The translations under genes were made by a program, and so were the position numbers. From an uncultured Caulobacter sp. (GTDB lineage Bacteria > Pseudomonadota > Alphaproteobacteria > Caulobacterales > Caulobacteraceae), in assembly GCA_913776195.1 (NCBI GenBank), contig CAJYMH010000010.1, forward strand, positions 1 through 64,000: a stretch of 64,000 bases of DNA. The letters run 5' to 3'. The first letter of the stretch is position 1. The number at the start of each line of letters is the position of its first letter. Under the pieces are notes generated by a model. The model had not been told where the DNA came from. It saw nothing but the letters and a program-made list of their open reading frames with translations, and made no database searches. This document shows positions 1-64,000 of this stretch, one piece after another.

Positions 1-1
1 C

Positions 2-511
2 ACGGCCGATCAGCCCGTGCTGCATCGCCTGCGCCGCGACATCCTCTATGTGCCGCCGTCCATGCGCGCCGCCGATCTGCTGCTGCGCATGCAGACCAGC
101 CGGATTCACATGGCGGTTGTCATCGACGAGTTCGGCGGCGCCGACGGCCTGGTGACCATGGAAGATCTGGTCGAGGCGGTGGTCGGCGATATCGCCGACG
201 AGCATGATGAGGCCCAGACCTCGGGCGTTATCCAACGCCCCGGCGGCGTGTTCGAGGCCGACGCCCGCGCGGCGCTGGAAGACCTCGAGGCCGCCATGGG
301 CGTGGAGGATCTGGCGCCGGCGGATCTGGAAGAAGACATCGACACCGTCGCCGGCCTGGTCACCGCCATCGCCGGCCGCGTTCCGCAGCGGGGCGAAGTC
401 ATCGTCCACCCGGGCGGCTTCGATCTGGAGATCACAGACGCCGATCCCCGGCGGGTCAAGCGTGTCCGCATCCGCCCCGCCGAGCGGGTAGCCGAGTCCG
501 CCGCAGGATGA
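2..511 (+). CDS. Hemolysin-family / CorC-type protein (CBS pair plus transporter-associated domain), 5' truncated by window edge
   Basis: Frame open from base 2; VIDEFGGADGLVTMEDLVEAVVGDIADEHD and C-terminal transporter-associated domain typical of CorC/HlyC. Confidence 0.85.
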   Translation, partial: TADQPVLHRLRRDILYVPPSMRAADLLLRMQTSRIHMAVVIDEFGGADGLVTMEDLVEAVVGDIADEHDEAQTSGVIQRPGGVFEADARAALEDLEAAMGVEDLAPADLEEDIDTVAGLVTAIAGRVPQRGEVIVHPGGFDLEITDADPRRVKRVRIRPAERVAESAAG

Positions 512-2115
512 TCCGCCGCGTCCAGGCTAAGGTCGCGCCGCGCGTGCGACAGGCTTGGCGCGCGCCATGGCTGGCGGCGAGCCTTTCCCTGGGGGCCGGC
601 CTGGCCGCCGCCCTCGCCCATCCGCCCTTCGGCGTTCTGCCCGGCCTGCTCGGCTACGCGATCCTGCTGCGAAACATCGACGGCGCCGACCAGAGCGCGC
701 CGCTGTCTTCCGCCTTTCTGCGAGGTTGGCTGGCCGGGCTGGCCTATTTCGGTCTGAGCATCTGGTGGGTGGCCGAGGCCTTCTTGGTCAATCCCGCGCA
801 GGCCTGGATGGCGCCTTTCGCTCCGACCCTTCTGGCGGCGGGCCTTGGGCTGTTCTGGGGTCTGGCCGCCCTTATCTATCGCCGCTTCGCCCCGCCCGGC
901 GCGCGGCGTGTTCTAGTGTTCGCCGGCGTGTTCGCGGCGCTCGAATGGCTTCGCGGCCACGTCCTGACCGGCTTTCCGTGGAATCTGCCCGGCCAGAGCT
1001 GGGAGGCCGGCTCCTATCCGTCCCAGGCCGCGGCCCTGTTCGGCGCCTATGGGCTGACCTGGGTCACCCTAGCCTTGGCGGCCAGTTTCGCCGTCGCTTT
1101 CGAAGGTCGTCGCGGGCGCATCGCGACGGGGGTCGGTCTGACCGCGCTCCTGGCGCTTTACGGCTGGGGCGGCTGGCGGGTTCGTCACGCAACTCCGACC
1201 GCACCCGAAGCGCCGATGATCCGGATCGTCCAGGCGGATGTGCGCCAGGCGGTGAAATATGACGCCGACGTCTTTGCGGACATCGTTGAGCGCCACGTGC
1301 GCCTCACCCGGCAACCCGCGGCCCGGCGGCCTGACGTGATCGTCTGGCCGGAAGGCGCTATTCCGGACGCCGCAGACTCCTATCTCGCGCACGGGACCTG
1401 GACGCGGGCGGCCATCGAGGCGGCGCTGAAGCCGGGTCAGGGGCTGATCCTGGGCGCCTATCGGATCGACGGCTCTGTGGAAAAGCCGATCTATTACAAC
1501 AGCCTTATCGCCCTGCGCCGAACAGCGACGCTGGAAGTGACAGGGATCTATGACAAGCACCGCCTGACGCCTTTCGGCGAATACCTCCCTTTAGAGAGCT
1601 GGGCCGACCGCCTGGGCCTCAAGCAGATGGTGCAGGTCGGCGACGGCTTCACGCCAGGTCCGACGCCTCGGCCGCTTGAGCCCGCGGGACTTTTCCGCAT
1701 CCAGCCGCTGATTTGCTACGAAAGCCTGTTTCCTGGTTTCACCCAGGCTGGCGATGACGCGACACGGCCCCGGGCGATCGTCAACATCTCTAACGACGCC
1801 TGGTTCGGGGTGACGTCCGGACCCCTGCAGCACCTGAATCTCGCAAGCTACCGGGCGATCGAGACCGGCACGCCGATGATCCGCGCCACGCCCACCGGCG
1901 TCTCGGCCATGATCGACGCCTATGGTCGAATCGTGCCCGGCGCACGGCTCGATCTGGGGCAATCTGGCGTCATAGATGCCGCATTGCCGGCGTTGGCGCC
2001 GAAAACTGTATACGGTCGGCTTGGCGACGGACCATTTGCCGCTATGCTCCTATTCTCTTTGGGGGCAGGACTGCGTCGCCGAAAGGCTCAGGCCTTGAAA
2101 AGCAAAGTTATTTGA
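508..2115 (+). CDS. lnt: Apolipoprotein N-acyltransferase
   Basis: 535 aa; N-terminal TM segments plus nitrilase-type domain (VIVWPEGAIPD, CYESLFPGF, NISNDAWFG). Confidence 0.95.
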   Translation: MIRRVQAKVAPRVRQAWRAPWLAASLSLGAGLAAALAHPPFGVLPGLLGYAILLRNIDGADQSAPLSSAFLRGWLAGLAYFGLSIWWVAEAFLVNPAQAWMAPFAPTLLAAGLGLFWGLAALIYRRFAPPGARRVLVFAGVFAALEWLRGHVLTGFPWNLPGQSWEAGSYPSQAAALFGAYGLTWVTLALAASFAVAFEGRRGRIATGVGLTALLALYGWGGWRVRHATPTAPEAPMIRIVQADVRQAVKYDADVFADIVERHVRLTRQPAARRPDVIVWPEGAIPDAADSYLAHGTWTRAAIEAALKPGQGLILGAYRIDGSVEKPIYYNSLIALRRTATLEVTGIYDKHRLTPFGEYLPLESWADRLGLKQMVQVGDGFTPGPTPRPLEPAGLFRIQPLICYESLFPGFTQAGDDATRPRAIVNISNDAWFGVTSGPLQHLNLASYRAIETGTPMIRATPTGVSAMIDAYGRIVPGARLDLGQSGVIDAALPALAPKTVYGRLGDGPFAAMLLFSLGAGLRRRKAQALKSKVI

Positions 2116-2156
2116 GCGCATACCCTCGCAACGATAGTCGGTCAGTCAGGGTGGGA

Positions 2157-2594
2157 ATGGACGAGAATAGCGACGTAGAACGGTCGCCAAATCCCATCGA
2201 CGTCCACGTCGGTGCGAGGATCAGGTTGCGGCGCCGTTCGCTGGGCATCAGCCAAGAGCGGCTCGCCGAAGACCTTGGCCTGACTTTTCAGCAGGTTCAG
2301 AAGTATGAGCGCGGCGCCAACCGGGTCAGCGCCTCCAAGCTCTACGAGATCGCCAGAAGCCTTCAGATCTCCGTGACCTTCTTCTTCGACGATCTAGCCG
2401 ACCCCAGCGAAGGGCGCAGCGCCGGTTTCGCCGAGGACACGGCCAATCCCTTCGCCAACAGCTTCCTGATGACCCCCGAGGGCCTGGAGCTGGCGGAGCT
2501 GTTCCCGAAAATTCGCCGCCCGCGCGTGCGCCGGCGAATTCTGGAGCTTGTCCGCTCCATGGCGGACGAAGAGGAAGATGAACTCCTCGCCTGA
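2157..2594 (+). CDS. XRE-family helix-turn-helix transcriptional regulator
   Basis: HTH core VGARIRLRRRSLGISQERLAEDLGLTFQQVQKYERGANRVSASKLYEIA; ATG at 2157 preferred over TTG at 2112. Confidence 0.9.
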   Translation: MDENSDVERSPNPIDVHVGARIRLRRRSLGISQERLAEDLGLTFQQVQKYERGANRVSASKLYEIARSLQISVTFFFDDLADPSEGRSAGFAEDTANPFANSFLMTPEGLELAELFPKIRRPRVRRRILELVRSMADEEEDELLA

Positions 2595-2609
2595 CGCCTT
2601 GCGCGGGAC

Positions 2610-2625
2610 ATAAAGTTATCTTTAT
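2610..2625. promoter_or_regulatory. Perfect inverted repeat ATAAAG-TTAT-CTTTAT upstream of metK (candidate operator)
   Basis: Read directly from sequence; lies between the XRE gene and metK. Confidence 0.5.
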
Positions 2626-2676
2626 AGGTTCGGGATTATCACTGCGGGGTTCCGCGATCCCGTCTGGAGGCGTCTC

Positions 2677-3900
2677 TTGGCCCGTTCATCCTATATCTTC
2701 ACCAGCGAAAGCGTTTCTGAAGGCCACCCGGATAAGGTCGCCGACCGGATCAGCGACACCGTGGTGGACGCCTTCCTGACAGCCGACCCCGAGGCGCGCG
2801 TCGCCTGCGAAACCCTGGTGACCACCAACCGCATCGTCCTGGCGGGCGAAGTTCGCGCCGGCAAGCCAGGCGGCGACAAGGCCGCCAACAAGGCTCTTAC
2901 CAAAGACATCATCAAGTCCCTGGAGCCCAAGGTTCGGGCCGCTATCAAGGATATCGGCTACGAGCAGAAGGGCTTTCACTGGGAGAAGGCCAAGTACGCC
3001 TGCTATCTGCATGGTCAGTCGGCGCACATCGCCCAAGGCGTGGACTCCACCGACAAGAAGGACGAGGGCGCTGGCGACCAGGGCATCATGTTCGGCTACG
3101 CCAGCACCGAGACCCCGGAGCTGATGCCGGCCACCCTGCAGTACAGCCACAACATCCTGCGTCGCCTGGCCGAGCTGCGACACAGCGGCGAACTGCATGA
3201 GCTGGAGCCTGACGCCAAGAGCCAGGTGACCCTGGAATACGACGGCGACGGCAAGCCGGTCCGTGTTGTCTCCATCGTCGTGTCGCACCAGCACAAGAAG
3301 AAGATCGACGGCAAGACCGCCACCAGCAAGCGCGTGCTCGACCTGATCAAGCCGCACATCCTGCCGGTCTTCCCGGAAGGCCTGATCACCAAGAAGACCC
3401 AGTGGCTGGTGAACCCCACAGGCCGCTTCGAGATCGGCGGCCCGGACGGCGACGCCGGCATCACTGGCCGCAAGATCATCGTCGACACCTACGGCGGCGC
3501 GGCTCCGCACGGCGGCGGCGCGTTCTCGGGCAAGGATCCGACCAAGGTCGATCGCTCGGCCGCCTATGCCTGCCGCTATTTGGCCAAGAACGTCGTGGCC
3601 GCTGGCCTCGCCGACCGCTGCACCATCCAGATCGCCTACGCCATCGGTGTGGCGCGTCCGGTCTCGTTCCACGTGGACCTGCACGGCACCGGCAAGGTCG
3701 ATCCGGCCGAGCTGGAGCGCGTCCTGCCCGAGCTGATCGGCGGCGCGACTCCGCGCTCGATCCGCGAGCACCTGGGCCTCAACAAGCCGATCTACGCCCG
3801 CACCGCCGCCTACGGCCACTTCGGCCGCACGCCGGACAAGGACGGGGGCTTCTCCTGGGAGAAGACCGATCTTGTCGATGAGCTGAAGCGCCTGGCTTAA
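2677..3900 (+). CDS. metK: S-adenosylmethionine synthase
   Basis: 407 aa; [53 protein letters not shown] start after GGAGG. Confidence 0.97.
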
Positions 3901-4295
3901 GGCTCCACGAAACCTTCCGCGCGCAGGTTCATCCGGCCGGCGCGCGGATCGCCCTTGAAGAACAGTCCGCCCTTCGCGCTCGAGCGGCCGGGGACGTCGT
4001 CGATCACGGCGTGAGCCTCTTCGCCGTTGGCCAGGGCGCCGACGACCTGCACCTGGGCGGCGGTCTCACCTCCCTCGTTGCGCACCTCGAACAGCACACG
4101 CCAGCCGCCAGTCGTCTGGGCGACCTCAAGCGGCTCGACGACCAGAACCGGCGGCTCATGCTGACGACGGGCGTCGACGAGCACCAACGCCAGCAGGGTA
4201 ATGGCCATCAGTCCGCCCAGGACAGCGGCGACCCACTCCAGGACCGGAACCCGAGCCGAGGTTGGCGGCGCCTTCTTCCTCGCACGCGTGGCCAT
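3897..4295 (-). CDS. TIGR02588-like family protein (single TM, function unknown)
   Basis: [32 protein letters not shown]...; paired with TIGR02587-like membrane protein. Confidence 0.65.
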
Positions 4296-5125
4296 CAGAG
4301 CACCAACCTCGCCGCCGCCGCCCCGATCGAGGCAGGCAGACCCAGAACAATGGCCATGCGCGCGGCCATCGCGGCGTCCACGCCATCCAGCCTTTCGAAA
4401 AACCAAAGGACGCCGAGGCTGGTCGCCAGGGCCACGCCGTAGCCCGCCAATGTGTAGTGCAGGAAGGTCGCCACGTGACCCGCGCCCTCGGCTCGCTCGT
4501 GCTGGCCGCGCAGAGCCAGTGCGTAGACCAGCAGGTGCAAAGCGACCATCGAGCCTATGGCCAGCAGCACCGTGTGGGCGGCGGTCATCTTCTGCGCGAT
4601 GATCAACATCTCCTGGGTGGGGGCGACGTTGAACCCGAAGAACAGCGCGCCCGCCCCCATCAGGAACAGCTCGCCCACATAGCCCGCCTCACGTTTTCGC
4701 CTGTCGTCGCCCTCATCCGGCGCCGCCAGCTGGTTGGCCGCCACCACCGCGCCCATACCGGCCGGCACCGCGCAGACGGCCACCACCCCCGCGATCTCGC
4801 CCACCGTCATGTCGCGAGTGACGACGCCAAACAAAATGACCGCCGTCAGGGTGACCAAGCAACCGACACCAAAGGCCGCCAAGGCGTCCAGGGCGTCGTC
4901 CGCCAGCCCCGTGGTCCGCTCGAAACCGGAGTAATATGAAACGCCGGTGATCAGCCCCAGGGCGACGAGTATCATCAGCGCCAGACGCTCACGGTCCATA
5001 TAGAGCCCGAAGCGCCACATCTCCTCGGTCATGAACAGCGGCAAGCTGAACAGCAACGCCCCGCCCGCGGCCCGCGCCAGGGCCTGGGCGTATTTGATCT
5101 CGGCGGCGATCGTCTTGCTCAGCAT
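4295..5125 (-). CDS. TIGR02587-like family integral membrane protein
   Basis: Multiple TM segments, ARAAGGALLFSLPLFMTEEMW; start chosen at MLSKTIAAEIKY within ORF 4295..5161. Confidence 0.7.
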   Translation of the reverse strand: MLSKTIAAEIKYAQALARAAGGALLFSLPLFMTEEMWRFGLYMDRERLALMILVALGLITGVSYYSGFERTTGLADDALDALAAFGVGCLVTLTAVILFGVVTRDMTVGEIAGVVAVCAVPAGMGAVVAANQLAAPDEGDDRRKREAGYVGELFLMGAGALFFGFNVAPTQEMLIIAQKMTAAHTVLLAIGSMVALHLLVYALALRGQHERAEGAGHVATFLHYTLAGYGVALATSLGVLWFFERLDGVDAAMAARMAIVLGLPASIGAAAARLVL

Positions 5126-5196
5126 CGGCCGACTAACGCGCACGGCGACGCTTGGTGGCATGGCGGCGAGCCGGGAAAGGCGTTAAAGGGCGCGCC

Positions 5197-5880
5197 ATGC
5201 CCATCGCCCAGCAGCCTCACGGCCACCTTCGCTCGTTCGGACGCATCCAGGCGCGCCCTCTGAAGCCGCGTCAGGCCGCCCTGTTCGACACGCTCCTGCC
5301 GTCCATCGCCGTGCCGGAAGGCGCCTTTGACCCGCGCGCCCTGGCGCCGGAAGCCAAGGCGGTCTGGCTGGAGATCGGGTTCGGCGGCGGCGAACACATG
5401 GCCGGTCAGGCCGCCCGCAACCCCGATGCTCTGGTGATCGGGGCCGAACCCTTCGTGAACGGGGTGGGCAGCGCCCTGCGCCATGTCGAGGAGCAGGGGC
5501 TGAAGAACGTCCGCCTGCACCACGGCGACGTCCGCGACATTATCGCGGGCCTGCCCGATCAGAGCCTGGACCGGGTCTTCATCATGTTCCCGGACCCCTG
5601 GCAGAAGGCGCGTCATCACAAGCGCCGCCTGATCCAGGACGACTTTCTGGCCGAGCTGGCGCGGGTGATGAAGCCGGGCGCGCGCCTGCGCTTCGCCACC
5701 GACTGGGCGAATTACGCGGACTGGGCTCTGGAGAAAATCCTGGCCAGTGATCTGTTCGCCTGGCCGGTGGAGCGGGCGGACGACTGGCGCATCGCGCCCG
5801 CCGACCACCTCACCACGCGGTACGAGGAAAAGAAGCTGGGCGACTGCGCGCCCGTCTTCCTCGATTTCGTCAGGGCCTGA
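5197..5880 (+). CDS. trmB: tRNA (guanine-N7-)-methyltransferase
   Basis: LEIGFGGGEHMAGQA, MFPDPWQKARHHKRRLIQ. Confidence 0.95.
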   Translation: MPIAQQPHGHLRSFGRIQARPLKPRQAALFDTLLPSIAVPEGAFDPRALAPEAKAVWLEIGFGGGEHMAGQAARNPDALVIGAEPFVNGVGSALRHVEEQGLKNVRLHHGDVRDIIAGLPDQSLDRVFIMFPDPWQKARHHKRRLIQDDFLAELARVMKPGARLRFATDWANYADWALEKILASDLFAWPVERADDWRIAPADHLTTRYEEKKLGDCAPVFLDFVRA

Positions 5881-5901
5881 TCGGCCCGGACGCCTTAGTT
5901 C

Positions 5902-6477
5902 TTAGTGCTCGCCAGCCTTTTCGAGAGCCGGATACGCCTTGGCCGGCTCGGCGGCGTTGAAGGCGTCGATCGACTTGCGGATCAGCTCGGCGGCCTCCTC
6001 GACGTCGCCCCAACCGCTGATCGTGACCGACTTGCCCTTTTCCAGGTCCTTGTAGTGCTGGAAGAAGTGGGCGATCTGCTCGATCAGGATGGTGGGCAGC
6101 TCGTTCCACGAGTTCACGCCGGTGTAGAACGGGTGCAGTTTGTCAACCGGCACGGCCAGAAGCTTTTCGTCGCCGCCGGCTTCGTCGGTCATCTTCAGCA
6201 CGCCGATCGGACGGCAGCGGATCACCGCGCCGGGCACCACCGGAGTCTGGCTGACCACCATGATATCCATCGGGTCACCGTCATCGGCCAGGGTGTGCGG
6301 GATGAACCCGTAATTGGCCGGGTAGTACATGGCGGTATGCAGGAAGCGGTCCACGAAGATCGCGCCGGAATCCTTGTCGAGCTCGTACTTCACCGGCTCG
6401 CCGCCTTGCGGGATTTCGATCACCGCATACAGGTCATAGGGCGGGTTCTTGCCGGTGGGGATCTTGGAGAGGTCCAT
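5902..6477 (-). CDS. ppa: Inorganic pyrophosphatase
   Basis: 191 aa; [23 protein letters not shown] signature. Confidence 0.97.
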
Positions 6478-6566
6478 GGTTGCGGCCGTCCATCACGAAA
6501 AATTCAGTAAAGCGGCGCCCCCTATGGACCGTAACGCGTCTGGGGAAAAGATAGGTGCGACGCTTT

Positions 6567-7307
6567 TTACGCTGCGCCGCACACTGTGCATGCCGGATCG
6601 GCGCCCACCCGCACCGTCCGGGACACGCCTGAAAGGCCGTCATAGATCAACAGCCTGTCCTGCAAGGGCTCGCCAGCGCGGGTGATCACCTTGACCGCCT
6701 CCAGCGCCATCATCGATCCGATAACGCCCGCCAAGGCGCCGACCACGCCTACCGCGCTGCAGGTCTCGGCGTCAGGCGGAATGTCCGGCACCAAGCACTG
6801 GTAGCAGGGGCGGCCTGAGAAAATCCCGACCTGGCCGCTCCATCGGCCGATCGCGCCGGTGACCAGGGTTTTGCCCTTTGCCACGCAGGCGGCGTTGACG
6901 CAGAAGCGGACGCTGAAATCGTCGGTGCCGTCGAGGATCAGGTCGTAGTCGGCGACCAAGGCCTCCGCGTTCTTGGCGGTCAGGGCGTGGGGCAGAGGGT
7001 CGACAGCTACGTTCGGATTGAGCGCCAGCAGGTGTTCGGCGGCGGCGATCACCTTCTCCCGGCCCACATCCGCCGCCGAATAGATCACTTGGCGCTGCAG
7101 GTTCGACAACGAGACCGTGTCGGCGTCCGCCAGGCCGATGGTCCCCACTCCCGCCGCGGCCAGATAGAGCGAGGCCGGCGCGCCCAGCCCGCCGGCGCCG
7201 ACCACCAGGACGCGTGCGCCCTTCAACGCCTGTTGCCCCTGGCCGCCGATTTCACGAAGAACCAGATGGCGGGCGTACCGCTCAACTTCCTCGGTCGAAA
7301 AGCCCAT
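6567..7307 (-). CDS. HesA/MoeB/ThiF family adenylyltransferase
   Basis: [46 protein letters not shown]; start reassigned to [11 protein letters not shown]. Confidence 0.9.
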
Positions 7308-7347
7308 GTGCTTGACCTCTTCGGCTGCGCTCGCCACATCGGACGGC

Positions 7348-7899
7348 ATGAAAGCCGACGCTTCTACATTCCCCGACTGGCACGGCACTACAATCCTGGC
7401 TGTTCGCAAGGACGGCCGGACCGTGATCGCCGGCGACGGACAGGTGTCCATGGGCCAGACCGTGGTCAAGGGCAACGCCCGCAAGGTCCGCACCCTGGCG
7501 GGCGGCAAGGTCATCGCGGGCTTCGCGGGCGCCACCGCCGACGCCTTCACCCTGATCGAACGGCTGGAGACAAAGCTGGAGGCCCATCCCGGCCAGCTGG
7601 CTCGAGCCTGCGTCGAACTGGCCAAGGACTGGCGCACCGACCGCTACCTGCGCAAGCTGGAGGCGATGCTGCTCGTGGCCGACGCCGAGGCGATCTACAC
7701 AGTCACCGGCGTGGGAGACGTGCTGGAGCCGGATCTGGGCGTGGCCGCCATAGGCTCCGGCGGAAACTACGCCCTGGCCGCCGCCCGCGCCCTGATCGAC
7801 CAGCCGCTGTCGGCGGAGGAGATCGCCCGTAAAGCCATGGGTATCGCCGCCGAGATTTGCGTCTACACCAACGGTTGCCTCACCGTGGAGACTCTTTAA
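7348..7899 (+). CDS. hslV: ATP-dependent protease subunit HslV
   Basis: [38 protein letters not shown]. Confidence 0.97.
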
Positions 7900-7975
7900 G
7901 GCCTTACAAGGAATTCACGTAACGCCGGGTTCTGAAAGGGCTATGAACTCCGAATCCTTATTTCGGACGTACCCC

Positions 7976-8806
7976 ATGCACCGCGCTCTTTTTCTCGCCG
8001 TCTCCGTTCTTGCGGCTCCCATGCTGGCTCAGGCCGCTGATCCCGCCGAAGTCATCGCGGCCGAGCGCGCCTTCGCCGCCGACGGCTTCGCCAACGGCGT
8101 GAAGGCCTCGTTCCTGCGCCATATGACGGACGACGCCCTGATGTTCGTTCCAGGCCCCGTCAACGCCAAGGCCTTTTTCGAAAAGCAGACCGGCGCCAAC
8201 GAGCCCCAGATCAAGTGGTGGCCAATCTTCGCCGGCATCGCCCGCAGCGGCGACTTGGGCTTCACCACCGGTCCGGCGGAATACGACGGCAAACGCGGCG
8301 GCCACTATTTCACCGTCTGGGCCAAGCAGCCCGACGGCGGCTGGAAGTGGGTCTATGACGGCGGCCCTCGCGCCACTTCCGTCGGCCAGCCGGGACCCGA
8401 GAGCGAGCCGGTCACCTTGCCCGTCGCCACGGGCGGAGCGGGTTCGTCGCAAAAGGCTTTCGCCGAGGTTCAGGCGGCCGAAGCCGCCTTGGCCAAGGCC
8501 GCCCTGACTGATTCCAAGGCCGCCTTCCTGGCCGTGCTGGCCAACGAGGCCCGGCTGACCAGCTCCAAGGCCCCCCTTCCGGCCACGCCCGATGCGGTCG
8601 CCACCGAATTGGACACGCGCGCCAAGGTCATCACCTTCACCGCCAAGGGGGGGGCGGCCTCCAAGGCCGGTGATCTGGCCTGGACCTGGGGCGACGCTGA
8701 TTGGGCCGCGACCGATGGCAAGCCGGCAAAGGGACACTATGTTCGGATCTGGCAGACCCGGCCGGAAGGCTGGCGTCTGGTTTATGATCAGATCCTACCG
8801 GCTTGA
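7976..8806 (+). CDS. Exported DUF4440/SnoaL-like protein with two tandem domains
   Basis: Signal peptide [20 protein letters not shown]; two NTF2-like halves each ending in a W-x-W/L-VYD motif ([16 protein letters not shown]). Confidence 0.7.
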
Positions 8807-10101
8807 TGACAGAATTTTCTCCTCGCGAAATCGTCTCTGAACTCGACCGCTACATTGTCGGTCATACCGACGCCAAGAAGGCCGTGGCGGTCGCCCTTCG
8901 CAACCGCTGGCGGCGTCGGCGCCTGCCGGACGACCTGCGCGACGAGGTCACGCCCAAGAACATCCTGATGATCGGCCCCACGGGCGTGGGCAAGACCGAG
9001 ATCGCCCGCCGTCTGGCGCGCCTGGCCCAGGCCCCGTTCCTGAAGGTCGAGGCCACAAAGTTCACTGAGGTCGGCTATGTGGGCCGCGACGTGGACCAGA
9101 TCATGCGCGATCTGGTGGAGAGCGCCCTGATCATGGTGCGCGACAAGCGCCGCGCCAGCGTCCGCGCCAGCGCCGAGCGGGCGGCCGAGGAGCGCATCCT
9201 CGACGCCCTGACCGGCCCCGGCTCCATCGCCGCCCGCGAAAGCTTCCGCAAGAAGTTGCGCGACGGCGACCTGAACGACACCGAGGTGGAGATCCAGCTG
9301 GCCGACACCGGCGGCCCCAGCATGGACATTCCCGGGCAGCCGGGCGGCATCGGCGTGCTGAACCTGTCCGACATGATGAAGGCGTTCGGCGGCGGGCGGA
9401 TGAAAACGGTCAAGATGACCGTCGCCGCAGCCCACGCCCCCCTGATCGCCGAGGAAAGCGACAAGCTGCTGGATCAGGAGGCCCTGACCCGCGAGGCGGT
9501 GGAGCTGGCCGAGAACAACGGCATCGTCTTCCTGGACGAGATCGACAAGGTGGCCAGCCGCTCCGACCGGGCCGGCGCCGACGTGTCCCGCGAAGGGGTG
9601 CAGCGCGACCTGCTGCCCCTGATCGAGGGCACCACCGTGGCCACCAAGCACGGTCCGGTGAAGACCGACCACGTGCTGTTCATCGCTTCCGGCGCCTTCC
9701 ACGTGGCCAAGCCCTCCGATCTTCTGCCCGAACTGCAGGGCCGCCTGCCGATCCGGGTGGAGCTAAAGGCCCTGACCCGGGACGACTTCCGCCGCATCCT
9801 GACCGAGCCGGAAGCCAACCTGATCCGTCAGCACCAGGCCTTGATGGCGACCGAGGGCGTCGAGCTGACCTTCACCGAGGGGGCTGTCGACGCCCTGGCC
9901 GACGCCGCCGTGGCGGTGAACGGCTCGGTGGAGAACATCGGCGCCCGCCGCCTGCAGACCGTGCTGGAGAGGGTGACCGAGGAGATCAGCTTCACCGCTG
10001 GGGACGGCTCGCCCGCCCAGGTGAACATCGACGAGGCCTATGTCCGCGACCGGATCGGCGCCCTGGCCCAGAACGCCGACCTGAGCCGCTACATCCTCTA
10101 G
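8806..10101 (+). CDS. hslU: ATP-dependent protease ATPase subunit HslU
   Basis: [49 protein letters not shown]. Confidence 0.98.
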
Positions 10102-10103
10102 CG

Positions 10104-10994
10104 CTAGGCGGCCTTGGCGGCGGCCACGGCTTCCGAGCCCAGGATCGCCGCCTTGCGGGCCAGGCCCCAGTGATAGCCGGTCAGCCGGCCGTCCTTGGCG
10201 ATGGCCCGATGGCAGGGGATCAGCAGCGCCAGGGGGTTGGCCCCGATGGCCGCGCCCGTGGCCTGGAACGCCCGGGGCTTGCCGGCCCAGGCGGCCACCT
10301 GGCCGTAGGTGGCGGTCTCGCCCGCCGGTATGCGCAGCAGGGCCTTCCAGACCTGAACGTGGAACGGCGGACCGATCAGCACCATCGGCAGGGGGCTGTC
10401 GCCGCCCGCGAAAGCGTGCAGGGCCATAGCGGCGGCGGCCTGATCGTCACGCACCCAGTGCGCGGCCGGGAAGCGGCGGTGCATGTCGGCGAAGGCCGCC
10501 TCCTCCCCATTCTCCTCGGCGAAGCCCAGGCCGGCCAGGCCGCGCGGGGTCATGGCGAACAGGGCCTTGCCGAAGGGGGTCGGGGCCCAGCCCCAGGTCA
10601 GGTCCAGCCCCTCGCCCCGACGACGCGCCTCGCCCGGCGTAACCGCCTCGTGGGCGATGAACAGGTCGTGCAGACGCGACGGGCCGGACAGGCCGGCGTC
10701 GAAGGCGGCGTCCAGAACGCTGGCGCCCGCGTCGAGAGACCTTCGGGCCTGGGCATGGGCGATGGCGGCCATGAAGGTCTTGGGGCTGACCCCGGCCCAG
10801 CGGGTGAAGGTGCGCTGGAAGTGGAACGGCGAAAGGCCGATGGCCTCGGCGGCGTCCTCCAGCGAGGGCCGGTCCAGCCAGCGCTCCGCCAGCCAGTCGA
10901 GGGCCCGGGCCATGCGGGCATAGTCCTGCGACTGGGTCTCGAGCCGCTCCAGCGGGCTGAGGAGGGTCGCGGCGATTTCGGAGTCGAGGGGCAT
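10104..10994 (-). CDS. Bifunctional AraC-type HTH / methylated-DNA--protein-cysteine methyltransferase (no N-terminal Ada zinc domain)
   Basis: AraC HTH (IGLSPFHFQRTFTRWAGVSPKTFM) plus MGMT active site IPCHRAI. Confidence 0.9.
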   Translation of the reverse strand: MPLDSEIAATLLSPLERLETQSQDYARMARALDWLAERWLDRPSLEDAAEAIGLSPFHFQRTFTRWAGVSPKTFMAAIAHAQARRSLDAGASVLDAAFDAGLSGPSRLHDLFIAHEAVTPGEARRRGEGLDLTWGWAPTPFGKALFAMTPRGLAGLGFAEENGEEAAFADMHRRFPAAHWVRDDQAAAAMALHAFAGGDSPLPMVLIGPPFHVQVWKALLRIPAGETATYGQVAAWAGKPRAFQATGAAIGANPLALLIPCHRAIAKDGRLTGYHWGLARKAAILGSEAVAAAKAA

Positions 10995-11058
10995 GGCGGT
11001 CTCCTTGTTCGCCATCAGACTAGGCCTCTGGAAAGGGCGAATCCGCCCGGTTCTTGCG

Positions 11059-11538
11059 TCATGCGCGATACCGCTCCGCCCGCGCGCGGCGGATAGCCCC
11101 CTCCAGAGCCTCGGCGAAGGCGGTCCGCTCCTCCGGGCTGAGGGCGCGAGCCACGGTGAGGGCCTTGTTCGACAGGCGGATGCGCACGCGGCGTTCGTGC
11201 TCTCCCGCCTTTTCGACCACCACGCGGGTGAAGGCGGTGGGCGAGGACCAGATGCGGCGGCGGCGACCCGGGCTTTCGCGCAGGACCACCACCTGTTCGG
11301 CCGAGACCTGGACCCGTTCAGCGCGTTCCGAGGCGCGGAAGCTGAGCCTGAACGCCCACCAGATCGCCAGCACGTCGAGGCCGAGGAAGATTGGAACCGG
11401 CCAGGCCCCGATGACAAACAGGAAGACCCCGAAGAGGACATTGGCGGCGACCACGAAGCCGAGCAGCACCTTGAACCCGCCCGGCGATAGCGAGCGGTTC
11501 TGGGTGATCACGGCGTCCATGTAGAGCGTCGGGGCCAT
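11059..11538 (-). CDS. DUF2244-like membrane protein
   Basis: MAPTLYMDAVITQNRSLSPGGFKVLLGFVVAANVLFG; start reassigned within ORF. Confidence 0.75.
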   Translation of the reverse strand: MAPTLYMDAVITQNRSLSPGGFKVLLGFVVAANVLFGVFLFVIGAWPVPIFLGLDVLAIWWAFRLSFRASERAERVQVSAEQVVVLRESPGRRRRIWSSPTAFTRVVVEKAGEHERRVRIRLSNKALTVARALSPEERTAFAEALEGAIRRARAERYRA

Positions 11539-11547
11539 CGCCCCACC

Positions 11548-12300
11548 ATGGCGCCTCTTTTCGCCGGGGCGAAGGCGCGGCATGGTCCGCCCCGCATGAA
11601 AGCGCCCGCCTCCAAGACCGCCAAGAAACCTTCGCCCAAGCCCAAAAGGCGCGTGTCTCCCGTAGAAAGGGCGCGGATCGACGAAATCTTCACCCGCTTC
11701 GAGGGCTTCGAAGAGCATCCCAAGACCGAGCTTCGCTTCCATAGTCCCTACACCTTGGTGGTCGCCGTCGCCCTGTCGGCCCAGGCCACGGACGTTTCGG
11801 TGAACAAGGCGACCGACAAGCTGTTCGCCGTCGCCGACACGCCGGATAAGATGCTGGCGCTGGGCGAGGAGGGCCTGACCCCCTACATCGCCTCAATCGG
11901 CCTGTACCGGACCAAGGCCAAGAACGTCATCGCCCTGTCCCGCATCATCCTGGAGCAGCACGGCGGCGAGACGCCCCTGAACCGCGAGGCGCTGCAGGCG
12001 CTGCCGGGCGTCGGACGCAAGACCGCCAGCGTGGTGCTGAACGAGCTGGGCGTCGAGCCGGCCATCGCCGTGGATACCCATGTCTTCCGCGTCGCCCACC
12101 GCCTGAAGCTGTCCAGGGGCAAGACCCCAGACCAAGTGGAGCAGGACCTGTTCGCCATCGTGCCGGAACCATGGCTGACCCGGGCGCACCACTGGCTGAT
12201 CCTGCACGGGCGCTATGTGTGCATCGCCCGCAAGCCGAGGTGCCGCAACTGTATCATCGCCGACCTGTGCCCGTCGCGGGACCTGTTCATCGAGGCGTGA
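11548..12300 (+). CDS. nth: Endonuclease III
   Basis: LPGVGRKTASVVLNELG HhH motif and 4Fe-4S cysteines C-IARKPRCRNCIIADLC. Confidence 0.95.
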   Translation: MAPLFAGAKARHGPPRMKAPASKTAKKPSPKPKRRVSPVERARIDEIFTRFEGFEEHPKTELRFHSPYTLVVAVALSAQATDVSVNKATDKLFAVADTPDKMLALGEEGLTPYIASIGLYRTKAKNVIALSRIILEQHGGETPLNREALQALPGVGRKTASVVLNELGVEPAIAVDTHVFRVAHRLKLSRGKTPDQVEQDLFAIVPEPWLTRAHHWLILHGRYVCIARKPRCRNCIIADLCPSRDLFIEA

Positions 12301-12345
12301 TTGTCTCCGGAGTATCGGTTTGGGTTCTCGGTCTCCTAATCACTT

Positions 12346-12375
12346 CCGCTCATCGCGGCGAAGGCCGCGACCCAG
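12346..12375 (+). repeat. REP-like unit 1 (CCGCTCATCGCGGCGAAGGCCGCGACCCAG)
   Basis: 25/30 identical to the reverse complement of unit 2; perfect 7-bp internal stem. Confidence 0.7.
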
Positions 12376-12404
12376 ATTCATCCAGAGCCTCAGCAGGGTT
12401 TTAC

Positions 12405-12434
12405 CTGGACCCCGGCCTTCGCCGGGGTGAGCGG
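12405..12434 (-). repeat. REP-like unit 2, inverted relative to unit 1
   Basis: Reverse complement CCGCTCACCCCGGCGAAGGCCGGGGTCCAG; perfect 7-bp stem. Confidence 0.7.
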
Positions 12435-12645
12435 ATGAGACGTCGAAGAACCATAATCCAGCTCCGGCGAGTGGGGAGAAGTTCGCGACCGAAAGCCGCG
12501 TCCAAATGTCCCCATATCTCCGCGAAGGGGTCGAGAGTCGCGGGAGTATCGGTCTCCAGAGTCTCCACTCCCGCGCACGAAGTTTGCCAGCCGCGCCCTA
12601 TTTCGCTAATCGGCGGGGTCAATTCCTTCCGAAAGCCCTCCCCAC

Positions 12646-13635
12646 ATGACCGCCCGCTATGACGTCGCCGCCATCGGCAACGCCCTCGTCGACGTGATCG
12701 CCCCGTCGGACGACGCCTTCCTCGCCGCCGAGAAGCTGGTGAAGGGCTCGATGCAGCTGGTGGACCAGGACTACGCCGTGGCCCTGTACGGCCGCATGGC
12801 GTCGGGCATGGAGACCTCGGGCGGTTCGGGCGGCAACACCATCGCGGGCGTGGCCAGCCTGGGCGGCAAGGCCGTGTATCTGGGCAAGGTGGCCGACGAC
12901 CAGCTGGGCGACATCTTCGCCCACGACATCAAGGCCATCGGCGTCGACTACGCCGTGCCGCGCCTGACAGGCGGGGCCGCCACCGGCCGCTGCATGATCA
13001 ATGTCACCCCGGACGGCCAGCGCACCATGTGCACCTTCCTGGGCGCGTCCAACCAGCTGACGGCCGACGATGTGGACCCGGCGATCATCGAGGCGTCGCA
13101 GATCGTCTATCTGGAAGGCTATCTGTTCGACCCGTCGGAGGCCCGGGTCGCCTTCGCCAAGGCCGCCGGCCTGGCTCACGGCGCGGGCCGCCAGATCGCC
13201 TTCACGCTTTCCGACAGCTTCGTGGTGGATCGCCACTATGAGGCCCTGCGCGGCTTCGTGGAGACCCAGGTGGACATCGTGTTCGCCAACGAGGCGGAAC
13301 TGCTGTCCCTGTACCGCACCGACGACTTCGACGCCGCCGCCAAGCAGCTGGCCGCCAGCGTGAAGATCGCCGCCGTCACCCGCAGCGAAAAGGGTTCGGT
13401 GGTGCTCGCCGGCGAGGCGCGTCACGAGATCCCGGCCGAGGCCGTGGAGAAAATCGTGGACACGACCGGCGCGGGCGACCAATACGCAGCCGGGTTCCTC
13501 TACGGCCTCGCCAAGGGCAAGCCGCTGGTCGACTGCGGCCGGCTGGGCTCCATGGCGGCGGCCGAGGTGATCTCGCACTACGGCCCCCGTCCGCTGGTCT
13601 CGCTCGCCGAGCTGGCGGCGGCCAAGGGCCTGTAA
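12646..13635 (+). CDS. Adenosine kinase / PfkB-family carbohydrate kinase
   Basis: [48 protein letters not shown]. Confidence 0.93.
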
Positions 13636-13654
13636 GACAGGAACGGAACGAGCA

Positions 13655-14245
13655 ATGGCGCGCACGGCCGAAGTGGTCCGCGAGACCAAGGAGACGCAGA
13701 TCCGCGTCTCGATCGATCTCGACGGGACCGGCAAATCGACCATCTCCACCGGCGTGGGCTTCTATGACCACATGCTGGAGAGCTTCGCGCGCCATGGCGG
13801 GTTCGACATGACGGTCGAAACCAAGGGCGACCTGCACATCGACATGCACCACACGGTCGAGGACACCGGCATCGTGCTGGGCCAGGCTGTGAACAAGGCG
13901 CTGGACGGGTTCAAGGGCATCCGCCGGTTCGGCCACGCCTACATCCCGATGGACGAGACCCTGACGCGTTGCGCCATCGACCTGTCCAACCGTCCGTACC
14001 TGATCTGGAAGGTGGACTTCACCCGCCCCAAGGTCGGCGAGATGGACACCGAGCTGTTCAAGGAATTCCACCACGCCTTCGCCATGAACTGCGGCGCCTG
14101 CGTGCATCTGGAGACCCTGTACGGCGACAACACCCACCATATCGCCGAGAGCGGGTTCAAGGCCCTGGCCCGGGCGCTGCGTCAGGCGGTCGAGATCGAC
14201 CCCAAGACCGGCGGCCTTGCCCCCTCCACTAAGGGCGTGCTGTAA
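13655..14245 (+). CDS. hisB: Imidazoleglycerol-phosphate dehydratase
   Basis: [35 protein letters not shown]. Confidence 0.97.
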
Positions 14246-14255
14246 GGTTCATCCC

Positions 14256-14897
14256 ATGCAGAGCGTCGCCCTGATCGACTATGGGTCGGGCAATCTGCGC
14301 TCGGCCGAACGGGCTCTGGTCGAGGCCGCGCGTCGCCGCGGGCTTTCCGCGGAGGTCCGCGTCACCGCCGACCCAGATCTGATCGCCAAGGCCGATCGGG
14401 TGTTCCTGCCCGGCGTCGGGGCCTTCGCCTCCTGCCGCGAGGGGCTGGACGCCGCCGGCGTGGTCGAAGCCATGAACGAAGCGGTGAAGGTCCGGGGCGC
14501 TCCCTTCCTGGGCATCTGCGTGGGGATGCAGCTGCTGGCCACGCGCGGGCTGGAATTCCGCGTCACGCCTGGCCTGGACTGGATTTCGGGCGAGGTGAAG
14601 AAGCTGGAGCCTTCCGATCCCGCCCTGACCATCCCGCACATGGGCTGGAACGCGGTGGAGCGCGTGCGCGAGCATCCCCTGTTCGCCGGCGTCCCGGTCG
14701 ATGCGCCCATGTACTACGCTAACAGTTTCGCCCTGAACGCCGCCGATCCGGCCGACGTGATCGCCTATAGCGACCACGGGGGGCGCTTCACGGCCGCGGT
14801 CGCGCGCGGCAATGTGGCCGGCGCCCAGTTTCACCCGGAAAAGTCCCAGGACTCCGGTCTTTCCTTCCTCGCCAACTTTCTGGAATGGCGCCCATGA
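14256..14897 (+). CDS. hisH: Imidazole glycerol phosphate synthase subunit HisH
   Basis: ALIDYGSGNLRSAERAL, LGICVGMQLLATRG, GAQFHPEKSQDSG. Confidence 0.97.
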   Translation: MQSVALIDYGSGNLRSAERALVEAARRRGLSAEVRVTADPDLIAKADRVFLPGVGAFASCREGLDAAGVVEAMNEAVKVRGAPFLGICVGMQLLATRGLEFRVTPGLDWISGEVKKLEPSDPALTIPHMGWNAVERVREHPLFAGVPVDAPMYYANSFALNAADPADVIAYSDHGGRFTAAVARGNVAGAQFHPEKSQDSGLSFLANFLEWRP

Positions 14898-15616
14898 TCC
14901 TCTATCCCGCCATCGACCTGAAGGACGGCCAGTGCGTACGCCTGCTGCACGGCGACATGGACAAGGCCACGGTGTTCAACACCTCCGCCGCCGACCAGGC
15001 CGAGCGTTTCGCCCGTGACGGCTTCTCCTGGCTGCACGTGGTCGATCTGAACGGCGCCATCGAGGGCCAGTCGGTGAACACCAAGGCGGTGGAGGAGATT
15101 CTCAACGCCGTGTCGATCCCGGTGCAGCTGGGCGGCGGTGTGCGCACCCTGGAAGGCGTCGAGACCTGGATCGAGGCCGGGGTCAGCCGCGTGATCCTGG
15201 GCACGGTGGCGGTGAACAACCCCGAGCTGGTCAAGAAGGCCGCCCGCCTGTGGCCCGAGCAGATCGCCGTGGCCGTGGACGTGCGCGACGGCAAGGTGGC
15301 GGTGGACGGCTGGACAGCCCTGTCGGACATCAGCGCCGTGGACCTGTCCAAGCGGTTCGAGGACGCCGGGGTCGCCGCGCTGATCGTCACCGACATCTCC
15401 CGCGACGGCGCCCTGACCGGCGTCAATGTCGAGGGCGTGGGCGAGGTGGCGGACGCCGTCTCGGTCCCCGTCATCGCCAGCGGCGGCGTCGCCTCGGTGG
15501 ACGACATCGTCAATCTGAAGGCCCGGCCGGGCGCACCCATCGCCGGCGCGATCCTGGGCCGGTCGCTCTATGCCGGGACCATCCGGCCGGCCGACGCCAT
15601 CCGGGCCGCCGGCTGA
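14894..15616 (+). CDS. hisA: 1-(5-phosphoribosyl)-5-[(5-phosphoribosylamino)methylideneamino]imidazole-4-carboxamide isomerase
   Basis: [37 protein letters not shown]. Confidence 0.96.
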
Positions 15617-16383
15617 TGCTGACCCGCCGCGTCATTCCCTGCCTGGACGTCAAGGACGGCCGCGTGGTGAAGGGCGTCAACTTTGTGGCCCTGCGCGACG
15701 CTGGCGATCCGGTGGAGCAGGCGGCCGCCTATGACGCCGCCGGGGCGGATGAGCTGATGTTCCTGGACATCACCGCCAGCCACGAGGGGCGCGGTCTGAT
15801 CCTGGACGTGATCGCGCGCACCGCAGACGCTTGTTTCATGCCGCTGTCGGTGGGCGGCGGGGTGCGGGCGGTGGAGGACATGCGCCGCCTTCTGCTGGCC
15901 GGGGCGGACAAGGTGGCGGTCAACACCGCCGCGGTGGAGAACCCTGACCTGATCGCCGCCGGGGCCGACGCCTTTGGCGCGCAATGCGTGGTGGTGGCCG
16001 TGGACGCCAAGGCGCGCGAGGACGGATCGGGCTGGAACGTCTGGACTTACGGCGGGCGCAAGGACACGGGGCTGGACGTGGTCGAATACGCCGCCCGGGC
16101 GGTGGAGAAGGGCGCGGGCGAAATCCTGCTGACCTCCATGGACCGCGACGGGGCCAAGACCGGCTACGACATTCCCTTGCTGAAGGCGGTGGGCGGCGCG
16201 GTGAGCGTGCCGGTGATCGCCAGCGGCGGGGCTGGAACAACCGACCACCTGATCGCGGCCGCGCGCGACGGGGGGGCCGACGCCGTGCTGGCCGCCAGCA
16301 TCTTCCACTTCGGCGAGATCACCGTGCGGGAGGCGAAGGCCGCCATGGCCGCGGCCGGTCTGCCCATGCGTCTGGAGGCTTGA
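15616..16383 (+). CDS. hisF: Imidazole glycerol phosphate synthase subunit HisF
   Basis: [38 protein letters not shown]. Confidence 0.97.
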
Positions 16384-16385
16384 CC

Positions 16386-16709
16386 ATGACCGAGCTGTTC
16401 AAGGTCCTCGAAGCGCTGGCCGCCACCGTTGAATCCCGCAAGGGCGGCGACGTCTCGGCCTCCTACACCGCCAAGCTGGTGGCCGATCCGGCCCTGGCTG
16501 CCAAGAAGCTGGGCGAGGAAGCGACCGAGACGGTGATCGCGGCGGTTCAGGGCGATCTGGACGCCCTGGCCGGTGAGAGCGCCGACTTGCTCTATCACTG
16601 GCTGGCGCTGGCGGCGGCGGCGGGTCTGGACCTGGACGCGGTGGCCGAGAAGCTGAAGGCGCGGCAGGGGCGGTCCGGCCTGGCCGAGAAGGCCTCCCGC
16701 GGGGCCTAG
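16386..16709 (+). CDS. hisE: Phosphoribosyl-ATP diphosphatase
   Basis: LGEEATETVIAAVQGD...ESADLLYHWL. Confidence 0.95.
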   Translation: MTELFKVLEALAATVESRKGGDVSASYTAKLVADPALAAKKLGEEATETVIAAVQGDLDALAGESADLLYHWLALAAAAGLDLDAVAEKLKARQGRSGLAEKASRGA

Positions 16710-17386
16710 GTTCTTTTCTTGAGGGCCACGTAAAGCGCGCCCTCCCCGCCGTGATGACGATCGGCCTGGGAGACCCCGGCCACGATATCCGAAAGATGCG
16801 GCGCGCCCAACCATTCGGGAACGTAGCGGCGCAGGACGCCGGTTCCTGTCTTGCCCTTGCCGGTGATGACCAGGACGGAGCGATAGCCCTCGTCCGCCGC
16901 GCGGCGCAGAAAGGCTTCCAGGGTGGGGCGGGCGCGGTCCTGGTCCAGGCCGTGCAGGTCGAGCCGAGCCTCCAGCGGGTCGCGTTCGCGGCTGATGCGG
17001 CGCTTTCGGCCCGGCTCGATGGGGTCGTAGCCGCTGCGCGTGGCGCGCTTGGGCGTCTGCAGGGCCTTCAGGTCCTCGGCCGCCAGCAGCAGGGGGGCGG
17101 CGGCGGTCGCCGTTTTCGCCATGGGCTTGGGGGCGGCCTTGGCCTTGGGCGCAGCGCGGTCGGGACGGATCGACCGGGCCAGAGCGGTCCAGGCCGGATC
17201 CTCGGGGACGTGGAAGTCCGCCTCAGGCTTTGGTTCAGGCAAGGGCGCGCGCTTGCCGAACATGGTCTTCTTCAGGGTCTTGGCCGTGACCTTGCTGATA
17301 CGGGCGTCGTCGGGCGCCCTGCCCTTCACGGTTTCGGCGACGAAATCCCACAGCCGCCGCTCTTCCGGCTTCAGCGGCCGTTTCAT
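16706..17386 (-). CDS. Smr/MutS2-C family domain protein
   Basis: LDLHGLDQDRARPTLEAFL, VITGKGKTGTGVLRRYVPEWL. Confidence 0.9.
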   Translation of the reverse strand: MKRPLKPEERRLWDFVAETVKGRAPDDARISKVTAKTLKKTMFGKRAPLPEPKPEADFHVPEDPAWTALARSIRPDRAAPKAKAAPKPMAKTATAAAPLLLAAEDLKALQTPKRATRSGYDPIEPGRKRRISRERDPLEARLDLHGLDQDRARPTLEAFLRRAADEGYRSVLVITGKGKTGTGVLRRYVPEWLGAPHLSDIVAGVSQADRHHGGEGALYVALKKRT

Positions 17387-17390
17387 GGTT

Positions 17391-18533
17391 TCAGTCTCTC
17401 GGCACGAGGCGATAGAGGCGCAGGGCGTGGCGCACGCGCCCGGCCTCCAGCCCCGCCGCCGGGCCGGAGCCCATATAGAGGTCGGCCCGCACCGCGCCCT
17501 TGATCGCCCCGCCGGTGTCCAGCGCGGCCACCAGGCGGCGGTAGGCGGGGAATGCGCCGTTCAGCTTCGGCGCGTCGGCGTCGATCCAGTAGAGGCCGCC
17601 ATAGCTGTGCTGCGACGGATCGACGGCGATGGCCCGGCCCGGCGGCAGGGGGATATTGGCCGCCCCGCGCGGCTCGGACCCGTCGTCGGGCTTCAGGTGA
17701 AAGAAGACGTAGCGGCGGTTCAGCTGCATGACCGCGTCCGCCTCCGGGCCCCGATGTTCGGCCAGCCAGGTCCGGATCTTTTCGGCGGAGGTGTCGCTGT
17801 CGGCCAGCAGGCCCTGCTCACGCATGGGCTTGGCGACGCCGAGGAAGGGTTGGCCGTTGTGGCCGGAATAGAGGGCCTTGAACCGCTTGCCGTCTGGCAA
17901 GACCAGGACGCCGGAGCCCTGGATCTGCAGGAAGAACAGGTCCTCCGGCCTCATCCAGGCCAGGGGCTTGTCGGTCTCCACCGCCTCGATGGCGGCGCGG
18001 TCGGGATAGGCGGCCGCCTTGCCGCCGGTCACCCGGGCCGGAACAGGGCCGTCGCCCAGGTCGATCATCTCAAGGTCCGCCGGCTTGGCGCGCACGGGGG
18101 CCGTGAATTCATCGCGCCGGGAGAAGCGGGCTTCGTAGACCGGCGCGAAATAGGCGGTCAGCACGCCCTCTTCTCCCAGGGCGCGGGCGACGAAGTGGCT
18201 CTCAAGCCAGGCCCTGGCCTCGGCCGGTTTCATGTCGCCGGCGTGGCGGGCCTTGCGGCAGACCTCGGCGAGGGCGGCGTCCTTGCTCGACTGGCAGCCG
18301 GTCTTCACCGCCTCCAAGGCGGCGCGGTGGTCTTCCTGCGCCCAGCCGGGCAGGTCGGGGAGTCCATAGACCAGCGGCCGGGGCGTCGGGCGCTCCGGCG
18401 GCTGTTCGGCAGGTTGTCCCGGAACCGGCGGCGCTCCCGGCGTCTCCACCGGCGGCGGGACGCGGGTGGCGCAGGCCGCCAGGATCAGCGCCGCGAAGGC
18501 CGCGACGCCGGGATGGAAGGCCGTGCGGCGCAT
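17391..18533 (-). CDS. mltA: Murein transglycosylase A (MltA), lipoprotein
   Basis: Lipobox ALILAACATR; GVLTAYFAPVYEA, FFLQIQGSGVL, DTGGAIKG. Confidence 0.93.
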   Translation of the reverse strand: MRRTAFHPGVAAFAALILAACATRVPPPVETPGAPPVPGQPAEQPPERPTPRPLVYGLPDLPGWAQEDHRAALEAVKTGCQSSKDAALAEVCRKARHAGDMKPAEARAWLESHFVARALGEEGVLTAYFAPVYEARFSRRDEFTAPVRAKPADLEMIDLGDGPVPARVTGGKAAAYPDRAAIEAVETDKPLAWMRPEDLFFLQIQGSGVLVLPDGKRFKALYSGHNGQPFLGVAKPMREQGLLADSDTSAEKIRTWLAEHRGPEADAVMQLNRRYVFFHLKPDDGSEPRGAANIPLPPGRAIAVDPSQHSYGGLYWIDADAPKLNGAFPAYRRLVAALDTGGAIKGAVRADLYMGSGPAAGLEAGRVRHALRLYRLVPRD

Positions 18534-19183
18534 CACGCCGCCGCGGCGTCGACGTTCACCAGGATCCAGTTGGGGTCGCGGCTCTTCAGGTCGCGTTCGA
18601 AGGTCCACAGCTCGGCGGTGCGGCGATCATCCACGGCTTCGCCTTCCGGGCCCTTGGTGCGGCTGCGGAACTCGGCAAGGAAACGGACCACCACGCGGGC
18701 CATGTCGTCCTGCACGGCGGCGCTTTCGAAATCGGCGCGGGGCGGATGCAGGAATTCCACCGTTTCGGTGCGGTTTTCAGCCTCGCGCGCGGTGATGACG
18801 CCTTCGAAACCCTCCATGACCTGCGGCGACAGCAAGGGCCGCAAGGTTTCACGGTCGCCGGCGGCGAAGCCCCGCACCACCATTTCATAGGCCTGGCGGG
18901 CGCCGTGCAGGAAACGGCTGACGTCGAAGGCCGGGTCGCGGGCGCGCAGGGCGGCCAGACCGTCCGCCGAAGCGAAATCGGCGCCTTCGGGCCTGGGCGC
19001 GTCCACGATCACCGGACCCCGCGGGGTTTCGGCCGGAGCGGGCGTGTCCTCGGGCTGGCGGCCCACGCGGCGGCCGAGCACCGAATAGAGCTGATAAAGC
19101 ACCACGGCGGCGAGGACGGCGAAGATGATCAGTTCGAGCGCTTGCAAAGGAGGACCGACTTCAATGGAACAGGTGGAATGCAA
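18533..19183 (-). CDS. Tim44/TimA-type domain-containing protein
   Basis: N-terminal TM plus Tim44-like domain (FLHGARQAYEMVVRGFAAGDRETLRPLLS); adjacent to secB. Confidence 0.88.
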   Translation of the reverse strand: MHSTCSIEVGPPLQALELIIFAVLAAVVLYQLYSVLGRRVGRQPEDTPAPAETPRGPVIVDAPRPEGADFASADGLAALRARDPAFDVSRFLHGARQAYEMVVRGFAAGDRETLRPLLSPQVMEGFEGVITAREAENRTETVEFLHPPRADFESAAVQDDMARVVVRFLAEFRSRTKGPEGEAVDDRRTAELWTFERDLKSRDPNWILVNVDAAAA

Positions 19184-19319
19184 TATAGGCGCGACAGGCG
19201 GCCGCGTCAGGCCCGGCGTTGCACCGGGGGCGCCCTCATGTTAGCAGCCCGGCTCTCAACCTCGATTTCCAGGCCGTGAGGCGACTGTCGCCCGGCCGAT
19301 CATCCTGACGGATTTTCCA

Positions 19320-19811
19320 ATGACCGACACCACTTCCGGCGCTCCGGAGACCCCCGTTGCCGCTGAAGGCGAACAAATCGGCGTTCGCGTGATCGCCCAG
19401 TTCATCCGTGACCTGTCGTTCGAAAACCCGGGCGCGCCGGAATCCCTGCGCGGCGGCAATCAGCCTGAAATCGATATGGGCGTCGAAATGAACGCCCGCG
19501 GCCGCACCGACGGCCTTTTCGAAGTGGATCTGAAGCTGTCGGCCCGCGCCACGCGCGGTTCGGAAGCGGTCTTCCACGTCGAGGTGGTCTATGGCGGCCT
19601 GTTCCAGGTCACCGGCGTCACCGAGGACGACCTTGAGCCGGTCCTGCTGATCGAATGCCCGCGTTTCCTGTTCCCCTTCGCCCGCCGCGTCATCGCGGAC
19701 GTGACCAGCGAAGGCGGCTTCCCGCCCTTCCTCATCGATCCGATCGACTTCGGCGGCGTCTACGCCCAGCGCAAGGCGCAGGCCGGCGGCGTCCAGGTCG
19801 GCAACGCCTGA
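19320..19811 (+). CDS. secB: Protein-export chaperone SecB
   Basis: [47 protein letters not shown]. Confidence 0.97.
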
Positions 19812-19842
19812 TCCCATCCGCATCAGCGGGCTGAAATGAGAG

Positions 19843-19868
19843 CGGCGGCTGGATTGCTCCAGCCGCCG
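19843..19868. terminator. Rho-independent terminator between convergent secB and HU genes
   Basis: CGGCGGCTGGA-TTGC-TCCAGCCGCCG, 11-bp perfect stem, followed by TTCCTTT on + strand. Confidence 0.8.
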
Positions 19869-19898
19869 TTCCTTTAGCTCGATCCTAGCGGACGAAGC

Positions 19899-20177
19899 TT
19901 ATTTCTTCGCGACGGCGTCCTTCAGGGTCTTGGACGGACGGAAGCGAACGGCCTTGGTGGCGGCGATCTTGATGGTTTCGCCGGTGGCCGGGTTACGGCC
20001 TTCGCGAGCGGCGCGGTCGGCCACATCGAAGATGCCCAGGCCCGACAGACGGACGTCTTCGCCCTTCACCAGGGTGGCCTGGATGGTCGACAGGAACGCG
20101 TCGAGGACGCGGCCGGCTTCGGCTTGCGAAACGCCGGCTTCCTTGGCGGCCGCGGCGATCAGTTCGGATTGGTTCAC
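19899..20177 (-). CDS. HU family DNA-binding protein
   Basis: NQSELIAAAAKEAGVSQAEAGRVLDAF...GRNPATGETIKIAATKAVRFRPSKTLKDAV; GTG start preceded by AAGGAG. Confidence 0.92.
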   Translation of the reverse strand: MNQSELIAAAAKEAGVSQAEAGRVLDAFLSTIQATLVKGEDVRLSGLGIFDVADRAAREGRNPATGETIKIAATKAVRFRPSKTLKDAVAKK

Positions 20178-20247
20178 GTCAAATCTCCTTGGTTGAACCG
20201 GGATTTCCCTCACGCCGCCCACGCGGCGTGGCGAGATGGGGTTGCGG

Positions 20248-20946
20248 CTATAGTCCGACCTTCAGCCAGACAGCCTTGTCCTTGAGGGTCGCCGCCACGA
20301 ATTGCGCGTGGGCGGCGCGTTCCGCATCGGTGGAGCGGGGCGCCAGCGGCCGGGGCCGCGCGCCATAACCGCCGGCCATCGCCGCGGACACCGCCAGGGC
20401 GGCGGTCGAGTGGGTGAGGTCCAGGGCGCGCTCCTTGCCGCCCCGCAGCTCGAGATAGACCTCGGCCAGCAGATGGGCGTCGATCAAGGCCCCGTGCTTG
20501 TCGCGGCTTTCGAGCGAGATCTTGAAGCGTTTGCACAGCGCGTCGAGCGAATTGTACATGCCCGGGAAGCGCTTCTTGGCCAGGGCCAGGGTGTCGACCC
20601 AGCGCTCCTCATGCATCACGACGCGGCCGCAGCGCTCCATTTCGTAATTGACGAAATTGCGGTCGAAGGCGGCGTTGTGGGCGACGATGACGGAGTCGCC
20701 GACGAATTCGGCGAAACGGTCGGCGATGTCCGCGAACTTCGGTTTGCCCTTCAGGAAGGCGCCGGACAGGCCGTGAACCTTCTCGGCCTCGGCCGGCATG
20801 TCGCGTTCGGGATCGACATATTCGTGGAAGGAACGGCCGGTCGGAATGAAGTCGATGACCTCGATGCAGCCGATTTCAACCAGGCGGTCGCCCTTGTGCG
20901 GGTCGAAGCCGGTGGTCTCGGTGTCGAGGATGATCTCACGCGCCAT
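20248..20946 (-). CDS. dnaQ: DNA polymerase III epsilon subunit
   Basis: REIILDTETTGFDPHKGDRLVEIGCIE exonuclease motif I; FVGDSVIVAHNAAFDRNFVNYE. Confidence 0.96.
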   Translation of the reverse strand: MAREIILDTETTGFDPHKGDRLVEIGCIEVIDFIPTGRSFHEYVDPERDMPAEAEKVHGLSGAFLKGKPKFADIADRFAEFVGDSVIVAHNAAFDRNFVNYEMERCGRVVMHEERWVDTLALAKKRFPGMYNSLDALCKRFKISLESRDKHGALIDAHLLAEVYLELRGGKERALDLTHSTAALAVSAAMAGGYGARPRPLAPRSTDAERAAHAQFVAATLKDKAVWLKVGL

Positions 20947-20977
20947 GTCGATTCCATGCCGATGTTCGCTGGCGGCT

Positions 20978-21580
20978 TCAAGCTGAACGAGGCTGAAACC
21001 GCACGCTGGCAAGGATTTTTCGCACTTCAGCCCGGGCGAAATCATGTCCTTGGGCCGTATCCACCACAAAATCCGCCCTTTGTCGCTTTTCAGCATCCGG
21101 CAACTGGCGGTCGAGAATGGCTTCCAGCTTCGCCTCGGTCATGTCCGGACGGGCCAGAACGCGCGCTCGCTGGACCTCCGGCGGGGCGGAAACCACCACA
21201 ACCTTGTCCACCTTGGCCTCGCCACCGGTTTCGTAGAGCAGCGGGATGTCGAGCAGCACCACATCGGCGCCCGCGGCCTTGGCCTTTTCGAAAAAGGCGG
21301 CGCGCGTCTGGGCGACCAGAGGATGGACGATCGCCTCCAATCTTCGCAGGGCTTCGGGATTGCCGACGACCTGGGCGCTGAGGGCCGCGCGGTCGATGGC
21401 TCCGTCCCGGACCACGCCGGGAAACGCCTGGCCCACCGGCCCGACCGCAGCGCCGCCCTGGGCGTAGAGGCGATGAACCTCCGCGTCGGCGTCATAGACC
21501 GGCACGCCCTCGGCGGCGAACATCGCCGCCGTGGTCGATTTTCCCATCCCGATGGAGCCGGTAAGGCCAAGCAGGATCAT
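20978..21580 (-). CDS. coaE: Dephospho-CoA kinase
   Basis: [34 protein letters not shown]. Confidence 0.96.
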
Positions 21581-22419
21581 TGGCCCAGGGTCTTCAGGGC
21601 CAGGGCGCGAATGTCCACCGAAGCGGGGGGCGTGTAGCCGAACACCGCCTCAAAGGTCGGGATCGCTTGGCGGATCAGCATCTCCAGCCCGTCCACCGTA
21701 CGGCGGCCGCTGGCCGCCGCGCGCTCCAGGAATTCGGTGCGCAGGGGCTTATAGACCATGTCCATGACCACGGCCGAGGCGGGCGCGGCGTCGAGCGGCA
21801 CGTCAGGACCGGCCCCGCCGCCGAGACCTAGCGAGGTTGCGTTGATCACGACAGCGGCGTCGGCCAGGACGGCCGGCGCCTCGTCCCAGGCGTGCGCCGT
21901 GCTGCCGGGGCCCATGTCGGCGGCGATCTCCTGGGCGCGGGACAGGGTGCGATTAATGATGCGGACGGTCGGGGCGCCGGCTTCCAACAGCGCTGCGGCT
22001 GCGCCCCGGGCCCCGCCGCCGGCGCCCAGCAGCACAGCTGGGCCGGTATCCGCATCATAGCCCGCCTGGGCCTTGAGGGCGCCGATCAGACCGGCGCCGT
22101 CGGTGTTGTCGGCGAAGATCGTTCCATCAGGACGAAACAGCAGCAGGTTCGAGGCTCCCGCCCGCCGCGCCACGGCCGAGGCGTCATCGGCCATGGCCAG
22201 GGCCCGTTCCTTAAAGGGAATCGTGACGTTGAGGCTGCGGACGACACCGCCGCGCAAGCCGTCGATGAAGGCCTCGAAGCGGTCCTCGGCCGGGGCGAAG
22301 GGCACATAGGCGGCGTTGATCCCGTCCGCCTGGATCCACGCGTTATAGAGCACAGGGCTGAGGGAATGGGTGATGGGCTGGCCGCAAATGCCCGCAACCA
22401 GGGCGGCTCCGGTGATCAC
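21577..22419 (-). CDS. aroE: Shikimate dehydrogenase
   Basis: [43 protein letters not shown]. Confidence 0.96.
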
Positions 22420-23024
22420 GTGTCGAGAACCTTGTGTAGGCGCAGGAAGTCCAGCAGCCCCATCAGGGGCAGGCCGAGGATGGTGAAATAGTCGCCGTCG
22501 ATCTTGTCGAACAGCTGAACGCCTTCGGTCTCCAGCATGTAGCAGCCGACGGAGCCGAGGATCGCCTCGCCCTGACGCTCCAGATAGCCGTCGAGCCAGG
22601 CGTCGCTGAAGTCGCGCATCCGCAGAGTGGCGGTGACCACCTCGCGCCAGATCGGTTGGCTGTCGCGAGCCACCACCAGGCCGGAATGCAGCTTGTGGCT
22701 CTTGCCGCGCAGGCTCCTCAGCCGTTCGCGCGCCTCGAACATCGTGCTGGCCTTGTCATACAGCCGGCCGTCCAGGTCGAGGGTCTGGTCGGCGCCGATC
22801 ACCAGGCCGGCACGCCTGGTCGAGACCTTGACCGCCTTCAGCTCGGCCAGGGCGTCGGCGATTTCGCGCGGCGTCGCCTTTTCAGCCAGCAGGGACGCCT
22901 TGGCGGCGTCCTCGTCGACGCCGGCGCCAACGGCCTCGAAAGGCACGCCGGCGCTGGTCAGCAGCTGGGTTCGGGCGGCGCTCTTGGACGCCAGGGTCAC
23001 CAAGGGGCGATCAACGGCGGTCAT
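22416..23024 (-). CDS. Maf family nucleotide pyrophosphatase
   Basis: [35 protein letters not shown]; start chosen at MTAVDRP. Confidence 0.94.
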
Positions 23025-23025
23025 C

Positions 23026-23916
23026 TCAGATCTCCACCTGGCCCCGGCCGCCATGCAGCAGGTTCATGATCGCCGCGGCCGTCTCCTCGATGGAACGACG
23101 GGTCACGTCGATCACCGGCCAGCCCATGCGTTCGAACAGGCGGCGAGCCTGGATGATCTCGTGGCGCACGGCCTCGACATCCACATAGTCGCTGGCCCGG
23201 TCCTCGCGCAGGGACAACAGGCGGTTGCGGCGGATCTGGATCAGCCGGTCCGGCGATGCGGTGAGGCCGACGATCAGCTTGCCCTTCACATTGAACAGCT
23301 TTTCCGGCGGGGCCTGGCCCGGGACCAGGGGCACATTGGCGGCGCGGATGCCGCGGTGGGCCAGATAGATCGAGGTCGGGGTCTTGGATGTGCGGGAGAC
23401 GCCCACCAGGACGACGTCGGCCTGTTCCAGATCCTGGCCGCCGGCCCCATCATCATTGGCGATGGCGTAGTTCAGGGCCTCGATCCGGTCGAAATAGTCG
23501 TTGTCGAGGGCGTGCTGCGCCCCGACGCGGGTGGAGATCTTGGCGCCCAGATAGCGCGACATGGCCGAGACCACGGGGTCCAAGGCGGCGATGCAGGGCA
23601 TTTCCAGCCGCCGGCAGCCATCCTCCAGCGCCGCGCGCAGGCCGGCGTCGACGATGGTGTGCATGACGACGCCCGGGGCGCCGGCGATTTCGTCCAGGGC
23701 CCGCTCCAGCTGCCGGTTCGAGCGGATCAGGGCATAGATGTGCTCGATCGGCAAGACGTCGTTGAACCGGGCGCAGACCGCGCGCGCCATGGCGTTGAGC
23801 GTCTCGCCGGTGGAATCCGACACCAGATGGATATGGAAGTAGGTCGAGACCCGAGGCCTTTCGGCCCGTTCCTCGTCTCCACCCTGTGGATGCGCCGTTA
23901 ATGGTTGCTTAACCAA
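23026..23916 (-). CDS. Pyruvate, phosphate dikinase / PEP synthase regulatory protein (DUF299)
   Basis: YFHIHLVSDSTGETLNAMARA, VGVSRTSKTPTSIYLAHRGI; only available in-frame start is TTG at 23916. Confidence 0.9.
   Translation of the reverse strand: MVKQPLTAHPQGGDEERAERPRVSTYFHIHLVSDSTGETLNAMARAVCARFNDVLPIEHIYALIRSNRQLERALDEIAGAPGVVMHTIVDAGLRAALEDGCRRLEMPCIAALDPVVSAMSRYLGAKISTRVGAQHALDNDYFDRIEALNYAIANDDGAGGQDLEQADVVLVGVSRTSKTPTSIYLAHRGIRAANVPLVPGQAPPEKLFNVKGKLIVGLTASPDRLIQIRRNRLLSLREDRASDYVDVEAVRHEIIQARRLFERMGWPVIDVTRRSIEETAAAIMNLLHGGRGQVEI
23898..23912. promoter_or_regulatory. CtrA-type box TTAA-N7-TTAA (1)
   Basis: TTAATGGTTGCTTAA read directly. Confidence 0.7.
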
Positions 23917-24110
23917 AGTTCGTCTCTCTGGGGATCAGCGGGCAGAAAACCGCGCGTCGCAGTCTTTGCCAAGCGCGCCGGTTGAGAACCACCCCTCTTG
24001 CTGTCTTGTAAATCCCCAGGACGAGGCCGTCTTCGGCTGCTTTGGCGCGTCTTCATGGACCCACCTGGGGAAAGTAGCGGACGATCCCCGCGCCCGCGCA
24101 CGGGTTCGGA

Positions 24111-24125
24111 TTAAGGTTTCCTTAA
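24111..24125. promoter_or_regulatory. CtrA-type box TTAA-N7-TTAA (2)
   Basis: TTAAGGTTTCCTTAA read directly. Confidence 0.75.
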
Positions 24126-24146
24126 GGATTTGGGCGGTTTGGCGAC

Positions 24147-24164
24147 TTGTCCACGCTCTCCACA
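24147..24164 (+). promoter_or_regulatory. Two abutting degenerate DnaA-like 9-mers (TTGTCCACG, CTCTCCACA)
   Basis: Each 7/9 to TTATCCACA. Confidence 0.4.
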
Positions 24165-24283
24165 GCCTGGGTTGTCGGCTGTGAGCAGGACTGGGCGCAT
24201 GATCGTATGAAGGACGGGACAAGGGCGCGCCCGAGACGCTTTTCCCCATCATCCACGTGGCCAGCACCATCATCCATTCTTCC

Positions 24284-24298
24284 TTAAAATCTTATTAA
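24284..24298. promoter_or_regulatory. CtrA-type box TTAA-N7-TTAA (3), overlapping AT-rich inverted repeat TCTTAT-TAAG-ATAAGA (24290-24305)
   Basis: TTAAAATCTTATTAA read directly. Confidence 0.7.
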
Positions 24299-24391
24299 GA
24301 TAAGAAAGGAGGGAAGGGACGGACCCGGATCGGGCCTCGCGTCGAGCCTTCGGGCTTGAGCCTTCGAGCGGGACCCGGTTTAAGGCGGAGC

Positions 24392-25432
24392 ATGACCGAC
24401 CAGGCCCCGAAGACCCCGACTCCGAAGTTCCTCTCCGTGCTCGCCGGCCAGAGAGCCGAGCGACCGCCCGTGTGGTTCATGCGTCAGGCGGGACGGTATC
24501 TGCCGGAGTATCGGGCTCTTCGCGCCACGACGCCGGACTTCATCAGCTTCTGCCTGGATTCCGAGAAGGCCGCCGAAGCGACCCTGCAGCCCATGCGGCG
24601 GTTTCCGTTCGACGCCTCCATCGTCTTCGCGGACATCCTTCTGATCCCCCGAGCTCTGGGGCAGGACGTATGGTTCGAGGCAGGCGAGGGTCCCAAGCTT
24701 GGGGAACTGCCCAGCCTGGACGTAATCGAAGGCAAGGTGGACGACGCGGCCGAAGCCCTCAGGGCGGTCGGGGACACCCTTTCCATCGTCCGGGCGGCCC
24801 TGGAGCCTGAGCGGGCCCTTATCGGCTTCGCCGGGGCTCCCTGGACCGTGGCGACCTATATGATCGAGGGAGGCTCCTCGGATCGGTCCAAAGCCCGAAC
24901 CTTCGCCTATGAGCAGCCGGAGGCCATGGAGCGCCTGTTGAACGCCCTGGCGGACAGCACGGCCCTCTATCTGGCCATGCAAGCGCGAGCTGGCGCCCAG
25001 GCCCTGAAGATCTTCGAGAGCTGGGCGGAAGGCCTGCCCGAGGACCTGTTCGAGAAACTGGTCATCCGCCCGCACCAGCGGATCATCGCGCGCCTTCGGG
25101 CCGAAGGGATCGACACGCCGGTGATCGGCTTCCCGCGCGGCTCGGCCGCCTATGCCGAGCGCTATGCGATGAAGGTGGACGTGCAGGGCGTGGCGCTGGA
25201 CACCGCCTGTCCGGCGCTGATCGGCCAGAGGGTCCAGGCCGTCAAGCCGATCCAGGGGGCGCTTGATCCGCTGCTGTTGCGGGCCGGCGGCGAGGCGCTG
25301 GACATCCGGGTGGAGCAGCTGCTCGAGCAGTGGGGCGGGGGTCCGTACATCTTCAACCTCGGCCATGGCATTTTGCAGGACACCCCGATCGCGCATGTGG
25401 AGCGGGTTCTAGCGCGGGTCACGGGTAAATGA
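24392..25432 (+). CDS. hemE: Uroporphyrinogen decarboxylase
   Basis: PPVWFMRQAGRYLPEYRALR, FAGAPWTVATYMIEG, NLGHGI. Confidence 0.97.
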   Translation: MTDQAPKTPTPKFLSVLAGQRAERPPVWFMRQAGRYLPEYRALRATTPDFISFCLDSEKAAEATLQPMRRFPFDASIVFADILLIPRALGQDVWFEAGEGPKLGELPSLDVIEGKVDDAAEALRAVGDTLSIVRAALEPERALIGFAGAPWTVATYMIEGGSSDRSKARTFAYEQPEAMERLLNALADSTALYLAMQARAGAQALKIFESWAEGLPEDLFEKLVIRPHQRIIARLRAEGIDTPVIGFPRGSAAYAERYAMKVDVQGVALDTACPALIGQRVQAVKPIQGALDPLLLRAGGEALDIRVEQLLEQWGGGPYIFNLGHGILQDTPIAHVERVLARVTGK

Positions 25433-26448
25433 GCCGCAAGGTCGCTGTCGTCCTGATGAACCTGGGCGGCCCGGATGGGCCCAAGGCCGTCCAGCCGTTT
25501 CTGTTCAACCTGTTCCGGGATCCGGCGATCATCGGCCTGCCGGCAATCGCGCGCTATCCGCTGGCGGCGCTGATCTCCACGACGCGACGAAAGGAAGCGA
25601 CCGCCAATTACGCCGTCATGGGCGGGGGCTCCCCTCTCCTGCCCGAGACCCAGGCGCAGGCCGACGCGCTGGAGGCGGTCCTGAAGACGCGGGGGGTGGA
25701 CGCGAAATGCTTCATCGCCATGCGCTACTGGCGACCGTTCACCGACAAGACCGCCCGCGACGTGGCCGCCTGGGGCCCGGATGAGGTGGTGCTTCTGCCG
25801 CTCTATCCGCAGTTCTCCACGACAACGACGGATTCCTCGCTGAAGGCTTGGGAAAAAGCCTATCGCGGGCCGGGCGTGGTGCGGACGGTGTGCTGCTATC
25901 CGACGCTGGACGGCCTGGTTGAGGCGCATGCCCGCAAGATCCAGGCGGCCTACGCCACGGCTGGGCGGCCGGCCAAGGTGCGGTTGCTGTTCTCCGCCCA
26001 CGGGCTGCCGCAGAAGGTGATCGACGCCGGCGATCCCTATGAACGGCAGATCGAGGCCACCGCCGCCGCGGTCGCGGCTCGCCTTGGCGATGGGTGGGAC
26101 TGGAAGGTTTGTTATCAGAGCCGGGTGGGACCGCTGAAATGGCTTGGCCCATCCACGCCCGAGGCCATCGAAGAATCCGTCGGCGAAGGCCTGGGGGTCG
26201 TGATCTGTCCAATCGCCTTCGTCTCCGAGCACGTGGAGACCCTGGTGGAGCTGGACCACGAGTACGCGGAGCTCGCCAAGGACCTTGGCGCCTCCGCCTA
26301 TGTCCGCGTTCCAGCCCTGAGCCTGGAGCCCGCCTTCATCGAGGGGCTGGCCGAGCTGGCCCTAGGCGCCCTGTCCGGGAGTTCGAGGGGCTGGACCTGT
26401 GGGCCCAACCAGTCGAAATGCCTGCAAAGATGCAAGGGAGCGGCTTGA
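25429..26448 (+). CDS. hemH: Ferrochelatase
   Basis: VVLMNLGGPDGPKAVQPFLFNLFRDPAII, LLFSAHGLPQKVIDAGDPY. Confidence 0.96.
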   Translation: MSRKVAVVLMNLGGPDGPKAVQPFLFNLFRDPAIIGLPAIARYPLAALISTTRRKEATANYAVMGGGSPLLPETQAQADALEAVLKTRGVDAKCFIAMRYWRPFTDKTARDVAAWGPDEVVLLPLYPQFSTTTTDSSLKAWEKAYRGPGVVRTVCCYPTLDGLVEAHARKIQAAYATAGRPAKVRLLFSAHGLPQKVIDAGDPYERQIEATAAAVAARLGDGWDWKVCYQSRVGPLKWLGPSTPEAIEESVGEGLGVVICPIAFVSEHVETLVELDHEYAELAKDLGASAYVRVPALSLEPAFIEGLAELALGALSGSSRGWTCGPNQSKCLQRCKGAA

Positions 26449-26449
26449 G

Positions 26450-26911
26450 ATGACGTGGCTGGCGGAACGCTATGACCTGTTGCGCGGCCTGCATATCCTG
26501 GCGGTGATCGCCTGGATGGCGGGCCTGCTCTATCTGCCGCGCCTCTACGCCTATCACACCAAGGCGACGGCTGGCGGCGAGACGGACATCACCTTCCGCA
26601 CCATGGAATCCAAGCTGCTGCGGATCATCATGAACCCGGCGATGATTCTGGCCTGGATCTTCGGGATTTGCCTGATCGCCGCCGACACCCGCATCCGCGG
26701 CGCCGAGTTCCTGGGCCAGCCGTGGATGATCGCCAAGCTGGCGGGGGTCCTTTTCCTGACCGGCTGGCATCACTATCTGGCCAAGGCGCGCAAGGCGTTC
26801 GCCGAGGGCCGCAACCAGCGCAGCGAGAAATTCTGGCGCGCCACCAACGAGCTGCCCTTCCTCGCCGCCATCGTCATGGTCATCGCCGTGACGACGGAGT
26901 TCGGCCGCTAG
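26450..26911 (+). CDS. hemJ: Protoporphyrinogen oxidase HemJ
   Basis: LRGLHILAVIAWMAGLLYLPRLYAYH; WHHYLAKARKAFAEGRN. Confidence 0.93.
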   Translation: MTWLAERYDLLRGLHILAVIAWMAGLLYLPRLYAYHTKATAGGETDITFRTMESKLLRIIMNPAMILAWIFGICLIAADTRIRGAEFLGQPWMIAKLAGVLFLTGWHHYLAKARKAFAEGRNQRSEKFWRATNELPFLAAIVMVIAVTTEFGR

Positions 26912-27166
26912 ACCGATCCGTGACCGCGCGCCGCGCTTGACCGGCGCGGGGCATTATGGTTCCCCTGCTGGCAAGCATGGGGCGGACGCTTCGTGTTCCC
27001 GCCTCTTTCCGGGTCGTGCGCGGTCCTCGCGCCCCTTAATGGCCCGGCTCCCAGACTTCGCGCGGTTTCGCGCACTCCAATTCGCCGGCCGAAGTCCTTT
27101 CGATCCCGGCGTTCAGACAAGACCCAAGGCCCGCCGCGCGCGAGTCCGCATACCATTGAGTACGCC

Positions 27167-28576
27167 ATGCAAGACGAAAATACCCCCGAGACCGAAATGC
27201 CCGAGATCGTCGAGGCCGTAGAGCCCGCGGTCGAGGACGCGGCTCTCGACACCGATGCGGACGAAGGCGACGACAACGCCGAGATCATCGCGGCCATCGC
27301 CGAGTTGGGCATCACCCGCATGTCGCTTCAGGAGCTGAAGGAGAAATCCCCGGCCGACCTAGTGGCGCTGGCCGAGCGTCTCGAGATCGAGAACGCCAGC
27401 TCCATGCGCAAGCAGGACATGATGTTCGGCATCCTGAAGACCCTCGCCGAGGAAGGCGTGGAGATCTTCGGCTCCGGCACCATGGAAGTGCTGCAGGACG
27501 GCTTCGGCTTCCTGCGCAGCCCCGAAGCCAATTACCTGCCCGGCCCGGACGACATCTATGTCTCGCCTTCGCAGATCCGCAAATTCGGCCTGCGCACCGG
27601 CGACAGCATCGAAGGCGCCATCCGCGCTCCGCGTGAGGGCGAACGTTATTTCGCCCTGACCAGCGTGCTGAAGGTCAATTTCGAGAACCCCGACAACGTC
27701 CGCCACAAGGTGGCCTTCGACAACCTGACGCCGCTTTATCCGGATGAGCGCCTCAACATGGAGATGCCCGATCCGACCCTTAAGGATCGTTCGGGCCGGG
27801 TGATCGACATCGTCGCTCCCCTGGGCAAGGGCCAGCGCTGCCTGATCGTCGCCCCGCCGCGCGTGGGTAAGACGGTGATGCTGCAGAACATCGCCAAGTC
27901 GATCGAGACCAATCATCCCGAGTGCTACCTGATCGTTCTTCTGATCGACGAGCGCCCGGAAGAAGTCACCGACATGCAGCGCACCGTGAAGGGCGAGGTC
28001 ATCGCCTCGACCTTCGACGAGCCAGCGACGCGCCACGTGCAAGTTGCTGAAATGGTTATCGAAAAGGCCAAGCGCCTAGTCGAACACAAGCGCGACGTCG
28101 TGATCCTGCTGGACTCTGTGACCCGTCTGGGCCGCGCGTACAACACGGTCGTACCGTCGTCGGGCAAGGTCCTGACCGGCGGTGTGGACGCCAACGCCCT
28201 GCAGCGCCCCAAGCGCTTCTTCGGCGCGGCGCGGAACGTCGAGGAGGGCGGCTCGCTGTCCATCATCGCCACCGCCTTGATCGATACCGGGAGCCGCATG
28301 GACGAAGTGATCTTCGAAGAGTTCAAGGGCACCGGTAACTCGGAAATCGTTCTTGACCGCAAAGTTGCTGACAAGCGCATCTTCCCGGCCATCGACGTGC
28401 TTAAGTCGGGCACCCGCAAGGAAGAGCTCATCACCCCGAAGGATCAGCTGCAGAAGACCTATGTCCTGCGCCGCATCCTCAACCCGATGGGCGCGTCCGA
28501 CGCTATCGAGTTCCTGCTCGACAAGCTGCGTCAGTCCAAGACCAACGGCGACTTCTTCCAATCCATGAACACCTGA
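27167..28576 (+). CDS. rho: Transcription termination factor Rho
   Basis: [21 protein letters not shown]-like RNA-binding domain; [26 protein letters not shown]. Confidence 0.97.
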
Positions 28577-28613
28577 TCTAGCCTCCGTTTCGAAAAGAAA
28601 CGGGGAGCGGATC

Positions 28614-29240
28614 ATGATCGCGATCTATGGCGGGGGCCGCACGCGGTCCCTGCGCGTCGCCTGGATGGCGGAGGAGATGGGGCTGGACTACGAGATCCGC
28701 CCCGTCAGCCTGATGGAGACGAAATCCGACCCGTCGTTCAAGGCTCTGAACCCGGCTGGCTTCCTGCCCGTGATGCAGGACGGCGACGTGACCATGATCG
28801 AGTCCGTCGCCATGATGGAATACCTCGCTGTTCGCTATGGGCCGACGCCGCTGGTCCCCGCGACCGACGATCCCACGTGGGTTCGCTACAAGCAGTTCCT
28901 GCATTTTGGAGAGAGCTCGGTCGCCGCGGTCTTGAACATCGCGGTGGGGTCTAAGTTCGCCGCACCGCGCGAGCATCGCGATAACTGGGGCGCGGCCCTG
29001 GCCGTGGACTTGGCCATGAACCGCAGCTGCATGCTGGTCAATCAGCTTAAAAGCACGGAGTTCATCGCGGGGGATGTCTTCACCGCGGCGGATATCTCGG
29101 TCGCCTATCCCTTCCTGCTGGCCAAGTTCGTCGGCTTTCAGGAGCGGGTCGATCCTGTGATCCAGGATTATGTGGCGAGGCTGAAGGCGCGCCCGGCTTT
29201 CGAACGCGCCCTCGCCCGCAGTAACGAAAAAGCCGCCTAG
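28614..29240 (+). CDS. Glutathione S-transferase family protein
   Basis: Thioredoxin-fold N-term (LNPAGFLPVMQDGDVTMIESVAMMEYLA). Confidence 0.88.
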   Translation: MIAIYGGGRTRSLRVAWMAEEMGLDYEIRPVSLMETKSDPSFKALNPAGFLPVMQDGDVTMIESVAMMEYLAVRYGPTPLVPATDDPTWVRYKQFLHFGESSVAAVLNIAVGSKFAAPREHRDNWGAALAVDLAMNRSCMLVNQLKSTEFIAGDVFTAADISVAYPFLLAKFVGFQERVDPVIQDYVARLKARPAFERALARSNEKAA

Positions 29241-29935
29241 GCCAAGTTGGCTTCGAAGAAAGCCAGGGTCCGGCCGTCGGCCTTGGCCGCGTCGGCGGCG
29301 TCGAAATGCTCACCCCCCTTGCGGGCGAACGCGTGGTCGCGGCCGGGGTAGGTGTGGATCTCCACCTTGGCGTTTTCCTTTAGGGCGGAGACGATTTTTT
29401 CCTGAGCCGCCGGCGGCACGAACTGATCAGCCTCGGCGATGTGCATCAGGAGCGGGTTCTTGATGCCGGCGCCCTCGCCGGTGAGGTTCTCGATTCCCAC
29501 CCCGTAGTAGGAAACCGAAGCATCCACGTCGGTCCGGGCGGCAGTGAGGTAGGCGAGCTTACCGCCGAGGCAGAATCCGACGGCCCCGACCCTCCCCGTG
29601 GAACCGGCGTCCTGTCGGATGAAGTCGATGGTCGCCTGGATGTCGGTGACGCCCTTGTCGGTGTCGAAGGCGTTCATCAGGGCGAAGGCCTTCTTCCACT
29701 CAGCCTCGGATTTGTCTGTGATGTCGACGCCCGGCTCGATCCGCCAGAACAAATCGGGGCAGATGGCCAGGTAGCCGGCGGCGGCTAGGTCATCGGCGAC
29801 CCCGCGCATCACGGCGTTGACGCCGAAGATCTCCTGGATGACCACCACGGCGGGGGCCTTGGTGCCTGACGGACGGGCCACATAGGCGGAGAATTCCCCA
29901 TCGGGGGTGGCGATCTTCACGGTCTCTGAGGCCAT
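29237..29935 (-). CDS. Dienelactone hydrolase family protein
   Basis: VVIQEIFGVNAVMRGVADDLAAAGYLAICPDLFWR, GAVGFCLGGKLAYL, YPGRDHAF. Confidence 0.92.
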   Translation of the reverse strand: MASETVKIATPDGEFSAYVARPSGTKAPAVVVIQEIFGVNAVMRGVADDLAAAGYLAICPDLFWRIEPGVDITDKSEAEWKKAFALMNAFDTDKGVTDIQATIDFIRQDAGSTGRVGAVGFCLGGKLAYLTAARTDVDASVSYYGVGIENLTGEGAGIKNPLLMHIAEADQFVPPAAQEKIVSALKENAKVEIHTYPGRDHAFARKGGEHFDAADAAKADGRTLAFFEANLA

Positions 29936-30016
29936 GGGGTCTAGTCTCCTGTCTGTGGTTTGAATCGGGCGCATGGTAAGTCCATGCCACATAGGGTTTG
30001 TGAAGACGGAGCTGGC

Positions 30017-30271
30017 ATGAAGGTCAAGGTGGAAGTGGAATGCACGCCGGAAGAGGCCCGCGCCTTTCTGGGTCTGCCGGACGTGACCCCGCTGAACGCG
30101 GCCCTGGTCGCCGAGATGCAGGCGCGCATGGAATCAAACATGGCCATGCTGGCGCCCGATGAGCTGATGAAGAACTGGATGGCCTTCGGCGTCGGGGCGC
30201 AGGACCAGTTCCGTAAGCTGATGACCGCAGCGACCGGCGCGGCCTTCTCCGGGACCACGCCCAAGGAATGA
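30017..30271 (+). CDS. DUF6489-like small protein
   Basis: [38 protein letters not shown]. Confidence 0.7.
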
Positions 30272-31593
30272 GGGACTCGATTTTCGCCCTCGCCACCGCG
30301 CCTGGCAGGGCGGCGGTCGCGGTCGTCCGCCTGTCAGGGTCTCACGTGGGCGAGGCGGTCGTTCGTCTCGCGGGTCCCCTGCCCCCGGCTCGGCTGGCGA
30401 CACTTCGTTGGCTCCGGTCGGAGGATGGTGGGACGATCGACCAGGCGCTGGTCCTTTGGTTTGAGGGGCCCAGCAGCTACACGGGCGAGGACAGCGCTGA
30501 ACTTCATTTGCATGGCGGCCGGGCGGTGGTCGAGCAGGTGATGTCCCGCTTGGTCGAACTGGGTCTGCGGATGGCGGAGCCCGGCGAGTTCACCCGGCGC
30601 GCTTTCGAGAACGGAAAGCTCGACCTGGCGCAGGCCGAGGCGGTCGCTGATCTGGTGGACGCAGAGACGGCCAGCCAGGCGAAACAGGCGCTGGATCAGC
30701 TCGGCGGCGCTCTAAGCAAGCGCTACGACTTATGGCGAGAGACACTTTTGGAGGCTCTCGCCCTGCTGGAAGCCGCCGTGGATTTCCCTGACGAGGATCT
30801 GCCTGAAGACGTCGCGGCCCGCGCTTATCCGGCTATGCAGGCGTTGCTCGTGGAACTTGACCGCGCCCTGGTGGATGCTGATCGGGGGCGGCGCGTTCGC
30901 GATGGCTATCGCATCGCCCTGATCGGGGCGCCGAACGCCGGCAAGAGCAGTTTGCTGAATGCGCTGGCGGAGCGCGATGCGGCGATCGTGACGGCCACGC
31001 CCGGCACCACGCGTGACGTGATCGAGACGCCGCTGATCCTGGCCGGGTACAAGGTGCTTTTGGCCGATACGGCCGGAGTTCGTGAGACGATCGACGAAAT
31101 CGAGGAAGAAGGGGTGCGCCGCGCGCGCCGTTGGGCGGAGGATGCTGATCTACGTCTATGGGTCGTAGACAGCCGATCCGCCGACGACGCTTGGCGGCAG
31201 GTTGAAGACCTCGTCCGCGAAGGCGACATCCTCGTACTAAACAAGAGCGATTTGCCGGGTGAGCGGGTCGATGTAGAGTTCGGCGGCGAGCGCGTCGAGT
31301 GTTCCACGTGGAACATCGACGACATGGACAAGCTTCGGGATCGGCTCCAAGCCAGACTTGTTGAGTCGTTAAGCGGGGCGGACTTCCCAGCCGCCACCCG
31401 CCTTAGGCACATGGAAAGTCTGGCGGCAGCGCGTGGATGCCTCGGCCGCGCCCTTTCGACAGATCCAGAGCTAATAGAGGTTATGGCCGAAGAGGTCCGG
31501 TTGGCCGCGCGCGCCCTTTCCCGGATCACGGGGCGGATCGATCCCGAGCAAGTACTGGGCAAGGTGTTCAGCAGCTTTTGCATCGGCAAATGA
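30268..31593 (+). CDS. mnmE: tRNA modification GTPase MnmE
   Basis: [38 protein letters not shown]-terminal FCIGK. Confidence 0.97.
31300..31315. promoter_or_regulatory. parS site (within mnmE coding sequence)
   Basis: Perfect palindrome TGTTCCACGTGGAACA. Confidence 0.85.
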
Positions 31594-31609
31594 TGTTCCA
31601 CGTGGAACA
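31594..31609. promoter_or_regulatory. parS site
   Basis: Perfect palindrome TGTTCCACGTGGAACA in mnmE-mnmG gap. Confidence 0.9.
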
Positions 31610-31618
31610 AGATGCAGC

Positions 31619-31627
31619 TTATCCACA
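31619..31627 (+). promoter_or_regulatory. Consensus DnaA box TTATCCACA
   Basis: Exact 9-mer between two parS sites. Confidence 0.65.
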
Positions 31628-31643
31628 GGCCTGTCCCCACCTC

Positions 31644-31659
31644 TGTTCCACGTGGAACA
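31644..31659. promoter_or_regulatory. parS site
   Basis: Perfect palindrome TGTTCCACGTGGAACA. Confidence 0.9.
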
Positions 31660-31742
31660 GTTCGTCGCCTCGACGCTGAGCGGGCCAAGCCCTATATTGT
31701 CTTCACGCCCACGCAATTGGGCGGGCCTCAGATCGCATCGTC

Positions 31743-33611
31743 ATGACCACCCCCCTCCCCGCTTCGTGGGACGTCATTGTTATTGGCGGCGGACACGCCG
31801 GTTGCGAAGCCGCGGCTGCGTCGGCGCGAACGGGTGCGCGTACGCTTCTTCTGACCCACAAGCTCGAAACCATCGGGGAGATGTCCTGTAACCCGGCCAT
31901 CGGCGGTCTGGGCAAGGGTCATCTGGTGCGGGAGATCGACGCCCTTGACGGCTTGATGGGCCGCCTGGCCGACGTGGCCGGCATCCAGTTTCGGATGCTC
32001 AACGCCTCCAAGGGCCCGGCTGTGCGCGGCCCGCGCTCCCAAATCGATCGCCGTCTCTATCGTGAGGCGATGCAGGCCGCCCTCACCGCCCAGCCCAATC
32101 TGGATATCATCGGCGAAGCCGCCGAGGATCTGATCGTCGAGGATGGCAAGGTCGCCGGCGCGATCGGCGCCATGGGAGAACGCTATCTTGCTCCACGTGT
32201 GGTGCTGACCACGGGGACGTTCCTCAAGGGGATCATCCACCTGGGTGAGAAGCGCATTCCGGCTGGGCGCGTGGGCGATCAGCCCGCCATTGGCCTGTCG
32301 GATCGTCTCTATGGGCTTGGCCTTTCCATGGGCCGCCTGAAGACCGGAACCCCCGCACGCCTCGACGGAAGGACCATCGCCTGGGATCGGTTAGAGATGC
32401 AGGCGGCGGACGAAAAGCCCGTCCCCTTCTCCTTCCTCACCGACAAGATCGAGGTCCCCCAAATCCAGTGCGGCGTGACCTGGACCACGGAAGAGACCCA
32501 CAAGATCATCGCCGACCGGCTAACGGAGTCGGCGGTTTACGGGGGCCGGATCGAGGGGCGTGGCCCACGCTACTGCCCCTCCATCGAAGACAAGGTGGTC
32601 CGTTTCGCAGACAAGACCGCCCACCAGATTTTTCTGGAGCCTGAAGGCTTGGACGACCACACCGTCTATCCGAACGGGGTCTCTACGTCGGTCTCCGAAG
32701 AGACCCAACTGCTGTTCTTGCGGACCATCCCTGGCCTCGAGAACGTCGAGGTCATCCGCTACGGCTACGCGATCGAGTACGACTATGTGGATCCGCGCGA
32801 GCTCTATCCGACCCTGGAGAGCAAGGCCCTGACGGGGCTCTATCTGGCCGGCCAGATCAACGGAACGACCGGTTACGAAGAAGCTGGCGCCCAGGGTCTG
32901 ATCGCAGGCTTGAACGCGGCCCGTGCCGCCGCGGGCCGCGAGCCCGTCACCTTCGCGCGGGACGAGGCCTATATCGGCGTGATGATCGACGACCTCGTCA
33001 CACGTGGGGTCACTGAGCCGTATCGTATGTTCACCAGTCGGGCGGAGTTCCGTCTGACCCTGCGCGCCGACAATGCTGACCAGCGCCTCACCGGGCGTGG
33101 TGTCGAGCTGGGCGTGGTGGGTCCTGAGCGCGCTGCGGCCTGGGCCGCCAAGTCGGCGGAGCTGGCGCATGCCCGCCAGCGGGCCAGGGAGTTGACCTTC
33201 ACCCCCGCCGAGGCGCAGCGCGCCGGCTTCAAGGTGGGTCAGGACGGACAGCGCCGAGGTCTGATCCAGATGCTGGCCTATCCGGACATCAGCTTCGACG
33301 ACTTGGCCGGCGCGTGGCCGGAAATCGCCGAATGGTCGCCGGCCGTTCGAGAGCAGATCGAGATCGACGCGGCTTACGCGGGTTATCTGGATCGTCAGCT
33401 CGCCGACGTGGAGGCGTTCCGCCGGGATGAGAACCTGACCCTGCCGGCGGACCTGGACTACGCGCTTATCGGCGGCCTCTCCAATGAGGTGCGTGAGAAG
33501 TTGGCCCGCGTGCGTCCCCTCACCCTGGGCCAGGCGGCCCGTATCGAAGGCGTCACCCCCGGCGCGCTTACCGCATTGCTCGCCCATGTCCGTCGCGTCC
33601 GAGCAGCTTGA
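31743..33611 (+). CDS. mnmG: tRNA uridine-5-carboxymethylaminomethyl(34) synthesis enzyme MnmG
   Basis: [58 protein letters not shown]. Confidence 0.97.
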
Positions 33612-34251
33612 TCCCCTTCAGATCGGGGTGACCGACGCCGCCAGCTTTCAGGCGACGACGGGCGCCAGCGACCGGGCGATGGAGGACCTCCGTCGCTTCC
33701 GGGAGATGCTGACCGACTGGAACGAGAAGATGAACCTCGTCGGGCCCGCCAGCCTGCCGAACTTCTGGAATCGTCACGCGTGGGACAGCGCCCAATTGCT
33801 GACCTATGCGCCCGACGCGCGCATCTGGGCCGACCTGGGAGCCGGCGCCGGCCTGCCGGGCGTGGTGTTGGCGATCCTGCTTAAAGACACCGAGGGCGGT
33901 CAAATCCACCTCGTGGAGAGCATGACCAAGCGCTGCCGCTTCTTGACGGAAGTGGTCTCCGAACTCGACCTGCCGGCTCAGATTCATAACGCCCGGGCCG
34001 AAGATCTGTCGTTGAAAGTGGATATCGTCACAGCGCGGGCCTGTGCTCCGCTCGACCGCCTTCTCGGGTATGCCCGGCCCTACTTCAAACGAGGCGCAAC
34101 CGCCTTGTTTCTAAAGGGTCAAGATGTTGTGTCCGAGTTGACCCACGCCTCTAAATATTGGAAATTTAACTCCGATCTGAAGCCCAGTCTCAGCGACCCG
34201 CGAGGCTTTGTTCTTCAGGTGAAAGGCCTCTCCAGTGCACGCTCAGTCTGA
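33586..34251 (+). CDS. rsmG: 16S rRNA (guanine527-N7)-methyltransferase
   Basis: [47 protein letters not shown]. Confidence 0.95.
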
Positions 34252-35050
34252 CCCGGCCCTACGCATTCTCGCCATCGCCAACCAGAAGGGCGGCGTCGGT
34301 AAGACCACGACCGCCATCAACCTGGGCACCGCCCTGGCCGCCGTCGGCGAGCGGGTCCTGCTGATCGACGCCGATCCGCAGGGCAACGCCTCCACGGGCC
34401 TAGGCGTGCCGCGCCACCAGCGCAAGACGACCCTGTACGATGTGTTGATGGGCGACTCCCCGGCCGGCGAAGCCGCGGTGAAGACCAGCCTGCCCGGCCT
34501 CGACCTGATCCCGGCCGATCCTGACCTATCAGGGGTTGAGCTGGAGCTCGGTCAGGCGGCTCGCCGGTCCTACAGGTTGCGTGACGCGCTGGAAGTCCTC
34601 CGCCGCGCGGGCAATTACACCTATGTGCTCATCGACTGCCCGCCGTCGCTGAACCTGTTGACGGTGAACGCCATGACGGCCGCCGATGCGGTGTTCGTGC
34701 CCCTGCAGTGCGAGTTCTTCGCCCTGGAGGGCCTGACGCAGCTGATGCGGACCATCGAGCTGGTGCGCGGCAGTCTGAATCCCAAACTGGAGATCCAGGG
34801 CGTGGTCCTGACCATGTTCGATCGCCGCAACAGCCTGTCGGAACAGGTGGCGTCAGACGTACGCGCCCATTTCGGCGACAAGGTCTATGACACCGTGATC
34901 CCTCGCAACGTGCGGGTGTCCGAGGCGCCGTCCTTCGGCAAGCCGGTTTTGATCTACGATCTGAAGTGCGCGGGCAGCCAGGCCTACCTGAAGCTGGCGC
35001 GTGAAGTTGTCAGCCGCGAACGGGCCCGTCAGGCCCAGGTCGCGGCCTAG
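34235..35050 (+). CDS. parA: Chromosome partitioning ATPase ParA
   Basis: IANQKGGVGKTTTAINLGTALAA deviant Walker A; GTG start. Confidence 0.97.
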   Translation: MHAQSDPALRILAIANQKGGVGKTTTAINLGTALAAVGERVLLIDADPQGNASTGLGVPRHQRKTTLYDVLMGDSPAGEAAVKTSLPGLDLIPADPDLSGVELELGQAARRSYRLRDALEVLRRAGNYTYVLIDCPPSLNLLTVNAMTAADAVFVPLQCEFFALEGLTQLMRTIELVRGSLNPKLEIQGVVLTMFDRRNSLSEQVASDVRAHFGDKVYDTVIPRNVRVSEAPSFGKPVLIYDLKCAGSQAYLKLAREVVSRERARQAQVAA

Positions 35051-35089
35051 TTAAGAACTCAAGGGCTTAAGATGGTTGGGGAAACGACG

Positions 35090-35998
35090 ATGGTCGAAGG
35101 GCGTCGGGGTCTGGGTCGCGGTCTGTCCGCCCTGCTGGGCGAGGCGGAATCCGCCAGCGCCGCGTCGGCCGCCGGCACGCCTGGCGGCCCCAACGAGGTG
35201 TCGATCGAACTGATCCGCCGCAACGCCGACCAGCCGCGCCGGGTCTTTTCCGAGGAGCTGCTGGAAGAGCTTTCCGCCTCGATCAAGGAAAAAGGCGTAC
35301 TGCAGCCGATCCTGGTCCGTCCGGCCCCTGGCGCCGAAGGTGAATACCAGATCGTCGCCGGCGAACGCCGCTGGCGCGCCGCTCAACGCGCCGGCCTGCG
35401 CTCCATGCCGGTGCTGGTGCGTGAGCTTGACGACCTTCAGGTGCTGGAGATCGGCATCGTCGAGAACGTCCAGCGCGCCGACCTGAACGCCGTCGAAGAG
35501 GCGCAGTCCTACCGCGCCCTGATGGAGAAGTTCGGCCGTACTCAGGAAGACGTGGCCCATGTGGTCGGCAAGAGCCGCAGCCATGTGGCCAATATCCTGC
35601 GCCTGCTGACCCTGCCGGAAGAGGTCCAGAACCTGCTTTCGGAAGGCCTGATCACCGCGGGCCACGCCAAGGCCATCGCTTCCGCCGAGGATCCGGCCGC
35701 CCTGGCGCGTCTGGTCATCGAAAAGGGGCTGTCGGTCCGCGAAACCGAAGCTCTGGCCAAGCGCGGCGGCGACCTGGCGGCGGAAGGCAAGCCCGTCGCT
35801 CCGGCCATGCCGCGCGCGCCGCGCGTGAAGGACGCCGACACCCAGGCTCTTGAGGCCGACCTGTCGGATGTGCTCGGCCTGGACGTGGTGATCGATGATC
35901 GCGGCGGCGTGGGCGAGCTTCGCGTGCGCTACGCCACCCTGGAGCAGCTCGACGACCTGTGCCGTCGCCTGACGCACGGCGCGCCGGTCGAGGGCTAA
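35090..35998 (+). CDS. parB: Chromosome partitioning protein ParB
   Basis: VEGRRGLGRGLSALLGE, RNADQPRRVF, GERRWRAAQRAGL, ENVQRADLNAVEEA. Confidence 0.97.
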   Translation: MVEGRRGLGRGLSALLGEAESASAASAAGTPGGPNEVSIELIRRNADQPRRVFSEELLEELSASIKEKGVLQPILVRPAPGAEGEYQIVAGERRWRAAQRAGLRSMPVLVRELDDLQVLEIGIVENVQRADLNAVEEAQSYRALMEKFGRTQEDVAHVVGKSRSHVANILRLLTLPEEVQNLLSEGLITAGHAKAIASAEDPAALARLVIEKGLSVRETEALAKRGGDLAAEGKPVAPAMPRAPRVKDADTQALEADLSDVLGLDVVIDDRGGVGELRVRYATLEQLDDLCRRLTHGAPVEG

Positions 35999-37047
35999 AG
36001 CCCCAATCGCCTGGCCCGGCCCGCAATCATCAGGGCGAGCCGTTCTGCGATGAGATAATCCGGAGAGCCGGCCTGCTTGCACAGCCGGTCGGCCTCCAGA
36101 ACTTCCGGCTGGATGGCGTCCAGGTCCTCCAGCGTCCAGGCGCGGGCCTGGCGCAGGAATTCCCGCTCCTGCTTCCAGAAGACGCCGGACGCCTTGGCCG
36201 CTTCCTGCAGCCCGACGCCGTTCTTGGCCAGGGTGTTGACCCGCCGAAGCTTGGCCAGGTGCATGCTCATGGCCCGAACGGCCGCGGGACCGGTCTCGCC
36301 CTCGGCCGCTGCGCGCCGCAAGCCCGACTGAGCGGCGGCCAACTTGGCTCCAAACGCGTCAGAGGCCGCGTCGAACAGCGAGGCGTCGGCCTCCACGCCC
36401 AGAAAATCCTGCAGATCGGCCGCCGTGGCGACGAAACCGCTACCCGGCTTCAGATACAGCGCCAGGCGTTCGATCTCCTGTCGGGCCACGCCGCGCTCCT
36501 TCGGCATGCGGCTGACGAAGATATCCAGGGCTTCGCTGTTGAGGCTGACCTTGTCGGCGTTGAGCGTTTCGCGCACCAGACGGGCGATATCGCCGGGTTC
36601 ATCCTCGTAACAGGGGATGACCGCGCAGCCGGCGACCTTTTCGGCGGCCTTCCTGAGGGCGGAATCCCGACCCAAGGCCCCGGCCTCGATCAGGAAGAAG
36701 GCGTCCGGATTGAATTTCCCGTCGGCGTGCGGGACCACGGCTTCCGCCGCCGCCTTGTCGGCGCTGACCTTGCCGTCGCTGAGGCGCAGGCGGACCAGGC
36801 GTCGGCCGCCCATCATGGATATGGCCGACAGCTCGCCTTCCAGCTTTCCCCCCTCCCCGTCCAGATCGCCATCGGTCAGCAGGGCGACGTCGAACGGATC
36901 GTCGAGATTGGGGCTGATCTTCTTGGCCAGCTGGTCGGCGCGGTCGCGGACCACGCCCCGATCGCGGCCATAGATCACCGCGGCGCGCACGCCGGGCGTC
37001 GGTTCCTTCAGGAAACGCTCGATATCAGGCCGCTTTGAAAGGATCAT
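35995..37047 (-). CDS. holA: DNA polymerase III delta subunit
   Basis: VIYGRDRGVVRDRADQLAKKI; HolA fold and synteny with lptE-leuS. Confidence 0.92.
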   Translation of the reverse strand: MILSKRPDIERFLKEPTPGVRAAVIYGRDRGVVRDRADQLAKKISPNLDDPFDVALLTDGDLDGEGGKLEGELSAISMMGGRRLVRLRLSDGKVSADKAAAEAVVPHADGKFNPDAFFLIEAGALGRDSALRKAAEKVAGCAVIPCYEDEPGDIARLVRETLNADKVSLNSEALDIFVSRMPKERGVARQEIERLALYLKPGSGFVATAADLQDFLGVEADASLFDAASDAFGAKLAAAQSGLRRAAAEGETGPAAVRAMSMHLAKLRRVNTLAKNGVGLQEAAKASGVFWKQEREFLRQARAWTLEDLDAIQPEVLEADRLCKQAGSPDYLIAERLALMIAGRARRLGL

Positions 37048-37062
37048 CGGCCGGTCAGCCGC

Positions 37063-37554
37063 CTAGCCCGACTGGCGGGCGAGCCAGGAAGCCAGGTCGA
37101 TCTGGATCTTGCGGGCCACCTCGGCGGCGGCGCGGTCCTGACCGTCCTGCTGTGCGGCGATGCCGGCATAAGGCTGGTCGGCGGAATCATAGGAGACCGT
37201 CGCCTGAGCCACGCCGGTGCGGATGACGCCGCCGGAAGCTTTCTCCACCAACTTGTAGTTGGCCGTCAGGCGCAGTTCGTAGCGGTTGGCGACGTTGTCG
37301 ACGCGGACGCCGCGCGGATAGCGAGCTTCATCGATGGTCAATTCCAGCCGATAGGCCGCCGGAACCGACAGGTCGCGGGCCATGGCGTCGTCCAGATGCT
37401 CGCGCAGCAGATAGGCCGAGCGGCCGTCCGGCACGACCACATCGATCGACGCCAGGGTCGGAGAGACGCCCGGCGTGGCGTAAAGCGGCGTGAATCCGCA
37501 GGCCGAAAGACCCAGGGAGACGAAAACCACAGCGGCGGCGACAAGTTTGCGCAT
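37063..37554 (-). CDS. lptE: LPS-assembly lipoprotein LptE-like
   Basis: Lipoprotein signal SLGLSACGFTPLYATPGV; between leuS and holA. Confidence 0.9.
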   Translation of the reverse strand: MRKLVAAAVVFVSLGLSACGFTPLYATPGVSPTLASIDVVVPDGRSAYLLREHLDDAMARDLSVPAAYRLELTIDEARYPRGVRVDNVANRYELRLTANYKLVEKASGGVIRTGVAQATVSYDSADQPYAGIAAQQDGQDRAAAEVARKIQIDLASWLARQSG

Positions 37555-40133
37555 CAGCCGACCACGATGTTGACGATACGATCCTGCACCACGATCACCT
37601 TGCGGACTGTCACACCCTCAAGGTGGGGCAGTATGCCGGCGTCTTCCAGCGCAATCTTCTTCACGTCCTCATCGGGCGTGCCGGCCTTGATGCGGATCTC
37701 CCCACGGCGCTTGCCGTTGATCTGCACCGGCAGGACCCGTTCGTCATCAGCCGCCAGGGCGGCGTCGGCGACGGGCCAGGGGGCGTCGACCACCATCCCC
37801 TGCCCGCCGATGCGGACCCAGCATTCTTCGGCCAGGTGAGGAACGAACGGGGCGACCAGGCGGGCCAGGATCGACAGGGCTTCCTTGCGCGCCGCCAGGA
37901 CGGCGTCGGAAGCGCCCTCGGCCGGAGCGGCCTTCAAGGTGTTGAGGAACTCGTACAGCTTGGCCACGCCGCTGTTGAAGCGGAAGCCCTCGATAGCGCT
38001 GGTGACCGCGCCGATCAGCTGGTGAGCCGCCTTCAGCAGCGCCAGGGCGGCCGGATCGTCGCCGACCGGGCCGAAGTCACCTTCAGGCTGGCTGTCGAAC
38101 TCGTTCCACAGACGGTGGGTGAAGCGCCAGGCGCCTTCGACCCCGCTGTTGGTCCACTGCACATCCCGCTCGGGCGGGCTGTCCGACATGACGAACAGGC
38201 GCGCGGCGTCCACGCCATAGGCGTCGAAGATATCCTCCGGCGCCACGACGTTCTTCTTGGACTTGGACATCTTCTCAATGTCGCCGATGACCACGGGCGC
38301 GCCGGTGGAGACTTGGACGGCCGATCGCGTGGCGCCCATGCCGCTGACCTCAACGTCCACAGGCTCCAGCCAGGCGCCGGAGGCGTCCTTGTAGGTCTCG
38401 TGGGTCACCATGCCCTGGGTGAACAGGCCGGCGAACGGCTCCTCCACCGACAGCAGGCCCTCGTCCTTCAGCGCCTTGGTGATGAAGCGGGCGTAGAGCA
38501 GGTGCAGGACCGCGTGCTCGACGCCGCCGATATACTGGTCGACAGGCAGCCAGCGGTCGGCGGCCGCCTTGTTGACCGGCGCTTCCGCAGTCGGATCCGC
38601 GAAACGGGCGAAGTACCAGGAGCTGTCCACGAAGGTGTCCAGTGTATCGGTCTCGCGTTCGGCCTTGCCGCCGCAGGTCGGGCAATCGACGTGGCGCCAG
38701 GTCGGGTGGCGCAGCAGCGGATTGCCGGGCTTGTCGAAGGCCACGTCGTCCGGCAGGCGGACAGGCAGCTGGTCATCGGGAACCGGAACCACGCCGCACT
38801 TTTCGCAATGGATGACCGGGATCGGGCATCCCCAGTAGCGCTGGCGGGAAACCCCCCAGTCGCGAAGGCGATAGACGGTGGCGCCCTGCCCCCGGTTCTG
38901 ACCCTCGATCACCTCGATGGCCTTGGCCTTGGCGGACTCGATGTCCAGGCCGTCCAGGAACTGCGAATTGAAGATCGAGCCCGGGCCCACATAGGCTTCG
39001 GTCCCGACGTCGAAGGTCTTGGGATCCTCGTTCGCGGGCAGCACGACCGGTCGGACCGACAGGTCATACTTGCGGGCGAAGTCCAGATCGCGCTGGTCAT
39101 GGGCCGGGCAGCCGAAGATGGCGCCCGTGCCGTAGTCCATCAGGATGAAGTTGGCGATCCAGACGGGCAGCTTCCATTCCGGATCGAGCGGGTGGGCCAC
39201 GGTCAGGCCGGTATCCAGGCCCAGCTTCTCGGCGCCTTCGATATCGGCCTCCGACGTGCCGCCACGACGGCATTCGGCGATGAAGGCGGCGACCTTGGGG
39301 TCAGCGGCCAGCTGCTCGGCCAGGGGGTGGTCGGGCGCGATGCCGACGAAGCTGGCGCCGAACAGCGTGTCCGGGCGGGTGGTGTAGACTTCCAGGCCGC
39401 TTTCAAAGCCCTTGGGGGCCTCGCCGGCGAAATCGAAGCTGAACCGCAGGCCCTTGGACTTGCCGATCCAGTTCTCCTGCATGATGCGGACCTTCTCGGG
39501 CCAGCGATCAAGCGTCTTCAGGCCGTCGATCAGGCGGTCGGCATAGTCGGTGATGCGCAGGAACCACTGGGTCAGCTTGCGCTTCTCGACCAAGGCGCCG
39601 GAGCGCCAGCCGCGGCCGTCGATGACCTGTTCGTTCGCCAGGACGGTCATATCGACCGGGTCCCAATTGACGACGCCTTCCTTGCGATAGACCAGGCCCC
39701 GCTTCAGCAGCTTCTGGAACCAGCGCTGCTGTTGCCCATAATATTCGGGGTCGCAGGTGGCGAATTCGCGCGACCAGTCGATGCTGAGGCCCAGGGCCTT
39801 CAGCTGCTCGCGCATGGCGGCGATGTTGTCGTAGGTCCAGCCCTTGGGGTGAACGCCGCGCTCCATGGCGGCGTTCTCGGCCGGCATGCCGAAGGCGTCC
39901 CAGCCCATCGGGTGTAGAACGTCGAAGCCCTGAGCCCGCTTATAGCGCGCCACCACATCGCCCATGGCGTAGTTGCGCACATGGCCCATGTGGATACGGC
40001 CCGACGGGTACGGGAACATCTCAAGCACGTAGTATTTCGGCTTGGAGGCGTCCTCACGCGTACGGAAAACGTCGGCGTCCGCCCAGGCGGAGCGCCACTT
40101 GGGCTCGGTTTCTTTCGGGTTGTAACGGGCCAT
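37554..40133 (-). CDS. leuS: Leucyl-tRNA synthetase
   Basis: [24 protein letters not shown] (HIGH), KMSKSKKN (KMSKS). Confidence 0.98.
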
Positions 40134-40158
40134 CAGGCTTTAGATAGGGGCTGACGGA

Positions 40159-40653
40159 TCAGCCGTTGAGGTTGGACAGGCGCAATTGGCGCGCACGGGT
40201 CAGGATGGCGTTCTCCAGATCCGTTTCGGTCTGGGCCGAGGCCGGGGCGTCAGCCCAGGCGCCCGACGCATCGCGGGTCTGCTTGAACACCGTGACGTTC
40301 AGGCCGTCGGCGCGAAGTCGCGTGTCGAGGATGTAGACGGTCGTCTTGAAGCGCTCGTTCGGGGCCTCCGGCGCCGAGTACCAGTCAGTGATGATCACGC
40401 CGCCGTATGGATCGGCGGAGGCCAGGGGCATGAAGTTCAGGGCGTCCAGCGAGGCGCGCCACAGATAGCCGTTGACGCCGATCTGCGTCTGGGCCGGGCC
40501 AGAGGAGCCGCGGCCGAACGGCCAGAGGCCGCCGCGCTTCTCACCATAGACCTCGGGGCCCTTGCCGCCGCCACAGGCTGAAACCAGGGTCAGGCTGGCG
40601 ATCACGACGCCGAGCGCGGCGCCGCGCTTCAAAGACCCACGCTCAAGACGCAT
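40159..40653 (-). CDS. DUF3576-like lipoprotein
   Basis: Lipobox LTLVSACGGG; NGYLWRASLDALNFMPLASADPYGGVIITDWY. Confidence 0.85.
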   Translation of the reverse strand: MRLERGSLKRGAALGVVIASLTLVSACGGGKGPEVYGEKRGGLWPFGRGSSGPAQTQIGVNGYLWRASLDALNFMPLASADPYGGVIITDWYSAPEAPNERFKTTVYILDTRLRADGLNVTVFKQTRDASGAWADAPASAQTETDLENAILTRARQLRLSNLNG

Positions 40654-40939
40654 ATTCGTCCGCTCCACTCGATATCTCGCCGCGCTATGCAAAGCGCGGG
40701 CAGCGCCGCCCCCGCGACCGGATCGGGTCTATAACACTCCGTGGCCGCCGCCAAACAGGTTTCGCGTTGCGCAAGGGCCACAGGCGACTGCTTGAATCGT
40801 GGTCAGACCACCTTTGGGGGCCGACTCACCGTTGACCCCGTCGTCGTCGCGTCTCAAATGCCAACTATGAGTTCCAAACAAGCGGAGCCCTTTTCGGGTC
40901 CGTGCGTTTGGCGAACCGGGTAGGGACTAACGGGTTGTG

Positions 40940-41347
40940 ATGACCGCGAAGCGCGTCTTCTTCGCTGCGGCTTCTGCGCTGATCCTAATGGGATCGGCGG
41001 CGGCGGCGCATGCCGATGCGAAGCGTCCGTCTTCCGCTGTGTCTCCCGACGCCTTCACCGTTCGCGGCGATTTCGACGCCAAGGGCGCGCAGGGCTCGCA
41101 ATTCGGCCAGGCCGGCAAGCTGAAGTGGGACGCGAACAAGGGCCGCTGGGGCCTGAAGTTCGACGTCGATCCTTCGCGCGTCCGACCCACGGCCGATGTG
41201 GAAGCCGGCGCCTACTTCAAGGTCACCCCGTCCCTGCGCGTCGGCGGCGCCGTCGGCCTGGGCCAGGTCGACCAGGACAACGCCATGCGCAAGACCCGCG
41301 AAGAGCCGGCCCCGCGCGTGCGTCTCGAGACCGCTCTGAAGTTCTAG
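40940..41347 (+). CDS. ntrZ: NtrZ-like periplasmic regulatory protein
   Basis: Signal peptide (FFAAASALILMGSAAAAHA); LKWDANKGRWGLKFDV; position beside DUF3576-leuS-lptE-holA-parB matches the remembered C. crescentus ntrZ locus. Confidence 0.6.
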   Translation: MTAKRVFFAAASALILMGSAAAAHADAKRPSSAVSPDAFTVRGDFDAKGAQGSQFGQAGKLKWDANKGRWGLKFDVDPSRVRPTADVEAGAYFKVTPSLRVGGAVGLGQVDQDNAMRKTREEPAPRVRLETALKF

Positions 41348-41952
41348 TCGGCTAGAGCGCCGACCGCGGCCAGCCCGGCCGCACCGCTGTTCTTCAAATC
41401 TCCCACCGTATCAGCCGCCACGCCGCCCAAGGCGTAGACGGGAATTCGCGCGGCCTGAACGATAGCTGCGAACCTTTCCGCGCCAAGCGGCGCGCCGGCC
41501 GAAGGGCTTCGGCTGGGAAACACCGGGGAGAAGACGGCGGCGTCTGCTCCTGCTTGCGCCGCCTGTTCAAGCGCCGCCTGCGAATGGGTGGCTGCGGTGA
41601 TGAGCCAGTCAGGACGCCGTTGGCGAAGGTTTCCGGCCTGGTCGATCAGGCGTTCGGGCAAGTGGACGCCGTCCGCCTCAACCGCCGCCGCGAGGTCGGC
41701 GTCAGCGCCGATCAGCAGCTTCATGCCAAGCTCGGACGTCAGCGCCCGCATCTTATCCGCCTGATCGACGGCGTCGGGGGCGCCGAACAGCCGCAGCACC
41801 ACCGCCGATCCGGCCGGCAAACGCCGGGCGATCGCGGCCGGATCGGGCGTGCGCTGCGGATCGGTGAAGAACAGCAGGGGCGGAAGGGGCTTTTTCAGTC
41901 TGGCGGCGCGGTTAAGGTGCGCCGCCGCTTCGGCCAGGATCTGAAGACTCAT
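41344..41952 (-). CDS. Thiamine phosphate synthase family protein
   Basis: LLIGADADLAAAVEADGVHLPE, AGADAAVFSPVFPSRS. Confidence 0.88.
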   Translation of the reverse strand: MSLQILAEAAAHLNRAARLKKPLPPLLFFTDPQRTPDPAAIARRLPAGSAVVLRLFGAPDAVDQADKMRALTSELGMKLLIGADADLAAAVEADGVHLPERLIDQAGNLRQRRPDWLITAATHSQAALEQAAQAGADAAVFSPVFPSRSPSAGAPLGAERFAAIVQAARIPVYALGGVAADTVGDLKNSGAAGLAAVGALAD

Positions 41953-41958
41953 CGAACC

Positions 41959-42609
41959 ATGCCCGCATCCGCTCTCGACGACATCCGCGCCCGCATCGCC
42001 TCCGCCGCCAAGGCGTCCGGCCGTGATCCCGCCGGCGTCGAGCTGGTGGCGGTCTCCAAGACACAGCCCTGGGAAGAGGTTGAGCCGGTCCTGTCGGCCG
42101 GCCAGCGGATTTTTGGCGAGAACCGGGTGCAGGAGGCCATGAGCCGCTGGACCGAGCGCCGCGCCGAGATCGAATTGCGGCTGATCGGTCCTCTACAAAG
42201 CAACAAAACCCGCGAGGCGGTGGATTTTTTCGACGTCATCGAGACCGTGGACCGCGACAAGCTGGCCCGCGCCCTGGCGGACGAAACCCAGCGGGTCGGC
42301 AAGTCGCCGCGTCTTTTCGTGCAGGTGAACACCGGCGAGGAGGAGCAGAAGGCCGGCGTCATCCCGACCGAGGCCGACGCTTTCATCGCCCGCTGTCGCG
42401 GCGAATACGGTCTGACTATCGAAGGGCTGATGTGCATTCCGCCGGCCGACGCGCCGCCGGGGCCGCATTTCGCCCTGTTGCGCAAGATCGCGCAGCGCAA
42501 CGGCCTGTCGAAGCTGTCCATGGGCATGAGCGGCGACTTCGAGACGGCGGTTCGCTTCGGCGCGACCTCGGTCCGCGTCGGGTCGGCCCTGTTCGGCGCG
42601 CGCACCTGA
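41959..42609 (+). CDS. YggS-family pyridoxal phosphate-dependent protein
   Basis: VELVAVSKTQPWEEVEPVLSAGQRIFGENRVQEA, GLMCIPP, LSMGMSGDFETAVRFGATSVRVGSALFGAR. Confidence 0.95.
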   Translation: MPASALDDIRARIASAAKASGRDPAGVELVAVSKTQPWEEVEPVLSAGQRIFGENRVQEAMSRWTERRAEIELRLIGPLQSNKTREAVDFFDVIETVDRDKLARALADETQRVGKSPRLFVQVNTGEEEQKAGVIPTEADAFIARCRGEYGLTIEGLMCIPPADAPPGPHFALLRKIAQRNGLSKLSMGMSGDFETAVRFGATSVRVGSALFGART

Positions 42610-42612
42610 GGC

Positions 42613-43134
42613 TCAGTCCCCGACGATGGCGACGGCCGACCCCGGCGTCGCCAGATGCAGCAGGGCCTCGAGATCCGCCCGCGCCAGAGCCACGCAGCCT
42701 TCCGTCGGCTCATAATTCTCCCGCGCCAGGTGCAGGAAGATCGCCGAGCCCAAGCCGGGGATGACGGGATCATCATTGTGCGCCAGCACACCCACCAGGT
42801 CATAGACGTGATCGTCCCGCCACATGCGCTCGGCGCTGGCGGGGTAGGGCAGGGCGACCAGCTGGTTGTAAAGCGGGTCCGCCGGGGCGTCGCACCAGCC
42901 GTCCATCTGGCTGATGGGCTCGACGGGCAAGGCGGTTCCCGGCCCGTGAGGATAGACATCGGGGCGATAGAGGACTTTCCGGATGATCCAGGTCCCCAGG
43001 GGGCTGGCGCCGTCGCCCTCGCGCTTTTCGTCGGCCGGCAGCACGCCGCCCTTGCCCAGGGCGCACCGCACGACGCGCCCGTCCAGCTCGAGACGGCCGT
43101 CGGCATGGGCGGTGAAGATCATCGGATCGCTCAT
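42613..43134 (-). CDS. L,D-transpeptidase family protein
   Basis: SPLGTWIIRKVLYRPD; C-terminal EPTEGCVALARADLEALL (catalytic Cys). Confidence 0.88.
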   Translation of the reverse strand: MSDPMIFTAHADGRLELDGRVVRCALGKGGVLPADEKREGDGASPLGTWIIRKVLYRPDVYPHGPGTALPVEPISQMDGWCDAPADPLYNQLVALPYPASAERMWRDDHVYDLVGVLAHNDDPVIPGLGSAIFLHLARENYEPTEGCVALARADLEALLHLATPGSAVAIVGD

Positions 43135-43198
43135 TGAAGCATCATGCCCGCTTGCTGCGACTTGGCGAAGGGGGCCTGACCGGTGCATGTTCACCAAC

Positions 43199-43885
43199 AT
43201 GCCGCAACGCAAGACTCTGCTGCTCATCGACGACGACAACGACCTGCGCGGGGCGTTGGCCGAACAGATTCAGCTCCATGAGGAGTTCGCCGCCGTCCAG
43301 GCAGACAACGCCACCGACGGCGTGCGTCTGGCCAAGGAGGTGCGGCCGGACCTGATCCTGCTCGACGTTGATCTGCCCGACATGGACGGGCGCGAGGCCT
43401 GCCGGCTGATGCGCAAGGGCGGCGTGACCGCTCCGGTGATCATGCTGACCGCCGCCGCCACGGACTCCGATCAGATCCTGGGCCTGGAGTCGGGCGCCAA
43501 CGACTACATCATCAAGCCCTTCCGCTTCGGGGTGCTGCTGGCCCGCATCCGCGCCCAGCTGCGCAGCCACGAACAGTCGGAAGACGCCATGTTCCGGGTC
43601 GGGCCCTATGAATTCCGGCCCTCGACCAAGCTTCTCCTCGACGACAAGGGCAAGAAGATCCGCCTGACGGAGAAGGAGACCAAGATCCTCAAGTACCTCT
43701 ACCGCGCCGGGGGCAAGCCCGTGCCGCGCGACGAGCTGCTGACGGAGGTCTGGGGCTACAACGCCGAGGTCACAACCCACACCCTGGAGACGCACGTCTA
43801 TCGTCTGCGCCAGAAGATCGAGACCGATCCCGGCGCGGCGCGAATTCTGGTGACGGGACCAGGCGGATACCGCCTGCAGCCGTAG
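43199..43885 (+). CDS. cenR: OmpR-family response regulator, CenR-like
   Basis: TLLLIDDDNDLRGALAEQ, LLDVDLPDMDGREAC, winged-helix C-term ETHVYRLRQKIETDPGAARILVTGPGGYRL; symbol from synteny/recall. Confidence 0.8.
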   Translation: MPQRKTLLLIDDDNDLRGALAEQIQLHEEFAAVQADNATDGVRLAKEVRPDLILLDVDLPDMDGREACRLMRKGGVTAPVIMLTAAATDSDQILGLESGANDYIIKPFRFGVLLARIRAQLRSHEQSEDAMFRVGPYEFRPSTKLLLDDKGKKIRLTEKETKILKYLYRAGGKPVPRDELLTEVWGYNAEVTTHTLETHVYRLRQKIETDPGAARILVTGPGGYRLQP

Positions 43886-43887
43886 GG

Positions 43888-44694
43888 CTAGAGCTGGAAG
43901 TCGGCGCTGACCGGGGCGTGGTCGCTGGGGCGCTCCCACTCGCGCACGTCGTCATGCACCTTTGAAACCGCCTTGCCGGTGGAGAAGGCGGCCTCGCGCA
44001 GGCCGGGGCTGGCCAGGATGTGGTCCAGACGCAGGCCGCGGTTGGATTTGCGGAAGTCGGCGGCGCGATAGCTCCACCAGGAATAGAGCTTCTGCGGCTC
44101 GGGGATCGCCTCGCGGGGCAGGTCGATGAAGCCGATGGACGCTTTCAGGGCCTCCATGGCCTCCACCTCCACCGGGGTGTGGCTGACGATCCGCGACATC
44201 TGCTTGTGGCTCCAGACATCGTTCTCGCCCGGGGCGACATTGAGATCGCCGGTGAGAATCAGCGGCGCCTTGGGATCGCGGCGCTTCATCTCGGCGGTGA
44301 GCTTTTCGTAGAAATCCAGCTTGTGGTCAAACTTCGCATTGACCGTCCGGTCGGGGATGTCGCCGCCGGCCGGGATGTAGAAGTTCTGGATCTCGACCCC
44401 CGCCACCTTGGCGGACACGCAGCGGGCGTGCCCCTCGCGGCAGACTGACAGGGGCTGGGCGTCCTCGATCGGCAGGCGCGAAGCGATGGCCACCCCGTGC
44501 CAGCCCTTCTGGCCGGCGATCTTCAGGTGCGGAAAGCCGATGGCTTCGAAGGCGGCCCGGGGGAACTCGCCCTCCTGGCACTTGATCTCCTGCATGGCGA
44601 TGACGTCGGGCGCCGCCTCGTCCACGAAGCGCGCCACCTGCTCCATGCGCAGGCGGACGGAGTTGACGTTCCAGGTGACCAGTCGAAGCCGCAT
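43888..44694 (-). CDS. xth: Exodeoxyribonuclease III
   Basis: RLVTWNVNSVRLRMEQV, LTGDLNVAPGENDVW, RPSDHAPVSADF. Confidence 0.95.
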   Translation of the reverse strand: MRLRLVTWNVNSVRLRMEQVARFVDEAAPDVIAMQEIKCQEGEFPRAAFEAIGFPHLKIAGQKGWHGVAIASRLPIEDAQPLSVCREGHARCVSAKVAGVEIQNFYIPAGGDIPDRTVNAKFDHKLDFYEKLTAEMKRRDPKAPLILTGDLNVAPGENDVWSHKQMSRIVSHTPVEVEAMEALKASIGFIDLPREAIPEPQKLYSWWSYRAADFRKSNRGLRLDHILASPGLREAAFSTGKAVSKVHDDVREWERPSDHAPVSADFQL

Positions 44695-44720
44695 GGCGCG
44701 GACCTACGCGGTTTGCGGGC

Positions 44721-44759
44721 AAAAGAAAACGCCTGGACGAAGAGGGCTACGTCCAGGCG
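44721..44759 (-). terminator. Rho-independent terminator on minus strand (lolA 3' region / candidate sRNA end)
   Basis: 10-bp perfect stem CGCCTGGACG/CGTCCAGGCG, 10-nt loop, then TTTTCTTTT on minus strand. Confidence 0.9.
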
Positions 44760-44880
44760 CCAAAGTCGTATCTCTCTCATGCCGCAGCCGGGAGGGGATA
44801 AAGACCGGCACGGTCAGGCGTCACAGAAGTCCGTTGCGACGCCGATAGTGCCAAAATAGCCACGGCAGATACCAAAAGCA
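44760..44880 (-). ncRNA. Candidate small RNA or lolA 3'UTR-derived RNA (extent uncertain)
   Basis: ORF-free interval before a canonical terminator, containing hairpin GCCGG-(TCTTTATCCCCTC)-CCGGC with C-rich loop. Confidence 0.35.
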
Positions 44881-44924
44881 ATATCTCGCAGTTAGTTTCT
44901 TGATTGTTGTGATTTTGTCACAAA

Positions 44925-45569
44925 TTAGGGGCGGCCGTTCCGGCGAGGCCGCGGATCCTTCAAGACAAAGGTGGCTGGCGGGAACGGTCCGGCCGGCGAC
45001 AGCTCGGTCAGACGCAGGCGCGTGGCCGAACCCCGGGCGTCCGTGATCGTCCAGCCGATCAGGCGGGGCGCGTCGGGGTTCGAGAAGTTGAGGGTGATCT
45101 CGCCGCGCGTCTCCTTGCGGGTGTCGGCGGCGGTGATCGAAAAGCCGTCGGCCAACCGTGCGACGCGCACCACGCGCACGCCGCGATCCAGCCGGATCTC
45201 ACGGGCCAGGAACAGCGCCAGGGGCGTGGTCTTCAGCGGGTAGCCGTCAAAGGTCTTCAGCCGGCTGTCCGAGACATAGACATAGGCCCCGTCGGACACC
45301 ACGGTCAGGCCCGACGGCGCGTCATACTCGAAACGCGCCTTGCCCGGACGCTGCAGGTAGATGACGCCCTGGGTGCTGACGCCCCGGCCGTCGGTCTGGA
45401 CGAAGCGGCCCTTGGCGGTGCGCAGCTGGGACAGATAGGCGACCGCCTTTTCGACCAGGGCCTGGTCGGCGGGCGGAAGCGCAGCGGGTGCGGCGGCGAG
45501 GGCCGGGCTGGCGAGCGGCGCCAGGCCGGCTGCGGCGGCGAGCGCCAGCAGGTCGCGGCGGGTATTCAT
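44925..45569 (-). CDS. lolA: Outer-membrane lipoprotein carrier LolA-family protein
   Basis: Signal peptide; GRFVQTDGRGVSTQGVIYLQRPGKARFEYDAPSGLTVVSDGAYVYVSD. Confidence 0.92.
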   Translation of the reverse strand: MNTRRDLLALAAAAGLAPLASPALAAAPAALPPADQALVEKAVAYLSQLRTAKGRFVQTDGRGVSTQGVIYLQRPGKARFEYDAPSGLTVVSDGAYVYVSDSRLKTFDGYPLKTTPLALFLAREIRLDRGVRVVRVARLADGFSITAADTRKETRGEITLNFSNPDAPRLIGWTITDARGSATRLRLTELSPAGPFPPATFVLKDPRPRRNGRP

Positions 45570-45709
45570 GGTTCTGTTCTCCTTGGCGGCGACCCTGCCG
45601 CGCCATTTCGGCGCCAGAAAGGCCGCTGCATGTCAGGTCTGGAACAGGCCGTAACGCGCGAGCCAAGGCGAAGCTTCACAGCGGCTCCGCTTTTCGCGGC
45701 GCGTCGGCT

Positions 45710-48091
45710 CTACAGGGCGGGCGGCGGCGGGGCCAGGATCTCGCGCTTGCCGGCGTGATTGGCGGCGCCGACGACGCCCTCCTTCTCCATCCGCTCCATC
45801 AGCGAGGCGGCGCGGTTGTAGCCGATCTGCAGGCGGCGCTGGATGTAGCTGGTCGAGGCCTTGCGGTCGCGGGTGACCACGGCCACGGCGTGGTCGTAGA
45901 GGTCGTTGGCCCCGCCCTCGCCGGCGAAGGCCCCCTCGATGGCTTCGGCGTCCTCGTCGTCGCCCCCGGCCGTGACCTCTTCAAGATACTGCGGCGTGCC
46001 CTGGGCGCGCAGGAACTTGGCGACTTCCTCGACCTCGTTGTCGCCGACGAACGGCCCGTGCAGGCGGGTGATACGGCCGCCGCCGGCCATGTAGAGCATG
46101 TCGCCCTGGCCCAGCAGCTGCTCGGCGCCCTGTTCGCCCAGAATGGTGCGGGCGTCGATCTTTGAGGTGACCTGGAAGCTGATCCGGGTCGGGAAGTTAG
46201 CCTTGATGGTGCCGGTGATGACGTCCACCGACGGGCGCTGGGTGGCCATGATCAGATGGATGCCGGCGGCGCGGGCCATCTGGGCCAGGCGCTGCACCGC
46301 GCCTTCGATGTCCTTGCCCGCCACCAGCATCAGGTCGGCCACCTCGTCGATGACCACCACCAGATAGGGCATGGGCTCGGGGTTCAGCTTCTCGGTCTCG
46401 TAGATCGGTCGGCCGGTCTCGTCGAAGCCGGTTTGGACGGTGCGTTCGAAGTGCTCGCCCTTGGCCTTGGCCTCATTGGCCTTCTCATTGTAGCCGGCCA
46501 CGTTGCGCACGCCGATCTTGGACATGCGCCGATAGCGGTCCTCCATCTCGCGCACCGTCCATTTGAGCGCGACGATGGCCTTCTTTGGATCGGTCACCAC
46601 CGGCGCCAGCAGGTGCGGGATGCCGTCATAGACGCTGAGCTCCAGCATCTTCGGGTCGATCATGATGAACCGGCACTTGTCCGGCGGCAGGCGGTACAGG
46701 ATCGACAGGATCATGGCGTTGACCCCCACCGACTTGCCCGAACCGGTGGTGCCGGCGATCAGCAGGTGAGGCATCTTGGCCAGGTCGGCGATATAGGGCT
46801 CGCCGCCGATGGTCTCTCCAAGAGCCATGGGCAGGGCCTGACCCGCCTTCTCGTAGTCGCTGCTGGACAGCAGATCGCGCAGATAGACCGTCTCGCGCTT
46901 CTGGTTCGGCAGCTCGATGCCGATGGCGTTGCGGCCAGGCACCACGCTGACGCGGCAGGCGGCGACGCTCATGGAGCGGGCGATGTCGTCCGACAAGGCC
47001 ACGACCCGGGCGCTCTTCACCCCGGCGGCGGGCACCAGTTCGTAGAGGGTGACCACCGGGCCGGGGCGGATCTGGTCGATCTGACCCTTCACGCCGAATT
47101 CGGCCAGCACGCTTTCCAGCAGGCGAGCGTTCTGGCGCAGCGAACCCTCGTCCACAGCCGAGGCGCGGGGTTTCGGCTTGGTCAGCATGGCCAGCTCCGG
47201 CAGCTGGAAGCCGCCGGGCTGGACGAAATCGAAGGTCTTCTGCTTCTCGCGCACCTCGCGGCCGGAATCTTTCGGCGCGGGCTTGGGCTGCTTGATGGAC
47301 AGGGGGCGCTGGTCGACGGGATCGGCGGCGACGACGTCGTCCTCGTCCTCATCGTCGTCCACGGCGATGCTGATCGGGGCGGCCTGGCGGGGCTTGCGTT
47401 CGGGACGCGGCGGGGCGGTGCGCGGAGCGGGAGCGCGGCGCTCCTCGACCTCTTCGTTGCGGCGCTGCATCTGCTCGCCGAACCAGGCGGCGGAGGCGGC
47501 CAGATCCAGACGACGCAGGCCGATGGCGTAACCGACGCCGATCGCGCCCAGCAGGCCGAGCAGCAGTCCGGCGATCAGGGTCGCGCCCGGCAGGCGTGCG
47601 AAGCCCAGAAGTCCGGCCAGTCCGTGCAGGAGGCCGTCGCCCCAGAAACCGCCCAGCCCCTTGGCGAGGGGCCAGCCCGACGGCGGGCTCGGCAGGGCCA
47701 GCAGCCCGCCGAGGGCCAGCAGCCCGAGCACGCCGACCAGGGCGCGGATGCGGGTGGATTTGCGCGACAGGTCCGGCTCCTGGTCGGCGACACGCGCCAG
47801 CCCGAAGATCACCATCATCAGGCCGGCCCCCCAGGCGGCCAGTCCGAGCGACTGCATGAAGATGTCGGCCAGAGTGGCGCCCACGCCGCCCAGGGCGTTT
47901 GCCGGCGCGCCGCCGGTGGCGGCGTTCCAGCTGGGATCGGCGGCGTCATAGGTGGCGACCGCCAGGACCAGGGCCACGCCGGCCGCGGTCACCAGGCCGC
48001 CGCGGAAGCGGGCCGTGAACGGCGCGCTCCAGCCCGCCTTCGCCGCGTCCCAGGCCAGTTCGCTGATCGTGCGTCGCGCAGCCCGCGCCAT
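45710..48091 (-). CDS. ftsK: DNA translocase FtsK
   Basis: [53 protein letters not shown]-terminal gamma winged helix. Confidence 0.97.
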
Positions 48092-48212
48092 GTCGCCCCT
48101 CAAGGTCCGGTATTCGTCTCCAGGATGTGTTCTGCCCCCGCGAAGGTTAAGGGGCGTTTACGATGATCGCCCTGTCTGGACTTATCCCCGCCTGAGCGCG
48201 CATATCGGCTCC

Positions 48213-49478
48213 ATGGCTGATCGATATGATGCGGACGTGATCATCGCCGGCGCGGGCATGGCCGGCTCCACCCTGGCCCTGGCGCTGGCCAGCGCGGGGC
48301 TGAGCTCGGTCTTGATTGACCCGCAGCCCTTCGAGGCGCAGCTCGCCCCTACGTTCGACGGCCGTTCCTCCGCCATCGCCTTCGCCTCCTTCCGTCAGTG
48401 GAAGACCATCGGGGTCGGCGAGGCCATGGAGCCGCACGCCCAGCGCATCGAACAGATCCTGGTCACCGACGGCCGCGCCCCAGGTGCGGGCGCGGGGCCG
48501 GCGCACCTGTCCCACTCGGCCTATCTGCGTTTCGACGCCGCAGAGATCGCCGACCGCTGCGACGGCGAGCCGCTCGGCTACATGCTGGAGAACCGCCAGA
48601 CGCGGGTCGCTCTGTCGGCCGCCGTTCTGAAAAACCCGCTGATCCAGGTGATCGCGCCGCAAAGCGTCACCGGTCTTGCTGTCGAGGGCGGCGGCGCGAC
48701 CGTCACCCTGGGAAACGGCCAGGTTCTGCGTGCTCCGCTGGTGGTCGGCGCCGAGGGTCGGGGGTCTGTGATCCGCCGCCAGGCCGGCATCGGCGTGGTG
48801 GGCTGGGGCTATGGCCAGTCGGGCGTGGTGGCGACGGTGAAGCTGGAGCGCCCGCACGAGGGCGTGGCCCACGAATATTTCCTGCCCGGCGGCCCCTTCG
48901 CCATCCTGCCCTTGACCGAGAACCGCGCCAGCCTGGTCTGGACCGAAAAGACCGCGCGGGGCGATGCGCTGAAGGCCTCCGGTCCGGAGGCGCTGCACGC
49001 CTTTCTGAACCGCCGGTTCGGCGATTTCCTGGGTCGGGTGGAGATCGCCGGTCCCACCTTCGTCTATCCGTTGTCCCTGTCCCTGGCCGAGCGGCTGGCG
49101 GCGCCGCGCGTGGCCTTGCTGGGCGACGCCGCCCACGGCATCCACCCCATCGCCGGCCAGGGCCTGAATCTGGGCCTGAAGGACGTCGCCGCCCTGGCCG
49201 AGGTGCTGGTCGAGGCCGTGCGGGCGGGCGAGGACATCGGCTCCTTGGCCGTGCTCGACCGCTACGCCCGCTGGCGGCGGTTCGACAACGCCATGATCGC
49301 CGCCTCGTCGGACGCCTTTGTTCGGCTGTTCTCCAACGACGATCCGCTGCTGCGCTTCGTGCGCGGGGCCGGGATGGCGGTGGTCAACCGCATCGGCCCG
49401 GCCCGCCGCTTCTTCATGCAGGAAGCCGGCGGCGCGGTGGGCGACACCCCCCGCCTGCTGCGCGGCGAAGCGCTCTGA
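48213..49478 (+). CDS. UbiH/UbiF/VisC/COQ6-family FAD hydroxylase
   Basis: VIIAGAGMAGSTLALALASAGL, RVALLGDAAHGIHPIAGQGLNLGLKDVAAL. Confidence 0.94.
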   Translation: MADRYDADVIIAGAGMAGSTLALALASAGLSSVLIDPQPFEAQLAPTFDGRSSAIAFASFRQWKTIGVGEAMEPHAQRIEQILVTDGRAPGAGAGPAHLSHSAYLRFDAAEIADRCDGEPLGYMLENRQTRVALSAAVLKNPLIQVIAPQSVTGLAVEGGGATVTLGNGQVLRAPLVVGAEGRGSVIRRQAGIGVVGWGYGQSGVVATVKLERPHEGVAHEYFLPGGPFAILPLTENRASLVWTEKTARGDALKASGPEALHAFLNRRFGDFLGRVEIAGPTFVYPLSLSLAERLAAPRVALLGDAAHGIHPIAGQGLNLGLKDVAALAEVLVEAVRAGEDIGSLAVLDRYARWRRFDNAMIAASSDAFVRLFSNDDPLLRFVRGAGMAVVNRIGPARRFFMQEAGGAVGDTPRLLRGEAL

Positions 49479-49495
49479 GCACGCCGCTTGACGCG

Positions 49496-50260
49496 GTGGA
49501 CGCCGCCCTCGGCGGGTGGCGGGGCGAAGGGCCCTTCATCCTCGGCCTTTGCGGCGCGCAGGGGTCCGGAAAATCCACGCTCGCCGCAGGCCTCTCGGAT
49601 CGGCTGGCTGCGCGGGGCGTCCGCGCCGAGACCCTTTCGATCGACGATCTCTACCTGTCGCGTGCGGCGCGTCAGCGTCTGGGGGAGTACGTCCACCCGC
49701 TGTTCGTCACCCGGGGCCCGCCGGGCACGCACGATGTCGAGCTGGGTCTTTCGATCCTGCGGGACGTGAAGGCGGGACGGCCGGTGGTTCTGCCGCGCTT
49801 CGACAAGGCGACGGACGATCCGCACCCGGAATCCGTGTGGCGGCGACCGGACGCGCCCTTGGATGTGCTGATCTTCGAAGGCTGGTGCGTCGGCGCCCGC
49901 CCGCAGCCCGAGCATCAGCTGATCGCGCCGATCAACGCGCTCGAGGCCCGCCAGGACCCGCAGGCGACCTGGCGTCGCCACGCCAACGCCGTTCTGGGAG
50001 GCCCGTACGCCGCCGTGTTCGGCCACATCGACCGGCTGGTGATGCTGGCGGCGCCGGGGTTCGAGGTCGTCCAGGACTGGCGGCGCCGGCAGGAAGACGC
50101 CCTTCGGCGCGACGAGCCTGAGGCGGCGAGGGTCATGAACGCGGGCGAGATCGCCGTCTTCATCCAGCACTATGAGCGCCTGACCCGGCACATGCTGGCG
50201 ACCATGCCCGCCTACGCGGACTTGGTTCTGCCGCTGGATGAGGCGCGCGGGCTGCGCTGA
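49496..50260 (+). CDS. P-loop kinase, plant-type D-glycerate 3-kinase-like
   Basis: FILGLCGAQGSGKSTLAAGL, SIDDLYLSRAARQRL, RGPPGTHDVELG, LIFEGWCVGARPQ; GTG start guessed. Confidence 0.78.
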   Translation: MDAALGGWRGEGPFILGLCGAQGSGKSTLAAGLSDRLAARGVRAETLSIDDLYLSRAARQRLGEYVHPLFVTRGPPGTHDVELGLSILRDVKAGRPVVLPRFDKATDDPHPESVWRRPDAPLDVLIFEGWCVGARPQPEHQLIAPINALEARQDPQATWRRHANAVLGGPYAAVFGHIDRLVMLAAPGFEVVQDWRRRQEDALRRDEPEAARVMNAGEIAVFIQHYERLTRHMLATMPAYADLVLPLDEARGLR

Positions 50261-50263
50261 GCG

Positions 50264-50464
50264 TCAGTCCTCGAGAATGCGGGCTTCCTCAGCCAGCATG
50301 ATCGGCACGCCGTCACGGATCGGATAGGCCAGCTTGGCCTGGCGGCTGACCAGCTCGCCGGCCTTGCGGTCGTAGTCTAGCGGGCCGCGGCTGACCGGGC
50401 AGACCAGAACTTCCAGCAGGCGCGGGTCGATGTCGGCGGCGGGGGTGTCGAAGGGATCGCTCAT
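50264..50464 (-). CDS. Trm112-like family protein
   Basis: [42 protein letters not shown]. Confidence 0.93.
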
Positions 50465-50473
50465 GACCGCCTT

Positions 50474-51133
50474 CTACTGGATGGCGCTCGGTTCGTCATC
50501 GGGGCCCGCGGCGGCGTCGATCTCGAGCATGGCGATCAGGGCGGTGCGACGGTCTTCGGCGGTGCGGGCCTCCAGCAGCGCCTGCTTTTCCTGGGCGTCG
50601 AAGGGCAGGGCCATGGACAGGCTGTTGACCAGGGCGTCGCAGGGCGCGCTCTCGGCGCTCTCCCAGTCGATCTCCATGCCGCGACGCTCCAGATAGTGCT
50701 TCAGCGCCGCCAGGAACGGCCCGCGATCCAGCTCCAGCCCCACGTCCACGCTGGTCAGGTCGTGCTCGAACGGGGCGTAGTTCGCCTTCACCTGCCGATA
50801 GGGCGTGCGGGACGGCAGCTCCTCGCCCGCCTCGAAGCGGCAGATGCCGGTGAGGGTGATGAGGTACCGGCCGTCGGCGGTCTCGGCGAAGCTGGTCACC
50901 TTGCCCAGGCAGCCGATGGCGGCGAGGCGAGGACGCTCCGGATCGCCGCCGTGGCGGGTCTGGATCATGCCGATGAGCCGCTCGCCGCCCATGGCGTCGT
51001 CCAGCATGTTCAGATAGCGCGGCTCGAAGATGTTCAACGGCAGTTGCCCGCCGGGGAGCAGCAGGGCTCCGTCCAGCGGGAACACCGGGATCACCTGGGG
51101 CAGATCCGCCGCCTTTCGATAGCCGGTGGGCAT
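50474..51133 (-). CDS. LON peptidase substrate-binding domain protein
   Basis: VIPVFPLDGALLLPGGQLPLNIFEPRYLNMLDDAM. Confidence 0.92.
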   Translation of the reverse strand: MPTGYRKAADLPQVIPVFPLDGALLLPGGQLPLNIFEPRYLNMLDDAMGGERLIGMIQTRHGGDPERPRLAAIGCLGKVTSFAETADGRYLITLTGICRFEAGEELPSRTPYRQVKANYAPFEHDLTSVDVGLELDRGPFLAALKHYLERRGMEIDWESAESAPCDALVNSLSMALPFDAQEKQALLEARTAEDRRTALIAMLEIDAAAGPDDEPSAIQ

Positions 51134-51144
51134 GCGCCGCTCCT

Positions 51145-52056
51145 TTATGAGAACAGGATCGAGGACAGGCGTCGCCGTCCTTGCTTGGCGACTTCGGACA
51201 TGGGTCCGGCGGCCTCGAAGACGGTGAGCAGCTGCTTGCGCGCCGCTTCGTCGTTCCAGCCGCGATCGCGCTCGATGATGGTCAGCAGGTGATCCGAGGC
51301 GGCGTCAAGACGACCTTGGCCGGCCAGGGCCTTGGCCAGTTCGAACCGAGCCTCATGATCGTCGGCGTCGGCGGCCAGACGCTTTTCGAAGGCGCTGGTC
51401 TCCGACGGGGCGGCGTCGGCCAGGGACAGGGCGGCGCGAACGCTCTCCAGATCCGGATCCTTGGCGTCGGCGGGAGCCATGTCGGCCAGTTCCCGCGCCT
51501 GCTCCACATCGCCGTCAGCCAGGTAGCAGCGGGCGAGGCCGCCGAGGGCCTTAACGTTTTCGGGGTCCAGGGAAAGGGCCTCGGCATAGGCCTGGGCCGC
51601 GCCGCCCATGTCGCCCACCTCGATGGACTCCTTGGCCAGGGCCAGGATCGCATCCACGTCGGAGGGCGCGGCCGGGCCGGCCAGCTTGTCGATGAAGGCC
51701 TTCACCTGGCTGTCGGGCAGGGCGCCCATGAAGCCGTCCACCGGCTGACCGTTCACGAAGGCGTAGACGGTGGGGATCGACTGAACGCGCAGCTGCCCCG
51801 CGAAGCCGGGGTTCTTGTCCACGTCGATCTTGACCAGCTTGACCGCGCCGCCGGCGGCCGCGACGGCCTTCTCCAAGGCCGGGGTCAGCTGGCGGCAGGG
51901 GCCGCACCAGGTCGCCCAGAAATCGACGATCACGGGCTGCGTCTTGGACGCCTCGATGACGTCGGCGACGAAGCTGGCGTCTGAGCCTTCCTTGATCAGG
52001 TCGCTCGCGGCGGGGGTGTTCTTCTCGGGCGCGAGCCCTTCGCCGATCAAGGCCAT
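51145..52056 (-). CDS. Thioredoxin-TPR co-chaperone (CnoX/YbbN-like)
   Basis: VIVDFWATWCGPCRQLTPALEKAV plus TPR-like C-terminus. Confidence 0.92.
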   Translation of the reverse strand: MALIGEGLAPEKNTPAASDLIKEGSDASFVADVIEASKTQPVIVDFWATWCGPCRQLTPALEKAVAAAGGAVKLVKIDVDKNPGFAGQLRVQSIPTVYAFVNGQPVDGFMGALPDSQVKAFIDKLAGPAAPSDVDAILALAKESIEVGDMGGAAQAYAEALSLDPENVKALGGLARCYLADGDVEQARELADMAPADAKDPDLESVRAALSLADAAPSETSAFEKRLAADADDHEARFELAKALAGQGRLDAASDHLLTIIERDRGWNDEAARKQLLTVFEAAGPMSEVAKQGRRRLSSILFS

Positions 52057-52109
52057 GGTCGGAACTCCAAATTCAACGTCGTCTAAGATGGTCGCAAGCG
52101 TCGCCGGCT

Positions 52110-52628
52110 TCAACGCGCGGCGAGCGTCATGGCTTCGAAATCGACGATCAGAGGCTCGATATCCAACGCCGCGAGGAACTTGCGGAAGCCCGCCTGGGAT
52201 ACGGCTGTGGTCGCGTCGTTGCTCAGCGGATGGAAATTCACCGGATCGGCGGCGGCCAGGGCGGCGTCCAGGACAAAGCGGACGCGGCGCGCCTTGTCGT
52301 TGATCAGGCCGAACGCCGTGACCGAGCCGGGCGTGACGCCCAGGGTCTCGACCATCAGCTCTTCCCGCCCAAAGGACAGGCGGCCGGAGCCGATCACCGG
52401 GGGCAGGGCCTTCAGGTCGATCCTGGTCTCGCCCAGGGCCGAGATCAGCCACAGCTGCGCTCGGTGGTCCTTCAGGAACAGGTTCTTGGAGTGGCCGCCG
52501 GGCAGGTGCGCCTTGATCCCGTGACCGTCCTCCACCCGGTGCACCGGCGCGTGCTCATGGGTGACGTGATCCACCCCATGGCGGTCAAAGAAGGCGAACA
52601 GGTCGGCGCGCGTGGCGGGAGCGGTCAT
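52110..52628 (-). CDS. Prolyl-tRNA deacylase ProX / YbaK-EbsC domain protein
   Basis: [38 protein letters not shown]. Confidence 0.92.
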
Positions 52629-52697
52629 ACCGCCTCCCTAGCGCAGGCCAAGGCTCAAGGTTAGAGGTGTTTCCACATCCCAGCTTGAGGACCCTGC

Positions 52698-53441
52698 ATG
52701 CAGCTCGAGTGCTATCCCACCTGCAACCGCCCGCCGGACATCGTGCCGGGGCGCCCGCAACGCGGGTGGATGGAGACGTTCTCGGACCGGCACCCGTACC
52801 GCTGCCTGCCCCTGACCATGGCCAACACCTCCGGGTGGGAGATCCTGTGCCCGGTCGGCTTCACCGCGACCTGGACGGGCGGCAAGCACCAGGACGACAT
52901 CCGCCTGACGCCGGATCATCCGTTTCCGGACTTCACCGACTTCGTGAAGTCCCACTTCAGCCATGGCGTGCTGACCTTCCACCCCGGCTATCTCTTCCGC
53001 AGCCCGCCGGGCTGGTCCATGTGGACCACGGGGGCGCCGAACCACGTGAAGGACGGAATCCAGGCGCTCACCGGCCTGGTGGAGACCGACTGGCTGCCGT
53101 TCCCCTTCACCATGAACTGGATCTTCACTCGCCCCGGCGAGATCCGCTTCGAGAAGGGCGAGCCGTTCTGCTTCATCACCCTGGTGCAGGACAAGCCGCT
53201 GGCCAACGTCCAGCCGGTGACCCGCTCGCTCGCCCGCAATGACGAGCTGCGCGATCAGTATGACGCCTGGAGCCGCCAGCGGGGCGAATTCAACGCCCGC
53301 ATCTTCCGCCGCGAGCCCGAGGCGGTGAAGGAGGCGTGGCAGCGCTACTACTTCAAGGGCGAGCTGCCGGAAGAGCTGGGACCCGGGCCCGCGGACCACG
53401 TCAACAAGCGTCGTCTGAAGGCTCCGAAACTGGGGGCGTGA
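52698..53441 (+). CDS. DUF6065-like protein
   Basis: GWEILCPVGFTATWTGGKHQDDI, HFSHGVLTFHPGYLFRSPPGW. Confidence 0.75.
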   Translation: MQLECYPTCNRPPDIVPGRPQRGWMETFSDRHPYRCLPLTMANTSGWEILCPVGFTATWTGGKHQDDIRLTPDHPFPDFTDFVKSHFSHGVLTFHPGYLFRSPPGWSMWTTGAPNHVKDGIQALTGLVETDWLPFPFTMNWIFTRPGEIRFEKGEPFCFITLVQDKPLANVQPVTRSLARNDELRDQYDAWSRQRGEFNARIFRREPEAVKEAWQRYYFKGELPEELGPGPADHVNKRRLKAPKLGA

Positions 53442-53530
53442 TTTTCTTCGACAGGCCGCTTGCAAAGGCTAGAGGCCTCTGCCATAAGCCGGCCTCTCGA
53501 ATTTGGGGACGCGGTTCGCCGCCCCCCGAT

Positions 53531-53605
53531 GCGGGCGTAGCTCAGTGGTAGAGCACAACCTTGCCAAGGTTGGGGTCGAGAGTTCGAATCTCTTCGCCCG
53601 CTCCA
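53531..53605 (+). tRNA. tRNA-Gly (anticodon GCC), CCA encoded
   Basis: GCGGGCG...CGCCCGC acceptor, CAACC-TTGCCAA-GGTTG anticodon arm, GTTCGAATC T-loop, TCCA 3' end. Confidence 0.97.
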
Positions 53606-53630
53606 GTCTCCCGACTGGAACGTCGAGTTG

Positions 53631-53658
53631 AAAAGGGTCCGCTTCGGCGGGCCCTTTT
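53631..53658 (+). terminator. Rho-independent terminator downstream of tRNA-Gly
   Basis: AAAAGGGTCCGC-TTCG-GCGGGCCCTTTTT; UUCG tetraloop, T-tract. Confidence 0.92.
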
Positions 53659-53717
53659 TCGTTTCCACCTCAGGAACATCGCGCCCTCGCCGCCCGTTTC
53701 CTCGTCCAGCACAGGAG

Positions 53718-54170
53718 ATGGCCATGACCGATGCGAACGGCGACTGGGAACAGGATCAGGCTGAGGCTTTCGACGAGGACAACATGTCTCTCGACGAACA
53801 GGGCGGGCCTAACGCCGAGTACCGAACCTTCGAGGAGACGCCAGACGTCGAGGACTTGACCCAGGCGGCCGGCGACGCGGACGATGACGACGCGCTGATC
53901 GCCGAGGACCTCGACGACGAGGAGATCATCGAACTGGAGGCGGACGCCGATGACGGTGAGTTCGACGACGCGGCTCTGGAAGACGACCAGAAGCTCGCCG
54001 TCCGCTCCACCATGGGCCTGTCCCGAGGGGCTGACGACGAGGTCGATCTCGCGGCGGCGGGTGATCTGTCAGACGCCGGCGGCGCCCGAGCGTCGCGCTA
54101 TGAATCCTCGCGGCTCGATGACGACGATCTCGAAGATCTCGGCTATTCGAAAGACGGCAAGGCGATATAG
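53718..54170 (+). CDS. Highly acidic hypothetical protein
   Basis: AGGAG before ATG; Asp/Glu-rich throughout. Confidence 0.8.
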   Translation: MAMTDANGDWEQDQAEAFDEDNMSLDEQGGPNAEYRTFEETPDVEDLTQAAGDADDDDALIAEDLDDEEIIELEADADDGEFDDAALEDDQKLAVRSTMGLSRGADDEVDLAAAGDLSDAGGARASRYESSRLDDDDLEDLGYSKDGKAI

Positions 54171-54291
54171 TTAAAAGCGCGGAAACCTTTGCAGCGCTTG
54201 GGTTTGCGTAAAATAAAACTCGTCGTCGAAACGATTTCTTTGCCAACGGCTGCGCAGGGTGCCCCCTTATTCTTGGGATTAAGGGCGCCGC

Positions 54292-56694
54292 GTGCTCAAA
54301 GTTCTGACGTGCCTCACCACCGAGCATGATTTCCGGCTCGTCGTGGTCGCAGCGGTCGTCTGCTTCTCGGCATGCCTGACGGCGTTCCGGCTGTTTTCGC
54401 GCATCCGTGGCTCCCAGGGAATGGTCCGCGCCGCATGGCTGCTGTTGACCGGCCTGGTGGCGGGCTCCGGCGTCTGGGCCACCCACTTCATCGCCATGCT
54501 CGCCTACCAGCCGGGCCTTCCCACCGGTTACGAGCCGATGGGCACCCTGGCGTCGCTGATGATCGCGGTGGTGTTCATCGGCGGCGGCTTCGCGGTGGGC
54601 GCGGCGCGGCGCGACAGCGACAACCAGGTGGCCGGCGGCGTGCTGATCGGGCTTGGCGTCGCGGCCATGCACTATGAAGGCATGTCGGCCTTCGAAACCC
54701 AGGGCCAGCTGATCTGGGAGCACGCCACCGTCGGGGCGTCGGTCCTGTTCGGCGTCGTCGGCGCCGTGGCCGCTTTACTGGTGGCGGGCCGAGCCCGCAG
54801 CCTGAGCCGCCAGCTTATGGCCGGCAGCCTGTTCGCCACCGGCGTCTGCGCGCTGCATTTCACCGGCATGGCGGCCATCACCATCATCCCCGATCCGGCC
54901 GTTGTTGTTCCGGCCCAGCTGCTGTCGGGCGGGGTCCTGACCTTCGCCGTCACCGGCATCACCGGCATGATCGTGCTGGGCGGACTGGGAGCGGTGGTCA
55001 TCGAATCCCAGACCAACCGCTCGGCCGTGGAGCGTATCCGCCGCCTGGCCAACGCCGCCTATGAAGGCCTCGCAGTGGTCGAGGACGGGCGCCTGAACGA
55101 CGCCAACGCCGCCTTCTGCGAGCTGATCGGCGCCCCGCTGAGCGAAATCCAGGGGCTGCGGGTCGAGGGCGAACTGCTCGTCTTCGACATGGGCGCGGTC
55201 CCCGGCATCGGGCATCGCCGCGAGGCGCTGTTGCGCCCCCGGGACGGTTCGCCCGAGATTCCGGTGGAGGTGTTCGCGCGCCTGCTCGACGACGGCCGCC
55301 GCAATGAGACCAGCGGCCTGACGGTCCTGGCCATCCGCGACCTGCGCGAGCGCCGCTCCGCGGAGGAGAAAATCCGCTATCTGGCCGAGCATGACGGTCT
55401 GACGGGCCTGCCGAACCGTCACGCCCTGCAGACGCGGTTTTCCGCCGCCCTGGATCGGGTGGAGGCTTCTGGCGAGGGCCTGGCGCTGCTGTGCCTGGAC
55501 CTGGACAATTTCAAGGACGCCAACGACCTGCATGGGCACGCCGCAGGCGACGCCCTGCTGGTGGAGGCGGCGCAGCGCCTATCGAGCGTGCTGCCCGCAC
55601 CGTCTTTCGCCGCCCGCCTGGGCGGCGACGAGTTCGTGATCGTGCAGATCGGCGGACGCGATCAGCCGGCGGCCGCCGCCGAACTGGCCGCCCGCGTCCT
55701 GGACGTCATGCGCAAGCCCTTCAGCTATGAGGGCCACGAGTTGTCGCTCGGCGTCAGCATCGGGGTCAGCCTCTGCCCCGACGACGGCCGCACCGCCGCC
55801 GCCCTGATGGCCAACGCCGACATGGCCCTGTATCGGGCCAAGGAGGGCGGCCGCGACCGCTATCGCTTCTTCAAGCGCGAGATGGATGAGACGATCCGCG
55901 AGCGCCGCAATCTGGCGCGCGAGCTGAAGGCCGCCATCCAGGCCGAAGAGCTGATGGTCTACTACCAGCCCCAGGCTCGCACGTCCGACGGCGAGGTCTG
56001 CGGCTTCGAGGCGCTGGTGCGCTGGAACCACCCGATACGGGGCATGATCCCGCCCATCGAGTTCATCCCGATCGCGGAGGAAAGCGGGCTGATCGAGGCG
56101 CTCGGCGCGTTCGTCCTCAACCGAGCCTGCGCCGACGCCATCGCCTGGGAGCGTCCGTTGAATGTGGCGGTGAACCTGTCGCCGCTGCAGCTGAACCAGC
56201 CCGGCCTGTCGGCCATGGTCCACGGGGTGCTGATCAATTCCGGCCTGTCGCCGCAGCGGCTGGAGCTGGAGGTCACCGAAAGCGCCCTGTTCAAGGACTA
56301 CCAGCGCGCCCTCGACAACCTGCGCCAGCTGAAGGCCCTGGGGGTGCGCATCGCCATGGACGACTTCGGCACCGGCTATTCGTCCCTTTCGACCCTGCAG
56401 TCCTTCCCCTTCGACAAGCTCAAGATCGACAAGAGCTTCGTGGAAAGCATCCATCGCCACGATCGGGCCACGGCCATCGTGAAGGCGGTGCTGAGCCTCG
56501 GCCGCAGCCTGGACATCCCGGTGGTCGCCGAGGGCGTGGAGACCGGCGAGCAGCTGGCTTTCCTGCGTGGTGAGAACTGCGCCGAAGTGCAGGGCTACGC
56601 CATCGGCCGTCCGGCGCCGGTGCACACCCTGAGCAACTGGACCAACCCGTTGGCTCGCAAGGCTGCGCCGCGTCGCCGCCGCACCGCCGCCTGA
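54292..56694 (+). CDS. MHYT sensor-linked diguanylate cyclase/phosphodiesterase (MHYT-PAS-GGDEF-EAL)
   Basis: MHYT repeats (ATHFIAML, AAMHYEGM, ALHFTGM); RLGGDEFVIV; GFEALVRWNHP; MDDFGTGYSSL. Confidence 0.95.
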   Translation: MLKVLTCLTTEHDFRLVVVAAVVCFSACLTAFRLFSRIRGSQGMVRAAWLLLTGLVAGSGVWATHFIAMLAYQPGLPTGYEPMGTLASLMIAVVFIGGGFAVGAARRDSDNQVAGGVLIGLGVAAMHYEGMSAFETQGQLIWEHATVGASVLFGVVGAVAALLVAGRARSLSRQLMAGSLFATGVCALHFTGMAAITIIPDPAVVVPAQLLSGGVLTFAVTGITGMIVLGGLGAVVIESQTNRSAVERIRRLANAAYEGLAVVEDGRLNDANAAFCELIGAPLSEIQGLRVEGELLVFDMGAVPGIGHRREALLRPRDGSPEIPVEVFARLLDDGRRNETSGLTVLAIRDLRERRSAEEKIRYLAEHDGLTGLPNRHALQTRFSAALDRVEASGEGLALLCLDLDNFKDANDLHGHAAGDALLVEAAQRLSSVLPAPSFAARLGGDEFVIVQIGGRDQPAAAAELAARVLDVMRKPFSYEGHELSLGVSIGVSLCPDDGRTAAALMANADMALYRAKEGGRDRYRFFKREMDETIRERRNLARELKAAIQAEELMVYYQPQARTSDGEVCGFEALVRWNHPIRGMIPPIEFIPIAEESGLIEALGAFVLNRACADAIAWERPLNVAVNLSPLQLNQPGLSAMVHGVLINSGLSPQRLELEVTESALFKDYQRALDNLRQLKALGVRIAMDDFGTGYSSLSTLQSFPFDKLKIDKSFVESIHRHDRATAIVKAVLSLGRSLDIPVVAEGVETGEQLAFLRGENCAEVQGYAIGRPAPVHTLSNWTNPLARKAAPRRRRTAA

Positions 56695-56792
56695 GCACGA
56701 TCGGACCAGGCGCGGCCATCAGCCGCTTTCGCGCGCATCCCATCCTGGGTTAGTGTGCTGACGGGACAGGGGTGGCCCACGTGGAGTGAGCT

Positions 56793-58208
56793 ATGCCCGT
56801 TTTCGGACCCGCCAAGTGGGATTCCGCTCAGTACGGTGTCGGCGCGACCGTCACCTGGAGTTTCGCCGAAGGCGCCCTTGGCGGCCTGCCGTCCGGCTAC
56901 ACCAGCATGACGCCGATCGCCGCGGGCTTCCGCGCCTTGGTCCAGGCCGCCTTCGACGCCTGGGAGGCGGTGGCCAACATCGACTTTGTCTGGGTGGCCG
57001 ACGCGTCTAACGTCAATATCCGGATCGGGGACGCGCCGATCGACGGACGGCCCGGCGCGGGGCAGGGGTCCACCCTGGCCACGGCGCAGTTCTGGTATCG
57101 CGGCGGCGAGATGAGCGTCGCCCAGGTCTATTTCGACGTCGACGCCTATGACCGGGGCAACTTCTACAGCACCGCCGTTCATGAGATCGGCCACGCCATC
57201 GGACTGGAGCACACCACGATCCAGAACGCGGTGATGTACCCGCAGATCACCAGCGCCAATCGTGACGGCGTTCTCACTTCGGATGACCTCGCCGGCATCC
57301 AGACGCTCTACGGCGCCAAGGCCGCTTCCGGGGCCAGCGCTACGGTCAGTGTGCTGCAGGCGAGCTTCGAGCATGTGCTGCGGGTGAACCCGGCCACGGC
57401 GCCCGCGACGCTTGTCCTGTCCGATGGCGCAGTCGTTTCCAATCCCATGAAGGCCTTCGCGGATCTGCTGCCCGGCATGGCGGCGCAGATCGACCGCGGC
57501 GCCCTGAGTCTCGCCGACGCCCGCGCCCAGATCGCCGGCTGGGCCGACACGACCACTTCGGTGGCCAATCTTTCCTATGATTTCTTCACCGGCCGCACGC
57601 CCCGCGAAGACGGCCTGGACTTTCTGGTCAACAGCGGCGGGAACGCCAATGACCTGAACGACCCCTACTATGCGCGGTTCAATATGGAGAACCGCTACAT
57701 CAACTTCGCCGTGAACCTGGGAAAGCTGGGGGAGGGGCGAGCCGATTTCGCTGACGACTATGGCGGTCTCAACCTGCGGCAGGCGACGGCGAAGGCCTAT
57801 GGGGAGATATTCGGGATCGGGGCCACCGACGCCAAGGTCTCCGCCCTTCTGACCGGGACCCGCATAGACTACTTCATCAGCTATGGCGGCGACGGTCAGA
57901 ACGGGACCGGGACCAAGGCGGCCATGGTCGGCTGGCTGCTGGCCGAGGCGCAAAAGGCCGACGAGGGTCCCTATGTGACGGCTAACAACCGCTTCCTCAT
58001 CGACCTGGCGCAGGACGGCGTCGCCCAGTTCAATGTTCACCTGCCCGCGGCCTATGGCGCTTCCGCGCTGGTCGAGGGTTCCGGTAATCTGGAGATGCAC
58101 GCCGAATCCTACTGGAGCAATCCGCAGCTTGACCTGGAGCTCGGGAGCCAAGCTGAGCCTTGGGGCGTTGTGCGGAACCAGGCTGTCGAATACGCCGAGC
58201 TGGTCTGA
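56793..58208 (+). CDS. Matrixin-like zinc metalloprotease with C-terminal RsaA-NTD-like (S-layer/LPS-anchoring) region
   Basis: HEIGHAIGLEHTTIQNAVMYPQ zinc site and Met-turn; downstream SYDFFTGRTPREDGLDFLVNSGGNANDLNDPYYARFNMENRYINFAVNLG. Confidence 0.8.
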   Translation: MPVFGPAKWDSAQYGVGATVTWSFAEGALGGLPSGYTSMTPIAAGFRALVQAAFDAWEAVANIDFVWVADASNVNIRIGDAPIDGRPGAGQGSTLATAQFWYRGGEMSVAQVYFDVDAYDRGNFYSTAVHEIGHAIGLEHTTIQNAVMYPQITSANRDGVLTSDDLAGIQTLYGAKAASGASATVSVLQASFEHVLRVNPATAPATLVLSDGAVVSNPMKAFADLLPGMAAQIDRGALSLADARAQIAGWADTTTSVANLSYDFFTGRTPREDGLDFLVNSGGNANDLNDPYYARFNMENRYINFAVNLGKLGEGRADFADDYGGLNLRQATAKAYGEIFGIGATDAKVSALLTGTRIDYFISYGGDGQNGTGTKAAMVGWLLAEAQKADEGPYVTANNRFLIDLAQDGVAQFNVHLPAAYGASALVEGSGNLEMHAESYWSNPQLDLELGSQAEPWGVVRNQAVEYAELV

Positions 58209-58271
58209 AGCTTCGCCATTGACGGAGCGCGGGTCGGGCCGGACATTCGCCGGCCGTAAATTGGACCCGTC

Positions 58272-59387
58272 ATGGCCGCACAGCCCGTCACCTCGCGTAC
58301 CTCGCTGATCATCATCGCCGCTGTGGCGGTGGGCTTCACGCTCTACTTCCTTCGCGGCATCCTCACGCCGCTCGCCCTGGCGATGTTCCTGGCCGTGATG
58401 ATCGACGGCTTCGCCCGGTTGCTGAAGGACCGCATCCCCGGCTTTCCGGCGCGGGCGGCCATGCCGGCGGCGGTCGTCTTCTCCATCCTATTCCTGGGTC
58501 TGACCCTGTGGTTCGTGGCCGCCAACGCCGCGGGTTTCGTGAACCAGCTGGTCAACTACGGGCCGCGCATCGACGGTCGGATCGCACAAGGGGCGGATTT
58601 CCTGGGCGTCGCCGCCCCGCCGCCCGTGCGCGAACTGATCGGGCGCTTCAATCCGGCCCGCTACATCGGCGCCGTGGCCGGCGGGTTCCAGAACTTCGCC
58701 TCGGACGCGGTGTTCGTGCTGATCTATCTCGGCTTCATCATCGCCTCGCGCCAGGGCTTCCAGCAAAAGGCCAAGGCGCTGTTCCCGGACGAGGCGGAGC
58801 GTCAGGAGGCGGGCAAGACCTTCGACCGCATCCGCAGCGGCGTGGAGCGCTATCTGTGGATTCAGACCGTCACCGGTCTGATGATCGCCTTCGGCTCGTG
58901 GATCGCTATGGCTGCGGTCGGGTTGGACAGCGCCCTGTTCTGGGCCTTCCTGATCTTCCTGGCCTCCTACATCCCCATCGTCGGCGGCGTGATCGGCGTG
59001 GCCCTGCCGCCCGTCTTCGCCCTGGTCCAGTTCGAGACCTGGTGGCAGGCGTTCCTGCTGCTGGGCATCCTGCAGGGGGTGCAGTTCGTGGTCGGCAATG
59101 TGGTCCAGCCGCGCATGCAGGGCGACAGCCTCAACATGGATCCGGTGGTGGTGCTGCTGGCCCTGGCCTTCTGGAGCCTGGTCTGGGGTTTGCCGGGCGC
59201 GTTCCTGTCCACGCCGCTGGCGGTCATGACCATGGTTATCCTGGCGCAGTTCGAAGGCGGGCGGCGCGTCGCGATCCTGCTTTCGGCGGACGGCGACCCC
59301 CTGGGCATGGATGATCGGCCGGTCAAAAGCCCCCGGAAACGGGCCGCCGCCGCCCGGAAAAATTCACCCGCAAAACCTTCTTCCTGA
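58272..59387 (+). CDS. AI-2E family transporter
   Basis: FLRGILTPLALAMFLAVMIDGFARLLK; ASYIPIVGGVIGVALPPVFALVQF; C-terminal VWGLPGAFLSTPLAVM. Confidence 0.94.
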   Translation: MAAQPVTSRTSLIIIAAVAVGFTLYFLRGILTPLALAMFLAVMIDGFARLLKDRIPGFPARAAMPAAVVFSILFLGLTLWFVAANAAGFVNQLVNYGPRIDGRIAQGADFLGVAAPPPVRELIGRFNPARYIGAVAGGFQNFASDAVFVLIYLGFIIASRQGFQQKAKALFPDEAERQEAGKTFDRIRSGVERYLWIQTVTGLMIAFGSWIAMAAVGLDSALFWAFLIFLASYIPIVGGVIGVALPPVFALVQFETWWQAFLLLGILQGVQFVVGNVVQPRMQGDSLNMDPVVVLLALAFWSLVWGLPGAFLSTPLAVMTMVILAQFEGGRRVAILLSADGDPLGMDDRPVKSPRKRAAAARKNSPAKPSS

Positions 59388-59428
59388 GGGGGCTTTAATC
59401 TCTGTCTGGTCTCCCTATCTAGAGATCA

Positions 59429-59547
59429 TCGGACGATCCCCCAGGTCCGAAACGCGGATCGGCGAAAACCGCCGAAACCGCTCAAGGCGACGCCATTTCC
59501 CCCATGGCGAGCCGTTGCGCCGCCGGATTTCCCCCATCCGGCGGCGC
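59429..59547 (+). ncRNA. Candidate structured RNA: four consecutive hairpins, three with CCCCC-containing loops
   Basis: TCGGAC-GATCCCCCAG-GTCCGA; TCGGCG-AAAAC-CGCCGA; CGCCAT-TTCCCCC-ATGGCG; GCGCCGCCGGAT-TTCCCCC-ATCCGGCGGCGC. Confidence 0.5.
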
Positions 59548-59677
59548 TTTCGCGTTCACAACGTCGCAAATCCCGATTTTTTCCAAATGAGGGGTTGTCT
59601 CCCCTCCCGTGTCGGGGTTGATCCCTTCTGAACGCGGGCAAGCGCGCCCGCGGGAGGAATAAAAACGGGGTTACCCT

Positions 59678-62600
59678 ATGAGCGGCGCAAAAGTCCGCCC
59701 GTCAGTCGCAGCTGACTTCGAATCTGATGCCTTGAAGAAGGCGTTCTCCGCGCAACTTGGCGCGGCGGCGCCCTCCGCCGAGGGTTTCCTGATCCAGGTG
59801 ATCGATGATTGCGCCCCCGACGAACTTGTCGGGATGAGCGAAGGCGATCTCGCCGCCATCCTCGCCGACTTCTGGCGCTTCGCCAGCACGGACGGCCTGA
59901 CCGATCCGGCCATCCGACTGCGCCGCGCCGCCGGCGAAGGCGGCCGCGACCTGGGCTACGACCTGCTGGAGATCGTCCAGCCCGACCGCCCGTTCCTGGT
60001 CGATTCCATCATGGGCGAGATCGCCGATCTCGGCTTCGCCGTCCGCGCCATGTTCCACCCGGTGGCCGAGCTGGCGGGCGTCCGCCGCTCGATGATCCAG
60101 GTGCACCTCGATCCGGTGGGCGAGGACCGCGAAGACGCCCTGGTCGCCGCCATCCACGCCACCTTGGCCGACGTGAAGGCGGCGGTGGAGGATTTCGCCG
60201 GCATGCGCGCCCTGATGCGCCGAACGGTGGAGGAGCTTCGCGCCGCCCCGGCCCCGGAATCAGCCGCCGAGCGTGAAGAGCTGATCGCTTTCCTGTCCTG
60301 GCTCGAGAGCGACCATTTCGTTTTCCTGGGCGCCCGCACCTACGAATATCCGCGCACCGCCGACGGCGGCTATGCGGCTGAAGAGCCGCTGTACCAACCG
60401 GAAGACAGCCTGGGCGTCCTGCGCGACCAGTCGCGCGCCGTCCTGCGGCGCGCCAGCGAGCCGGCCATCCTGTCGGCCCAGTTGCGCAAGCACCTAGAGG
60501 TCGGCGACCCGGTGGTGGTGGCCAAGTCCAACCTGCGCTCGCGCGTCCACCGCCACGCCTATATGGACTATGTGGGGGTCAAGCGTTACGGCGCGGACGG
60601 CAAGCCGTCGGGCGAGATCCGCTTCGTCGGCCTGTTCACCGCCGAGGGCTATGAGGCGCCCGCGCACGAAGTGCCGCTGATCCGCCGCAAGATCGCCGGC
60701 GTCACCCAGCGCGCGGGCTTCGCCCCTGGCAGCCACAACGCCAAGCGTCTTCGCAACATCGTCGAAACCTATCCGCGGGACGAACTGTTCCAGATGGGCG
60801 AGGACGAGCTCCTCGCCATCGCGCTGGGTGTTTTGCACCTTTACGATCGGCCGCGCGTGCGCTTGTTCGCCCGCCGCGACCCGTTCGACCGCTTCGTGTC
60901 GATCTTGCTGTTCGTGCCGCGCGACCGTTACGACTCAGGCGTCCGCGCCCGGGCCGGCGACATTCTGGCCCAGGCCTTCGGGGGTCGGGTCTCGGCCTAC
61001 TATCCCAGCTTTTCCGACGCGCCCCTGGCGCGGGTTCACTACATCATCGGCGTGGCGCCGGGCGAACATCCCAGCCCGGATCTTTCGGCGGTGGAGGCCC
61101 AGATCGCCGAAACCGCCCGCACGTGGGAGGACCGCTTCGAGGCGGCCGCCCGCGACGGCGGCGTGGCTCGCGGGACGGTGGGCGAGACCCTGGCCCGTTA
61201 CGCCAGCGCCTTTTCGCCGGGCTATCGCGACGAGAACGACGCCGCCGAAGCCCTGGCCGACATGGCGGTGATCGAGGACATGTCCGCTGACGAGCCGGTC
61301 CGCATCCGCGCCTTCCGCAAGCCTACCGACACGCCGCTGCAGTTCCGCTTCAAGCTGTACCGCCCGCGCGAGGCGGCCCCGCTGGCCAATGTCCTGCCGA
61401 TCCTTGAGCACATGGGCCTGAAAGCCCTGATCGAGGAAGGCAACAAGGTCACGCCGATCGGCCCCGACGGCGAGGCTCGCCCGGTCTGGGTGCATGAATT
61501 CCTGCTGCAGGACGATCAGGGCGAGCACCTGCTGTTCGCGGACGCCCGCGCCCCGTTCGAGGCGGCCTTCACGGCGGTCTGGACCGGCCAGACCGAAAGC
61601 GACGGGTTCAACCGCCTGGTGCTGGAGCTTGGCATATCCTGGCGCGAGGCGGCCCTGATCCGGGCCTTGGCCAAGTACCGCCAGCAGAGCGGGCTTGATC
61701 CGAGCCAGGCCGTCCAGGAAGAGGCGCTCAGCGCCCACCCCGGCGTCGCCCGCCTGATCCTCGATCTGTTCCGCACCAAGTTCGACCCGGCCCTCGCACC
61801 GGACGCCGAGGCCCGCGAGACCCAGGCCCAGTCGATCATGGCCCAGGTGGTCGAGGCCCTTCAGGCCGTGGCCAGCCTGGATCACGACCGCGTCCTGCGC
61901 CGCCTGGCCCTGCTCGTCGGGGCGGTGAAGCGCACCAACTTCTACCAGCAGGACGCCGACGGCGCGCCCAAGCCCCACATCAGCTTCAAGGTCGCCAGCC
62001 GCGAGCTGGACGACCTGCCGGCGCCCAAGCCCTATCGCGAGATCTTCGTCTGGGCCCCCCATGTGGAGGGCGTCCACCTGCGCTTCGGCCCGGTGGCGCG
62101 CGGCGGCCTGCGCTGGTCCGACCGTCGCGACGACTTCCGCACCGAAGTGCTGGGCCTGGTGAAGGCGCAGCAGGTGAAGAACGCCGTCATCGTGCCGGTG
62201 GGCTCCAAGGGCGGCTTCTATCCCAAGGCCCTGCCGCGCGGGGGGACCCCGGACGAGACCCGCGCCGCGGCCATCGTCGCCTACAAGACCTTCCTGTCCG
62301 GCCTTCTGGACATCACTGACAACCTGGGGGCAGACGGCGAGGTCATCCGCCCGGCCGGCGTCATCGCCCATGACGGGGACGATCCCTATCTGGTCGTCGC
62401 CGCCGACAAGGGTACGGCGACCTTCTCGGACATCGCCAACGGCCTGGCCGACGACTACGGCTTCTGGCTCGGCGACGCCTTCGCCTCGGGCGGGTCGGTG
62501 GGCTACGACCACAAGGTCATGGGCATCACCGCGCGCGGCGCGTGGGAGGCGGTGAAGCGCCATTTCCGCGAGCTGGGCAAGGACATCCAGACCGAGCCCT

Positions 62601-64000
62601 TCACCGTGGTCGGCGTCGGCGACATGAGCGGCGACGTGTTCGGCAACGGCATGCTGCTGTCCAAGGCGACCAAGCTGCTGGCCGCCTTCGATCACCGCCA
62701 CATCTTCCTGGATCCCGATCCGGACCCCGCGACCTCGTGGGCCGAGCGCGACCGGATGTTCAAGCTGCCGCGCTCGTCCTGGGACGACTACGACCGCAGT
62801 AAGATCTCCAAGGGCGGCGGCGTATTCGCCCGTAGCCTGAAGACCATCCCGCTGTCGCCGGAAGTCCAGGCCGCCTTCGACCTGAAGGCCGACGAGGTTT
62901 CGCCGGCCGACCTGATGACCGCCATCCTCAAGAGCCGCGCCGAGCTGCTCTATCTTGGCGGCATCGGCACCTACGTGAAGGCCAAGGGCGAGACCAACGC
63001 CGAGGCCGGGGACAAGGCCAACGACGCCGTGCGCGTCAACGGCGCCGACCTGCGGGTCAAGGTGGTGGGCGAGGGCGCCAATCTGGGCCTGACCCAGGCC
63101 GGCCGCATCGAGTTCGCCCGCAACGGCGGCCGCATCAACACCGACGCCATCGACAACTCCGCCGGGGTCGACAGCTCCGACCACGAGGTCAACATCAAGA
63201 TCCTCACCGGCATGGTCGAGCGGGGCGGCAAGCTGACCCGTCCCGACCGCAACACCTTGCTGGCCTCGATGACCGACGAGGTCGCCAAGCATGTGCTGGT
63301 ACACAATTACGACCAGACCCTGGCCCTGACCCTTGCCCAGCAGGGCGGGGCGGCGGACCTCGACGCCTATCAGCGCTTCATGGCCGATCTGGAGAACCGG
63401 GGCCGCCTGGACCGCAAGGTCGAGGGCCTGCCCGACGCCACGGCGCTGATCGAACGCGGCCAGACTGGGAAGGGCCTGACCCGTCCCGAACTGGCGGTGC
63501 TGCTGGCCTATTCGAAGATCGATCTGTTCGACGAGATGGTGGCCTCCACCGGCCCCGACGACGCCTTCTTCGAGTCGACGCTCGAGGCCTATTTCCCGAA
63601 GGCCATGGGCCAGTACGGCGACGAGATGAAGCGTCACCGTCTGCGGCGCGAGATCATCTCCACGGTCTTGTCCAACGAGATCGTCAACCTGTGCGGCCCG
63701 ACCTTCCCGTTCCGCCTGCGCGGCGCGGCGGGTTGCGACACCCGCGCCATGGTCCTGGCCTTCGAGGCGGCGCGCCGCATCTTCCGCCTGGACGAGGCGT
63801 GGGACGCTATCGCCGCCCAGGACCTGAAAATCCCCGCGGCGGCCCAGACGGCGCTGTTCTCGGAAGTCTCGCTGGTCCTGCGCCGCCAGACCTTCTGGCT
63901 GGCCCGTCGCGCCACGCGCGGCGACGTCACCGTGCAGGGTCTGATCGACGCCTACCGCCCGGCCGCCGACGCCCTGCGCGCCGAAGGCTCGGCCCTGCTG
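59678..64000 (+). CDS. NAD-specific glutamate dehydrogenase (large GDH), 3' truncated by window edge
   Basis: Frame open from ATG 59678 (SD GGAGG) to the end; [23 protein letters not shown]-like N-term, [48 protein letters not shown]; absent from ORF track because no stop falls in the window. Confidence 0.95.
   Translation, partial: [1441 protein letters not shown]

Follow-up and report, generated by a model that had tools for sequence, protein, structure and literature searches.

The gene and its conservation

The window, i.e., the whole analysed stretch of 64,000 nucleotides, belongs to a metagenome-assembled genome (MAG) of an uncultured Caulobacter sp., 3.27 Mb in size and 84% complete. 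One of its genes joins a zinc metalloprotease to the domain by which the S-layer protein RsaA is anchored to lipopolysaccharide (LPS). Such a layout raises the question of whether the product is an enzyme held on the cell surface, an exoprotease released into the surroundings, or a form of the known S-layer protease SapA. The features on which the answer depends are the following (window coordinates).

56783..56786, + strand: likely ribosome-binding site GGAG, 6 bases 5′ of the ATG (direct sequence reading)
56793..58208, + strand: gene for a matrixin-type metalloprotease with a C-terminal RsaA_NTD, 471 aa (ORF, Pfam, orthologs, dN/dS)
56814..57320, + strand: matrixin-type (M10) catalytic domain, residues ~8–176 (Peptidase_M10; PDB matches to matrix metalloproteinases (MMPs) and karilysin)
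57180..57212, + strand: zinc-binding motif HEIGHAIGLEH, residues 130–140 (sequence)
57231..57242, + strand: Met-turn VMYP of the matrixin type, residues 147–150 (sequence)
57321..57551, + strand: linker, residues 177–253, of which 220–253 can also be aligned to the N-terminal region of RsaA
57552..58061, + strand: RsaA_NTD domain, residues 254–423 (PF19198; PDB 6t72/7peo; Foldseek)
57615..57686, + strand: stretch matching the Ca2+/O-antigen loop of RsaA, residues 275–298, LDFLVNSGGNANDLNDPYYARFNM (residue mapping)
58062..58205, + strand: C-terminal tail, residues 424–471, candidate type I secretion signal (ortholog conservation)

The open reading frame starts with ATG, and its product of 471 aa has a pI of 4.4 and contains no cysteine. 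A signal peptide is not apparent at the N-terminus (MPVFGPAKWDSAQYG...), which was read by eye, without a predictor. Within the genus, full-length orthologs are present in G013 (85% identity), in Caulobacter segnis FS (G009; 81%) and in G130, and a relative with 54% identity occurs in a Caulobacterales MAG. The dN/dS ratio (NG86) of the gene against the G013 and C. segnis orthologs is 0.14–0.15. Because orthologs are found at 85% and 81% identity and evolve at such a ratio, these comparisons indicate a real, intact gene under purifying selection. The gene stands by itself, flanked by genes that read from their sequences as GGDEF-EAL and membrane permease; the same two also flank the ortholog in G013 and C. 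segnis FS, and the locus is therefore syntenic. The GGDEF-EAL neighbour, located upstream (54292–56694), reads as a membrane protein of 800 aa and has a very similar counterpart in both relatives.

The distribution of the gene across the genus is patchy. Of seven further genomes of the genus with RsaA_NTD, six gave no match to the catalytic domain at E≤1e-10, and in a sample of 24 genomes, none from outside the genus matched at E≤1e-20. This patchiness could be taken as a sign of a surface weapon or defence protease directed against neighbouring cells or predators and not against the own S-layer, and a tethered enzyme could act in a contact-dependent manner. However, neither an immunity gene nor a toxin-like neighbour was seen between the GGDEF-EAL and permease genes, and such a role is barely plausible. 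A paralog, i.e., a second matrixin with RsaA_NTD and with a PPC-like insert, is encoded in G013 and C. segnis FS (L048, L050), where it sits near the RsaA/type I secretion system (T1SS) cluster.

The catalytic domain

The catalytic domain begins close to the start of the protein, and neither a propeptide nor a signal peptide is obvious in front of it. Pfam assigns residues 46–174 to Peptidase_M10 (PF00413; E=4.2e-21, 75.9 bits against a cut-off of 24), and the zinc-binding motif is invariant across the orthologs save for one or two variable positions. The protein thus combines the HExxHxxGxxH motif, the Met-turn and the Pfam score of a matrixin-type M10 peptidase, and the N-terminal catalytic region of this type, as named in the original prediction, is borne out. 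When the whole protein was searched against PDB sequences, RsaA (6t72/7peo) was the best match and the matrixins came next.

The RsaA_NTD anchor domain

The N-terminal domain of RsaA binds the O-antigen with Ca2+, and both a loop of the domain and the Ca2+ have been linked to this binding (PMC6978808). The RsaA_NTD model (PF19198) matches the window protein with E=2.7e-63 and 213.5 bits against a cut-off of 27, over profile positions 1–179 of 185. Residues 220–433 align to RsaA 22–252 (chain numbering; PDB 6t72/7peo) with E=4.1e-24, with 86 identities in 213 aligned residues (40%) and 34 in 57 in the core. The RsaA-like domain proposed from the sequence is therefore borne out by the alignment suggested as its check, and the RsaA peptide quoted in the original prediction matches the PDB chain. 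The loop stretch corresponds to about residues 77–100 of RsaA. Three of the four loop aspartates of RsaA are kept (Asp276, Asp287, and Asp290), while the fourth is replaced by Asn280. In the C. segnis ortholog, conservation is lowest in the linker in front of the domain (58%).

In the structural comparison, also proposed at the outset, the RsaA NTD was the first Foldseek match (6z7p, 6t72; E about 1e-8). The AlphaFold model used for it, built from 8 sequences, is poor (pLDDT 56), and its geometry is not used as evidence here. The catalytic domains of serralysin and of karilysin/MMPs rank after the RsaA NTD in the same search.

Relation to SapA

A protease with an RsaA-like end is not without precedent. 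For the C. crescentus protein Sap, a review cites Umelo-Njaka (2002) and Ford (2007); SapA (CCNA_00783) has a model of its own in NCBIfam, NF051884. According to the review, the N-terminal half of Sap is an RTX protease and its C-terminal half resembles the N-terminus of RsaA; although Sap has no clear signal, a type I system appears to secrete it (PMC3034196). SapA is removed from engineered strains because there it could edit modified S-layer proteins (PMC8546985). The statement of the original prediction that no system with this layout had been described is therefore wrong, given Sap (PMC3034196) and the NCBIfam model.

The same order of parts would be expected if the window protein were a true SapA ortholog in reduced form, i.e., an S-layer editing protease that has lost the RTX region, and NF051884 does match its C-terminal part with 215.5 bits. 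This score, however, is far under the equivalog cut-off of 1200, and the best stretch covers model positions 435–627 of 644, which is the anchor part. The serralysin model NF035945 reaches 43 bits against a cut-off of 500, and neither Peptidase_M10_C nor HemolysinCabind gives a Pfam match in the protein. The Met-turn reads MYP, whereas that of the SapA-like serralysins reads MSY (YTxMSY). In a tree of 20 catalytic domains, the window protein falls into the matrixin-like group, which is separated from the serralysin-like group by a split with 100/99 support. Moreover, the same MAG holds two separate serralysins on contig C21, which match nearly the whole length of the SapA model with 496 and 401 bits (cut-off 1200). 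On the grounds of the model score, the tree and these separate SapA-like genes, SapA orthology was rejected, and a reduced SapA is highly improbable. The window protein is best filed, as far as its sequence goes, as a second protease lineage with the same anchor as SapA.

The two SapA-like serralysins with RsaA_NTD on C21 adjoin each other (L019 8749–10662 and 11076–12923, both on the − strand) and have the unusual zinc motifs HEIVHGLGALH and HEAVHSLGVDH.

Both groups of the tree include members ending in RsaA_NTD as well as members ending in DUF4214. Therefore, two lineages of M10 have each been joined to such an end module.

RsaA_NTD proteins in the genome and in the genus

The MAG contains 17 genes with RsaA_NTD, distributed over contigs C1, C7, C10, C17, C21, C25, C31, and C35 (loci L001–L028). 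Four of them have the domain at the N-terminus, as in RsaA, and 13 at or near the C-terminus. Besides the window gene, the Pfam partners of the domain in this genome are RTX repeats and Peptidase_M10_C, and many of the proteins have no recognised partner. Several of these genes encode large RTX proteins or products without such a partner. In the genus sample, RsaA_NTD was found in 23 of 61 genomes, in 4 to 29 copies each, with the highest numbers in G031 (20) and in the four genomes in which the window gene occurs (17–29). A contig of the IMG/VR viral collection also carries the domain (L156 2001–2501, 64% to the query); it may be mis-called or prophage-flanking.

The position of the domain allows another explanation, in which the chief task of a C-terminal RsaA_NTD would be to aid secretion through the type I exporter or folding for it, after which the protease would be released as a nutrient-scavenging exoprotease. 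In 12 of the 13 C-terminal cases (12 of the 17 proteins), the domain ends 3–17 residues from the end of the chain, where T1SS signals lie, and it is joined to very different partners; the M10 proteins of the same branch on plasmids have tandem DUF4214 at the same place. Against this, the homologous N-terminal domain of RsaA is the demonstrated LPS anchor, and for its secretion RsaA uses a separate signal at the C-terminus (PMC6978808, PMC8546985). In addition, the domain of the window protein and its orthologs is followed by a further conserved stretch, the C-terminal tail. A released exoprotease is thus unlikely, and the surface-tethered enzyme remains the preferred reading.

Comparison with tandem DUF4214

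The plasmid proteins mentioned above, matrixin M10 proteins from Sulfitobacter and Rhizobium, have two DUF4214 repeats in the place of RsaA_NTD. HHalign comparison of RsaA_NTD with tandem DUF4214 was not significant with shallow profiles. With deeper profiles, the similarity was weak (P about 8e-4 to 1e-3); both repeats were aligned in order, and none of the 200 and none of the 300 column shuffles reached the real score. A DUF4214 model (pLDDT 93) found phycobilisome linkers (PF00427) in Foldseek with E about 0.1, and the RsaA NTD was not among the 50 matches listed for this model. The view of RsaA_NTD as an elaborated tandem DUF4214 is a lead only.

Peptidases and RTX-like proteins also end in DUF4214 tandems at further loci (L104, L105, L107, and G074). 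The alphaproteobacterium G074 has 39 DUF4214 matches spread over many genes (loci L108–L137), and in most of the genes read, the tandem lies near the C-terminus. In a gammaproteobacterial contig (L101 5848–7596), an M10 ORF is followed by a separate tandem-DUF4214 ORF, possibly as one interrupted gene.

The C-terminal tail and the exporter locus

The tail of the window protein and its orthologs ends with WGVVRNQ..E.AELV (EYAELV in the window protein). It is 73–75% identical in two orthologs, and its end is also conserved in G130. Neither the paralogs nor the other proteins of the MAG with a C-terminal RsaA_NTD have this tail. The conservation of the tail is compatible with a type I secretion signal but is no proof of it.

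The search for a type I secretion cluster, suggested in the original prediction, found the rsaDEF/O-antigen locus in close relatives, with strong matches to a T1SS membrane fusion protein (MFP), and no counterpart in the MAG of the window (84% complete). In G013, the MFP (TIGR01843, 447 bits) lies on one 55-kb stretch with a neighbouring ABC ORF, an RsaA-like gene and further genes with RsaA_NTD, together with ORFs that read from sequence as TolC-like, GDP-mannose dehydratase (GMD) and sugar aminotransferase. In the 84% complete MAG, the T1SS MFP model stayed far below the cut-off, TIGR01842 did not discriminate, as it picked up many ABC proteins, and the rsaDEF/O-antigen region of G013 lacked a counterpart over about 53 kb. 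The exceptions are other RsaA_NTD genes, one gene next to an RsaA-like gene, and stretches that are short or belong to common ABC genes. Genes of the G013 locus that read as ordinary housekeeping genes are likewise missing from the MAG. Because these ordinary genes are missing too and the MAG is 84% complete, an assembly gap is likelier than a true loss of the region.

Proposed function

Taken together, the sequence and the analogy to RsaA and to the experimentally studied SapA suggest that the protein is probably a secreted matrixin-like M10 zinc endopeptidase tethered to the outer cell face by its C-terminal RsaA LPS-anchoring domain. Without a signal peptide, it would exit the cytoplasm unfolded through a type I system of the RsaD/E/F type, and its C-terminal end would guide the export. 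Outside the cell, Ca2+ would fold the RsaA_NTD domain, which in turn would grip the O-antigen, so that the protease would be held beneath or within the S-layer. Its targets there might be proteins that belong to the S-layer or arrive from outside, by analogy with SapA. Secretion, LPS binding and substrate are all inferred, and four points count against this reading: the lack of RTX repeats, which is unusual for a T1SS protease, the lack of a counterpart of the G013 exporter region in the 84% complete MAG, the Asn280 in place of a loop aspartate, and the C-terminal position of the putative LPS-binding domain.

At least two separate lineages of M10 proteases carry the S-layer anchor domain, as do many RTX and other proteins. 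Because of these varied partners, RsaA_NTD looks like a portable tag that places enzymes on the Caulobacter surface. A broader proposal, which is possible but somewhat doubtful, is that in some Caulobacter the RsaA anchor acts as a general surface-display tag. The products of the 17–29 RsaA_NTD genes per genome in the window's subclade, most of which have the domain C-terminal where its position was determined, would then leave the cell and dock on the O-antigen, with tandem DUF4214 as a distant counterpart in other proteobacteria. If so, the surface proteome would be varied, with proteases and RTX proteins, and would not consist of the S-layer alone. The portable-tag view opens a testable approach to what sits on the O-antigen besides the S-layer. 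It also concerns surface-display engineering, in which SapA is deleted (PMC8546985) and in which, for other species, another protease of this kind could cause interference.

Comparison with known systems

The window protein shares parts with four known types of protein. With karilysin and the matrix metalloproteinases, i.e., M10 matrixins, it has in common the catalytic domain and the zinc and Met-turn motifs; unlike them, it has no apparent propeptide or signal peptide and is joined to a surface-anchor domain. With the RsaA N-terminal domain (PF19198; 6t72, 7peo), it shares a full-length domain match with mostly conserved loop aspartates, but in RsaA the domain is N-terminal, whereas in the window protein it follows the protease, and the lattice-forming C-terminal region of RsaA is missing. 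The M10 proteins of Sulfitobacter and Rhizobium resemble it in the catalytic domain (about 40% identity), in the N-terminus (GPKWG...WSFA), in the absence of an apparent signal peptide and in the presence of a C-terminal helical module, which is tandem DUF4214 in these proteins and RsaA_NTD in the window protein.

The closest parallel in layout is SapA, in which a metalloprotease is likewise N-terminal and an RsaA-N-terminus-like domain C-terminal. SapA is a serralysin with RTX repeats, described by a model of 644 positions, whereas the window protein is matrixin-like, has 471 aa, lacks RTX and Peptidase_M10_C, and carries an extra tail of 48 aa. By its domain assignments, it is a counterpart of SapA in which the protease domain differs, and it is one of a large RsaA_NTD-tagged set in this Caulobacter subclade. 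The layout is already known from SapA; what is new here, as read from the sequence, is a protease half from a different branch of M10.
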